DNA from: Candidatus Zixiibacteriota bacterium
Lineage (GTDB): Bacteria > Zixibacteria > MSB-5A5 > WJJR01 > JAJRUJ01
Length of the DNA: 46,325 bases
Reading direction: 5' to 3'
NCBI GenBank assembly: GCA_020051695.1
Contig: JAGVQM010000038.1
Location: 1 to 46,325, forward strand
Shown: positions 1 to 46,325 of the stretch, piece by piece
Position numbering within the stretch: position 1 is the first letter of the stretch
Layout: every line of letters begins with the position of its first letter
Notes under the pieces: generated by a model
The model's input: only the letters and a program-made list of their open reading frames with translations
What the model was told of the DNA's origin: nothing
Databases searched by the model: none
Position numbers and translations under genes: made by a program

Positions 1-1
1 G

Positions 2-829
2 TTGTTTTCCGGCAATCTCCCCCGCGGCGCGGGACTGGCCTCCTCGGCCGCGCTGGAGGTGGCGGCCTGTCTGGCCCTGACCGCGACGGCCGGCCTGGAA
101 CTGCCCGGAGAGGAAACCGCCATTCTCTGCTGCGAGGCCGAAAACGATTTTGTCGGCATGCCCTGCGGCATCATGGACCAGTTTGTCATCACGCACGGCC
201 GGCGGGGCCATGCCCTGCTCCTTGATTGCCGGGACCTGCGGGGTGAGCAGCTCCCCCTGAATGACGCCGAGTATGCCCTGGTTATCACCAATTCCGGGAA
301 GAAAAGAAAACTGGCCGAGACGGTATATCATGAACGGCGAGCGCAGTGTACCGAGGGCGCCAAGCTTATGCGGCGTTATGTCCCTGATCTCCGGCAGTTG
401 CGTGATGTTACCCCTGAGCAATTCGCGCGCTGTCAGGAGCAGCTGCCGGAAATCGTACGGAAACGGTGCGCGCATGTCATCGGTGAAAACGACCGCGTTC
501 TGCAGGCCGCGGAACTGCTCCGGCGGAACCAGCTTCCCCAGGTGGGTGCATTAATGACCCGGTCGCATTGTTCGCTGCGCGATCTGTACGAGGTGAGTTG
601 CCCGGAATTGGACGCGATCGTGGATACATCTCTGGCCGTGCCGGGCGTCCTGGGGGCCCGCATGACCGGTGCCGGGTTTGGCGGGTGTGCCGTGACGCTC
701 GTGGACCGGGCAGCGGTCGAGGAATTGGTGAGTACGGTCACCGGCGCCTATCAAAAGCGGTTTGCGTATCCACTCGAGTTTTACCTGTGTCCTGCCGGTC
801 AGGGAGCGGGGGAGATATGCGACATATAA
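2..829 (+). CDS. galK: Galactokinase, 5'-truncated by window edge
   Basis: GHMP-family kinase that phosphorylates galactose to galactose-1-phosphate in the cytosolic Leloir pathway. The window opens inside the gene, so the N-terminal sugar-recognition part is missing and no start is assigned; 275 codons remain of a family usually 350-400 residues long. Visible marks are the ATP-binding motif PRGAGLASSAAL (fragment residues 7-18), the GalK-typical loop MPCGIMDQF (53-61) containing the expected catalytic aspartate, and GARMTGAGFGGC near the C-terminus (about 218-229). The stop overlaps the start of the next gene by 13 bases, suggesting co-translation, although the neighbour is not a sugar enzyme. 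Other GHMP kinases are less likely because of the GIMDQF loop. Confidence 0.93.
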   Translation: MFSGNLPRGAGLASSAALEVAACLALTATAGLELPGEETAILCCEAENDFVGMPCGIMDQFVITHGRRGHALLLDCRDLRGEQLPLNDAEYALVITNSGKKRKLAETVYHERRAQCTEGAKLMRRYVPDLRQLRDVTPEQFARCQEQLPEIVRKRCAHVIGENDRVLQAAELLRRNQLPQVGALMTRSHCSLRDLYEVSCPELDAIVDTSLAVPGVLGARMTGAGFGGCAVTLVDRAAVEELVSTVTGAYQKRFAYPLEFYLCPAGQGAGEICDI

Positions 830-2208
830 ACGGAGCAGGACTCCGCCACGATCTGCGGTGGCTCTGTTTTTTCCTGCTGATTTTTTGCTGTCAGTGCGGC
901 AAGCAGCCGGAACAGCCCCACATGAAGTACGCGGTGGACCAGTTGCAGGATGATTTTCGGCAACTGGAAAACTACCTGCGCCGCCATGCCCGGTATTTTA
1001 CCGACGACGATGAACTCCGGGAAGTCAGCGCCCGCCAATATGCGCTGATCACCGACAGCATGTCGCTGTGTGAATATTCCCGGCTGATCGCGCCGGTACT
1101 GGCCGCCGTCCGCTGCGGCCATGCGCGCCTGTCACTGCCCGAGGCGGTGGACGCGTGGCTTGAAGAGTACGGCAATTACCTGCCGCTGGAAATCAGGGTC
1201 GTCCACGACACTCTGGTGGCGCGGCGGTGTTATGATAACAAGGCGGCCATTCCACCCGGCAGCGTCATCACGGCAATCGACGGGCTTTCCGCATTTGAAA
1301 TCATCCAGTGCATCAAAGAACGCCTGCCGGCGGACGGCCGCAATGAGACCTATAAATATTGGCAGATGAATGAAAATTTCGCCGGGGTGTATCTGGCATG
1401 CATCGCCGATCCCGAAGAATATGAATTATCCTTTGTCACGCCCGGGGACCCGTTCGAGCACACCGTTACGCTGCCGGCGAAAAGCCGTAAGGAAATTCGG
1501 CGATATCGTGTCGCACATCATCTGATTGAAGACCACAAACCACTGGTTTCCTCATCGTTTGCGGCAGACAGCAGCTATGCGGCATTGCGTATCCGGTTTT
1601 TCCACTTTTACCGGGGGCTCGATCAATTTGTCGGGACCATCGATTCATTTTTCCAGAATGTCCGGACACAAAACATCACCAACTTGATTGTGGATCTGCG
1701 GGGTAATGACGGCGGTGACCCGCTCAGTTCGGCGTACTTGCTGGGGTATTTGCTGGGCAAGCCCTATCGCTATTTTGCCGGACATTCGGCGCCGTTTTAT
1801 GATGAATTGAAAGGTATGCGGGAGTCGCCCGCCCAGCCGTTTACCGGACGGTTATTTGTGCTGGTCGACGGGGGGTGTTTTTCCACGACCGGTCATTTTT
1901 GCTCGTTGCTGAAATATCATGGAGTCGGGACTTTTATCGGCGAGGAAACCGGCGGATCATATGCCTGTAACGGCGGGTATGAGGACGCCTGCCTGGCTCA
2001 CACCGGATTATGTTTTACGCTGTCGCGCACGACATTCATTACGGCCGTCCAGGGTTTGACCGCTGGCCGGGGTATTGTGCCCGATTATGAGATACATCCG
2101 ACGATTGCCGACATTATTGAAGGCCGGGACCCGGTATGGGAAAAGGCCGAAGAGCTGATTAAAACCGCCGGAATTGCGGGCATTACCGCGCTGCCGCCGT
2201 TTTTTTAG
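817..2208 (+). CDS. S41 family (C-terminal processing/tricorn-like) peptidase, probable lipoprotein
   Basis: 463-residue predicted serine peptidase of family S41. The ATG at 817 lies inside the end of galK and is preceded by a purine-rich GGGGGAG; a longer reading upstream only runs through galK in another frame. The first 27 residues form a hydrophobic export signal ending in a Cys cluster (LIFCCQCG), which could be an imperfect lipobox. Family marks lie in the C-terminal half: VDLRGNDGGD, and VDGGCFSTTGHF, where the FSTTG serine is the expected nucleophile, then IGEETGG. Substrate unknown. The gene converges on the next gene and the two coding ends overlap by 26 bases with no room for separate terminators. 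Confidence 0.85.
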   Translation: MRHINGAGLRHDLRWLCFFLLIFCCQCGKQPEQPHMKYAVDQLQDDFRQLENYLRRHARYFTDDDELREVSARQYALITDSMSLCEYSRLIAPVLAAVRCGHARLSLPEAVDAWLEEYGNYLPLEIRVVHDTLVARRCYDNKAAIPPGSVITAIDGLSAFEIIQCIKERLPADGRNETYKYWQMNENFAGVYLACIADPEEYELSFVTPGDPFEHTVTLPAKSRKEIRRYRVAHHLIEDHKPLVSSSFAADSSYAALRIRFFHFYRGLDQFVGTIDSFFQNVRTQNITNLIVDLRGNDGGDPLSSAYLLGYLLGKPYRYFAGHSAPFYDELKGMRESPAQPFTGRLFVLVDGGCFSTTGHFCSLLKYHGVGTFIGEETGGSYACNGGYEDACLAHTGLCFTLSRTTFITAVQGLTAGRGIVPDYEIHPTIADIIEGRDPVWEKAEELIKTAGIAGITALPPFF

Positions 2209-2647
2209 CAAACGCCTCCCCGATTTTTTTATCTTCAGTGAGAATATGATTGATCAGCCAATTCTGCAAAAAGGCCTTTAGTTCGCAGGCATTGATGGTC
2301 CCGCCTTTTTTCAATCTGAGCAGGACAGCGATGATTTGCTTTTTGAGGTCGTTGTGTTGTTCTTTGTGTTTTTTCAACCCGGCGTAACTGATCTCCTCCT
2401 GGATTTTTTCCTCGTCCGCGAAATGTTTTTGCGTATACTCAACCAGCGCCTCCAGCACCCGCCCAATTTCCCGGTGGATTCCGCTTTCGCCCTGTTTGAG
2501 GGCGTCATCGAGACGATTAATCATCCCCACGAGTTTTCGGTGCTGCTCATCGATCAGCGGCACACCTGTTTCGAACATCGGCTGCCAGGTAATCAACTCT
2601 ATGTCTCCTGCCAGGGGTGGAAAGCCAACATTTGCGTTCATTTTCAT
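2183..2647 (-). CDS. Bacteriohemerythrin
   Basis: 154-residue hemerythrin-domain protein, an O2- or iron-binding four-helix bundle with a di-iron centre. All seven canonical ligands are visible in the right spacing: H36, H75-x3-E79, H94-x3-H98 and H134-x4-D139. The domain begins with the usual W-x(6)-GVPLIDEQH block. An alternative start two codons in (2641) is equally possible. There is no membrane segment, so it is cytosolic. The role is inferred from the family: oxygen sensing, storage or delivery. A chemoreceptor lies nearby but on its own transcript, so a link is only a guess. The 3' end overlaps the S41 peptidase gene convergently. Confidence 0.9.
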   Translation of the reverse strand: MKMNANVGFPPLAGDIELITWQPMFETGVPLIDEQHRKLVGMINRLDDALKQGESGIHREIGRVLEALVEYTQKHFADEEKIQEEISYAGLKKHKEQHNDLKKQIIAVLLRLKKGGTINACELKAFLQNWLINHILTEDKKIGEAFAKKTAAAR

Positions 2648-2724
2648 AATCGGCTGCCGGTCATGGTTTTATTATCGCCCCGGCGACGGCGGCAGAGGGA
2701 ATGAATAATAACCGGTATTCACAC

Positions 2725-2752
2725 TTGACATTTAACCGATATGTTGTAACTT
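2725..2752 (+). promoter_or_regulatory. Candidate sigma-70-type promoter of the dockerin-type gene
   Basis: A perfect -35 hexamer TTGACA (2725-2730) is followed after 16 bases by a weak -10 (TAACTT, 2747-2752). The -10 overlaps a 10-base perfect palindrome, AACTTAAGTT (2748-2757), which could be an operator. It lies 35 bases before the chosen start at 2787. The -10 match is poor, so this remains a candidate. Confidence 0.4.
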
Positions 2753-2786
2753 AAGTTATATATATTTAGCTCTTATGGAGGTGATT

Positions 2787-3959
2787 ATGCGTGTAAAATC
2801 GCCGATTTTTGCAGGATTGATGCTGATATCAATGTGCCTGTTTTTTTCGCCAAATGATTGTCGTGCCGGTTGGGGAGTGGCGATTGAATCCAGGGCAGTT
2901 GCGGCCTGTCCATACGACTGGGAACTGGATCTCACCGTTTCATGGGACATTCCCCTGACTGCGCTGACCATACCAATCATTGTCAGATCGATTGACCCCG
3001 GCTCTTTTTGGGCGCTGCCGCTTCCGGTGGATACGATCGGAGGAAACCCGGTTGGAGTCGCCTGGAACTGGTCCAATCCGGGCTGGGCAATGGTTCAGGA
3101 GGTTCGCCCGGCGATTCCGCTGGCACCTTGCCCCACGACAAATGATTTAGGATACGATGGCATTTCACCGGACCATTTTATTGTCCATGCAGAAAGTGCC
3201 GCATCGTCAACGCCGGCCGAACCGTCCGGGCGTAATGTGCTTACACTAACGATTTGGAATACTTATGTGACGGGAGATTTCGAATTCGATACCGCTTGTT
3301 TCAGTAGTCTCATGCATACCATTTTCATGATTGACGACGAATTCCCACCTGTCGATCATGGGCCCACGGGCACCGGCGAGACCGTGTTCTCCAAAGGATA
3401 TATAACGGTGTTGCCGTCTGCCTGTCCGGTTGACATCGGAGCATATAGCCAATCGCTGGTCACCGGGCGGGAACTGGAACTGTTAACCAATACACATAAT
3501 GGGCACTATATTGACTCAGACCCCCCGCGATTTTATCAGGTATCGGGACCCGGTACTGTCGATGCAATTACGGGTGTGTGGTCTTGGACTCCGGCTTGTG
3601 GCGATGCGGGTAATCATCATGTCACTATTGAGGTGACCGACATTTGTCACATCCCGGGCATGTGCGGCATGACTATCGGCTTTGACGTTGAAGTCGCCTG
3701 CGGCTGTTGCGATTGCGGTGAGACCATCGGGGACCTGACCTGCGATAATCTGCTTACTCCGCTGGATGTTTCTTATCTTGTCTGGTGTGTTTACAAAAGC
3801 CAGTGCGCGTTTTGTCAACCCGAGGGTTGGTGCTGCACCTACCAGCAGGGAGATGTGGATTGCAGTGGCGGGCTAAATCCGGTCGACGTCGCCTACTATG
3901 TCAGTTATGTCTATAAAAATTTGACGCCATCCCCCTGTACTGATCCTTGCGGGGAGTAG
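2787..3959 (+). CDS. Secreted protein with C-terminal dockerin-type repeats
   Basis: 390-residue exported protein of unknown function. The start at 2787 is preferred over the in-frame ATG at 2775 because GGAGG (2777-2781) sits five bases before it. Residues 1-27 form a signal peptide with likely cleavage after CRA. The body (about 28-310) is rich in Cys, Pro and aromatic residues and matches no family I recognise. Two repeats close the protein, GDLTCDNLLTPLDVSYLV (about 315) and GDVDCSGGLNPVDVAYYV (about 355), with Asp/Asn-rich calcium-loop spacing like dockerin type I or EF-hand modules. Such paired tails on secreted proteins are common in Zixibacteria-like genomes. No cohesin is seen here, so a cellulosome role is not implied. 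Confidence 0.75.
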   Translation: MRVKSPIFAGLMLISMCLFFSPNDCRAGWGVAIESRAVAACPYDWELDLTVSWDIPLTALTIPIIVRSIDPGSFWALPLPVDTIGGNPVGVAWNWSNPGWAMVQEVRPAIPLAPCPTTNDLGYDGISPDHFIVHAESAASSTPAEPSGRNVLTLTIWNTYVTGDFEFDTACFSSLMHTIFMIDDEFPPVDHGPTGTGETVFSKGYITVLPSACPVDIGAYSQSLVTGRELELLTNTHNGHYIDSDPPRFYQVSGPGTVDAITGVWSWTPACGDAGNHHVTIEVTDICHIPGMCGMTIGFDVEVACGCCDCGETIGDLTCDNLLTPLDVSYLVWCVYKSQCAFCQPEGWCCTYQQGDVDCSGGLNPVDVAYYVSYVYKNLTPSPCTDPCGE

Positions 3960-4053
3960 GCGATCTCCATTGCCGGAATTTTTCTGTTGTTTGTCTGATG
4001 TCAGGCCTGCGGCCGCACATAGTATTTATAAAGCGCGAACCGCACCGCGCCAA

Positions 4054-4221
4054 TTAAGGGGACACCAGGATTAATTCATATGGTGTCCGTTGCGTCAGCA
4101 GGACGCGAACAATCAAGGCCAGCCAGAGAGAACCCACGATTATCAACGTCGCCCGATCGGCTGACAACCAACACCACCGCTGCCGTCCGTCGAATTTCAA
4201 CAGATAGCTCTCAGTTTTCAT
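4054..4221 (-). CDS. Small single-pass membrane protein
   Basis: 55-residue protein starting at ATG 4221, with GGGAGG six bases upstream and its start overlapping the end of the xre-like remnant (ATGAAAACTGA). One hydrophobic segment (about residues 21-38, ATLIIVGSLWLALIVRVLL) is followed by a short polar tail. Small membrane proteins often follow compact XRE-type regulators of the YozG kind, so this looks like the second gene of such a pair. Function unknown. It may be decaying along with the regulator. Confidence 0.5.
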   Translation of the reverse strand: MKTESYLLKFDGRQRWCWLSADRATLIIVGSLWLALIVRVLLTQRTPYELILVSP

Positions 4222-4354
4222 GGTTTTCCTCCCGCAGTTCAAATAATTCATCCACGCGCATCCCAAGCGTTTCGGCCGGTTGAAACACCAGCAGTGCCGA
4301 AAGCGCATACTTGCCTTTTTCGATGGCCAGGATAGTTTGCTGCCGGACATTTAC
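4211..4354 (-). pseudogene. Remnant of XRE-family helix-turn-helix regulator (N-terminus lost)
   Basis: A 47-codon open stretch has no start codon and is preceded directly by an in-frame TGA (4355-4357). It encodes VNVRQQTILAIEKGKY followed later by ETLGMRVDELFEL, the recognition-helix half of a compact XRE/YozG-type regulator (family pattern V-x-R-Q-T-I-x-A-I-E-K-G-x-Y). About the first 20-25 residues, including helix 1, are absent, and upstream sequence runs into the hairpin at 4381-4414. I read it as a 5'-deleted pseudogene, translationally coupled in the past to the small membrane gene. Confidence 0.65.
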
Positions 4355-4380
4355 TCATTTAAGAATTAACAGGATAAGAG

Positions 4381-4414
4381 AACCGCCCGGCGGCACACGG
4401 GCCGCCGGGCGGTT
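4381..4414 (-). terminator. Perfect 14-bp stem-loop after the chemoreceptor gene
   Basis: AACCGCCCGGCGGC pairs perfectly with GCCGCCGGGCGGTT across a six-base loop. It starts 30 bases past the stop of the minus-strand chemoreceptor. There is no clear T-run on the minus-strand side, so it may be a terminator without a U-tract, an RNA-stabilising hairpin, or a REP-like palindrome. Confidence 0.5.
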
Positions 4415-4443
4415 GGTTATGGGCAACGAGTTTCTATAGACGA

Positions 4444-6081
4444 TCAAGAACGGGCCATCGTCTTTTCGTCCAATGACACAAAATCATCCGATTCGAATTC
4501 GACAGCCACTGCCCCTTTTGCTGTTGCCCGACTCCGGGAGGGAGTGGCAGCGGGTTTCCGTTTCAATCCGGCAAACAGCCGTCGCTGAGATTGGGGCTTG
4601 ATCTTGTTCTCCCCGTGCGTGGGGGGCGCCGGCCGCCGGTTAGCCTCGGAATTCCGGCCGTTGACGACGCGGTCCAGGTCGCCGACGATGGCCCGCATGA
4701 TTTGGGCCTGGGCCGACAGCTGTTCACTGGCGGCGGATGATTCCTCGGCGCTGCTGGCATTCTGCTGGGTGACCTGGTCGATTTGGCCCATGCCCTGGTT
4801 GATCTGATCGATGCCGTGGGTTTGTTCACCACTGGCTGCGGCAACCTCTCTGATGATGGCCGTGACTTTGTCTATGGACGTCGTCATTTCCTGCAGGATG
4901 GCCGTGAAATTTTTGACCGTATGGACGCCGCTGTCGGCGTTTTTCTGTGACTGTTCGATCAGCTCGTTGGTATTCCGGGCGGCTTGGGCGCTGCGTTGCG
5001 CCAGGTTACGTACCTCCTCGGCAACCACGGCAAAACCTTTGCCGGCCTCGCCTGCCCGCGCGGCCTCGACCGCCGCGTTCAGGGCCAGCAGATTGGTTTG
5101 AAACGCGATTTCGTCGATGACTTTGATGATCCGGGCTGTCTCATCGGCCGAATGTTTTATCCCCTGGATGGCCCGTGACATCTCGTCCATTGCCGCATTG
5201 CCGCGTTCACCCGCCTTGCTGGCTTCATCGGACAATTTCTCGGCTTGACGGCTGCTGTCGGCGTTTTTGCGCGTCATGCTGGAGATTTCTTCCAGTGAAG
5301 CCGAAATTTCCTCCAGCGAGGAGGCCTGTTCACTGGCCGATTCGGCGACGATCTGGCTGGAAGCGGAAACCTGAGTGGATGCGGCATAGACCTCGTCGGC
5401 GCCGGCGCCCATCCGCTCCACGACGTTGAGGATCGGCCGGGAAATCGAGCGGCCGAGTAAAAAGGAAAAACCGAGACTGAGGACGATAATGATTCCCGCG
5501 ATACCGAAGATCGACAGGACCATCTGCCGTGCTTCGGCGGCCACGTCATCGAGATACACGCCTGATCCGATGATCCACTGCCAGGTCGGCTGCAGTTTCA
5601 CGAAAGAAATCTTGGGCACCGGCTTGTCGACGCCGGGTTTCGGCCATTCATAATCCACGAAACCCTCGCCCGTGCTGCGGCAGACCCGGACCATTTCCAT
5701 AAAAAGCGGTTTCCCGTTCGGGTCGCGGTTGGTCGAAAGGTCTTGTCCCTCCATCTCCGGCTTGAACGGGTGCATAATCATCACCGGTTTTGTATCGTTC
5801 ACCCAGAAGTAATTGTCGCCTTCGTATCTCATCTGCCGCAGGGCATCCAGCGCAAATTTCCGGGCCTCGGCTTCGGGGACGGCGCCTGAGGCAGACTGGC
5901 GCGAGTAATAATCCACGACACTCCAGGCCGATTCAACAAGGTGCTGGGTTTTCTGATATTTGGCATTGTAAATACTGGATTTGAATTTCGGATACATCCA
6001 CGCCAGCAACAATGAAAAGCATACCACGCTGCCGATGCCCAGGACCATGATCCGAGTTGACAGTCTGAATTTGTTGAACAT
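4444..6081 (-). CDS. Methyl-accepting chemotaxis protein with single Cache sensor
   Basis: 545-residue transmembrane chemoreceptor that signals to CheA/CheW. The start at 6081 is chosen because GAGGAGGG lies six bases before it; an in-frame ATG 33 bases upstream has no such site. Order: membrane helix 1 (about 10-30), periplasmic single-Cache domain (about 35-185, with NYFWVND and [11 protein letters not shown] as usual in this family), membrane helix 2 (about 190-212), a short HAMP-like linker, then the long signalling coiled coil. The hairpin tip has [20 protein letters not shown], the core MCP signature. The tail is basic and lacks an obvious CheR-tethering pentapeptide. The ligand cannot be told from sequence. 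No che genes are in the window. Confidence 0.93.
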
Positions 6082-6269
6082 CGAATCCCTCCTCGAAACA
6101 CGAAGATCCGGCAAACCGTTTTTCGTGAGCTGTATTCACTAGTTCGGCATAGCCGGGTTGCTCTTAATAGTCCCGCGCAAAAAATTGTGCTTTTTTTCAC
6201 AAGCCGCACAACTGGTTAAGTGATTGTTAATTATTGGAGTACGCACGGCGAATTCAGGGAATTCCCGAT

Positions 6270-6297
6270 AAAAAAGGGCGGGAATGTCTCCCGCCCC
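6270..6297 (-). terminator. Rho-independent terminator of gyrB
   Basis: On the minus strand GGGCGGGA, a five-base loop and TCCCGCCC are followed at once by six T residues. It begins about 33 bases beyond the gyrB stop codon, exactly where a terminator is expected. Confidence 0.85.
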
Positions 6298-6329
6298 ACA
6301 GGAATTTGACGACCGCGCGATAGCGCGGA

Positions 6330-8288
<1,959 letters not shown>

Positions 8289-8352
8289 CTATTATACCAC
8301 GGCAAACCACGTCGGTTGGTTCAGGTTGGAATTCGTGCGCCCCCCGGCCGGT

Positions 8353-8374
8353 CCGTGATGTACAGGTATCACGG
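8353..8374 (-). terminator. Weak hairpin at the end of the dciA-like gene
   Basis: CCGTGAT and ATCACGG form a seven-base perfect stem around an eight-base loop, extended by two pairs past an A-A mismatch. One arm contains the stop codon of the dciA-like gene. No T-run follows, so it may modulate read-through into gyrB rather than stop it. Confidence 0.3.
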
Positions 8375-8659
8375 TCCGGTAAAGTGGATATCATCGACGA
8401 TATGTTCGCCCATCCGCCCGTTGAGCAGGCGGAGAAAACTCGATTTTTGATACATCAGTTCGTGCCGCCAGACCGGATTGTCGACTTTCACCAGCAGCTT
8501 GCCGTCGGCGCACCGGATAACGTCGGTATGCGCGGCCACCGCTTCCCCGACAATCTCGGGCCAGACCTCGGCCACCGAGACCTCCTTGAGTTTTTTCTGG
8601 ATCCCCAGACTCTTGAGCTGCCGCCTGAGGATAGCGCCGAGTTCTTCGGGTTTAGCCAT
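8369..8659 (-). CDS. DciA-like (DUF721) protein
   Basis: 96-residue protein resembling the DUF721/DciA family, whose best-studied members load the DnaB replicative helicase. Visible marks are an N-terminal helix with LGAILRRQLKSLGI, then the family-typical WPEIVGEAVAAHT, and a KLLVKVDNPVWRHEL segment. The ATG at 8659 is chosen; a TTG two codons earlier is possible. Its position just upstream of gyrB on the same strand matches the frequent recF-DUF721-gyrB arrangement, although recF is not here. The helicase-loading role is an inference from family and context. Confidence 0.75.
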   Translation of the reverse strand: MAKPEELGAILRRQLKSLGIQKKLKEVSVAEVWPEIVGEAVAAHTDVIRCADGKLLVKVDNPVWRHELMYQKSSFLRLLNGRMGEHIVDDIHFTGP

Positions 8660-8748
8660 AATCAATCATCATTGTCACAACGCACCACATATACGATTGG
8701 CGCCCGGCCGCGAGTAGATGGCCCCCTTAACGCCAACATGTCCAACTA

Positions 8749-8780
8749 ATTATACTACCATATAATACGAGTTTAGGCAA
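8749..8780 (-). promoter_or_regulatory. Candidate promoter for dciA-like gene and gyrB
   Basis: The minus strand carries a perfect -10 TATAAT (8754-8749) with TTGCCT (8780-8775) 20 bases upstream. This spacing is longer than the usual 17, so the -35 is doubtful. It lies about 90 bases before the dciA-like start in a clearly AT-rich intergenic stretch. Confidence 0.35.
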
Positions 8781-8874
8781 GTGTTTTTTTGTTATTTCCC
8801 AGCCGGCATCTTATTATATGACAATAAGTTAATGCAAAGATGACATCGTCACGCCGACATATTTCCCTCCGCCG

Positions 8875-9026
8875 CGAAAAACCCTTCGTTTTCGGTGATC
8901 AACATTATTGGAAGATGTCAACGAAAACGCCAATAACACTTCCACACTTGCGCCGGAGAAAAAATTTCCGTACCAGTCTCGTACAAAATCCCGCCGCAAC
9001 CAAACATGAACGAAATCTGCGGCGGG
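8875..9026 (+). promoter_or_regulatory. Structured 5' leader of the TerC-family gene with alternative hairpins
   Basis: The 390-base gap before the TerC-family gene contains several inverted repeats. GTTTTCG (8888-8894) can pair with CGAAAAAC just upstream (8875-8882, one bulge) or with CGAAAAC downstream (8922-8928), but not both at once. A third hairpin joins CCCGCCGCA (8990-8998) to TGCGGCGGG (9018-9026), 22 bases before the start codon. Mutually exclusive pairing is what a switch would look like. TerC/Alx genes are often under the manganese/pH-responsive yybP-ykoY element, but I do not see its consensus here. The leader as a transcribed RNA is an inference. Confidence 0.4.
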
Positions 9027-9048
9027 CAGGCGGAATAAACGGGAAACC

Positions 9049-9993
9049 ATGCTCGATTTACTCTCCAACAAAATATTCCTCTGGACGGCGTTCAATATTT
9101 TTGTGCTGGTCCTGCTGGCGCTCGATCTGGGCGTTTTTCATCGCCGGGCGCATACGGTCTCGATCAAGGAAGCCCTGTGGTGGACGCTGGTCTGGACGGT
9201 GCTGACGCTGCTGTTTAACGTGGGCGTGTACTACTGGCGCGGCACCGATGTCGCCCTGCAATTTTTGACCGGTTTTTTGATTGAACGTGCACTGTCGATG
9301 GACAACCTGTTTGTCTTTCTGTTGATCTTTTCCTATTTCGGCGTCGATTCCCGCTACCAGCACAAGGTCCTGATCTGGGGCATTCTCGGCGCGCTGGTGC
9401 TGCGCGCGGCGATGATTTTTGCCGGGGTGGCGCTGGTCAGTATGTTCCACTGGGTGTTGTACATTTTCGGCGCATTTTTGGTGATCACCGGGGTTAAGAT
9501 GGGCTTTCAGGAGGAAGGTGCGGTCGACCCGGAGAAAAATATCATCGTCCGGCTGGCGCGAAAAATCCTGCCGGTGACCCCCAAATTTCATGGCGGGAAA
9601 TTCTTCGTCCGGATTGACGCCAAAACCTTCGCCACGCCGCTATTCATTACGGTCGTGGCGATTGAAGTGTCCGACCTGATCTTCGCCGTCGATTCGATCC
9701 CGGCGATTTTCGGCGTGACCACCGATGCCTTTATTATTTATACCTCGAATGTCTTTGCGATCCTCGGTCTGCGCGCGCTGTATTTTGCCATGGCGGGGAT
9801 CATGAACATTTTCGAATACCTCAAGTACGGGCTGGCGGCGGTGCTGACGTTTATCGGGATCAAGATGGTGCTGATGGACATTTTCCCCATCTCGATTGTC
9901 GCGGCGCTCAGCATTGTCGGCGGGATATTAATCGTCTCCATCATTGCTTCGCTATTGTGGCCAAGGGGGAAGGGGGAGGAGGGGGAAGTGTAG
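9049..9993 (+). CDS. TerC/Alx family integral membrane protein
   Basis: 314-residue polytopic inner-membrane protein with about nine hydrophobic segments. The family marks are complete: ALDLGVFHR (24-32), ERALSMDNLFVF (79-90) and EVSDLIFAVDSIPAIF (about 206-221), with acidic residues inside membrane segments that fit metal-ion handling. Length and motifs fit the Alx-type branch, linked in enterobacteria to manganese export and alkaline response, rather than the tellurite-plasmid TerC proper. The C-terminal tail is short and charged. It seems monocistronic: the next gene follows after 120 bases and has different codon texture. Metal specificity cannot be read from sequence. Confidence 0.9.
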   Translation: MLDLLSNKIFLWTAFNIFVLVLLALDLGVFHRRAHTVSIKEALWWTLVWTVLTLLFNVGVYYWRGTDVALQFLTGFLIERALSMDNLFVFLLIFSYFGVDSRYQHKVLIWGILGALVLRAAMIFAGVALVSMFHWVLYIFGAFLVITGVKMGFQEEGAVDPEKNIIVRLARKILPVTPKFHGGKFFVRIDAKTFATPLFITVVAIEVSDLIFAVDSIPAIFGVTTDAFIIYTSNVFAILGLRALYFAMAGIMNIFEYLKYGLAAVLTFIGIKMVLMDIFPISIVAALSIVGGILIVSIIASLLWPRGKGEEGEV

Positions 9994-10116
9994 AAATAGT
10001 CTTCGTTCGGCACTTTCCCCACTCTGGGACACAAATTAAGGTTTTATACCCGGGAATTGGGGATTATTTTTGTGGTGCTATATTCACACGCTATTATATT
10101 TTTGGTTATATGACGA

Positions 10117-13100
10117 ATGGATGATGAAATGAAAAAAAATGAAGTATTTGATGCTTTGAAGGAATTCGCCGAATCTGTAAAAACAAAGTTGACTCAATTA
10201 ACACCCGGCGAACCGGAAGACCAACTCCGCAGCCCGTTTGAGAATTTCATGCAAGCATTGGGGCAGGCGGCCAAATTGAAAGTTGTCTGCACCGGGGAGG
10301 TCAAACTGCCGGGGCGGGTGGGAAAACCGGATTTTGCAGTTCTAACAAGAGATTTGCTGACCGGCTATGTTGAGTTGAAAGCACCGGGCTTTGGCGCAAA
10401 TCCCAACCGGTTTACCGGCCATAATCGGGAACAGTGGAAGCGTTTCAGAGCATTGCCTAACCTCATTTATTGTGACGGCAATGACTGGGGTCTTTATAGA
10501 AGCGGCGAAGCTGCCCGACCAGTCGTACGCGTCACCGGCAACATTGCGACGGACGGCAAGAAGGCCATCATAGAAGAAGACGCGAAGGCAGTGCATGAAT
10601 TGCTGACTGATTTTCTGCAATGGCAACCGATTATACCGACAAAGAAGAATAATGAAATCGACCTGAAGGGCCTTGCCGGATTATTGGCGCCGCTGTGCCG
10701 GATGTTGCGAGATGATGTCACCGACGCCATGAAAGACGCCGAATCGCCGTTGGTCCAACTGGCCAAAGACTGGCGGCAACTGTTGTTCCCGGACGCCAGT
10801 GATGAGCAATTCGCCGATGCCTACGCTCAAACCGTGACTTTTGCACTTCTTTTAGGTAGAAGTGAGAAAGCTGATCCTCTTACCCTGGACAGCGCCGTAA
10901 AAGCCCTGAAATCGGAACACAGTCTGCTTTCGCGCGCCCTTCAAGTACTGACCGACCAGAACGCCTTGACCGAAATTGAAGCATCGCTCAGTACGCTGAT
11001 CCGCGTCATTGGTGCGGTACCTACTGAGGGGCTGGCCGGCACGGAAGACCCCTGGCTTTATTTTTATGAAGATTTTTTGGCGGTGTACGATCCCAAGCTG
11101 CGCAAGGACGCGGGAGTGTACTACACACCTGCTGAGGTGGTCCGGGCACAGGTGCGATTAATTGATGATTTGTTGACTAACCGGTTGGGGAAGACGCTGG
11201 GGTTTGCCGCGCCTGATGTCGTCACATTGGACCCTGCAGTCGGCACGGGGACGTACCTGCTCGGAGTCATCGAGCATGCAATGAAAAAGGTCGAAGCACA
11301 GCAAGGCCTTGGGGCGGTTCCGGCGCAGGCAACTGCACTTGCCAGGAATATCTATGGTTTTGAAATAATGGTTGGTCCGTTTACAGTGTCCGAACTGCGC
11401 GTAAGCCGCGCCCTGCGGGACAAACGCGCAGATCTGCCCGCTGGGGGTACACATATTTTCTTGACGGACACCCTTGAGAGTCCGCATACCACTCCGCCAA
11501 AACTGCAGCTCTATCTTCAGCCCATTGCCGACCAGCACAAGCGGGCGTTGGAAGTTAAAGAAAAGGTGCCCGTAATCGTATGTTTGGGGAATCCCCCATA
11601 TGATCGGCATACTGCAGTCGACCCGAGAAGCACAAATAATCTGGGTCGCTTTGGCGGTTGGGTCCGCTTCGGTGATGAATTACAGGAAAGCACCGTCAAA
11701 GGGAAAAAAGCTGAGGTGCGCGCACGCCGTGATCCCCGAACCATGCTCAGAAAGCGAGAGCAACATTCAATCCTCTATGCAGATTTTGTGCAGCCCGCAG
11801 CCAATGCAGGTCATGGAATACATATTAAAAATCTCTATAATCTATATGTTTACTTCTGGCGCTGGGCACTCTGGAAGGTTTTCGAACATGAGACTTCTCG
11901 AGGACCGGGAGTTGTCAGCTATATCAGCGCGTCAAGCTACCTCGACGGCGATGCTTTTTGCGGGATGCGGGAACACCTGCGACGAGTTTGCGACGAAATA
12001 TGGATACTCGATCTTGGTGGCGAGGGACGCGGCACTCGCAAGAGCGACAATGTATTTGCCATCCAGACGCCGGTGGCGATTGCGGTCGCCGCACGTACCA
12101 AGAAGGCAAAAAAGAACAAACCTGCCAGAGTGCATTATGCGCGAATAGAAGGAACCAGGGAATCAAAGCTGAAGGTGCTCGACAGTATCGTCGGTTTTGG
12201 CTCCATCAAATGGCAAGATTGCCCCGACGACTGGCAAGCTGCGTTCCGCCCGGCCGGAAAAGGCCGCTATTTCGCTTGGCCGTTGCTGACTGACCTCATG
12301 CCGTGGCAGCATTCGGGCTGCGAGATAAAACGGACTTGGCCTATCTGCAACGAGTCCGATACCTTGATAAGACGTTGGCGCGCTTTGCTGGAGGCCAAAG
12401 ATCGAGCGGTGGCATTTAAAGAAACGCGGGACCGAAAGGTAGCCACCAGCTGCCCGCCATTATTGGAAACAGATAAGCCGGGAAAACCAATCATCCAACT
12501 TTCGAAACATGCTACAGCCCCTCGCATTGAACGTTACGCCTACCGCTCGCTCGATCGGCAATGGGTATTTGTTGACAATCGTTTGGGCGATTATTTGCGC
12601 CCCGGCCTGTGGCGCGCTCATGGGCCAAAGCAAATCTATCTGGCGAGTTCAGTAGTCCTGGAATTGGGTGGGGGACCTGCTGTTTCCACTTCTTCATGCA
12701 TTCCGGATCGACATTATTTCGCTGGCCGAGGCGGAAAAGATATTTTTGCTCTATATCGCGCCCCCGATGCGAAGAAAGCCAACGTCCTTCCCGGCCTGCT
12801 TGATCTGCTTCGTCAAATACTCAAGCGAAAGGTCTCGCCGGATGATTTCCTGGCTTATATCTATGGCGTGTTGGCGCAGCCGGCTTTCACCGTGCGTTTT
12901 TCAAAAGAACTGGAAACACGAGAACTACGCGTACCGATTACGAAAGATTCCGCTTTATTTGAAAAAGTGCGGGCGGTGGGTGCGCAATTGCTCTGGTTGC
13001 ACACCTACGGCGAGCGCTTTGTCCCCAAAGGCCGGAAACACGGCGAGGTGCCCAAGGGAGAAGCGCGGTGTACTAAACCCATCCCCGGCAATGCGGCAGA

Positions 13101-13494
13101 GTACCCCGAGAAGTACGTGTACAACGATGAGACAAAAACATTACACGTCGGTTCGGGGCGTTTCTCGCCTGTCGCGTCGGATGTGTATACATTTGAGGTA
13201 TCCGGTTTGAAGGTCGTCCAGTCATGGTTGAAATATCGTATGAAGCATGGCGGGGGGAAAAAATCATCGCCGCTGGATGATATCCGCCCGGAACACTGGA
13301 CAAATGAATTCACTACCGAATTATTGGAACTCCTCTGGGTGTTGGAAGCAACATTGATAGAATACCCCAAGCAGGCGAAGCTATTGGCAGCGGTAGTAAA
13401 AGGGCCATGTTTTAACGCGGACGATCTGCCTCCAGTACCCGACGCCGCCCGCAAGCCGCCGTCCCGTTCTCTCAATGGCGATTTGTTTGAGTAA
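10117..13494 (+). CDS. Single-chain restriction-modification enzyme (Type IIG / ISP-like, no helicase)
   Basis: 1125-residue bifunctional DNA enzyme. The N-terminal nuclease-like module has D72 in GKPDFAVL and E86-x-K88 in GYVELKAPG, the PD-(D/E)xK pattern. A helical connector precedes the N6-adenine methyltransferase, with motif I DPAVGTGTYLLG (D372 onward) and motif IV NPPY (492-495). The C-terminal third (about 700-1100) resembles the specificity domain of Type ISP enzymes, with FAWPLLTDLMPWQHSG and RYAYRSLDRQWVFVDNRLGD. No Walker ATPase or helicase block is seen, unlike true ISP enzymes, so the architecture is closer to Type IIG. It stands alone with no separate R, M or S gene. Its base composition is somewhat lower in GC than its neighbours, which suggests transfer. 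Confidence 0.88.
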   Translation: MDDEMKKNEVFDALKEFAESVKTKLTQLTPGEPEDQLRSPFENFMQALGQAAKLKVVCTGEVKLPGRVGKPDFAVLTRDLLTGYVELKAPGFGANPNRFTGHNREQWKRFRALPNLIYCDGNDWGLYRSGEAARPVVRVTGNIATDGKKAIIEEDAKAVHELLTDFLQWQPIIPTKKNNEIDLKGLAGLLAPLCRMLRDDVTDAMKDAESPLVQLAKDWRQLLFPDASDEQFADAYAQTVTFALLLGRSEKADPLTLDSAVKALKSEHSLLSRALQVLTDQNALTEIEASLSTLIRVIGAVPTEGLAGTEDPWLYFYEDFLAVYDPKLRKDAGVYYTPAEVVRAQVRLIDDLLTNRLGKTLGFAAPDVVTLDPAVGTGTYLLGVIEHAMKKVEAQQGLGAVPAQATALARNIYGFEIMVGPFTVSELRVSRALRDKRADLPAGGTHIFLTDTLESPHTTPPKLQLYLQPIADQHKRALEVKEKVPVIVCLGNPPYDRHTAVDPRSTNNLGRFGGWVRFGDELQESTVKGKKAEVRARRDPRTMLRKREQHSILYADFVQPAANAGHGIHIKNLYNLYVYFWRWALWKVFEHETSRGPGVVSYISASSYLDGDAFCGMREHLRRVCDEIWILDLGGEGRGTRKSDNVFAIQTPVAIAVAARTKKAKKNKPARVHYARIEGTRESKLKVLDSIVGFGSIKWQDCPDDWQAAFRPAGKGRYFAWPLLTDLMPWQHSGCEIKRTWPICNESDTLIRRWRALLEAKDRAVAFKETRDRKVATSCPPLLETDKPGKPIIQLSKHATAPRIERYAYRSLDRQWVFVDNRLGDYLRPGLWRAHGPKQIYLASSVVLELGGGPAVSTSSCIPDRHYFAGRGGKDIFALYRAPDAKKANVLPGLLDLLRQILKRKVSPDDFLAYIYGVLAQPAFTVRFSKELETRELRVPITKDSALFEKVRAVGAQLLWLHTYGERFVPKGRKHGEVPKGEARCTKPIPGNAAEYPEKYVYNDETKTLHVGSGRFSPVASDVYTFEVSGLKVVQSWLKYRMKHGGGKKSSPLDDIRPEHWTNEFTTELLELLWVLEATLIEYPKQAKLLAAVVKGPCFNADDLPPVPDAARKPPSRSLNGDLFE

Positions 13495-13638
13495 AGAAGA
13501 ATTTATCACTCCATTGCCGCCTCAGGCGGTTTGCCCGCCGGAATTTTCGCTATTTCCAGCCGCCCCGGTAGAGGATATATTTGTCGCGAGTGAAGATTAC
13601 GGAACCGGCAACCCCAGCTGGTCAATAAAGGAGTGCGG

Positions 13639-14127
13639 ATGATGGCGGGCGGCAGAAAAATCAAATATGTCCTGTTGGCGATCATTATCGCGATGGTCGC
13701 GTTGCAGTTTGTCCCGGTAACCAGAGACAATCCACCGGTATCCGGTGACTTCAGCGGAGACCCGGAAGTCAAACAGGTACTCCGGCAATCGTGTTATGAT
13801 TGTCACTCGCATGAAACGACCTGGCCCTGGTACAGCGGGATCGCGCCGGTCTCCTGGTTGGTGGCCTCCGACGTTGAGGAGGGCCGGGAAAAATTGAATT
13901 TTTCAAATTGGTCGGCGCTATTGGCGGACGACAAGAAATCGCTGAAAAAAGAGATTTGGAAAGAGATCGAGGGCGGCGAAATGCCGCTGAAGATATATCT
14001 CCTGCTGCATTCGGGGGCCAAGTTGAGCGAGACGGACAAATCGGTCATTCGCCGGTGGGTCGAGGGAGGCGCGACGCCATCGGAGACCCCGAATGACACT
14101 GTGGCCCCGGATGTCGTGGATGAGTAA
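13639..14127 (+). CDS. Membrane-anchored haem-binding domain protein
   Basis: 162-residue protein with one N-terminal membrane helix (about 9-27) and a periplasmic domain of the haem-binding (Haem_bd) family. The single C-x2-C-H site is C52-Y-D-C55-H56, followed by the family block TWPWYSGIAPVSWLV and the later GGEMPLKIYLLLH. Covalent c-type haem attachment is expected. The start at 13639 is preferred over GTG 13633 because AAAGGAG sits five bases before it. Adjacent genes give no redox partner, and the aspartyl-protease-like gene converges from the other strand. The electron-transfer role is inferred. Confidence 0.8.
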   Translation: MMAGGRKIKYVLLAIIIAMVALQFVPVTRDNPPVSGDFSGDPEVKQVLRQSCYDCHSHETTWPWYSGIAPVSWLVASDVEEGREKLNFSNWSALLADDKKSLKKEIWKEIEGGEMPLKIYLLLHSGAKLSETDKSVIRRWVEGGATPSETPNDTVAPDVVDE

Positions 14128-14189
14128 CGCCGGGAGTGGGTCGATTACGCCACTGTACTGCCGGATGCGCCGTCGGATTGGGTCTCGGC

Positions 14190-15146
14190 CTATTGTTGTT
14201 GCAGCGTATCAAATGGCGTCCCGAATATCGAATTCGGTTTCACATATAACCGTTCATGCGCATAATCGAAAATGATATTAAACCGACGAATACAGTCGTT
14301 GCCCAGGATGCCGTCCGCGCCCTCCTGTTTGGAACGCATTTCCGCCGGTACAAACGCCGTCGGGATGTCAAATAGATCGCAACCGGCCACGCGCAGCCGT
14401 TTGCTGCGACCGTACTGCCCGTGGATATCGCCGCTCAGCCCGGTGCCAATATAGCTGCTTTTCAGGCTGTCCGGGAGAGTAAATTTCTGGTCCGGCCGGA
14501 TCAGAAGCTCCAGCGCCTCATCCGAACCCAGGTCGATATAGAGGATTATCGGGACCGATTCGCTGTCCACCACCTCCACCGTCCCCTCCAGGAACGGGAT
14601 GTTCTTTTTCAGGGTAATCGGGATGTGCTGCCACGTCGTATCGGCCTGAAACTCGGCGGGATCATGCAGGAGAATCATCTCGTGGTCGTAGTCGATCTCG
14701 ACCGCGTAATGACCCAGTAAATTCCAGCCGATGACCCCATCGGAGTCAAATCCCTGTGTGTTCGGGCTATTGGAAATAATCACGCGCTGGCTGTCGACAG
14801 TGACGTCCCCGAAAGTCAGGCGACCGTTTTCGATCATCACGGCTGTCGACGCCTCCCCCGACCCGGCGCCGGGTACCCGTACCTCAATCGCCCCGGCAGT
14901 GTCAATTTCCTCGGCCAATATCTTGTGAAACAGGTAAACCCCGTCAAACCCCATCCCGCTGTCAAAAATGAGGTTGAGTTTCCGGGAGCCGTTGATGCTG
15001 GTGGGGATTATCACCCGTTTACGTTCGATCTTGATCTGCACCTGCAGGATTTTACTGTCGGCAACGGCATAATCAGCGATTGTCGCGAACAACAAAACGG
15101 CCAATACAGAAGCACTAGTAAAATGTTGCGAGGTCAAACGGGCCAT
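14190..15146 (-). CDS. Exported aspartyl-protease-like (retropepsin-fold, duplicated) protein
   Basis: 318-residue protein whose start at 15146 has GGAG shortly upstream; the reading frame is open further upstream but shows no protein-like sequence. Residues 1-29 are a signal peptide (cleavage near AVA-DS). Two similar halves follow. The first has NLIFDSGMGFDGVYL (catalytic-type D62-S-G) and ends with DGVIGWNLLGHYAVEIDY. The second has LYIDLGSDEALEL at D205, where D-L-G replaces D-T/S-G, and ends with DGILGNDCIRRFNIIFDY. A pepsin-like pair of lobes is likely, but the second aspartate motif is altered, so activity is uncertain. Periplasmic or surface location is expected. Confidence 0.72.
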   Translation of the reverse strand: MARLTSQHFTSASVLAVLLFATIADYAVADSKILQVQIKIERKRVIIPTSINGSRKLNLIFDSGMGFDGVYLFHKILAEEIDTAGAIEVRVPGAGSGEASTAVMIENGRLTFGDVTVDSQRVIISNSPNTQGFDSDGVIGWNLLGHYAVEIDYDHEMILLHDPAEFQADTTWQHIPITLKKNIPFLEGTVEVVDSESVPIILYIDLGSDEALELLIRPDQKFTLPDSLKSSYIGTGLSGDIHGQYGRSKRLRVAGCDLFDIPTAFVPAEMRSKQEGADGILGNDCIRRFNIIFDYAHERLYVKPNSIFGTPFDTLQQQ

Positions 15147-15369
15147 ATCCACTTCTCCAGGGTTAATGGATTTTTCCTGGATAACGTCGACTCGACAGAT
15201 TCGTTTACACCGGCCCCGGAAAATTGTGACCAAAAATCGGCCCCAGTGCGCAGATTGGCGGCGGTTCTCCGCAGGGTTTGTTCCGCCGGGGCAAATATCC
15301 CTTGCGGACATTGAATCGCCACGATAACATGTCTGGGCATAAAAGGTGATCGAGACGCAGAGTGCAAAC

Positions 15370-16017
15370 ATGGTGGCGGCAAAGTCAATCTCGGAACATC
15401 ACCCGCTTGTCTCCGAGCAGCCGGTCGCCTGGTACGAGGCGGACAAAACCTATGTCAACATGGCCGGGGACTACGATTACCTCGAAACGCCGTACTACGT
15501 CTCGCAGGATTACGAGCTGAACGGGTCGCCGATCCATCCGACTTGCCGGGAGATGCTGGATGCCTACGTGCCCCCGCTGCTGCTGGAGCGGGCCAAACTG
15601 GCCGGCCTGCCGGTCCCGGAATACTATATCAGCAACGGATATTTTGAGCCGCCGGTCATTATCGACCCGATTAACCCGTTCATGATTAAAAGCAGGATAG
15701 TCCTCAGACCCGGCCGGGAAGCGGCGATCGGGCGGTCGATGACGCGGAACCACACCTACGCCATTTGTTGTCAGGAAATCCCCCCCGGCAGCCACATCAT
15801 CCGTTTTCGTTCCATCCTGGGCTGGAGCGCCAACCCGCGGTACCGGGAGATTTCCCGGGAGATCTGGCGGGTATTTCATATCCCGCTGGCGCGCGTCCGG
15901 CTGATGGTCACCGCGAAAGGCGTTTTTCTATTGAGCGACATTTCCCAGTTATTGCCGGGCAAGCTGAATAAGCGCGAAGTGGCCTACCTCGACGGAGTGC
16001 TGCAATGGGGAAAATAG
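15370..16017 (+). CDS. Stand-alone RimK-type N-terminal (RLAN-like) domain protein
   Basis: 215-residue protein resembling the N-terminal domain usually fused to RimK-type ATP-grasp ligases. Visible blocks are VNMAGDYDYLETPYYVSQDYE (with the conserved Y-x(4,6)-YYVS core), a basic segment KSRIVLRPGREAAIGR, and a C-terminal strand-rich part ending in LPGKLNKREVAYLDGVL. The start is uncertain: ATG 15370 is used, GTG 15346 is also open, and neither has a good ribosome site. Its stop overlaps the ATP-grasp gene by 13 bases in a different frame. In many genomes the two parts form one protein of about 500 residues, so this is a split version (215 + 296). It opens a three-gene unit with the ligase and the GNAT/peptidase. 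Confidence 0.65.
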   Translation: MVAAKSISEHHPLVSEQPVAWYEADKTYVNMAGDYDYLETPYYVSQDYELNGSPIHPTCREMLDAYVPPLLLERAKLAGLPVPEYYISNGYFEPPVIIDPINPFMIKSRIVLRPGREAAIGRSMTRNHTYAICCQEIPPGSHIIRFRSILGWSANPRYREISREIWRVFHIPLARVRLMVTAKGVFLLSDISQLLPGKLNKREVAYLDGVLQWGK

Positions 16018-16895
16018 CGGTGTATGTCGAGCGTTCGACCATTGCCAGTTCCTTTGAGATGGACTCACTGATGCGTTTTGCGCTGGTGGCCCGCCGGCTG
16101 GGACACTGGGTCGATTTTCTGTTTCGGCCGGATATGTACAAAATCCCGGAATACGACGCGGTGTTTATCCGCGCGCTCACCGATCCGCTGAATTCGGCGT
16201 ATGTTGCCGCGCGGCTGGCCGAAATGCACGGGGTCACGGTGATCGACGACCCGGCCTCCATCCGCATTTGCTGCGACAAAATATATATGTACAGCCGGCT
16301 GATGCGCGCGGGCATCCCCATGCCCGAGACCGTGTTTTTGACCGAGTCGGAACTGACCGAAAGGCGCGGCAGGCAGTTGTTCGAACAGCTGGGCAACCCG
16401 CTGATCCTCAAAGCGCCGAACAGCAGTTTCTCGATGTATGTTGAACGCGCCGACACCACCAAAGATTTCCTGAAAGTCGGCAAGCGGTATTTCCGGCGGG
16501 CCGACCGGATTGTGGCCCAAAAGTATATCCCGTCGGATTTCGACTGGCGGGTCGGTATCCTGGGCAATGAGCCGCTGTATGCCTGCCAATACACCATCCC
16601 CCGCAAGCGCTGGAAAATATTGACCTACACCGCCAACGGGAAAGCGATCCACGGCCCGGTGCGGGCGGTCGCCCTGTCCGAGGCCGACCCGCAGCTGATA
16701 TTTTGCGCGCGGCAGGCCGCGGCGGCCATCGGCGGCGGGTTGTACGGCGTCGATCTCAAACAGGTGGACAACCAGTATTATGTCCTGGAAGTCAACGATA
16801 ACCCGACAATCATCGCCGGTGATGAAGACCGCAAGGCGACCGACCTGTATGAAAAGCTGGTCCGCTTCCTGTTGAAGGACAAAGGCGCCGTGTAA
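16005..16895 (+). CDS. RimK-family ATP-grasp ligase
   Basis: 296-residue ATP-grasp enzyme of the RimK/glutathione-synthetase type, which joins a carboxylate to an amine using ATP through an acyl phosphate. Visible are the preATP segment (VFIRALTDPLNSAYVAARLA, about 50-70), the ATP-lid strand with NPLILKAPNSSFSMYV, QKYIPSDFDWRVGILGNE, and the metal-binding end VLEVNDNPTII (E and N ligands of ATP-grasp). The start at 16005 has GGAG nine bases upstream. It overlaps the preceding N-terminal-type gene by 13 bases and shares TAATG with the next gene, so all three are translationally coupled. The expected product is an amino-acid or peptide amide bond; the substrate is unknown. Confidence 0.85.
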   Translation: MGKIAVYVERSTIASSFEMDSLMRFALVARRLGHWVDFLFRPDMYKIPEYDAVFIRALTDPLNSAYVAARLAEMHGVTVIDDPASIRICCDKIYMYSRLMRAGIPMPETVFLTESELTERRGRQLFEQLGNPLILKAPNSSFSMYVERADTTKDFLKVGKRYFRRADRIVAQKYIPSDFDWRVGILGNEPLYACQYTIPRKRWKILTYTANGKAIHGPVRAVALSEADPQLIFCARQAAAAIGGGLYGVDLKQVDNQYYVLEVNDNPTIIAGDEDRKATDLYEKLVRFLLKDKGAV

Positions 16896-18034
16896 TGCCC
16901 GCCCCGGTGATTCGCCTGTCATCAGTCCGCGACCTGGATGCACTCGAGCGACTGGAGAACCTCTGCTTTCAGGCCGATCGGTTTACCCGCGATCAGATCG
17001 AATACCTGCTATCCCGCGCGCACGCCACCGTGCTGGTCCTGGAACACCGGAAGACCATCGCCGGCGCGGCGTACATGTTATGGCGGGAAGCCCGGCTGGC
17101 GGGCCGCCTGTATAATATCGCTGTCCACCCCTCGCTGCAGGGGAAAGGCCTGGCCTCGCTTTTGTTGCGTGAGTGCGAAGCCGAGGCGCTCCGCCGCGAA
17201 TGTGCAGGGATCAATCTGGAAGTGCGGATCGACAACCCGCGCGCCATTGCTTTTTATGAAAAGCATGGCTACGCGCGGCAAAAAGTGTTCACCGATTATT
17301 ATAGCGACGGGGCCGCCGCCCTGCGGATGGTCAAGACCCTGCCCAGTGTCATCCCGGCACCATTGCGCTATGAGATTCCCTACTATGCGCAGACGATGGA
17401 TTTTACCTGCGGCCCGGCGGCGGTGATGATGGCGGTCAAATATTTCAGGCCGGAAACTCATTTGACGCGCTCGCTGGAGCTGGCCATGTGGAAAGAGGCC
17501 ACGCTGGTGTTTATGACTTCCGGCGTGGGGGGGACCGACCCGTTCGGACTGGCGCTGGCGGCCAGGCGGCGGGGATTGCACGCGCGGGTCATTTCATCAT
17601 CGGAAAACGTGCCGTTCGTGCGTTCGGTCCGGACCAAACGCAAACGAGAGGTCATCCGCCTGCTGCATGAAGACATGAAAAACCAGGCCGTGCGCGCGGG
17701 GATCGGCAACGGTTCATACCGGGTCACCCCCGCCGATCTGGCCGGCGCGCTGCACCGCAACATGGTGCCGATTACGTTGGTGAGCACCTATCGGCTCACC
17801 GGGGGCAAGGCGCCACACTGGGTCGTGGTGACCGGACTGAATAAGAACAATATTTATGTGCACGATCCGGACCTCGAATCGTACGGGGGGAAGGGGAAAC
17901 GTGCGCGGAACATTGCGATCTCGCGCGAGGAATTCCAGCGCATGTCCCGCTACGGGAAAAATCTGTATAGCTGCACAATCCTGCTCGGACCGGCCGATGC
18001 CGTGGAACTGCCGAACGGCAATGCGGCGCGATGA
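16895..18034 (+). CDS. GNAT acetyltransferase fused to C39-like cysteine peptidase (DUF3335 type)
   Basis: 379-residue two-domain protein. Residues 1-145 are a GNAT acyltransferase with the acetyl-CoA loop VHPSLQGKGLASLLL and the C-terminal NPRAIAFYEKHGY. Residues 155-370 form a papain-like/C39-like peptidase with C172 in DFTCGPAAVMM, H308 in APHWVVVTGL and D324 in VHDPDLES, a complete Cys-His-Asp set. No membrane helices or ABC exporter are present, so this is not a standard C39 bacteriocin exporter. The start shares one base with the ligase stop (TAATG). Comparative work on amidoligases has linked this fusion to RimK-type ligases, suggesting a peptide that is made, acylated and trimmed. The substrate is unknown. 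Confidence 0.85.
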   Translation: MPAPVIRLSSVRDLDALERLENLCFQADRFTRDQIEYLLSRAHATVLVLEHRKTIAGAAYMLWREARLAGRLYNIAVHPSLQGKGLASLLLRECEAEALRRECAGINLEVRIDNPRAIAFYEKHGYARQKVFTDYYSDGAAALRMVKTLPSVIPAPLRYEIPYYAQTMDFTCGPAAVMMAVKYFRPETHLTRSLELAMWKEATLVFMTSGVGGTDPFGLALAARRRGLHARVISSSENVPFVRSVRTKRKREVIRLLHEDMKNQAVRAGIGNGSYRVTPADLAGALHRNMVPITLVSTYRLTGGKAPHWVVVTGLNKNNIYVHDPDLESYGGKGKRARNIAISREEFQRMSRYGKNLYSCTILLGPADAVELPNGNAAR

Positions 18035-18065
18035 ACTTGTTTCCCACGGCCGCCGGAGTATCTGC

Positions 18066-18093
18066 TTGACAATAATCATTGTACTTATAGGTT
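18066..18093 (+). promoter_or_regulatory. Weak candidate promoter for marC
   Basis: TTGACA (18066-18071) is a perfect -35. The best -10 at 16 bases is only TAGGTT (18088-18093). It lies in the 97-base gap between the GNAT/peptidase gene and the MarC gene. Confidence 0.25.
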
Positions 18094-18131
18094 GTCATTG
18101 ACCTGAAGGCAGTAACGGCGGGGGCTTGGCC

Positions 18132-18764
18132 ATGCTGGAGTGGTATCAGTATATCGAGATGTTTACCGCCATTCTCGTGATTGTCGACCCGCTCGGTCTC
18201 CTGCCCATTTTCATCAGCATCACCGCCAACGAGAATGAGCGCGAACGCGCGCACACGGCCAAGGTGGCGGTGACCGCTGCCGCGGTCGTGATGATCATTG
18301 GCGCCCTCGCGGGCGGTCCGATTCTGCGGTTTTTCGGTATCAGTATTGCCTCGTTCCGCGTCGCCGGAGGATTGCTTGTGCTGATTCTCGCGCTGGCCAT
18401 GCTGAATGCCAAAATCAGCCACAGCAAACATTCCCCTGAGGAGGCCAAAGAAGCGGTTGAAAAAGAAAATGTGGCGGTCGTCCCCCTGGCCGTTCCGCTT
18501 TTGGCGGGCCCGGCCGCCTTGAGCACGCTCATTATTTATGCCCAGAGTATGCCCGGATGGAGGATCAAGCTCTACCTGGTCTTTTGTGTCATTGTGGTCG
18601 CCGTGATCACCTGGATCATGCTGCGACTTTCGATCGTCATCAGCCGGCGGCTGGGCCAGACCGGGCTCAATAATGCCACGCGGCTGATGGGCCTGCTTCT
18701 GGCCGCCATTGCTGTCGAGTTTATTGCCGGCGGCATGGTCCAGCTTTTTCCCGGTCTCAAATAA
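18132..18764 (+). CDS. MarC family (UPF0056) integral membrane protein
   Basis: 210-residue inner-membrane protein with six hydrophobic segments. The family marks are VIVDPLGLLPIFISIT near the N-terminus, FRVAGGLLVLILALAMLNA in the middle, and VPLAVPLLAGPAALSTLI before helix 4. The usual size of MarC proteins is about 200-220 residues. Despite the name, a role in multiple antibiotic resistance has not held up and the transported substrate is unknown. The ATG at 18132 is chosen over a TTG two codons upstream. It is separated from the peptide-ligase unit by its own weak promoter-like sequence and is followed by a REP-rich stretch. Confidence 0.88.
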   Translation: MLEWYQYIEMFTAILVIVDPLGLLPIFISITANENERERAHTAKVAVTAAAVVMIIGALAGGPILRFFGISIASFRVAGGLLVLILALAMLNAKISHSKHSPEEAKEAVEKENVAVVPLAVPLLAGPAALSTLIIYAQSMPGWRIKLYLVFCVIVVAVITWIMLRLSIVISRRLGQTGLNNATRLMGLLLAAIAVEFIAGGMVQLFPGLK

Positions 18765-18794
18765 GATACGCTCATCCAATGTCTCATGTCGCCT

Positions 18795-18818
18795 GGTGCC
18801 CCATAGCTCTGCTATGGG
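18795..18818 (+). repeat. REP-like palindrome, family A, forward copy
   Basis: The unit is GGTGCCC-CATAGC, a TCT loop and GCTATGGG, an eight-base perfect stem. An inverted copy lies at 19109-19145 and a further copy at 44151-44187. The two nearby copies flank a transposase remnant. Confidence 0.8.
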
Positions 18819-18826
18819 ACCGTCGG

Positions 18827-18937
18827 CTATACTAGTCTGTCTATTTGGAGTGGAACATCGTCTTTTCCCTTATACCAGCGATAACTCGACCACGGCCATT
18901 GGCCCGGATCATCAACTAAACCCCGTTTCACCGGATT
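18827..18937 (-). pseudogene. C-terminal remnant of a REP-associated tyrosine transposase (RAYT, IS200-like)
   Basis: About 36 codons encode NPVKRGLVDDPGQWPWSSYR followed by W-Y-K-G and a short tail, the C-terminal signature of RAYT transposases (N-P-V-R-R-G-L-V with W-P-W-S-S-Y). The catalytic HUH and tyrosine parts are absent: upstream on the minus strand the frame runs into two REP palindromes (18949-19007). Inverted REPs bracket the fragment. I read it as a dead transposase whose REP progeny remain scattered in the window. Confidence 0.72.
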
Positions 18938-18948
18938 ATATAGTGCCG

Positions 18949-19007
18949 GTCGGCCCTTGGGCCGACGGGATTTGTCATCATCATATCGGTCAGCCCGAGG
19001 GCTGACC
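18949..19007. repeat. Two REP-like palindromes, family B
   Basis: GTCGGCCC-TT-GGGCCGAC (18949-18966) and GGTCAGCCC-GA-GGGCTGACC (18988-19007) are perfect stems with two-base loops, 21 bases apart. A half copy (AGGGCTGACCCGCACG) recurs at 19957-19972 and a variant at 42821-42838. Confidence 0.75.
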
Positions 19008-19108
19008 CGCACGGAAGAGCGGGCGAGCGGCGGTAGCAACTGAACGTTACAAAACGTGCGGTGTGCAGATCATCATAGTGACGGAGTCTGGTCATGAGCT
19101 AATCCTGA

Positions 19109-19145
19109 TATTCACCCTTCCCATAGCAGAGCTATGGGGCACCGG
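19109..19145 (-). repeat. REP-like palindrome, family A, inverted copy
   Basis: CCCATAGC-AGA-GCTATGGG (19120-19138) with flanks ATTCACCCTT and GCACCGGG is the reverse complement of the copy at 44151-44187, with one loop mismatch over about 37 bases. It is inverted relative to 18795-18818. Confidence 0.8.
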
Positions 19146-19161
19146 GCCGGGGAAATCATTT

Positions 19162-19632
19162 TCATTCCATTTGGCTTTTCAATCGCGAACTTCCTTGCTC
19201 CGATTGCTCGCGCCATTTGCGCTTCATCATTTCGCGGGCTTCTTTTTCATCTTTGGTCAATCCATATTCAGCTGCCCGAAACGCCACTTTTCCTTCTTTG
19301 TCTTTCGGATTCAACGATATTAATAACCCGACCACAGACTCTTGAAATCCTTGATATGCACCTGCCACATCCTGCACAAATAAACCATACTCCCATCTAA
19401 GAGTATGAATATCCTTATGCGGACTATTCGGATTAAATAGGGCATTGTAAACAAACGTTGTATGGACGGTTTTCGCTTTGATGTCGTTAAACAATGAAAC
19501 GAGATTGTTCGTTATCGGATTTATAAAAGATCTTTTATCCCGCCATTGAATAATATTGAAAATTAGCGAGACGATTGTGGTCACAATAAAGAAAATTTGT
19601 AACCAATCCAAAGACAAGACAATAGCGTTCAT
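19162..19632 (-). CDS. Hypothetical N-terminally anchored membrane protein
   Basis: 156-residue protein that I do not recognise. One strong hydrophobic helix lies at residues 9-27 (LQIFFIVTTIVSLIFNIIQ), followed by a soluble, mostly helical domain with a charged C-terminal tail rich in Lys, Arg and Glu. GGGAG eight bases before ATG 19632 supports translation. Base composition is clearly more AT-rich than surrounding genes, and it sits between a REP/transposase remnant and a long gene-free stretch, so recent acquisition is plausible. The topology would place the domain in the cytosol or periplasm with one pass; no catalytic motif is visible. Confidence 0.55.
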   Translation of the reverse strand: MNAIVLSLDWLQIFFIVTTIVSLIFNIIQWRDKRSFINPITNNLVSLFNDIKAKTVHTTFVYNALFNPNSPHKDIHTLRWEYGLFVQDVAGAYQGFQESVVGLLISLNPKDKEGKVAFRAAEYGLTKDEKEAREMMKRKWREQSEQGSSRLKSQME

Positions 19633-20207
19633 GCGTGTTCTCCCAGCCCGTGTGGCTCACCCTTCGAGTGGATTCATTTCGGATAGTTTAGACCAGCTCA
19701 TCTTCTCATCGGGTTTCTCGTTCCACTCTGCGGAACTCGGAATCCGACCTATCCGCGCGAACTCACCTCCGTGTCACGCCCTTGCATACCGATGATCCTA
19801 ACAGTGCAAACTCAATTTCGCAGCAAGCACAATATTTGTCAATAAAAAAACCGTCCGCCTGAGATTGACGGGGCTTCGACTTAGAGCCGGCAGCGATCTA
19901 CTTTTCTCCGACTAATTTTTCCAATCCACATAAGGCAAGTTTTGAGACAAACTCCAAGGGCTGACCCGCACGAGTTACCAGTATCCGCCCCCCGCCCCCC
20001 GTGTCACAATCGCTTGGGGCGCAATATAAAAACAAGATTTCACTTGCCGCCGCCGACGGAAAATACTAAGCTACGTTTTCTCCGGCCGGGCGTATGGGTA
20101 TGATGGGGTCGGACAGCAGGCCGGAGACTGGACAAGGAAGCAACTTATTGTTTCCCAACCTGTTGGGGTCGGCAAAACGACCCCGGCGGGGATGAAGGAG
20201 CAGCGCG
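19633..20207 (+). other. Gene-free stretch upstream of the nuo locus
   Basis: 575 bases without a convincing gene. The first part, to about 19800, shows no feature I can name. 19957-19972 repeats half of the REP at 18999-19007 and beyond. A G/C-homopolymer tract (CCCCCCGCCCCCC) lies near 19985-20000. The last 130 bases look like a transcribed leader with inverted repeats, described separately. No confident promoter hexamers were found. Confidence 0.5.
20079..20184 (+). promoter_or_regulatory. Candidate structured leader of the nuo operon
   Basis: TCTCCGGCC (20079-20087) pairs perfectly with GGCCGGAGA (20119-20127). A second stem, GGGGTCG with CGACCCC (20165-20171 and 20178-20184, loop GCAAAA), ends 10 bases before the AAGGAG ribosome site of nuoA. 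The second hairpin could influence translation of nuoA. I recognise no known riboswitch class. Confidence 0.4.
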
Positions 20208-20561
20208 ATCGACACCTATCTGCCCATAGTCGTCCTCGGGGTGCTGGCCGCAGTGGTCGCCGGTTCGATGCTGGCCGGCAGTATCTTTTTAGGTCCCAAA
20301 CACAAGACCGATATCAAACAACAACCCTTCGAATGTGGACAATCCCCGTTCCAAACCCCCGGCAACCGGTTCGGCGTCAAGTTTTACCTGATTGCCATCT
20401 TGTTTATCATCTTTGATGTCGATCTGGCGTTCTTATTCCCCTGGGCGGTGGTGTTCCGCGACCTGGGGCTGAACGGTTTCCTGTCCATGCTGGTTTTTCT
20501 GGGCTTTGTCGCGGTGGGGCTGGCGGTGATCTGGAAAAAAGGGGCGTTCAAATGGCGGTAG
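20208..20561 (+). CDS. nuoA: NADH-quinone oxidoreductase subunit A (unusual start)
   Basis: Small membrane subunit of complex I with three helices, bordering the quinone site. Recognisable blocks are LGPKHKTDIKQQPFECGQSP, with the conserved E-C-G, and FYLIAILFIIFDVDLAFLFP. Family alignment requires the first helix, IDTYLPIVVLGVLAAVV, which is encoded only from an ATC codon at 20208. An in-frame TGA lies at 20193-20195, and no ATG, GTG or TTG occurs before GTG 20241, which would cut the helix. AAGGAG (20195-20200) is spaced seven bases from ATC 20208, so I place the start there. CTG 20220 is another option, and a base error or small indel is a fair alternative. It overlaps nuoB by 10 bases. 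Confidence 0.8.
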   Translation: MDTYLPIVVLGVLAAVVAGSMLAGSIFLGPKHKTDIKQQPFECGQSPFQTPGNRFGVKFYLIAILFIIFDVDLAFLFPWAVVFRDLGLNGFLSMLVFLGFVAVGLAVIWKKGAFKWR

Positions 20562-21049
20562 AAAAACCGGGCGGCTTTTTGACCACCAAGGTCAACGATT
20601 TCGTCGGGTGGTGCCGGAAATTTTCGATGTTTCCCTATCCGTTTGTCACCGCCTGCTGCGGCATGGAGTATATGTCGGTGTCCTCGGCGCACTACGACCT
20701 CGACCGGTTCGGCGCGGCCTGGCCGCGTTTTTCGCCCCGGCAGGCCGACTTGCTGTTGGTGGTGGGCACAATCAGCCACAAAATGACCCCGGTGCTCAAG
20801 ATGGTGTACGACCAGATGTGCGAGCCGAAATGGGTCATGGCATTCGGCACCTGCACCTGTACCGGCGGGTTTTATGATAATTATGCCACGGTGCAGGGGA
20901 TCGATACGATCATCCCGGTGGATATTTATGTCCCCGGCTGTCCGCCTCGGCCCGAGGCCGTGCTGGATGGGATCATCAAATTGCAGCAACGAATTCAAAA
21001 CAGCAAAAACCCCCTGATCGGGCCGATATCAGATGAGCGTGGCAAGTAA
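20552..21049 (+). CDS. nuoB: NADH-quinone oxidoreductase subunit B, copy 1
   Basis: 165-residue peripheral subunit that carries the terminal [4Fe-4S] cluster N2, donating electrons to quinone. Cluster ligands are visible: C35-C36 in TACCGMEYM, C101 in GTCTCTGGFY, and the Cys in [10 protein letters not shown]. The start overlaps the end of nuoA by 10 bases and the end overlaps nuoC by 17, showing tight coupling. A second nuoB lies at 28295; the two differ clearly in sequence (here SAHYDLDRFG and GTCTCT; there [10 protein letters not shown] and GSCATC), so they are paralogues, not a recent duplication. Confidence 0.95.
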   Translation: MAVEKPGGFLTTKVNDFVGWCRKFSMFPYPFVTACCGMEYMSVSSAHYDLDRFGAAWPRFSPRQADLLLVVGTISHKMTPVLKMVYDQMCEPKWVMAFGTCTCTGGFYDNYATVQGIDTIIPVDIYVPGCPPRPEAVLDGIIKLQQRIQNSKNPLIGPISDERGK

Positions 21050-21545
21050 AAGCAAAACCGAGGGGACAATTCTCAAGCGGCTGGCCGAGCAGTTCGGCGA
21101 GGCCGTGGTCCAAACGTATGATGTCCCTGGCGATCTGGTTGCAATCGTCAAGCCGGAGCATATCGTCGAGATTATCGGCTGGCTCCGCGACGAACCGGGC
21201 CTAGAATTCGACATGCTCATGGACCTGTGCGGCGTCGATTATCTCCCCCGGCGGCCACGATTCGAGGTCGTGTATAATTTGTATTCGGTCAAACTCAATC
21301 ATCGGCTGCGGGTCAGAGTGCAATTGGACGGCGACAATCCCGAGGTGGCGACGATCACCTCATTATATAAGGTCGCCGATTGGTTCGAACGGGAAGTCTG
21401 GGACATGTTCGGGATCAAATTTATCGGACACCCCGATTTGCGGCGCATTCTGATGTATGACCAGTTCGAGGGGCACCCCTTGCGGCGCGATTATCCCTAT
21501 AACAAGCGGCAGCCGATTGTCGCGGCGCGGACCAGGCATTTATAG
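21033..21545 (+). CDS. nuoC: NADH-quinone oxidoreductase subunit C, copy 1
   Basis: 170-residue 30-kDa-type peripheral subunit of complex I, packed against NuoD near the quinone site. Family marks are LMDLCGVDYL, FEVVYNLYSV and the C-terminal EREVWDMFGIKFIGHPDLRR with EGHPLRRDYP. It overlaps nuoB by 17 bases and ends six bases before nuoD, so C and D are separate proteins rather than the fused NuoCD of enterobacteria. A second copy lies at 28910 with the same signature block. Confidence 0.94.
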   Translation: MSVASKSKTEGTILKRLAEQFGEAVVQTYDVPGDLVAIVKPEHIVEIIGWLRDEPGLEFDMLMDLCGVDYLPRRPRFEVVYNLYSVKLNHRLRVRVQLDGDNPEVATITSLYKVADWFEREVWDMFGIKFIGHPDLRRILMYDQFEGHPLRRDYPYNKRQPIVAARTRHL

Positions 21546-21551
21546 TCGATC

Positions 21552-22910
21552 ATGGCGTTAACTGTCGAAAAGAACCCGGAAGCCGAGCTGGATACGAACT
21601 CGTATCTGTTGAATATCGGGCCGTCGCACCCGGCGATGCACGGCGTGATCCGCATTATTGCCCGGCTGGACGGCGAACGGATCGAAAAAGTCGAAGATAT
21701 CGAAATCGGCTACCTGCACCGGGCGTTCGAGAAAAGTTGTGAGCAGGCCGGGTGGAACAATGCGTTCCCCTATACCGACCGGCTCAATTATGTTTCGCCG
21801 CTGATCAACAACTGCGGCTATGCCATGGCGGTGGAGAAACTGCTGGGATTGACCGTGCCCGAGCGGTGCGAGTATATCCGCGTGATTCTCTCGGAAATAT
21901 CGCGGATCACCGATCATCTCACCTGTATCGCCGCCTCGGCCATGGAGCTGGGGGCGTTCACGCCGTTCATTTATTTCATGAAAGCCCGGGAGTATCTCTA
22001 TGAGTTGGTTGAGGAGGTCACCGGGGCGCGGCTGACGGTTTCGTATGTGCGCGTGGGTGGGGTAAAAGCAGATTTGCCTGATGGTTTTCTGGATAAAGTG
22101 AATCCGGCAGTCGATAGAGTCCTCGACGTTGTCGAGGAAGTCGGACAATTGTTGACCCGCAACCGTATTTTCATCGACCGGATGAAAGATGTCGGAGCGA
22201 TCAGCAGGGAAGCGGCGATCTCCTATGGTTTCACCGGACCGCTGTTGCGGGCGTGCGGCGTAGGCTTTGATGTCCGGCGTTCCACGCCTTATCATGTTTA
22301 CGACAAATTGGATTTTGATATCCCGGTCGGCGAGACCGGCGACAATTACGACCGTTACCTGGTGCGCATGGAAGAGATGCGGCAATCGGCGCGGATTATC
22401 CGTCAGGCCATCGAACAAATTCCCTCCGGCGCAATTGCGGTCACGTTGGACGGTCAACCAATGACCGGGGCGGAGATGGTGTTGGCCGCTGAGAAAGGTA
22501 TGACCGCTGATTTACCGTTCCGCATGGCCGTGGTCGATCCCACGCTGGGCGGTACCGAAAAAGCGCGGAAAGATGCAATCAAAGTGCACCAGCCCGGGGT
22601 GTCGCTTCCGGCAAAAGAAGACACCTATGGTAATATCGAAGGGTTAATGAACCATTTCATGTTGATTATGGACCGGGAAGGGATCAAGCCCCCGGCGGGT
22701 GAGGCGTATGCCGCGGTGGAAGGCGGCAACGGCGAGCTGGGTTTTTATGTCGTCTCCGACGGCAGCGGGCGGCCGATGCGCGTGCGCTGTCGCCCCCCGT
22801 GCTTCCCGCTGATGGCCGGATTAGGGGAGATGCTCGAGGGCGGGTTGATGGCCGATGTCATCGCCACGTTCGGCACGATCAATATGATTGCCGGAGAGTT
22901 GGATCGATAG
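21552..22910 (+). CDS. nuoD: NADH-quinone oxidoreductase subunit D, copy 1
   Basis: 452-residue 49-kDa-type subunit forming part of the quinone-binding cavity. Marks: NIGPSHPAMHGVIRI (the loop with two histidines near quinone), EIGYLHRAFEK, YTDRLNYVSPL, YVRVGGVKADLPDGF, and RCRPPCFPLMAGLGEMLEG. The copy is longer than the 408-residue second NuoD by a segment of roughly 60 residues (around 300-365) between the helical core and the C-terminal motif. The usual GPQHPATHG reads GPSHPAMHG here. A REP-like palindrome pair follows in the gap before nuoE. Confidence 0.93.
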   Translation: MALTVEKNPEAELDTNSYLLNIGPSHPAMHGVIRIIARLDGERIEKVEDIEIGYLHRAFEKSCEQAGWNNAFPYTDRLNYVSPLINNCGYAMAVEKLLGLTVPERCEYIRVILSEISRITDHLTCIAASAMELGAFTPFIYFMKAREYLYELVEEVTGARLTVSYVRVGGVKADLPDGFLDKVNPAVDRVLDVVEEVGQLLTRNRIFIDRMKDVGAISREAAISYGFTGPLLRACGVGFDVRRSTPYHVYDKLDFDIPVGETGDNYDRYLVRMEEMRQSARIIRQAIEQIPSGAIAVTLDGQPMTGAEMVLAAEKGMTADLPFRMAVVDPTLGGTEKARKDAIKVHQPGVSLPAKEDTYGNIEGLMNHFMLIMDREGIKPPAGEAYAAVEGGNGELGFYVVSDGSGRPMRVRCRPPCFPLMAGLGEMLEGGLMADVIATFGTINMIAGELDR

Positions 22911-22960
22911 GTGATGCGCAGGAGGATGTCGGGCAGTTGGTGAAGCGCTTTCTTAAAAAT

Positions 22961-23039
22961 GTCATGCCCGTCCGCCGCGGCGGAGGCATCCAATCTTTCT
23001 GAGTGAAATCAATTGGATTCCCGCCTTCGCGGGAATGAC
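22961..23039. repeat. REPIN-like inverted pair inside the nuo operon
   Basis: The left arm GTCATGCCCG...GGCATCCAA (22961-22993) and right arm TTGGATTCCCGCCTTCGCGGGAATGAC (23013-23039) mirror each other (GTCAT and ATCCAA against TTGGAT and ATGAC). Each contains its own G/C palindrome. ATTCCCGCCTTCGCGGGAAT is a perfect stem of a widespread bacterial repeat type. It sits between nuoD and nuoE within the transcript. Confidence 0.75.
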
Positions 23040-23044
23040 TAAGG

Positions 23045-23584
23045 ATGAAGAATGACGGTTATAGTGTAACGAATAAAATCATGGCTGATTCGATCACGAC
23101 AGAACAAACTCAACCGGCGGTGTTTTCACCGGCGGCGTTCAAAGAGGCCGAGGCGATTATCGCCCGTTATCCCTCGCGGGATTCGGCCACGCTGCCGATT
23201 TTGCATCTGGCGCAGCGGGAATTCGGGTATATCTCGCCTGCAGTCGAGCAACTGGCGGCGGATTTGCTGCAGCGGCCCGTCACCGACATTCACGGTGTGG
23301 TGACGTTCTACACGATGTTCAACCAAAAACCGGTGGGAAAATACCATATTCAAATTTGTCGCAACATTTCCTGCTGGTTGAAAAATGCACCCGGGCTGCT
23401 GGAACATCTGAAAAACAGACTCGGCATCGATGTCGGCGAAACCACACCTGACGGCAAATTCACGCTGACCGCCATCGAATGCCTGGCGCATTGCGAACAG
23501 GCCCCGGCGATGCAGGTCAATGATGATATCATCACGAATTTGACCAAAGAGAAGATCGACACACTGATCGGTGATCTGAAATAA
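23045..23584 (+). CDS. nuoE: NADH-quinone oxidoreductase subunit E
   Basis: Thioredoxin-fold 24-kDa-type subunit of the NADH-oxidising module, carrying [2Fe-2S] cluster N1a. Ligands are visible as C-x4-C in ICRNISCWL and C-x3-C in ECLAHCEQAP. The N-terminal helical part has ARYPSRDSATLPILHLAQRE and GVVTFYTMFN, both typical. ATG 23045 gives 179 residues and has AAGG directly upstream; ATG 23081 would give 167 and starts closer to the family norm, so the start is open. It is preceded by a 134-base gap with a REPIN. It is the only NuoE in the window. Confidence 0.93.
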   Translation: MKNDGYSVTNKIMADSITTEQTQPAVFSPAAFKEAEAIIARYPSRDSATLPILHLAQREFGYISPAVEQLAADLLQRPVTDIHGVVTFYTMFNQKPVGKYHIQICRNISCWLKNAPGLLEHLKNRLGIDVGETTPDGKFTLTAIECLAHCEQAPAMQVNDDIITNLTKEKIDTLIGDLK

Positions 23585-23600
23585 TGGATAGTATTCGGCC

Positions 23601-24890
23601 ATGAAACTTGTCTCCAGAAATTTCGCCACCCCGGATTCACACAAGCTGGCGGTGTACGAACAATCCGGCGGGTATGCGCGCATCCGCAAGGCGTTGGAGA
23701 TGGAGCCGCAAAAAATCATCGACGAGGTAATCACCTCGAATTTGCGCGGTCTGGGCGGCGCGGGATTCCCCGCCGGGCGCAAATGGTCGTTTTTGCCCAA
23801 AGGCAATCCCAAGCCCCGGTATCTAGTGGTCAACGCCGATGAGGGCGAGCCGGGGACCTGCAAGGACAAATATATCATGACTTATGATCCCCACCTGTTG
23901 CTGGAGGGAATCATGATCGCCTCGTGGGCGATCAATTCACATACCTGTTTTATTTATATCCGTGGCGAGTATGTCAAGCAGGCGCGGATCCTCGAGGAAG
24001 CCATTGCCGAGGCCAAAGCCGCCGGATATCTGGGTGACAAGATTTTCGGGAAAGATTTTCCCCTGGAGGTGATTGTCCACCGTGGCGCGGGGGCTTATAT
24101 CTGCGGCGAGGAAACATCACTTTTGAATTCCCTTGAGGGACAGCGTGGCTGGCCGAGGTTGAAACCGCCGTTCCCGGCGGTCGAGGGGTATCTGGCCTGC
24201 CCGACCATCGTCAACAATGTCGAGACGATCTCCTACGTGCCGTGGGTCATCGAATTAGGCGGGCAGAAATTCGCGGAGCTAGGCAGCGAACGCAACGGCG
24301 GGCTGCGGTTGTATTCTGTTTCCGGCTGTGTGAACAAACCCGGAGTCTACGAACTGCCGATGGGTACGCCGCTGCGGGAAATAATTTTCGAACATGCCGG
24401 TGGATTGCCCGAGGGACGTACGCTCAAAGCGGTTATTCCCGGCGGATCATCCGCGCCCGTGTTGACTGCCGCCGAAATCGATATTCCCATGGATTTTGAC
24501 TCGCTGGCCAAGGCGGGTTCGATGCTGGGTTCGGCGGGGATTATTGTTTTTGATGATTCGGTTAATCTAGTTGAGGCGCTGGCGGTGTTGATTCGATTTT
24601 ATGCGCATGAATCCTGCGGCCAGTGCACACCCTGCCGCGAGGGCACCGGGTGGATGAGGAAAATTATTGCGCGAGTGCTGGACGGCGGTGGCCGGCCGGC
24701 CGATCCGGACAATTTATTGCGTATCGCCAATAATATCATCGGCCGTTCGATTTGCCCGCTGGGTGAGGCGGCGTCATTGCCGGTGATCGGCTTTGTCACC
24801 AAATTCCGTGCCGAATTCGAGGAATATATCGCCACCAGCAGGAAAGTTGATGCGCCTGCCACGACATCGAGGATGGCGGCGGCGTTGTAA
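23601..24890 (+). CDS. nuoF: NADH-quinone oxidoreductase subunit F
   Basis: 429-residue NADH- and FMN-binding subunit. Marks in order: GLGGAGFPAGRKWSF (nucleotide binding), NADEGEPGTCKDKYIM (FMN/NADH), GAGAYICGEETSLLNSLEGQ, and the [4Fe-4S] N3 site ESCGQCTPCREGTGW with the fourth Cys in RSICPLGEAA. All expected residues are present, so this complex should use NADH. It lies 16 bases after nuoE and 6 bases before nuoG, forming a complete E-F-G electron-input module of which there is only one copy. Confidence 0.96.
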   Translation: MKLVSRNFATPDSHKLAVYEQSGGYARIRKALEMEPQKIIDEVITSNLRGLGGAGFPAGRKWSFLPKGNPKPRYLVVNADEGEPGTCKDKYIMTYDPHLLLEGIMIASWAINSHTCFIYIRGEYVKQARILEEAIAEAKAAGYLGDKIFGKDFPLEVIVHRGAGAYICGEETSLLNSLEGQRGWPRLKPPFPAVEGYLACPTIVNNVETISYVPWVIELGGQKFAELGSERNGGLRLYSVSGCVNKPGVYELPMGTPLREIIFEHAGGLPEGRTLKAVIPGGSSAPVLTAAEIDIPMDFDSLAKAGSMLGSAGIIVFDDSVNLVEALAVLIRFYAHESCGQCTPCREGTGWMRKIIARVLDGGGRPADPDNLLRIANNIIGRSICPLGEAASLPVIGFVTKFRAEFEEYIATSRKVDAPATTSRMAAAL

Positions 24891-24896
24891 GATACT

Positions 24897-26525
24897 ATGG
24901 GTTCAGCAACGGTAAAATTGACGATCGATGGCCGGGAGGTCGAAGTCCCGTCGGGGACGCGGGTGATCGAGGCGGCGAAGAAGCTGGGGATCGAGATCCC
25001 TCATTATTGTTATCACCCCGCGCTCTCGATTGCCGGTTCCTGTCGCATGTGCCTGGTGGAAATTGAAAAATTCCCCAAGCCGGCGATCTCCTGCCACACC
25101 GTGGCCGCCGATGGCATGGTCGTCCATACCGACAGCGGCGTGGCCAAACAAGCTCGCGCGGCGATGCTCGAATTTTTGCTGGCCAATCACCCGCTGGACT
25201 GCCCGATCTGCGATCAGGCCGGCGAATGCAAATTGCAGCAGTATTACATGACTGTCGGGCAGTACGATTCGGCGTTGTTGGATAATAAAGTAAAAAAATC
25301 CAAGGCCAAAATTATCGGGCCGCATGTCATGCTGGATTCCGAACGCTGTATTTTGTGCTCGCGGTGTGTGCGGTTTACCGACGAAATCTCCAAATCGCAC
25401 GAGCTGGGGATTTTCAACCGGGGTGATCACTCGGAATTATCGAATTATCCCGGCATGTCACTGGATAATCCCTATTCGGGTAATGTCGTGGATATCTGCC
25501 CGGTCGGGGCCCTAACCGACCGCGATTTCCGGTTCAAAGTCCGCGTCTGGTATCTCGATTCGGCGCCGTCGATTTGTCACGGCTGCGCGCGCGGGTGCAA
25601 TATCCGTGTCGACTATCTCACCAGGCGGCTGCACCATAACGACGGCAAACGCATTGCGCGGTTTAAACCCCGGTTCAATCCGGAGGTCAACGGCCACTGG
25701 ATTTGTGATGCCGGTCGCTATTCTTATAAAACGCTGGAAGATGAAGATCGGTTGTATAACCCACGGGTCACCGACGGCAACGGCGATAATCCCGGGTGGA
25801 ACGCGATCACAGGACGCATTGCCGACGCCTTGTCGAGTCATATTTCTGAGTATGGGGTCGGTTCGGTGGCGGTTATTGCGTCGGCCTCAATGACCAATGA
25901 GGAAATGTGGGCGGCGCGGCAGTTATTTTATGATGGTTTGAAAATTGAAAAGATCGCCTGGCGGATTCCGCCGGGTCCGGACGATATCGATGACGATTTG
26001 TTGATTCGCGCGGATAAGAATGCCAACACATTTGGTGCCGAACAGATCTTCGGCCCGATGACCCACGCCGCCGACGTGCAACAGGTTCTCGATAAAATCG
26101 CCGAAGGCAAAATCAAGGCATGGATTGTGCTGGACCGTGATTTGTCGCCGGCGTTCGGCGAGGAAAAAATCAGGAAACTGACCGGCGGATTGAAATTTTC
26201 GCTGTATGCGGGCAGTCATTTGCATGCGACTTCGCGCAGTTGCCGGTTTTTGTTGCCGACGGCGGTGTTTACCGAAAAAGAAGGGACGATCACCAATTTT
26301 TCGGGGCGAGTACAGTACTTCCCGCTGGTCGTGCCGCCGTTGGGTGACGCCCTGCCGATGCTGGAAGCATTGTCCCGTCTGTCGGCGGCGCTGAAGCTGG
26401 AACCGATTTCCACCGACCCGGGCGCGGTCTTTACGGCCCTCGCCGGGGACATTGCACACTTTAAAGGTACATCGTACGCTGAATTGATTAAACGATGGGC
26501 GCCGATCAGCAAGATACCATCATGA
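24897..26525 (+). CDS. nuoG: NADH-quinone oxidoreductase subunit G (short form)
   Basis: 542-residue iron-sulfur subunit of the NADH module. Clusters visible in order: [2Fe-2S] N1b (HYCYHPALSIAGSCRMC), the His-Cys3 site HPLDCPICDQAGECKLQ, two cubane sites RCILCSRCVRF and DICPVGALTDR, and the MopB-type CHGCARGCN with a later C in HWICDAGRYSY, the pattern that binds extra cluster N7. The molybdopterin-like domain after that is cut short: many NuoG proteins have 780-900 residues, and this one ends soon after the EKEGTITNFSGRVQ block. Short forms are known in other phyla. Its stop overlaps nuoH (ATGA). Confidence 0.93.
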   Translation: MGSATVKLTIDGREVEVPSGTRVIEAAKKLGIEIPHYCYHPALSIAGSCRMCLVEIEKFPKPAISCHTVAADGMVVHTDSGVAKQARAAMLEFLLANHPLDCPICDQAGECKLQQYYMTVGQYDSALLDNKVKKSKAKIIGPHVMLDSERCILCSRCVRFTDEISKSHELGIFNRGDHSELSNYPGMSLDNPYSGNVVDICPVGALTDRDFRFKVRVWYLDSAPSICHGCARGCNIRVDYLTRRLHHNDGKRIARFKPRFNPEVNGHWICDAGRYSYKTLEDEDRLYNPRVTDGNGDNPGWNAITGRIADALSSHISEYGVGSVAVIASASMTNEEMWAARQLFYDGLKIEKIAWRIPPGPDDIDDDLLIRADKNANTFGAEQIFGPMTHAADVQQVLDKIAEGKIKAWIVLDRDLSPAFGEEKIRKLTGGLKFSLYAGSHLHATSRSCRFLLPTAVFTEKEGTITNFSGRVQYFPLVVPPLGDALPMLEALSRLSAALKLEPISTDPGAVFTALAGDIAHFKGTSYAELIKRWAPISKIPS

Positions 26526-27610
26526 ACGCGGTACTGTACTGGACATCGACCATCGCCAAGTCGGCCTATATCCTGGTCTTTCCGCTGACGCTGGCTTTTT
26601 TCCTGGCCTGGGCCGAGCGGAAACAATCGGCGGTGATGCAGGACCGGATCGGCGCCAACCGGGCCAAGTTCCTGGGGCGGCCGTTTTTGGGGCTGGTGCA
26701 CATGGTCTGTGACGCGGTCAAGATGTTTGTCAAGGAGGACTTTGTCCCCGACAGCGGGCACCGTGTGTTGCATACCCTGGCGCCGTTTCTGGCAATGTTT
26801 TTTGCGCTGATTACTTTCGCCGTGATTCCTTTCGGTTATCAACTGACCATTGCCGGTGAGACTATCGGCCTGCAGGTCGCCGATTTGAATGTGGGGATCC
26901 TGTTTATCTTCGCCATGGCCTCGCTGGGGGTGTATGGTATGGTGCTGGCGGGGTGGTCGTCGAACAACAATTACGCGCTGCTTGGCGGTATCCGCGCCTC
27001 GGCACAGATGATCTCCTACGAAATCTGCATCGGGATGACGATTATCGGTGCGATCCTGGCCCTGGGTACGCTGTCGATGCAGGACCTGGTTATCCGGCAG
27101 GGTTATCACTATTTCGGCTGGCTGCCGCGCTGGGGTGTTTTGTTGCAGCCGCTGGGTTTTTTACTGTTTTTTATCGCAGGGATCGCCGAAACCAAGCGCG
27201 TGCCTTTCGATATGCCCGAGGGCGAATCAGAGATTATCGGATTTAATCTGGAATATTCCTCGATGAAATTCGCGATGTTTTTATTTACGGATTTTATCGA
27301 GACGGTGCTGATTGCGGCGGTGACGGTTACACTGTTTTTCGGTGGCTGGCAGATTCCGTGGTTGTTTGAATCCGGTTTTGTCTGGCCGTGGGGCGGGGGT
27401 TGGGAAATCCACCCGAATGTGGTCAACATCCTGCGCATGGCCGCCTTTGCGGCGAAAGTCACGTTTTTCTGCTGGTTGATGATGGCGATCCGCTGGACCT
27501 TGCCCCGGTTCCGGTACGACCAGTTGATGGACCTGGGGTGGAAATGGCTGTTGCCGCTGTCGCTGGCGAATATCGTGGTCACCGCGCTGGTCGTCCTGTT
27601 GGTGAATTAG
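26522..27610 (+). CDS. nuoH: NADH-quinone oxidoreductase subunit H
   Basis: 362-residue membrane subunit with eight or more helices that, with NuoB and NuoD, forms the quinone channel. Marks: WAERKQSAVMQDRIGANRA, SYEICIGMTII and the acidic loop AETKRVPFDMPEGESEIIGF, with RWTLPRFRYDQLMDLGWKWL near the end. The start at 26522 overlaps the nuoG stop as ATGA; an ATG 27 bases upstream would add nine residues. It is the only NuoH in the window, although there are two sets of its partners B, C, D and I. Confidence 0.94.
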   Translation: MNAVLYWTSTIAKSAYILVFPLTLAFFLAWAERKQSAVMQDRIGANRAKFLGRPFLGLVHMVCDAVKMFVKEDFVPDSGHRVLHTLAPFLAMFFALITFAVIPFGYQLTIAGETIGLQVADLNVGILFIFAMASLGVYGMVLAGWSSNNNYALLGGIRASAQMISYEICIGMTIIGAILALGTLSMQDLVIRQGYHYFGWLPRWGVLLQPLGFLLFFIAGIAETKRVPFDMPEGESEIIGFNLEYSSMKFAMFLFTDFIETVLIAAVTVTLFFGGWQIPWLFESGFVWPWGGGWEIHPNVVNILRMAAFAAKVTFFCWLMMAIRWTLPRFRYDQLMDLGWKWLLPLSLANIVVTALVVLLVN

Positions 27611-27628
27611 CCCGGGAATGTGCAAAAC

Positions 27629-28219
27629 ATGGCAGTCCAGAATATAATAAAGGTTGCGGCGCGACGGCGGGAGGCAACGCTCGGTTTCTGGGAGCGGGTC
27701 TACATCTTCGAGGTCGTGCGCGGGTTGTGGATCACCACGGAGCATTTCGTGGGCAACCTGTATTATCATATCCTTAAGCTCTTCGGAATCATTAAGGTCC
27801 ACCCGTTGACCCCGACAATTCAATATCCAGAAGAGCAACGGACACTGGCCCCTCGGTTGCGCACCCTGCATCGGCTGGTGCGGCGGGAGGACGGGTCACC
27901 ACGCTGTGTGGCGTGTATGATGTGCGAGACAGTCTGCCCGGCGCTGTGTATCAAAATCGTGGCCGCCGAGGGTGACAAGCCGCAAATCGAAAAACGGCCA
28001 AAAAGTTTTGACATTGATATGGGCCGGTGCATTTTCTGCGGGTATTGCGTAGAGGCCTGCCCGGAGGATGCTATCCGTATGGACACCGGTATCTTAGACA
28101 TTGCGGCATATTCGCGGGAGGGGATGGTACTCGATATAGACACCCTGCTGTCCCTGCAACCCGCGCAAAGGCGGACGGACAAAGAAGTTGACGAATTGCA
28201 GCGTCGGCTGTTACAATAA
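27629..28219 (+). CDS. nuoI: NADH-quinone oxidoreductase subunit I, copy 1
   Basis: 196-residue subunit with two [4Fe-4S] clusters (N6a and N6b) linking the NADH arm to NuoB. Two CxxCxxCxxxCP motifs are present: CVACMMCETVCP and CIFCGYCVEACP. The N-terminal amphipathic region, with FEVVRGLWITTEHF, is typical for membrane attachment. ATG 27629 is chosen over GTG 27620. It is followed by a 75-base gap with a weak GCGAAC/GTTCGC hairpin, then by a second nuoB. A second NuoI of different sequence lies at 29505. Confidence 0.93.
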   Translation: MAVQNIIKVAARRREATLGFWERVYIFEVVRGLWITTEHFVGNLYYHILKLFGIIKVHPLTPTIQYPEEQRTLAPRLRTLHRLVRREDGSPRCVACMMCETVCPALCIKIVAAEGDKPQIEKRPKSFDIDMGRCIFCGYCVEACPEDAIRMDTGILDIAAYSREGMVLDIDTLLSLQPAQRRTDKEVDELQRRLLQ

Positions 28220-28294
28220 TGAATTCGGTATAACCCGCGAACCGGGATCGGTGAATCTCCGTTCGCGGCCGGGTGCTAAATTGAGGACAGTATT

Positions 28295-28843
28295 GTGGGG
28301 AAGACCAAAACCGAACAGCAGTTGATTCAGCGCGCCGACCAGACCCTCCTGCAGGAGGGTAAATATGGCTCGAATATTCTCATCACCTCGGTCGACAAGT
28401 TCCTGGGCTGGGCCCGGGCGTCGTCGTTGTGGCCGATGACTTTCGGGCTGGCCTGCTGCGCGATCGAGATGATGGCCACTGCCGCCGGGCGATATGATAT
28501 CGACCGTTTCGGCGCGGGCGTGATGCGCGCCTCACCCCGGCAAACCGACCTGATGATCGTCGCCGGTACCGTAACTATGAAAATGGCTCTGCGGCTCAGG
28601 CGGTTGTATGAACAGATGCCCGAACCGAAATACGTAATTTCCATGGGTTCCTGTGCCACCTGCGGCGGGCCATACTGGAAGCACGGTTATCACGTACTCA
28701 AGGGTGTCGACCAGGTCATTCCGGTGGACGTCTATGTCCCCGGCTGTCCGCCGCGCCCCGAAGCCCTGCTGGAAGGGCTGATGCTGTTGCAGGAGAAAGT
28801 CAAGCGCGAGCCGTTTATCGCCAAGCAGTTGAAATCGGCCTGA
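28295..28843 (+). CDS. nuoB: NADH-quinone oxidoreductase subunit B, copy 2
   Basis: 182-residue second NuoB starting at GTG 28295, with GAGGA upstream at the right distance. Cluster N2 ligands are complete: [21 protein letters not shown] and [15 protein letters not shown]. It has an N-terminal extension before the [16 protein letters not shown] helix. The sequence is closer to the widespread complex I consensus ([21 protein letters not shown]) than copy 1, which hints that the two copies come from different lineages of the complex. It opens a B-C-I-lipoprotein-D run with no A, E, F, G or H of its own. Confidence 0.94.
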
Positions 28844-28909
28844 TCGGCAAACAGCGCAGCGCAGCGCAAACACACTTGGCGAAACGCGACGAATTTGCAG
28901 GGAACCAAC

Positions 28910-29494
28910 ATGACTGCCGCGGAAATATACGAAAAGATAAAAAACGGGTTCGGTGAGGCAATCTCCGCGTTGAATGCGGAGGGCCTCGACCCCTTCGTTG
29001 TGGTCACCCAGCCCGCCCGACTGCCGGAACTGGCGCGGTTTTTGAATGATGATCCCGAATTGCGATTCACCTCATTGATGTGCCTGTCGGGCGTCGATGA
29101 CGGGACTACGCTGGGTGTGGTGTACAACCTGTGTTCGATGGACAAAAAGCACCGGTTTACACTCAAGGTCGAGAGGTTGGACCGCGAGAACCCCCATGTT
29201 CCTACGGTGGAAAAAATCTGGCCGACCGCCAACTGGCACGAGCGCGAGGCCTATGATATGTTCGGGATTATTTTCGACGATCACTCCGATCTGCGGCGGA
29301 TCCTGTGCCCGGATGACTGGGAGGGCTGGCCGCTGCGCAAGGACTATCAAGTGCAGGAATTCTGGCATGGCATCCGGGTACCATATCCGATCGGTGAGGA
29401 CCCGGACCGGGGCAAATATATTTTCCGGGATATCCCCGAAAAACCGTATCCCGCTCCGCCGCGGTCCGATGATGTGGACTTGACCACCACTTGA
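28910..29494 (+). CDS. nuoC: NADH-quinone oxidoreductase subunit C, copy 2
   Basis: 194-residue second NuoC. The ATG at 28910 is used (AGGGAA eight bases before); TTG 28895 is in frame but less likely. Marks: LMCLSGVDDG, GVVYNLCSMDKKHRFTLKV, and HEREAYDMFGIIFDDHSDLR with WEGWPLRKDYQ. It has a longer C-terminal tail than copy 1 (about 30 residues, proline-rich). It follows nuoB2 after a 66-base gap containing a small GCGCA repeat tract and precedes nuoI2 by 10 bases. Confidence 0.93.
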   Translation: MTAAEIYEKIKNGFGEAISALNAEGLDPFVVVTQPARLPELARFLNDDPELRFTSLMCLSGVDDGTTLGVVYNLCSMDKKHRFTLKVERLDRENPHVPTVEKIWPTANWHEREAYDMFGIIFDDHSDLRRILCPDDWEGWPLRKDYQVQEFWHGIRVPYPIGEDPDRGKYIFRDIPEKPYPAPPRSDDVDLTTT

Positions 29495-29504
29495 GGTATA
29501 ATCG

Positions 29505-30002
29505 ATGCGCAGAGCACTCACAGGTTCCTGGTCGCTGGTCGTCGGATTGTATATGACGTTCCTGCGGCTGTTCTACCGGGCGAATACCCTGCAATACCCG
29601 GACGAGACCTACGAATTGCCCCAGGGCGCCAAAGGGCAGTTGTTCAATAATATCGATGATTGTATCGGGTGCGGGCTGTGTTCGCGCTCATGTCCGGTCG
29701 ATTGTATCGCCATCGAGGCGGTCAAACGCGGCAAGGACGAACCCGAAGCCAAGGCCTCCAACGGGATGAAGATCAGTTTTCATCTGTTGCGTTTCGATAT
29801 CGACATGGCCAAGTGCTGTTATTGTGAATTGTGTTGCGAGGCCTGTCCGACCGCCTGTTTGCACATGACCCCGGTGTACGAAAACTCGGTGTATTCGCGC
29901 AGCCACCTGATCTATCATTTCCATCGGCTCTCGCCGGAGGAAGGCGCGGCAATCCTGGTGCAAGCGGATGGGAAATCGACAAAACTTGGGATCCATGAGT
30001 AG
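29505..30002 (+). CDS. nuoI: NADH-quinone oxidoreductase subunit I, copy 2
   Basis: 165-residue ferredoxin-like subunit with two complete cluster motifs, CIGCGLCSRSCP and CCYCELCCEACP (the second has an extra Cys). Between them lies a 40-residue spacer, longer than the roughly 25 of copy 1, containing KRGKDEPEAKASNGMKIS. The N-terminal SWSLVVGLYMTFLRLFYR is an amphipathic membrane-facing helix. Position between nuoC2 and a lipoprotein gene differs from the canonical nuoGHI order. It probably serves the same complex as B2, C2 and D2. Confidence 0.92.
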   Translation: MRRALTGSWSLVVGLYMTFLRLFYRANTLQYPDETYELPQGAKGQLFNNIDDCIGCGLCSRSCPVDCIAIEAVKRGKDEPEAKASNGMKISFHLLRFDIDMAKCCYCELCCEACPTACLHMTPVYENSVYSRSHLIYHFHRLSPEEGAAILVQADGKSTKLGIHE

Positions 30003-30023
30003 GATCGAAAACGGAAGATGTCC

Positions 30024-30602
30024 ATGAACACGATACGCATGCGGAACCGAACAGCGGGCTTGAGCTGGCTGGCCGCAGCCGCCTGCATGGTGATGGTGAT
30101 CGTCTCCTCCGGTTGTGCCGGCGAGAATGCCTCTGATGCGGCGGGCATCGGGACTTTGGCAGGCAAGACCGAATTATTCGACCGGCGTTATTCCTATCTG
30201 CTGCGCGGCGACAGCGATTTCCCAACGCTGACCACGCGGTTCAAAATGAAAACCGGTATCGGTGAAGATAACATTGCGCGGGTGGAACTGATCGCCGATC
30301 CCGCACAGCCGGCCGAGGGAGCAGATTCCTGCGCGATCTTTAGAATTGCGCTGAAACAGCCGGCGGTTGTGCTGGTGGTCGTGGCCGATTCCATCGGGTC
30401 GGGGCTGGTCTCCTTCGATTTCGGCACGCTGCCGCCCGGCGAGTACACGCTGGGCAGCGGCAAATTCCCGCCGGAGTTGGCCGGTTGGACCAACGAATGC
30501 AAACGACTGGTCATTACGCTGGCGCTGGGCGACAGTATTCGCCACCGCGCGCGCTGGAGTGTCACCGAACACAACCGACTTGTGCATCTGTTGGACTTTT
30601 AG
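30024..30602 (+). CDS. Lipoprotein of unknown function within the nuo locus
   Basis: 192-residue predicted lipoprotein that I cannot assign to a family. The start at 30024 is preferred to ATG 30018 because GGAAG lies six bases before it. The N-terminus is basic, followed by a hydrophobic stretch ending in the lipobox VSSGC. The mature part is about 160 residues of mostly beta character with a PPGEYTLGSG turn, like a small beta-sandwich domain. It is embedded between nuoI2 (21 bases upstream) and nuoD2 (34 bases downstream) on the same strand, so it is co-transcribed with complex I genes. It could help assembly or be an accessory on the periplasmic face, but this is a guess. Confidence 0.7.
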   Translation: MNTIRMRNRTAGLSWLAAAACMVMVIVSSGCAGENASDAAGIGTLAGKTELFDRRYSYLLRGDSDFPTLTTRFKMKTGIGEDNIARVELIADPAQPAEGADSCAIFRIALKQPAVVLVVVADSIGSGLVSFDFGTLPPGEYTLGSGKFPPELAGWTNECKRLVITLALGDSIRHRARWSVTEHNRLVHLLDF

Positions 30603-30636
30603 CACGATAATCTGACCGGGAAAACAGGGACAGGGT

Positions 30637-31863
30637 ATGGAACAGGCAGCACCAGACCAGAAACGTTTTGCCGTCGACGGCGATGACGTCTATATCGACT
30701 TGGGACCGGGCGGGGTCGAGACGCCGGAAGGCATCTACGATACCGACCGCTATACTGTCAACATGGGTCCGCAGCACCCGGCCACGCACGGTGTCTTACG
30801 GCTGCGGCTGGAGATGGACGGTGAAACCGTGATCGCCATCGATCCGGTCATCGGTTACCTGCACCGGTGTTTTGAAAAACACGCCGAATCATTGTCTTAC
30901 CCGATGGTCATTCCTTTTACCGACCGGCTGGACTATCTGGCGGGGATGAACCAGAACTGGTCGCTGGCGCTGGGCGTCGAGCGGCTGGCGGGAATCGAAG
31001 TCCCCGAAAAAGTCGAGTATATCCGGGTCATCGTCGGCGAACTGAACCGGATTGCCAGTCACCTGGTGGCTTTTGGGACGTTCGGTCTGGATATGGGGGC
31101 GTTCACCCCGTTTCTCTGGGCGTTCCGCGACCGGGAAAAAATCCTGGACCTGTTGGAATGGGCGTCCGGCGCGCGGTTGTTGTACAATTATATCTGGGTC
31201 GGCGGGGTGGCGCGCGATTTGCCGGACGGCTGGACCGCCAAATGCCTGGAATTTCTGGATTATTTCGAGCCGAAGCTCGCCGAATATAACAACCTGCTGA
31301 GTTATAATCAGATTTTTATCGAGCGTACCGCCAAAACGGGGATCATCTCCAAAGATATCGCAGTGGGTTACGGATTAAGCGGGCCCAACCTGCGCGGTTC
31401 CGGCGTAGACTGGGACCTGCGGCGTGACGACCCATATTCGATCTACGATCGTTTCGAATGGGACGTGGCGCTGGGTACCGGAGAGTACGGACCGCTGGGG
31501 TCGTGCTGGGACCGGTACTGGGTGCGTATCCTGGAGATCGGGCAGTCAATCCGCATCCTGCGCCAGGCCATCAATGGTCTGCCGGCCGAGGGCGATGTGA
31601 AAGAAAAAGTCCCGAAAAAGGCCAAAGCCCCGGAAAGCGACTACTACGTCCGTACCGAGGTGCCGAAAGGCGAACTGGGGTTTTATATCATCGGTTCGGG
31701 CAAGGACACCGCCAGGCGGATCAAAGCGCGCTCGCCGTCATTCTGCGCGATCTCGGCGATGGACGCCATCGTCAAATCACCCGACAACCCCCGCATGTTG
31801 ATCGCCGATGTGGTGGCTACGGTCGCCTCGCTGGACATCGTGTTGGGGGAAATCGACCGCTAA
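30637..31863 (+). CDS. nuoD: NADH-quinone oxidoreductase subunit D, copy 2
   Basis: 408-residue second NuoD. Marks: NMGPQHPATHGVLRL, VIGYLHRCFEK, FTDRLDYLAGMNQN, YIWVGGVARDLPDGW, GSGVDWDLRRDDPYSIYDRF, and IKARSPSFCAI. Length and motifs match the common complex I form better than the longer copy 1. There is a short lysine-rich insert (KEKVPKKAKAPE) near residue 325. GACAGGG lies upstream of ATG 30637. It ends the plus-strand locus: the next gene converges from the minus strand after about 50 bases. Subunits J to N must be elsewhere in the genome. Confidence 0.94.
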   Translation: MEQAAPDQKRFAVDGDDVYIDLGPGGVETPEGIYDTDRYTVNMGPQHPATHGVLRLRLEMDGETVIAIDPVIGYLHRCFEKHAESLSYPMVIPFTDRLDYLAGMNQNWSLALGVERLAGIEVPEKVEYIRVIVGELNRIASHLVAFGTFGLDMGAFTPFLWAFRDREKILDLLEWASGARLLYNYIWVGGVARDLPDGWTAKCLEFLDYFEPKLAEYNNLLSYNQIFIERTAKTGIISKDIAVGYGLSGPNLRGSGVDWDLRRDDPYSIYDRFEWDVALGTGEYGPLGSCWDRYWVRILEIGQSIRILRQAINGLPAEGDVKEKVPKKAKAPESDYYVRTEVPKGELGFYIIGSGKDTARRIKARSPSFCAISAMDAIVKSPDNPRMLIADVVATVASLDIVLGEIDR

Positions 31864-31915
31864 TCGCCGGCCGGTCCTTCCAGAAACAGCAATGAACGGC
31901 CCGGGCGGCCGGGAC

Positions 31916-34900
31916 TCAGGCAAGTGCGGCCTTGATTGTCTGCCGGAGATGCTCAGGGGCAAATGGTTTTTCCAGGAACGGAGACGTTTTACCCAGGGGG
32001 CTTTCCCTGACCGCTGTGCTGCGGGCATAACCGGACATGAAGACGACTTTCAGATCGGGACGTTGCCTGACCAACCGTTCGGCCAGGTCGATGCCGCTCA
32101 TATGAGGCATGACAATATCGGTCAACAAGACACTGATCGCATTACCCGCACTACGATATTTTTCCAGGGCATCGTCGCCGTTTCGCGCGGCGACCACCCC
32201 GTGGCCCTGTGCTTCCAGAATTTTACACACCATCTCCCGGACTTCGTTTTCGTCTTCCACGACCATGATGACCCCGTTGTCCCGGGACGGTGACCGGCCG
32301 TCTGCTGCCGGGGCTTCGTATCGCGGCAGGTAGATGGCAAACGTCGTGCCGTGGTTTAAGGTGCTGTCGACCGCAATTTTCCCGCCGTTATTGGTGATGA
32401 TCCCATAGACTGTGGCCAGTCCCAGGCCCGTTCCTTTGCCGGCCTCTTTGGTGGTAAAAAACGGCTCGAAGATGTGGTTTTTAGTCTGTTCGTCCATTCC
32501 CGTGCCGGTGTCGGCGACACTCAATCGTACGTACGGTCCGGCCGTCAGCCCCAACCCCCGGGCCCCGGCGCCCTCCAGATTAACATTGGAAGTTTCCACG
32601 GTAATCCGTCCGCCCTCGGGCATCGCGTCGCGCGCATTAATCACCAGGTTCATCAGGACCTGCTCGAGCTGTCCCGGATCGGCTTTGATTGTGCCGAGCC
32701 CGGGGCCGGCCACGGTGACCAGCTCGATCTTCTCGCCGATCAGCCGCCGCAGCATTTTGTTGATCCCGATAATGACGGTGTTCATATTGAGCACTTGTGA
32801 TTCCACGGCCTGTTTGCGGCTGAACGCCAGGAGCTGCCGGGTCAGACTGGCTGCTTGTTCGGCGGTCTCTCTGATCTCGCGGGCATGGTGGACCAGCGGA
32901 TCGTCGGCCTGCAGGCGGAGTGTCAGCAGCTCGGCATGGCCGGAGATAACGGAAATCAGGTTATTGAAATCATGCGCCACACCTCCCGCCACGCGGCCGA
33001 TGGCTTCCATTTTCTGGGCCTGGCGCAACTGCTGTTCACTTTGCTGGAGGGCCATTTCAGTCCGGCGGTGGTCGGTGATATCCAGCGCATAGAGGTTGAC
33101 ATACCCGGCGTCGGTTACCGGCTTCATGAACATCAAGTATATCGTGTCGCCGCATTTGAATTCGAAGTCCTGCTGTTGTCCTGTCTGTAATGTTTCGTCC
33201 ATCCTCCGGCGCCATTCCTCCGGGACCGGTTGACCGACCGTGGTCTGCCAGCCGCGCAGCAGGCCGCCGCTTTGCTCGTTGGCATAATTGATGATGCCGT
33301 GTTTGTCGACGCGCAGCACCGGGTTGGGGTTTTCCTGGGTAAACCGGCCCAGCATCCTGATCTGGTCTTCATACTGTTTGTGCGGGGTGATGTCCTCGAA
33401 GATGGTGGCAAAGCGTGCGTGCCCGGTGGAAAAGGCCGAGATGCGGAATGTCCTGTTCATCGATTCGATATACTGCTCAAAATGCACCGGGTCACCTGAT
33501 TCGACGACCTGCGCGTACACTTTCAGGAACGGCGCTTCCGCAGTCTGGTACACCTCGGTGGCCCGGCGGCCGATGACCGCGCGCTGTTCCAGCCCGAGGA
33601 TCTGCTCATAAGCGGGATTGACATCGATGAGCAGGTAATCAAGGGGCGTCCCGTTCTCGTCGCAGATAAGTTCATGGAGGGCCATGCCCTCGTTCATCGA
33701 GGAATACAGCGTGCGATATTTTTCTTCGCTGTTGCGCAGCCCCTCTTCGGCTTGTTTGCGGTCGGTAATGTCCAGGGCATATTCGATCATCTGCCTGACG
33801 TTTCCCTGGGCATCGAGGATGGGATACCCGTGGACCTCACTGACGCGCCGTTTCTCGCCGGCGTCGGTGTACACGTGTTCCACGCGGGCCGGTTGCTTTG
33901 TTTTTTTCACGATGGCCAGCGGGCAGGGGCAGTGCGGGGCTTCGCAGGGTGCGGACAGATCGTACATCAGGGCATGGCAGGTCGAGCGCTCACTGGAGAT
34001 GTTGAACCCGGTGGCCGAATTGGCCAGGGCGATGGAATAGTCATCCGCATTGACGACATAAAACGGGTGGGCCAGTGATTCGATGGTGTTTTTAATCAAT
34101 TCGTCACGGGCATTGATAATTTGTTCGGCGTATTTGCGGTCGGTAATATCGCGGACCACGCCGGTAATTTGGACGACGGTGTCTCCCTCTCGGACATTTT
34201 TATTGATTTCTTCGACATAATATATTGTGCCGTCATTACCCACCAGCCGGCATTCGGTCAGGAACTCACCGCCGGTCTCGACAGCATGGCGCAGGTTGTT
34301 GGTGATGCGCTCGTGGTCGTCCGGATGGATGAATTCCAGCAGGTTTCGTCCAATCACGTCGTCGGGCGTGTACCCATAACGCGCTACCTGCGGGCTGGCA
34401 TACCGGATAAACCCATCCGGGGTATAGGAAATGATCAAGTCGAATGTGTTTTCGATAATCGTGCGGTACTGCGCCTCATTTTCCCGATGCCGGTTTTCCG
34501 CAAGCGCCCGCGCGGTGACTTCGCGGAATGTGGCCAGGACGGCCCGTGTATCTTCCCAGGGGATAATGGTGGCGGTGATATCCATCAGACAGACCGAGCC
34601 ATCGGCCCGCAGCAGTTCCATGCCGTCGAAGACCCCGCCGTACACCCGCAGCCGGGCCAGCAGTTCTTCGTGCGAGGATGTGGCCTGGGTCTTGAACAAC
34701 CGGGCAACCGGGCTGCCGACGATAGTGTCGGGCGGATAGCCGAGGACATCGTTAATTACCCGGCTGACCCGCAGGACATTACCGTCCTCGCCGACGATCA
34801 TCAGGATATCGAGCGATTCCTGGAAGATCTGGTCCAGGATTTTTTGCGCCTGCGCGGTAGCGCGGCGGGACAATTCCCGGGCGCCGACATCATGGAACGT

Positions 34901-37879
34901 CCCCAGAAAGACCGTGGTATTGTCGGGACCAGCCAGCGGGGTCAGCGCGGCATCGTACGTTTTATTCGTTGTTGCTGAATGCCAGCGCCAGCGCCCGATT
35001 GTGCCACCGGCGGCTTCCGCCATCCGGCACCAGGGACAGGGCTGCTCCCGGTTGTCCAAATATTCGTGGCATGTTTTTCCCTGGGGCGGGCCAAACTGAC
35101 TGACTAATGCCGCATTGGCATATAACAGCCGGTATTGTCGGTCAACGATATAGACGTCATTTTGTATTGCATCAAGAATGTCGGCGGTGGCCTTTTTCAT
35201 GTGCAGGCGGTCGGTGATTTCCCTGATGAGCACGAAACTTGCCGCGGCGCCGTTGAACGTGATCAGGGCGATATTGATCTCAATCTCGATTTTCCGTCCG
35301 TCGCGATGGCGTATGGCGGTCTGGTAGATTGTCGGCACTTCCTCGCCGGCCATCCGCCGGGTGTGTATCTCGTTGACTTTTTCCAGCTCGTCCGGGGTGA
35401 TATAATTTGCAAACGGCGTGCCGATCATTTCCTCGACCGTATACCCGGACATCTCGGCCAGGCGGGGATTGATAAAGACGAGGTGGGAATTCTGGATTAC
35501 CGCGATGCCGTCATGGGCACGCTCGATCAGGTTCCGATAGCGTTCTTCACTTTCCTTCAATTTGATTTCGATGCGTTTGCGTTCCGTGATGTCCTTGTCG
35601 ATCCCGCGGTAACCGGCAAAATGTCCATCCTCATCAAAGATCGGGACGCCGTTGGTCAGGAGGCAGACTTCCTTGCCCTTTTTGGTCAGGTTCCAGTTCT
35701 CCAGATCGACAATCGGTTTTTTCTCTGCGAGAATCTCCTGAAATATCCTGCCGACACGCTCTGCCTCTTGCGGCGGCATGAATTGGAAAGGCCTTTTGCC
35801 GATGATTTCTTCCGGATCATAACCCAGGATGTCTTTTATCCTTCCGGAAGCGAAAGTATATGTCCCGTTTTTGTCTATCTCCCACACCCAGTCCGTGGTG
35901 CTCAGGACGATCCCCTGAAATCTCCCTTCCGATTCACGTAATTGCTCTTCCTTATGTCTGCGTTCGGCGATCTCCAGGGCCAACCCGGCAGCATTGGCCA
36001 TCGATACTGTAAAATTCTCTTCGTCAAGGGCCCAGCGCCGGGCCGGGCCGATATGCTCGCAGCAGACAACACCGGCGATTCGTCCGCCGGTGATGATGGG
36101 AGCATCAATCATTGACGTAATGCCCAGCGGCGCCAGATATGAATCGGAAAATTCCCTGGTATGAGGATCAGTGTGCGCGTTATGCGCGACGATGGTGGTA
36201 TTTTCCTCCAGAGCGGCGAAATACGCCGGATACTGTTTCCGCGGCAATTCCATACCACAGGAATGCCGTTCCGCACCGCTTTCATATAAATCCAGACATT
36301 GGATCTTCGTTTCCTGCCGGTCGAATGTCCAGATGCCGGCGCGTGCGACTCCAAGCGTTTCGACGATGGTCTCGGTAATGCGGCGAAGGGCACTGCGCAG
36401 GTCGCCCTGGACTAGAATTTTCCGCATGTCCAGCCGGGCCAACGCGGCGTTTTGCCGCTTCAAGCGAGCTTCACTTTCACGCAGGGCGTTGGCGGATTGC
36501 TTGCGCTGAGTAATGTTGCGCGCGATGCCACACACCCCGGTGATTGTCCCGTCGTCCTCGCGGACGGGCATCCGGACCATGTGCAACGTCACCGGTTTGC
36601 CCTTGATCGGCCGGGTGATTTCCTCTTCCACTGTTTCGCCGGCCAGCGCCCGTCTGTCGACATCGTGGAGCAGGTCGCGGCTTTCCCCGACAATGCCGAA
36701 AACATCATCTTCGGTCCGGCCGAGGATGTCCGACGCCGGGAGGCCGAGCAATGCCTCCATACTGGGATTGACCAGGGTATAGGCGAAAGTCTGGTCTTTG
36801 GTAAAAATAATGTCCCCGGCCGAAGAGATGAGCGCGCGGAGCTGTTGTTCGTTTTCGCGGAGCGTGCGCACGGTTGCGTCACGCTCGGTGATGTCTTCAC
36901 CGGAACTCACGGTACCGAGGACCGTTCCATCTTCACCGGTCAGTACGGTGTTATGCCAGGCAATGAGGCGCTCCTCGCCGCCGGCCGTACACACCGGGTT
37001 TTCATAGTATTCCCGGGCCTCGCCTTTGCCCTGCATCAGCAGGTTGAACGTCGTCTTGATGCGGACGCGCAGACGTTCAGGGATGAACGTCTCAACCCAA
37101 TCTTTGCCGATAATCTCCGCTTCCGGCAGACCCAGAACGTTGCAGCACCTGCGGTTGACGCGGATCGCGCGGCCCTGCCGGTCCAGGGCGACGACCATCG
37201 CACCGATGAGGTCAAAATATTGCTGGATCGTTTCCTTCTCCCGCCGCACCGTGCGTTGAGCCAGCTGTTGAGTGGTAACGTCACGGAAAACCAGCACCGC
37301 CCCGGTGATTGCTTTGTTCCGGTCGTGGATTACAGCGGCACAATATTCAAAAAATTTCGATGAGCCGTTTTTGTCGATGGCCAGCAGTTGTCGAGCCGGA
37401 TCACCCGCGTTCGATTCAGCCGCCAATAATTCGAGGGGGCGCAGCGGTTCCGGCAGGCCCGCAGTGGAGTGGCTGAAAAGCCGATGCGCCGGCTGTCCCA
37501 TTGCTTGTTCCGTCCGGTGGCCGGTCAGTTCTTCAGCAGCCGGATTGATATACGTGACCATGCCGTCGAGGTCCACGGCAATGACGGCGTCGCCGATGCT
37601 TTGCAGGGTAGTGGATAACCATTCATTGCCGGCCCGGAATGCTTCCAGCGCCCGGTGGCGGGCAGCGATTAGATGCGCGACAATCACCCCAAACGCCAGA
37701 AAGCAGGACAGCAGGATGGCGCTGTTGTAATTTTCATAACGGGGGACACTCAGGAGCAATTGCCAGAACGACCCGCGATCGAAGACAAGCGCATTCAATG
37801 CACTGTCGACGACGATAATAAACAGTCCGAAAACAATCGACAGCGCCAGTATTTTATATTCAGTCCTGGTTTTGCGCAT
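31916..37879 (-). CDS. Giant multi-PAS hybrid sensor histidine kinase
   Basis: 1987-residue membrane kinase. Two membrane helices (about 8-28 and 53-73) bracket a very short external loop. Then I count 11 PAS domains, with a GAF domain (about 480-640) between the third and fourth. The kinase core follows with the H-box [16 protein letters not shown] (H1636), [14 protein letters not shown] (N-box), [10 protein letters not shown], and [21 protein letters not shown]-terminal receiver domain holds D1921 in [12 protein letters not shown] and K in [12 protein letters not shown] 37879 is chosen; GTG 37891 is also possible. With almost no periplasmic part, sensing must be intracellular, by redox, ligand or light through PAS cofactors. 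No partner regulator gene is adjacent. It converges on nuoD2. Confidence 0.93.
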
Positions 37880-38167
37880 TGGAACCGTCACATGTTCGAT
37901 GGCCGCAATTCAGCACATGAGCATCCTATTTCCGGTGACAACCCAGATGTACCAGCAGGTGCTCGACGCCCGACGGATTGCCGGATGATATTCTCCCCCG
38001 CTCCACCAATCTTTCCGGGGGTTGCATATTCTTTATATCGGCAACCACCGGAGCATCTTCATTTGGCCCCGGGAGACAGGGCGTGCGCCGATAAGTTTTT
38101 TGCTGATAATTAGATAACGGTGACGGCTGGATTGGTCCCAAGCCGGGATCATACCCCGGCGGCCAGA
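37880..38167. other. Gene-free gap between kinase and polyferredoxin genes
   Basis: About 290 bases. I see no convincing gene, promoter or repeat family. A short hairpin GCCGGG...CCCGGC (around 38140-38160) lies near the end of the minus-strand polyferredoxin transcript. The promoter of the giant kinase should lie here but no clear hexamers stand out. Confidence 0.4.
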
Positions 38168-38200
38168 CCGCTGATCACCGCCGTGGGCGCCGATCAGCGG
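38168..38200 (-). terminator. Stem-loop at the 3' end of the polyferredoxin gene
   Basis: CCGCTGATC (38168-38176) pairs perfectly with GATCAGCGG (38192-38200) around a 15-base loop. One arm overlaps the stop codon of the minus-strand gene. There is no T-run, so it may act as an RNA-stability hairpin rather than an intrinsic terminator. Confidence 0.4.
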
Positions 38201-39267
38201 GTAAATGTGAAACGGATTGAATTGGTGGGACAAACACCGATACATTCGCCGCAGGACGTGCAATCGGGCGCGGCTTTGGTAGCCGGGTCTTTCAGTTTGG
38301 CGATTGTCGGGCACGGGCTTTCTTCCACGCAGACCCCGCAATCATCGCAGGTATTCAGGTCGACCCGTACCCGCCCCGGCGCAATTTTCTCCAGCAGCCA
38401 GGTCACCGCGCCAATGGGGCAGACAGCATAACAAAATGGCCGGTACAGGACCAGACTGGAGACGAGCAAAACGCCGAACATAATGAAAAATAACGTATCG
38501 ATTTGCCAGTGCAGGAGTTCAAAAAAATTGACCGGGTCATACACGCTGTACGCCGAGAACCCGACCCAGATACGGTCGGCCAGGTCGGCCTCGAGGTTTT
38601 CAGCCAGATACGCGATATGGTCTTTGACCGCGAAAAACGTCAGGATGAACATCGCCAGCAAGCCCATCCGGAGGGTATTAAATGCGGTGAAATTGAATTG
38701 CTTCACGCGCGGTTTGAAGGGGATTTTATTGATTAGTTCCTGCAGTGCGCCCAACGGGCACACCCAGCCGCAGAACAACTTGCGGCCAACCACGCTGGGC
38801 AGCAGCATCGCCGCGAATATCGCAATAAACGCCGGGAATAATTCGCCCCAGGTGAACTTGAACATAAACAACTTGGTGATGCCGCACATCGGGCTGGGGT
38901 GTAGGGGAAACAAGTAATCAAGGCCAAAAATCGCGAAGGCAATAACCATCGCCGCAATCCGTACCCAGCGGTTGATCTTGCGGGCCAGGAGCAGGACTAA
39001 ACCGACGATCATCAGCACCAGAAACCAGAAATATTTCCAGATAAACAGAAAATCCAAAAGCCCCGGTTCCGCTTCGGCCTCTGGTTCGGCTTCGGTAGTG
39101 ACTGCGACTGCGGTGCTTTCTATGGTCGCAGAGGTCGTGTCCGATTCACAATCCTGAGGGGACTGGCCCTCGCGGATCCCGGCCTGGGCCCAGACCGCTG
39201 TTGCCATGCCCGTCACAATGACCAGAGCCGCCAGGAAAGCGGCCGGTATCAGGAGTTGTTTTTTCAT
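38194..39267 (-). CDS. NapH/NosR-like 4Fe-4S membrane polyferredoxin
   Basis: 357-residue membrane iron-sulfur protein that moves electrons between the quinone pool and periplasmic or membrane partners. ATG 39267 is used ([18 protein letters not shown], an export-signal-like helix ending in AWA); ATG 39276 is nearly as good. An acidic linker ([11 protein letters not shown]) precedes five or six membrane helices. Family motifs: [15 protein letters not shown] and [14 protein letters not shown], the twin CxxxCP sites, then two C-terminal [4Fe-4S] sites, [14 protein letters not shown] and [13 protein letters not shown]. NapH, NosR/CcoG-type and YccM-type members share this layout; no nap or nos genes are near, so the partner is unknown. 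A selenoprotein gene diverges from it. Confidence 0.85.
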
Positions 39268-39454
39268 TGTCGTCATGAGCCCAATATGTGAAATCTTACT
39301 CGATCTGTAAACATTAACAAGAGTGTTTCTGACAATTTGGCGGGTGTCCGGCACGGAGCTTTCTGACGCGGTAATATATGTTGATAAACGGGATGCTCGA
39401 GCTGCATATTAGTCTTCTGAAAAAACCGAGGTGTGAAGGCACGGGAGGTGTTTC

Positions 39455-39802
39455 ATGAAGAAAATCGACTGGGGCTATCTGCGCCCGGGGTGAAAGACCT
39501 GCCAGAAAACGCAGGAGTTTCTTGCGCATAACAATATTTTTACCACTGAAGAAGTAAACGCCCGTAAGGCAACGTTTTCCGAAAAGGATTTGCCGGCCAT
39601 CACCGGTGCGGTCAACGAGATTTACGCCATTAAAGGGAAAAAAATCGTGCATTTCGATTTGCGCTGCGACAAACCGGACGCCGCCGAGCTGGCCCGGGTG
39701 CTGCTGGGCCCGACCGGCAACCTGCGCGCTCCTGCCTTGCGGCGCGGCAAAACACTGCTGGTCGGGTTTGACGAGGAAACCTATCGGCGCATATTCGGCT
39801 GA
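39455..39802 (+). CDS. ArsC-family thioredoxin-fold selenoprotein (in-frame TGA = Sec13)
   Basis: 115-residue protein read through one in-frame TGA (39491-39493). Start ATG 39455 has a strong GGAGGTG six bases upstream. The product begins MKKIDWGYLRPG, then Sec13, then KTCQKTQEFLAHN, making a U-x-x-C redox site (Sec13, Cys16); relatives carry Cys at this place (pattern G-C-x-T-C-Q-K-T). The rest is continuous and family-like: VNARKATFSEKDLPAI, KKIVHFDLRCDKPD, LGPTGNLRAPALRRGKTLLV and FDEETY, ending at TGA 39800-39802. A hairpin fitting a bacterial SECIS starts inside the TGA. The fold is that of ArsC/Spx-like reductases; a thiol-disulfide or detoxification role is inferred. selA, selB and selC are not in the window. 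A nonsense-mutated pseudogene is the alternative. Confidence 0.85.
39492..39521 (+). promoter_or_regulatory. SECIS-like hairpin for selenocysteine insertion
   Basis: Directly after and overlapping the TGA: GAAA (39492-39495), GA, CCTGC (39498-39502), an eight-base loop CAGAAAAC with a G near its 5' side, GCAGG (39511-39515), AG, TTTC (39518-39521). This gives an inner stem of five pairs, a tandem G-A internal loop and an outer stem of four. Bacterial SECIS elements lie just behind the UGA and show a loop G. The loop here is closer to the UGA than in many described cases (10-17 bases). Confidence 0.6.
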
Positions 39803-39876
39803 GTCATCCGCTATTCTGCCTGGCTGATATTGTTTTCGCCAAATAGCATAGAGTATTGAATCAGGAGGAGTCAATA

Positions 39877-42702
39877 ATGTCCCGGTCCAAGCGCATAAAC
39901 AACCTGGTCGCTATCTGTGTTTTGGCGATGGCCGTACTGTCGACTGGCTCGCGGGGTGAAGCCGCAGCGTTTACGCCGGTGGAATATCACGGCGATTATG
40001 CCGTGCCGCTGTTCCCCGGGGGGACATACCTGCCCGACGTTCCCGCCCCGGAATCGGTCCTGGGTTTCGCGGCAGGCAGCCGTCCTGCCGAATACCGCGA
40101 GGTCGTGGATTATTTTAATCGTCTGGCCGCGGGGAGCGGGCGGATTATCCTGCAATCCCACGGCACGACTTACGAGGGCCGCGCGCTGATCCATGCGATA
40201 TGCAGTTCACCGGAGAACCTGGCCCGGCTGGAGGAGATTAAAGCCGATATGGGCAAACTTGCCGACCCGGCAAATGCGAACTGCGCGGAGCTGGAACGAA
40301 TCGTGACCAACACCCCGGCTGTCGTCTGGATCGGGTACAGTATCCATGGGGATGAGCTTTCCGGCACTGATGCGGCAATCCAGACGGCCTACCAATTGGC
40401 CGCGGGGACCGATTCACTCACTGAGGCGATCCTGCGCAATGTGGTGGTGATTATTGATCCGCTGGAAAACCCGGACGGGCGGGACCGGTTTCTGGCGCAG
40501 ATGAAGTCGTTAAATTCGGCGGTGCCCTGTGTCGATGCGGGCAGTTTGCAGCACGGCGGGTTCTGGCCCTGGGGTCGGGGCAACCATTACTGGTTTGACC
40601 TGAACCGCGACTGGTTTACCATCGTGCATCCCGAGACTAAAGGCCGGGTAGAAACGATTATCGAGTGGCACCCGCAGGTCGTTATCGACGCCCACGAGAT
40701 GGGAATCCACAGCAATTTCCTGTTTTCCCCGCCGCGAGAGCCCTATCACGCCACGATGACCGCCAATCTGCACAAATGGTGGGACCGGTTCGCGCTCGAC
40801 CAGGCCGCCGCGCTGGACCGTTACGGCTGGCAGTATTATACGGGCGACTGGCATGAGGAATGGTTCCCCGGCTTTGCGACATCATGGTCGGTGTACACCG
40901 GCGCCGTGGGCATTCTCTATGAGCAGGCGCGAGTCGAGGGCCAGGCCTCCCGCCAGCCGGACAAGTATGTCCTGACCTTTGGCGAGACAGTACATCATCA
41001 ATTCACCAGCTCACTGGCCAACCTGCGGACCGCGGCATTCCACCGGGAACAACTGTTGCGCGATTACTGCGACGACAAACTGGCGGCAGCCAATGCCCAA
41101 GCCGGGGCATATCTGATCGAACCGGGCAATAATCCCGGATTGCTTAACCGGTTTATCACGACCATGCAGGCGCAGGGGGTGCAAATCCTGCGGGCGACCC
41201 AGAGTTTCCCGGCGACGGTACAGAGTTATTGGAACAAAGCGAAGATCGGCCGGCGTTTCCCCGAGGGGACAATCATCATCCCCAAAAATCAGCCGCAGGG
41301 GAACCTGGTCAATACGGTGCTGAATTTCGATCCCCATCTGCCGGACAGCATTCTCACCGAGGAGCGCAAGAGTCTGCTGCGGGACGGTTACAGCGAGATG
41401 TATGAAATAACTGCGTGGTCGCCGCTTCTGGCCTATGGGCTGCAGGCCTATGAATACGACGGTGCTTTGGGTGTCATGACCGCACCGGCAACAGAAATCG
41501 CGATACCCGCCGGACAGGTCATCGGCGCTGATGCGGCGCAGGGGTATGCCCTGCGCACGGCTGCCGAGCATGAACTCGCGGCCTTAATCGAACTCTATAA
41601 AACCGAACTGGTGCTGCGCGCGGCACATAAGGAATTCACGGTCGACGGCAACATCTTCCCGCGCGGATCGGTGGTCATTTCACGCAAAGGGAATCCCGAA
41701 AATCTTCGTAAAATTCTAACGGGGATCGCGGCCAAAACCGGCGCGAATTTTTATGCGTTATCCACCGCGCTGGTCAGTTCCGGTTCCGATCTGGGCAGCG
41801 GCGAATATGATATCCTTGTCGCCCCGAAAATCGCCCTGCCTGCCGGTGATCCGATCGACTTCACCAGCATCGGTTCTATCTGGCATTTGCTGGACCAGCG
41901 CCTGCAGATCGATCATTCACTGCTGGATATTTCGCGCCTGGGTTATACAGACCTATCGAAATACAATGTGCTGATTCTGCCGAATGCCTGGGGTGGCCCG
42001 GACCGGTACGAGGGTGTCTTGGGCCAGGGCGGCATCGGCCGGCTGCGCGACTGGGTGCAGGACGGCGGCACGTTGATTGCGATCGGCGCGGGCGCGGCAT
42101 TTTGCGCCGATACTTCGGTGGGGTTATCGCAGGTGCGGCAACGGCGGCAGGTGCTGGATAAGTTGCAGCAGTATGAGGACGCCCTGCAAAAAGAAAAAGC
42201 CGCCGAAACGGCCGATATTTCGGCAATGAATGTCTGGGAACCGCCTCCGGCGGGCACGGCCGGGGAAAAATCATCCTCGCCGCCCCCGGGCAAACTTGAT
42301 GAATTGCAGAAGCGGGATGAACAGGGTCGATTGTTCTCGCCGCATGGGACTATCGTGCGGATTGACCTCGACGACAAAGAATGGCTGAGTTTCGGCCTGG
42401 GCGATAAAGTCCCGGCGCTGATGTATACCGACTATGCGCTCATGGCCCAACGGCCGGTGCACGCGGTGGGGCGCTACGGCAGTGAACCGACGATCCGGCT
42501 GTCCGGCCTGCTGTGGCCGGAGGCGCGGGAGCGCTGGGCCGAAACCGCCTATCTCACGCGGGAGTCGCTGGGCAAAGGACAGGTGATTCTCATTGCCGGT
42601 GAACCGACATTTCGCGGGTATTTCCACGGCACCGAACGGCTGTTGATCAACGCGCTGCTGTTCGGCCCGGGACTGGGCGCGCGGCAAGCGTTGCCGTGGT
42701 AG
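39877..42702 (+). CDS. Exported M14-family zinc carboxypeptidase-like protein
   Basis: 941-residue exported protein. ATG 39877 is chosen because CAGGAGGAG lies shortly upstream; an in-frame TTG 21 bases earlier is unlikely. A signal peptide covers about residues 1-30. The N-terminal half is an M14 metallopeptidase domain with zinc ligands H157 and E160 in YSIHGDELSG and H273 in VIDAHEMG, and a candidate catalytic glutamate E349 in GILYEQARVEG. It also contains PLENPDGRDRF, a substrate-site block. The remainder (about 400-941) is a long alpha/beta region including a glutamine-amidotransferase-like fold segment (NVLILPNAWGGPDRYEG, GGTLIAIGAGAAF). It is likely periplasmic or secreted and digests peptides. 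It follows the selenoprotein gene by 74 bases. Confidence 0.87.
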   Translation: MSRSKRINNLVAICVLAMAVLSTGSRGEAAAFTPVEYHGDYAVPLFPGGTYLPDVPAPESVLGFAAGSRPAEYREVVDYFNRLAAGSGRIILQSHGTTYEGRALIHAICSSPENLARLEEIKADMGKLADPANANCAELERIVTNTPAVVWIGYSIHGDELSGTDAAIQTAYQLAAGTDSLTEAILRNVVVIIDPLENPDGRDRFLAQMKSLNSAVPCVDAGSLQHGGFWPWGRGNHYWFDLNRDWFTIVHPETKGRVETIIEWHPQVVIDAHEMGIHSNFLFSPPREPYHATMTANLHKWWDRFALDQAAALDRYGWQYYTGDWHEEWFPGFATSWSVYTGAVGILYEQARVEGQASRQPDKYVLTFGETVHHQFTSSLANLRTAAFHREQLLRDYCDDKLAAANAQAGAYLIEPGNNPGLLNRFITTMQAQGVQILRATQSFPATVQSYWNKAKIGRRFPEGTIIIPKNQPQGNLVNTVLNFDPHLPDSILTEERKSLLRDGYSEMYEITAWSPLLAYGLQAYEYDGALGVMTAPATEIAIPAGQVIGADAAQGYALRTAAEHELAALIELYKTELVLRAAHKEFTVDGNIFPRGSVVISRKGNPENLRKILTGIAAKTGANFYALSTALVSSGSDLGSGEYDILVAPKIALPAGDPIDFTSIGSIWHLLDQRLQIDHSLLDISRLGYTDLSKYNVLILPNAWGGPDRYEGVLGQGGIGRLRDWVQDGGTLIAIGAGAAFCADTSVGLSQVRQRRQVLDKLQQYEDALQKEKAAETADISAMNVWEPPPAGTAGEKSSSPPPGKLDELQKRDEQGRLFSPHGTIVRIDLDDKEWLSFGLGDKVPALMYTDYALMAQRPVHAVGRYGSEPTIRLSGLLWPEARERWAETAYLTRESLGKGQVILIAGEPTFRGYFHGTERLLINALLFGPGLGARQALPW

Positions 42703-42714
42703 AGTGCGGCAAGA

Positions 42715-42838
42715 GTAGGTCAAACCGCTTGCGGCTTGACGGACGCGGGGCGTCATTAAAAAACGTCAAGCGCCGGGGCGCTTGACCTACTCGCTGACCG
42801 AATGACCTACCCGTAAATACGTCAGCCTGAAGGCTGAC
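42715..42838. repeat. REP/REPIN-like palindrome cluster behind the M14 gene
   Basis: Three palindromes: GTAGGTCAAACCGC-TT-GCGGCTTGAC (42715-42740, imperfect), GTCAAGCGCC-GG-GGCGCTTGAC followed by CTAC (42765-42790, perfect 10-base stem), and GTCAGCCT-GA-AGGCTGAC (42821-42838, perfect). The first two form an inverted pair framed by GTAGGTCAA and TTGACCTAC, the usual REPIN shape. The third matches family B at 18988-19007. Confidence 0.75.
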
Positions 42839-42871
42839 CGGTACAAAAAGCTATGATGCACTCGGCCATAT

Positions 42872-43975
42872 TTATAGGTAAATATGCAAGGCCAGATCTC
42901 CCTTGGATTCGATAGTTTTATTGTTTACATCGATGCCGACAGATTTCAGAAAATAATCAGCATATCTATCCTTCGGCATGGAACCATCAGCGTACGTGTT
43001 TAATCTGCGATTTACACATCCAACAAAAAGGTCCGCGATTTGAATCAAATAGTTGTTTTCGGATACGCACGACTCAAAGGTTCCGCACCTCAAATTGTCA
43101 TTAAATATACTCTTTTCTGCAATTCGCAAATCATTAACAACTTGGGATAGCAACAATTTGTCGAAGCCGATTTCCTCTCTATCTTTGAAGAAAATCAATG
43201 TGCGAGGCAAAGGTGCTCTGCCCGTAGTATTTTCATGTTCGATACCCTTACGTAGCAAATGATAATATAATTTTATCAAGGCATCCTGTTTATTGATAAT
43301 TCCTCTATTTTCTATAGATACGGCTTTGAAACTCATGAATGAATTATGCTCTTTAAGGAAATCGGCGAATTTATGGTATACATTGTCATTTAATTTATCA
43401 ATATCCTTAAAATGAAATTCTTTGTTATATTTATTATCTTTTTTGAATTGTACTATTTGGTTCGTCATTTTATAAGTTTCAAACGGATTCAATATCCAGA
43501 CGCTGCCAACGATCAATGCTCGTTCAGTTTTTCCACTTTCATCAGCATATACTGTGTAACTTTGAGAAAATAATTCTTCGGATATTACCTTGCCTTTTTC
43601 TTCTTTTTCGAGTTTTCCCCTATGTGCCCTCACTTGCTCATCGGCCAAAAATAATCGATAAGTATTTTGAATTTTAGCCCTTGATCTTGCTAATGAAGTT
43701 AAACGTGTCAGGCCATATAGATCTGTGACGTTTATGCATGATCCGCTATAATTATCAGCATCAAAGTGTTCCCAATATTTTATTTGAAGTGTGATATCAG
43801 AATTGCGAGTATCCGGGTAATTATTCAGAATCCAAGCGACTCTTTCAGTCATTGTGTCCAGTTTGAACGAGGAAATTTTCTGCAATAATATTTCTTTTTC
43901 CTTATTCTTTTCAGCATCATCCTTATCATTGCCATTCAAATCCAGTGGCAACTGAATATCTTGAGAATCATTCAT
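42872..43975 (-). CDS. DUF3800-domain protein (RNase H-fold-like), AT-rich
   Basis: 367-residue protein of the DUF3800 group. Marks: YTVYADESGKTERALIVGSV, which opens the domain with the conserved D-E-S-G acidic strand, EFHFKDI, LIFFKDREE, and the closing IQIADLFVGCVNR, whose aspartate is likewise conserved. Such acidic clusters suggest an RNase H-like nuclease fold, although activity is unproven. An N-terminal extension of about 130 residues is rich in Lys, Asp and Asn. Its base composition is strikingly AT-rich beside its neighbours and REP clusters lie on both sides, so it looks like a foreign insertion. DUF3800 genes are often seen in phage or defence islands. ATG 43975 is chosen (AGGA upstream); ATG 44020 is also open. 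Confidence 0.78.
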   Translation of the reverse strand: MNDSQDIQLPLDLNGNDKDDAEKNKEKEILLQKISSFKLDTMTERVAWILNNYPDTRNSDITLQIKYWEHFDADNYSGSCINVTDLYGLTRLTSLARSRAKIQNTYRLFLADEQVRAHRGKLEKEEKGKVISEELFSQSYTVYADESGKTERALIVGSVWILNPFETYKMTNQIVQFKKDNKYNKEFHFKDIDKLNDNVYHKFADFLKEHNSFMSFKAVSIENRGIINKQDALIKLYYHLLRKGIEHENTTGRAPLPRTLIFFKDREEIGFDKLLLSQVVNDLRIAEKSIFNDNLRCGTFESCVSENNYLIQIADLFVGCVNRRLNTYADGSMPKDRYADYFLKSVGIDVNNKTIESKGDLALHIYL

Positions 43976-44150
43976 AATAAAGTCCTGTGAATTAACGGCT
44001 GGCGTCCGGACCATAATCACGACCGCCCCAGAATATTAATATAGATAGTCTTGCTGATTTCGTCAAGCGTGAACGGCTATACTGGCACAAAGATCGCATT
44101 TTTCCCCTCTACAACCTCCTCGACCTTAATATCCCATCACCAGTCAGATG

Positions 44151-44324
44151 CCCGGTGCCCCATAGCTTTGCTATGGGAAGGGTGAATCAGGCGGCCAGGT
44201 GAAATCGAGAATTATCGCGTATGGCGCCCTTCCCACACTAAAAGTGTGGGGCACCGAGGGAAGTCAAGTAGGGTGGGCACCGCCCACCAATCAGATTATT
44301 GATATTCGGCGGGCAATGCCCGCC
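44151..44324. repeat. REPIN: inverted family A pair plus second inverted palindrome pair
   Basis: 44151-44187 (CCCATAGC-TTT-GCTATGGG core) and 44228-44256 (CCCACACT-AAA-AGTGTGGG core, followed by GGGCACCG) face each other, sharing GGTGCCC/GGGCACC ends. Directly after, GGTGGGC-ACC-GCCCACC (44272-44288) and GGCGGGC-AAT-GCCCGCC (44308-44324) form another pair framed by GTAGGG and CCCTAC. The 312-base gap 44021-44332 is otherwise empty. Confidence 0.8.
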
Positions 44325-44332
44325 CTACGCTC

Positions 44333-44602
44333 CTAACTCATCGCAATCAAACGCGCCACTGCCGACAGCGCCATCAGGTTAATCGAGATAATCCATAGAT
44401 AAAACAGCGGGCCGGTTTTGCCGGTCTCGGCCATTGTGGCCGTTCTATACTGCCCGAGGTAACGGAAGATCAACAGCCGCAGCAGCAGGAAATTGGTCGC
44501 AAATCCCCGTTTGCTCACCGCGTTCATCACCAGCAGACTAATCACTGCATTTGCCGCCGCAAACACCAGCAACAGGCCAAGACAAATCGTTTCGGGCGCC
44601 AT
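44333..44602 (-). CDS. Small membrane protein of unknown function
   Basis: 89-residue protein with hydrophobic segments at about 6-27 (LGLLLVFAAANAVISLLVMN) and 67-86 (LFYLWIISINLMALSAVARL), joined by a basic, aromatic loop. A GGAGG seven bases before ATG 44602 makes it a convincing gene. Two helices with a short cytosolic loop suggest a small inner-membrane accessory protein. No family recognised. It is transcribed away from the sigma-factor gene, so the two share a roughly 200-base promoter region. Confidence 0.65.
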   Translation of the reverse strand: MAPETICLGLLLVFAAANAVISLLVMNAVSKRGFATNFLLLRLLIFRYLGQYRTATMAETGKTGPLFYLWIISINLMALSAVARLIAMS

Positions 44603-44802
44603 TGCACAACCTCCAGCTTCGGGAATACCTCCCGCTGCATATCATACACAATACCGGATCCTTTATTCAATCTTATCGTATCTTGCAACGGCCAATTGAG
44701 TTAGGTCGACAAAATAACTGGATTTTATGCCGAGTCTGGTGTATCACCATGAACGGGTGGAAATTGTGCCAGGGAAATCATGCCCCTGATCCCGGCGGAT
44801 AC

Positions 44803-45429
44803 ATGAAAAAAATACGTAACCAAACCGGCACACCACGCATCTTAGGGCAAATGGAGCGAGGGCCGGATGGATTTTGGACGCTGTTAGAACCGGAATACGA
44901 GGGAGCCATGATGTTCTGCCGCAAGTTGATGGGAGACCGGGACAACGGCGATGACCTGTATCAGGATGCGCTGGTTGACGCTTATGCCGGTTTCGCCGGG
45001 CTGAAAAATCGGGATGCCTTCCGCCCCTGGCTGTACCGCGTGATAATCAACACCTTCCGCGCAACAATCCGGCGGCCCTGGTGGAAGCACCGGGTCCGTC
45101 AACCGGCCGACCGTCCCTTTGAACCTGAGGGAAATAGTCCGCTGGATCGCCATACCGCCCGCCGCTGGCTGACTCGGGCATTTCAGGCCGTCTCACCGGC
45201 CGAACAGGCGCTGGTCACATTGCATGAATTGGAAGGTTGGCCGGTCGAGGAACTGGCTGCGGTCTATCAAAAATCTCCGGGGGCGATAAAAGCGTCCCTG
45301 TTTCGCGCCAGACAGAAAATGAAAAATAAGCTGGACAGAATCCTGCGTGCCGCCGAACGCAGCGCAGGAACATCCACTTCCGCCAAAGAGGACATCCCAT
45401 GCGTTGCCGCGAAATCCGGCGCAGACTGA
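44803..45429 (+). CDS. ECF-type RNA polymerase sigma factor
   Basis: 208-residue extracytoplasmic-function sigma factor. Region 2 reads DNGDDLYQDALVDAYAGFAG with FRPWLYRVIINTFR, the core-binding and -10 recognition part. Region 4 reads LVTLHELEGWPVEELAAVYQ and GAIKASLFRARQKMKN, the -35 reader. The start is uncertain: ATG 44803 (GGCGGA upstream) is used; ATG 44749 and ATG 44851 are possible. The 3' end overlaps its anti-sigma gene by 31 bases, the usual regulatory pairing. It probably controls its own operon and the downstream exported protein; the signal cannot be inferred. Confidence 0.88.
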   Translation: MKKIRNQTGTPRILGQMERGPDGFWTLLEPEYEGAMMFCRKLMGDRDNGDDLYQDALVDAYAGFAGLKNRDAFRPWLYRVIINTFRATIRRPWWKHRVRQPADRPFEPEGNSPLDRHTARRWLTRAFQAVSPAEQALVTLHELEGWPVEELAAVYQKSPGAIKASLFRARQKMKNKLDRILRAAERSAGTSTSAKEDIPCVAAKSGAD

Positions 45430-46028
45430 TCGCCCACGGCGGCCGGGATTCCACGTCGCCGCCTGATGCCGAGGTGTTGGCACATCTGGAACAATGTCCG
45501 CGGTGCGCGCGAGATGCCGAGGTGATGAAACTGCTCGGTGCGATCACCGCTGCGGCGGGCGAAGATGAGCGGCAAAACATGGCGCCGCTGGGGATGATGC
45601 GGGATCGCGTGGAACAGCGGACAGCCGCGGTGTCTCAGCGGGGAGTCACCCGCCGCAGGCCGGTGGGCACTTCGCTGGTTTTTGCCGGTGCCGCAGTGGT
45701 GATTGCCCTATTTATCGCGGCAAAGGTGTTTTTGCCCGCCGGGACGGAAAACCACATTATCGGGTACGAAGTCGCCTTTGCCGGAGTCGAACGCGACGTA
45801 GCCGAGGATACAGAAAGTATCTGCTATATGCTGTGGACTCTCGAATTGCCTGAAGCCAACATCGACGAAGTCACATGTGATACGACATGTCGTGTACATA
45901 TCGTGTATCTGCAGTCCCCGGAGGAAGCCGCGCGGGTTATTGAGGCATTTTCCCGATTGGACCATGCGTACCACTCAGCGGAGATCATCCCGGTACGGGC
46001 CCGGGGTGCGCAAAATCCGTCAGGGTAA
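45399..46028 (+). CDS. Zinc-finger anti-sigma factor
   Basis: 209-residue membrane protein that binds and silences the overlapping ECF sigma factor. The N-terminal ZAS motif is visible: C3, then H29-x3-C33-x2-C36 in HLEQCPRCARD. A single membrane helix follows at about 90-112 (TSLVFAGAAVVIALFIAAKV). The periplasmic part (113-209) carries an acidic segment and two cysteine pairs (DEVTCDTTC and a lone Cys in ESICYML), which could sense redox or envelope stress. It overlaps the sigma gene by 31 bases in a different frame and would be translated with it. Confidence 0.85.
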   Translation: MRCREIRRRLIAHGGRDSTSPPDAEVLAHLEQCPRCARDAEVMKLLGAITAAAGEDERQNMAPLGMMRDRVEQRTAAVSQRGVTRRRPVGTSLVFAGAAVVIALFIAAKVFLPAGTENHIIGYEVAFAGVERDVAEDTESICYMLWTLELPEANIDEVTCDTTCRVHIVYLQSPEEAARVIEAFSRLDHAYHSAEIIPVRARGAQNPSG

Positions 46029-46159
46029 TGTCGCCGGCCCCGCCGGTCGCTGGGGTCTGCAGTCTGCATGCGAGTTGTACAGCGCTGATCAAGCGTGAGC
46101 AGAGAAACGCACTATACGTCGGGGTTTGTTCGATCCCGAGATCCGTACAGGAGGTAGAC

Positions 46160-46325
46160 GTGAGAACACAAGTGGTTATGGTCATCGGATTACTGGCACT
46201 GTCGGCACTGACCGGTTCGGCCCTGGGCGCCCCGCGTCTGGTCATTGCGGAGGCGGCATATGATTTTGGCGCTATTCCCTCCGGGCAAATCGTGACGCAT
46301 GTTTTCTGGTTGAAATCAGCCGGAG
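46160..46325 (+). CDS. DUF1573-type exported protein, 3'-truncated by window edge
   Basis: GTG 46160 follows a perfect AGGAGGT (46149-46155) by four bases, so the start is secure. Fifty-five codons are visible: a signal peptide (about residues 1-23, cleavage near LGA-PR), then LVIAEAAYDFGAIPSGQIV and a WLK segment, the opening strand of DUF1573 or ASPM/SPD-2-like Ig-fold domains. Its position 131 bases after the anti-sigma gene on the same strand suggests the sigma pair controls it. The rest lies outside the window. Confidence 0.65.
   Translation, partial: MRTQVVMVIGLLALSALTGSALGAPRLVIAEAAYDFGAIPSGQIVTHVFWLKSAG

Follow-up and report, generated by a model that had tools for sequence, protein, structure and literature searches.

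Classical arsenate reductases (ArsC) carry a C-x-x-S motif. Selenocysteine (Sec) forms of classical ArsC, with UxxS, are listed in PMC2398784, and ArsC-like selenoproteins were already counted in 2006 (PMC1794560). The UxxC kind appears as "Arsenate reductase 2" (cd03032) in the 2008 Global Ocean Sampling selenoproteome of marine metagenomes (PMC2398784), appears again in a 2022 review (PMC9312934) and is listed as NF041106 (ArsC_rel_Se_1), "Arsenate reductase-like protein, UxxC", among the prokaryotic selenoproteins of a 2026 review (PMC13188914). The gene described here, from a 46,325 nt stretch of Candidatus Zixiibacteriota bacterium DNA (contig JAGVQM010000038.1, hereafter the window), is therefore of a known kind and not a discovery: the family is already catalogued and the gene is one more member.

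The window protein resembles NF041106 over its whole length, with UxxC and a TGA-coded Sec at the same position, and no difference was found. Likeness to Arsenate reductase 2, drawn from the published listing, is that of an ArsC-like protein with UxxC. Spx (TIGR01617) shares the ArsC-like fold group and a CxxC near the N-terminus but has Cys where the window protein has Sec, and the latter falls well below the Spx cut-off; Grx-linked classical ArsC (TIGR00014) belongs to the same ArsC Pfam family but differs in its CxxS/UxxS motif.

An in-frame TGA within an ArsC-like gene

The gene and its elements are located as follows.

39444..39450, + strand: ribosome-binding site GGAGGTG, 4-6 nt before the ATG, read in the sequence
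39455..39802, + strand: predicted ArsC-like selenoprotein gene, 115 residues with Sec at 13, from NF041106, homologues and codon-position bias
39491-39493, + strand: predicted Sec codon TGA, residue 13, first residue of U-K-T-C; TGA in 31 of 33 homologues, TGC in 2
39500..39502, + strand: codon of the putative resolving Cys16 (UxxC), invariant in a 26-sequence alignment, Ser in L065 and L070

The initial annotation had described a frame opening at ATG 39455 behind a strong GGAGGTG site and broken by the TGA at codon 13 alone, and the sequence confirms it up to the terminal TGA at 39800-39802. It had also proposed one continuous family-like protein around that TGA. The read-through protein matches NCBIfam NF041106, "ArsC family (seleno)protein", at 130.7 bits (curated cut-off 85) along the full profile (1-107, protein residues 4-110), that is, on both sides of the TGA, and U13-K-T-C16 occupies the aligned position of the Sec/Cys-x-x-Cys motif. 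Pfam ArsC (PF03960) is barely above its cut-off of 24 at 26.3 bits, Spx TIGR01617 reaches 30.2 bits against a cut-off of 75.05, and no match to classical ArsC (TIGR00014) was reported in the NCBIfam profile search. Judged by profile, the predicted protein is a clear, ordinary NF041106 member, and the assignment to an ArsC-like family is borne out by this score along with the homologues.

Between the window and five homologues, third codon positions show 62-69 differences and positions 1 and 2 show 22-42; this excess and the NF041106 match on both TGA sides indicate a frame that is more than chance. We consider the small gene with its in-frame TGA to be real. In the gene's frame, the standard ORF listing (table 11) holds only a 70-aa ORF from TTG 39590, in line with the earlier expectation that automatic calling would start near that position and lose the active site. 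An antisense ORF of 186 aa (39314-39874, − strand) spans the selenoprotein gene; it could mislead gene callers, and automatic annotation might pick it instead.

Within the 26-sequence alignment, W6, R10, C/U13, C16, P74, G88, LRAP 90-93, G104 and Y110 are invariant. Two distant members, L065 and L070, have UxxS (UKSS and UTTS) in place of UxxC, and thus the second Cys is not universal. No neighbour of the gene in the window is common to any of the 33 homologue loci considered below, among which neighbour genes are shared within close clades only. At 31916-37891 (− strand) the window encodes a hybrid sensor histidine kinase of 1991 aa that has many PAS domains as well as a receiver domain.

Codon 13 in homologues and the Sec machinery

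A scan of genome contigs provided 33 homologues (37-63% identity), whose hosts include Acidobacteria, Planctomycetes, Nitrospinota, Zixiibacteriota, Myxococcales and others. All 33 read across the site, codon 13 being TGA in 31 and TGC (Cys) in two (L015 and L019). In a search of 132 genomes from the window's own phylum, 18 gave a match over the NF041106 cut-off: all 16 copies that include the codon have a single TGA there, and the remaining two (G001, G078) begin just past it, where their contig ends or within a few bases of that point. The two sets overlap, the G033 copy being on the same contig as L014. Neither TAA nor TAG was found at codon 13 in the 33 homologues or in the 16 own-phylum copies. 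Position 13 is therefore always Sec or Cys in the homologue alignment, as anticipated when the TGA was placed at the first residue of C-x-x-C, and no pattern of random nonsense changes is seen among the homologues.

Five genomes of the same order (G002, G003, G004, G005 and G007; loci L085, L086, L088, L089 and L092) contain more distant ArsC-like ORFs, each having a single TGA in frame. These score 24-38 bits against NF041106, whose cut-off is 85, and possibly represent another ArsC/Grx-like selenoprotein family.

The genome (3.53 Mb, 98.9% complete) contains the following Sec machinery loci.

C6:152281-152374: selC (tRNA-Sec) with UCA anticodon, 69.9 bits
C6:150907-152229: selA, 504.8 bits
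C6:149015-150871: selB, 342.3 bits
L049 325-2529 (G000 C38) and L050 around 1450-2520 (G000 C12): the two selD loci, one a fusion and one free-standing

selC, selA and selB lie side by side on contig C6. One of the two selD genes is fused behind a cysteine-desulfurase-like domain and has Cys at its active site, SelD fusions being already known (mentioned in PMC9312934); the second is free-standing and carries a TGA in frame, with a GGU-loop hairpin after it. A search for selA, selB, selC and selD in the same genome thus found all four, which is what a bacterial selenoprotein requires. All 10 tested genomes with homologues have selA, including both hosts of Cys variants, so that loss of the Sec machinery is not supported as the cause of these variants. 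A search for the UGSC family found nothing in the genome, but the control was equally silent.

Because of the homologues and the Sec machinery of the genome, the reading of this gene as a selenoprotein, with TGA coding for Sec as first suggested, is well supported, the insertion event being what we infer from them. The opposite view would take the TGA for a nonsense change or a sequencing error in a former Cys-type ArsC-like gene. Table 11 formally reads TGA as a stop and a single change suffices to turn TGT or TGC into TGA, but an identical TGA in nearly all homologues of several phyla and in every own-phylum copy that includes the codon, without TAA or TAG, already refutes a pseudogene or error; selection acting on the frame downstream of the TGA and the presence of the Sec machinery also argue against it, leaving it a next to negligible probability. 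A related proposal, that TTG 39590 is the true start and the upstream part is untranslated, is exceedingly improbable: it has the 70-aa ORF of the standard listing on its side, yet the strong Shine-Dalgarno sequence and ATG sit at 39455, and the conserved W6, R10, U/C13 and C16 are all encoded upstream of 39590.

Two overlapping hairpins downstream of the TGA

In bacteria, SelB bound to an mRNA hairpin (SECIS) delivers Sec-tRNA to UGA, and how SelB recognises the SECIS varies in part from species to species. Two structures in the window were considered for this role.

39510-39526, + strand: bacterial SECIS candidate CGCAGGA-GUU-UCUUGCG, from stem, spacing, covariation and absence in Cys homologues
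39492-39521, + strand: alternative hairpin, minimum free energy (MFE) fold, -11.5 kcal/mol

The bacterial SECIS model as given in PMC13188914 has a loop of 3-9 nt with G in loop position 1 or 2, a spacing of 16-37 nt, a stem of 4-16 bp and an MFE of at most -7.5 kcal/mol. With 7 bp, a GUU loop and 23 nt from the UGA, the 39510-39526 hairpin agrees with the loop, spacing and stem rules; in isolation it folds at -7.1 kcal/mol, which falls slightly short of the energy cut-off. Across 22 distinct Sec homologues it is 96.1% paired and two of its pairs show compensatory changes; its covariation score is above 500 of 500 shuffles and all slid versions, considering that members of this alignment were picked for sharing the 39510-39526 register, which favours that hairpin. 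When the window was recoded synonymously 500 times, no version gave an equally stable hairpin of this type; the same test in Sec homologues gave 1 to 88 of 500, single cases not all being significant.

Sec homologues have a hairpin of the SECIS type, whereas neither Cys homologue does. An anammox-type clade (L007-L009, L011-L013 and L016) has an equivalent GCCCAAG-AGUU-CUUGGGC hairpin with a one-base shift, and L014 and L033 have other hairpins, the loop G being kept in all of these; L065 shows a weak one only (-3.1). An Rfam scan of the window gave no match at all, SECIS included, and the Rfam SECIS_1 search was uninformative, with none in the genome and none in control genomes either.

The initial annotation had pointed to a hairpin with a loop G beginning at the TGA. 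That structure, 39492-39521, can form and is more stable than the 39510-39526 hairpin, yet of the two it is the latter that is conserved. The loop of 39492-39521 begins 9 nt past the UGA, against 16-37 in the model, and has its first G at position 3. In the same 22 Sec homologues it is 84.8% paired, a value that 316 of 500 shuffles reach, and its covariation is not above shuffles; the amino acids encoded there account just as well for its partial conservation. In view of its spacing, its loop and its covariation, we reject it as probably not the SECIS, for which 39510-39526 appears the better candidate. The 3′ arm of 39492-39521 uses the 5′ arm of 39510-39526, and one could speculate that the former acts as a switch lowering Sec insertion until unfolded, which we regard as very improbable.

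Proposed function

The locus almost certainly encodes a small NF041106-type protein with a Sec-x-x-Cys active site, a predicted thioredoxin-fold oxidoreductase, in which UGA 39491 is read as Sec, guided by the 39510-39526 hairpin. The invariant UxxC motif, W6 and R10, along with an R-A-P segment that we take to resemble the thioredoxin-fold cis-proline loop, would fit a thiol/selenol redox enzyme from the ArsC/Spx/Grx fold group, and an ArsC/Spx fold is what the sequence leads us to infer. SelB and Sec-tRNA(Sec) would read the UGA with 39510-39526 as guide, Sec13 would be the nucleophile attacking an oxidised substrate and Cys16 may resolve the resulting selenenyl-sulfide or mixed intermediate.

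An arsenate reductase proper is an unlikely identity: the PF03960 match just past its cut-off speaks for it, but UxxC is not the classical ArsC motif, ars genes are absent among the flanking genes scanned and the closest solved structures by sequence (PDB) are Spx proteins (E 3e-5 to 5e-4). Those matches, the CxxC position and the sub-cut-off TIGR01617 score would be consistent with an Spx-like RNA-polymerase-binding redox regulator, a role that is decidedly unlikely for a protein whose score is under the cut-off of every Spx model in the profile search.

The predicted Sec-x-x-Cys oxidoreductase of the NF041106 kind adds one more species to a known selenoprotein family, with its probable SECIS placed, and sets right a gene model from which standard calling would cut off the active site.
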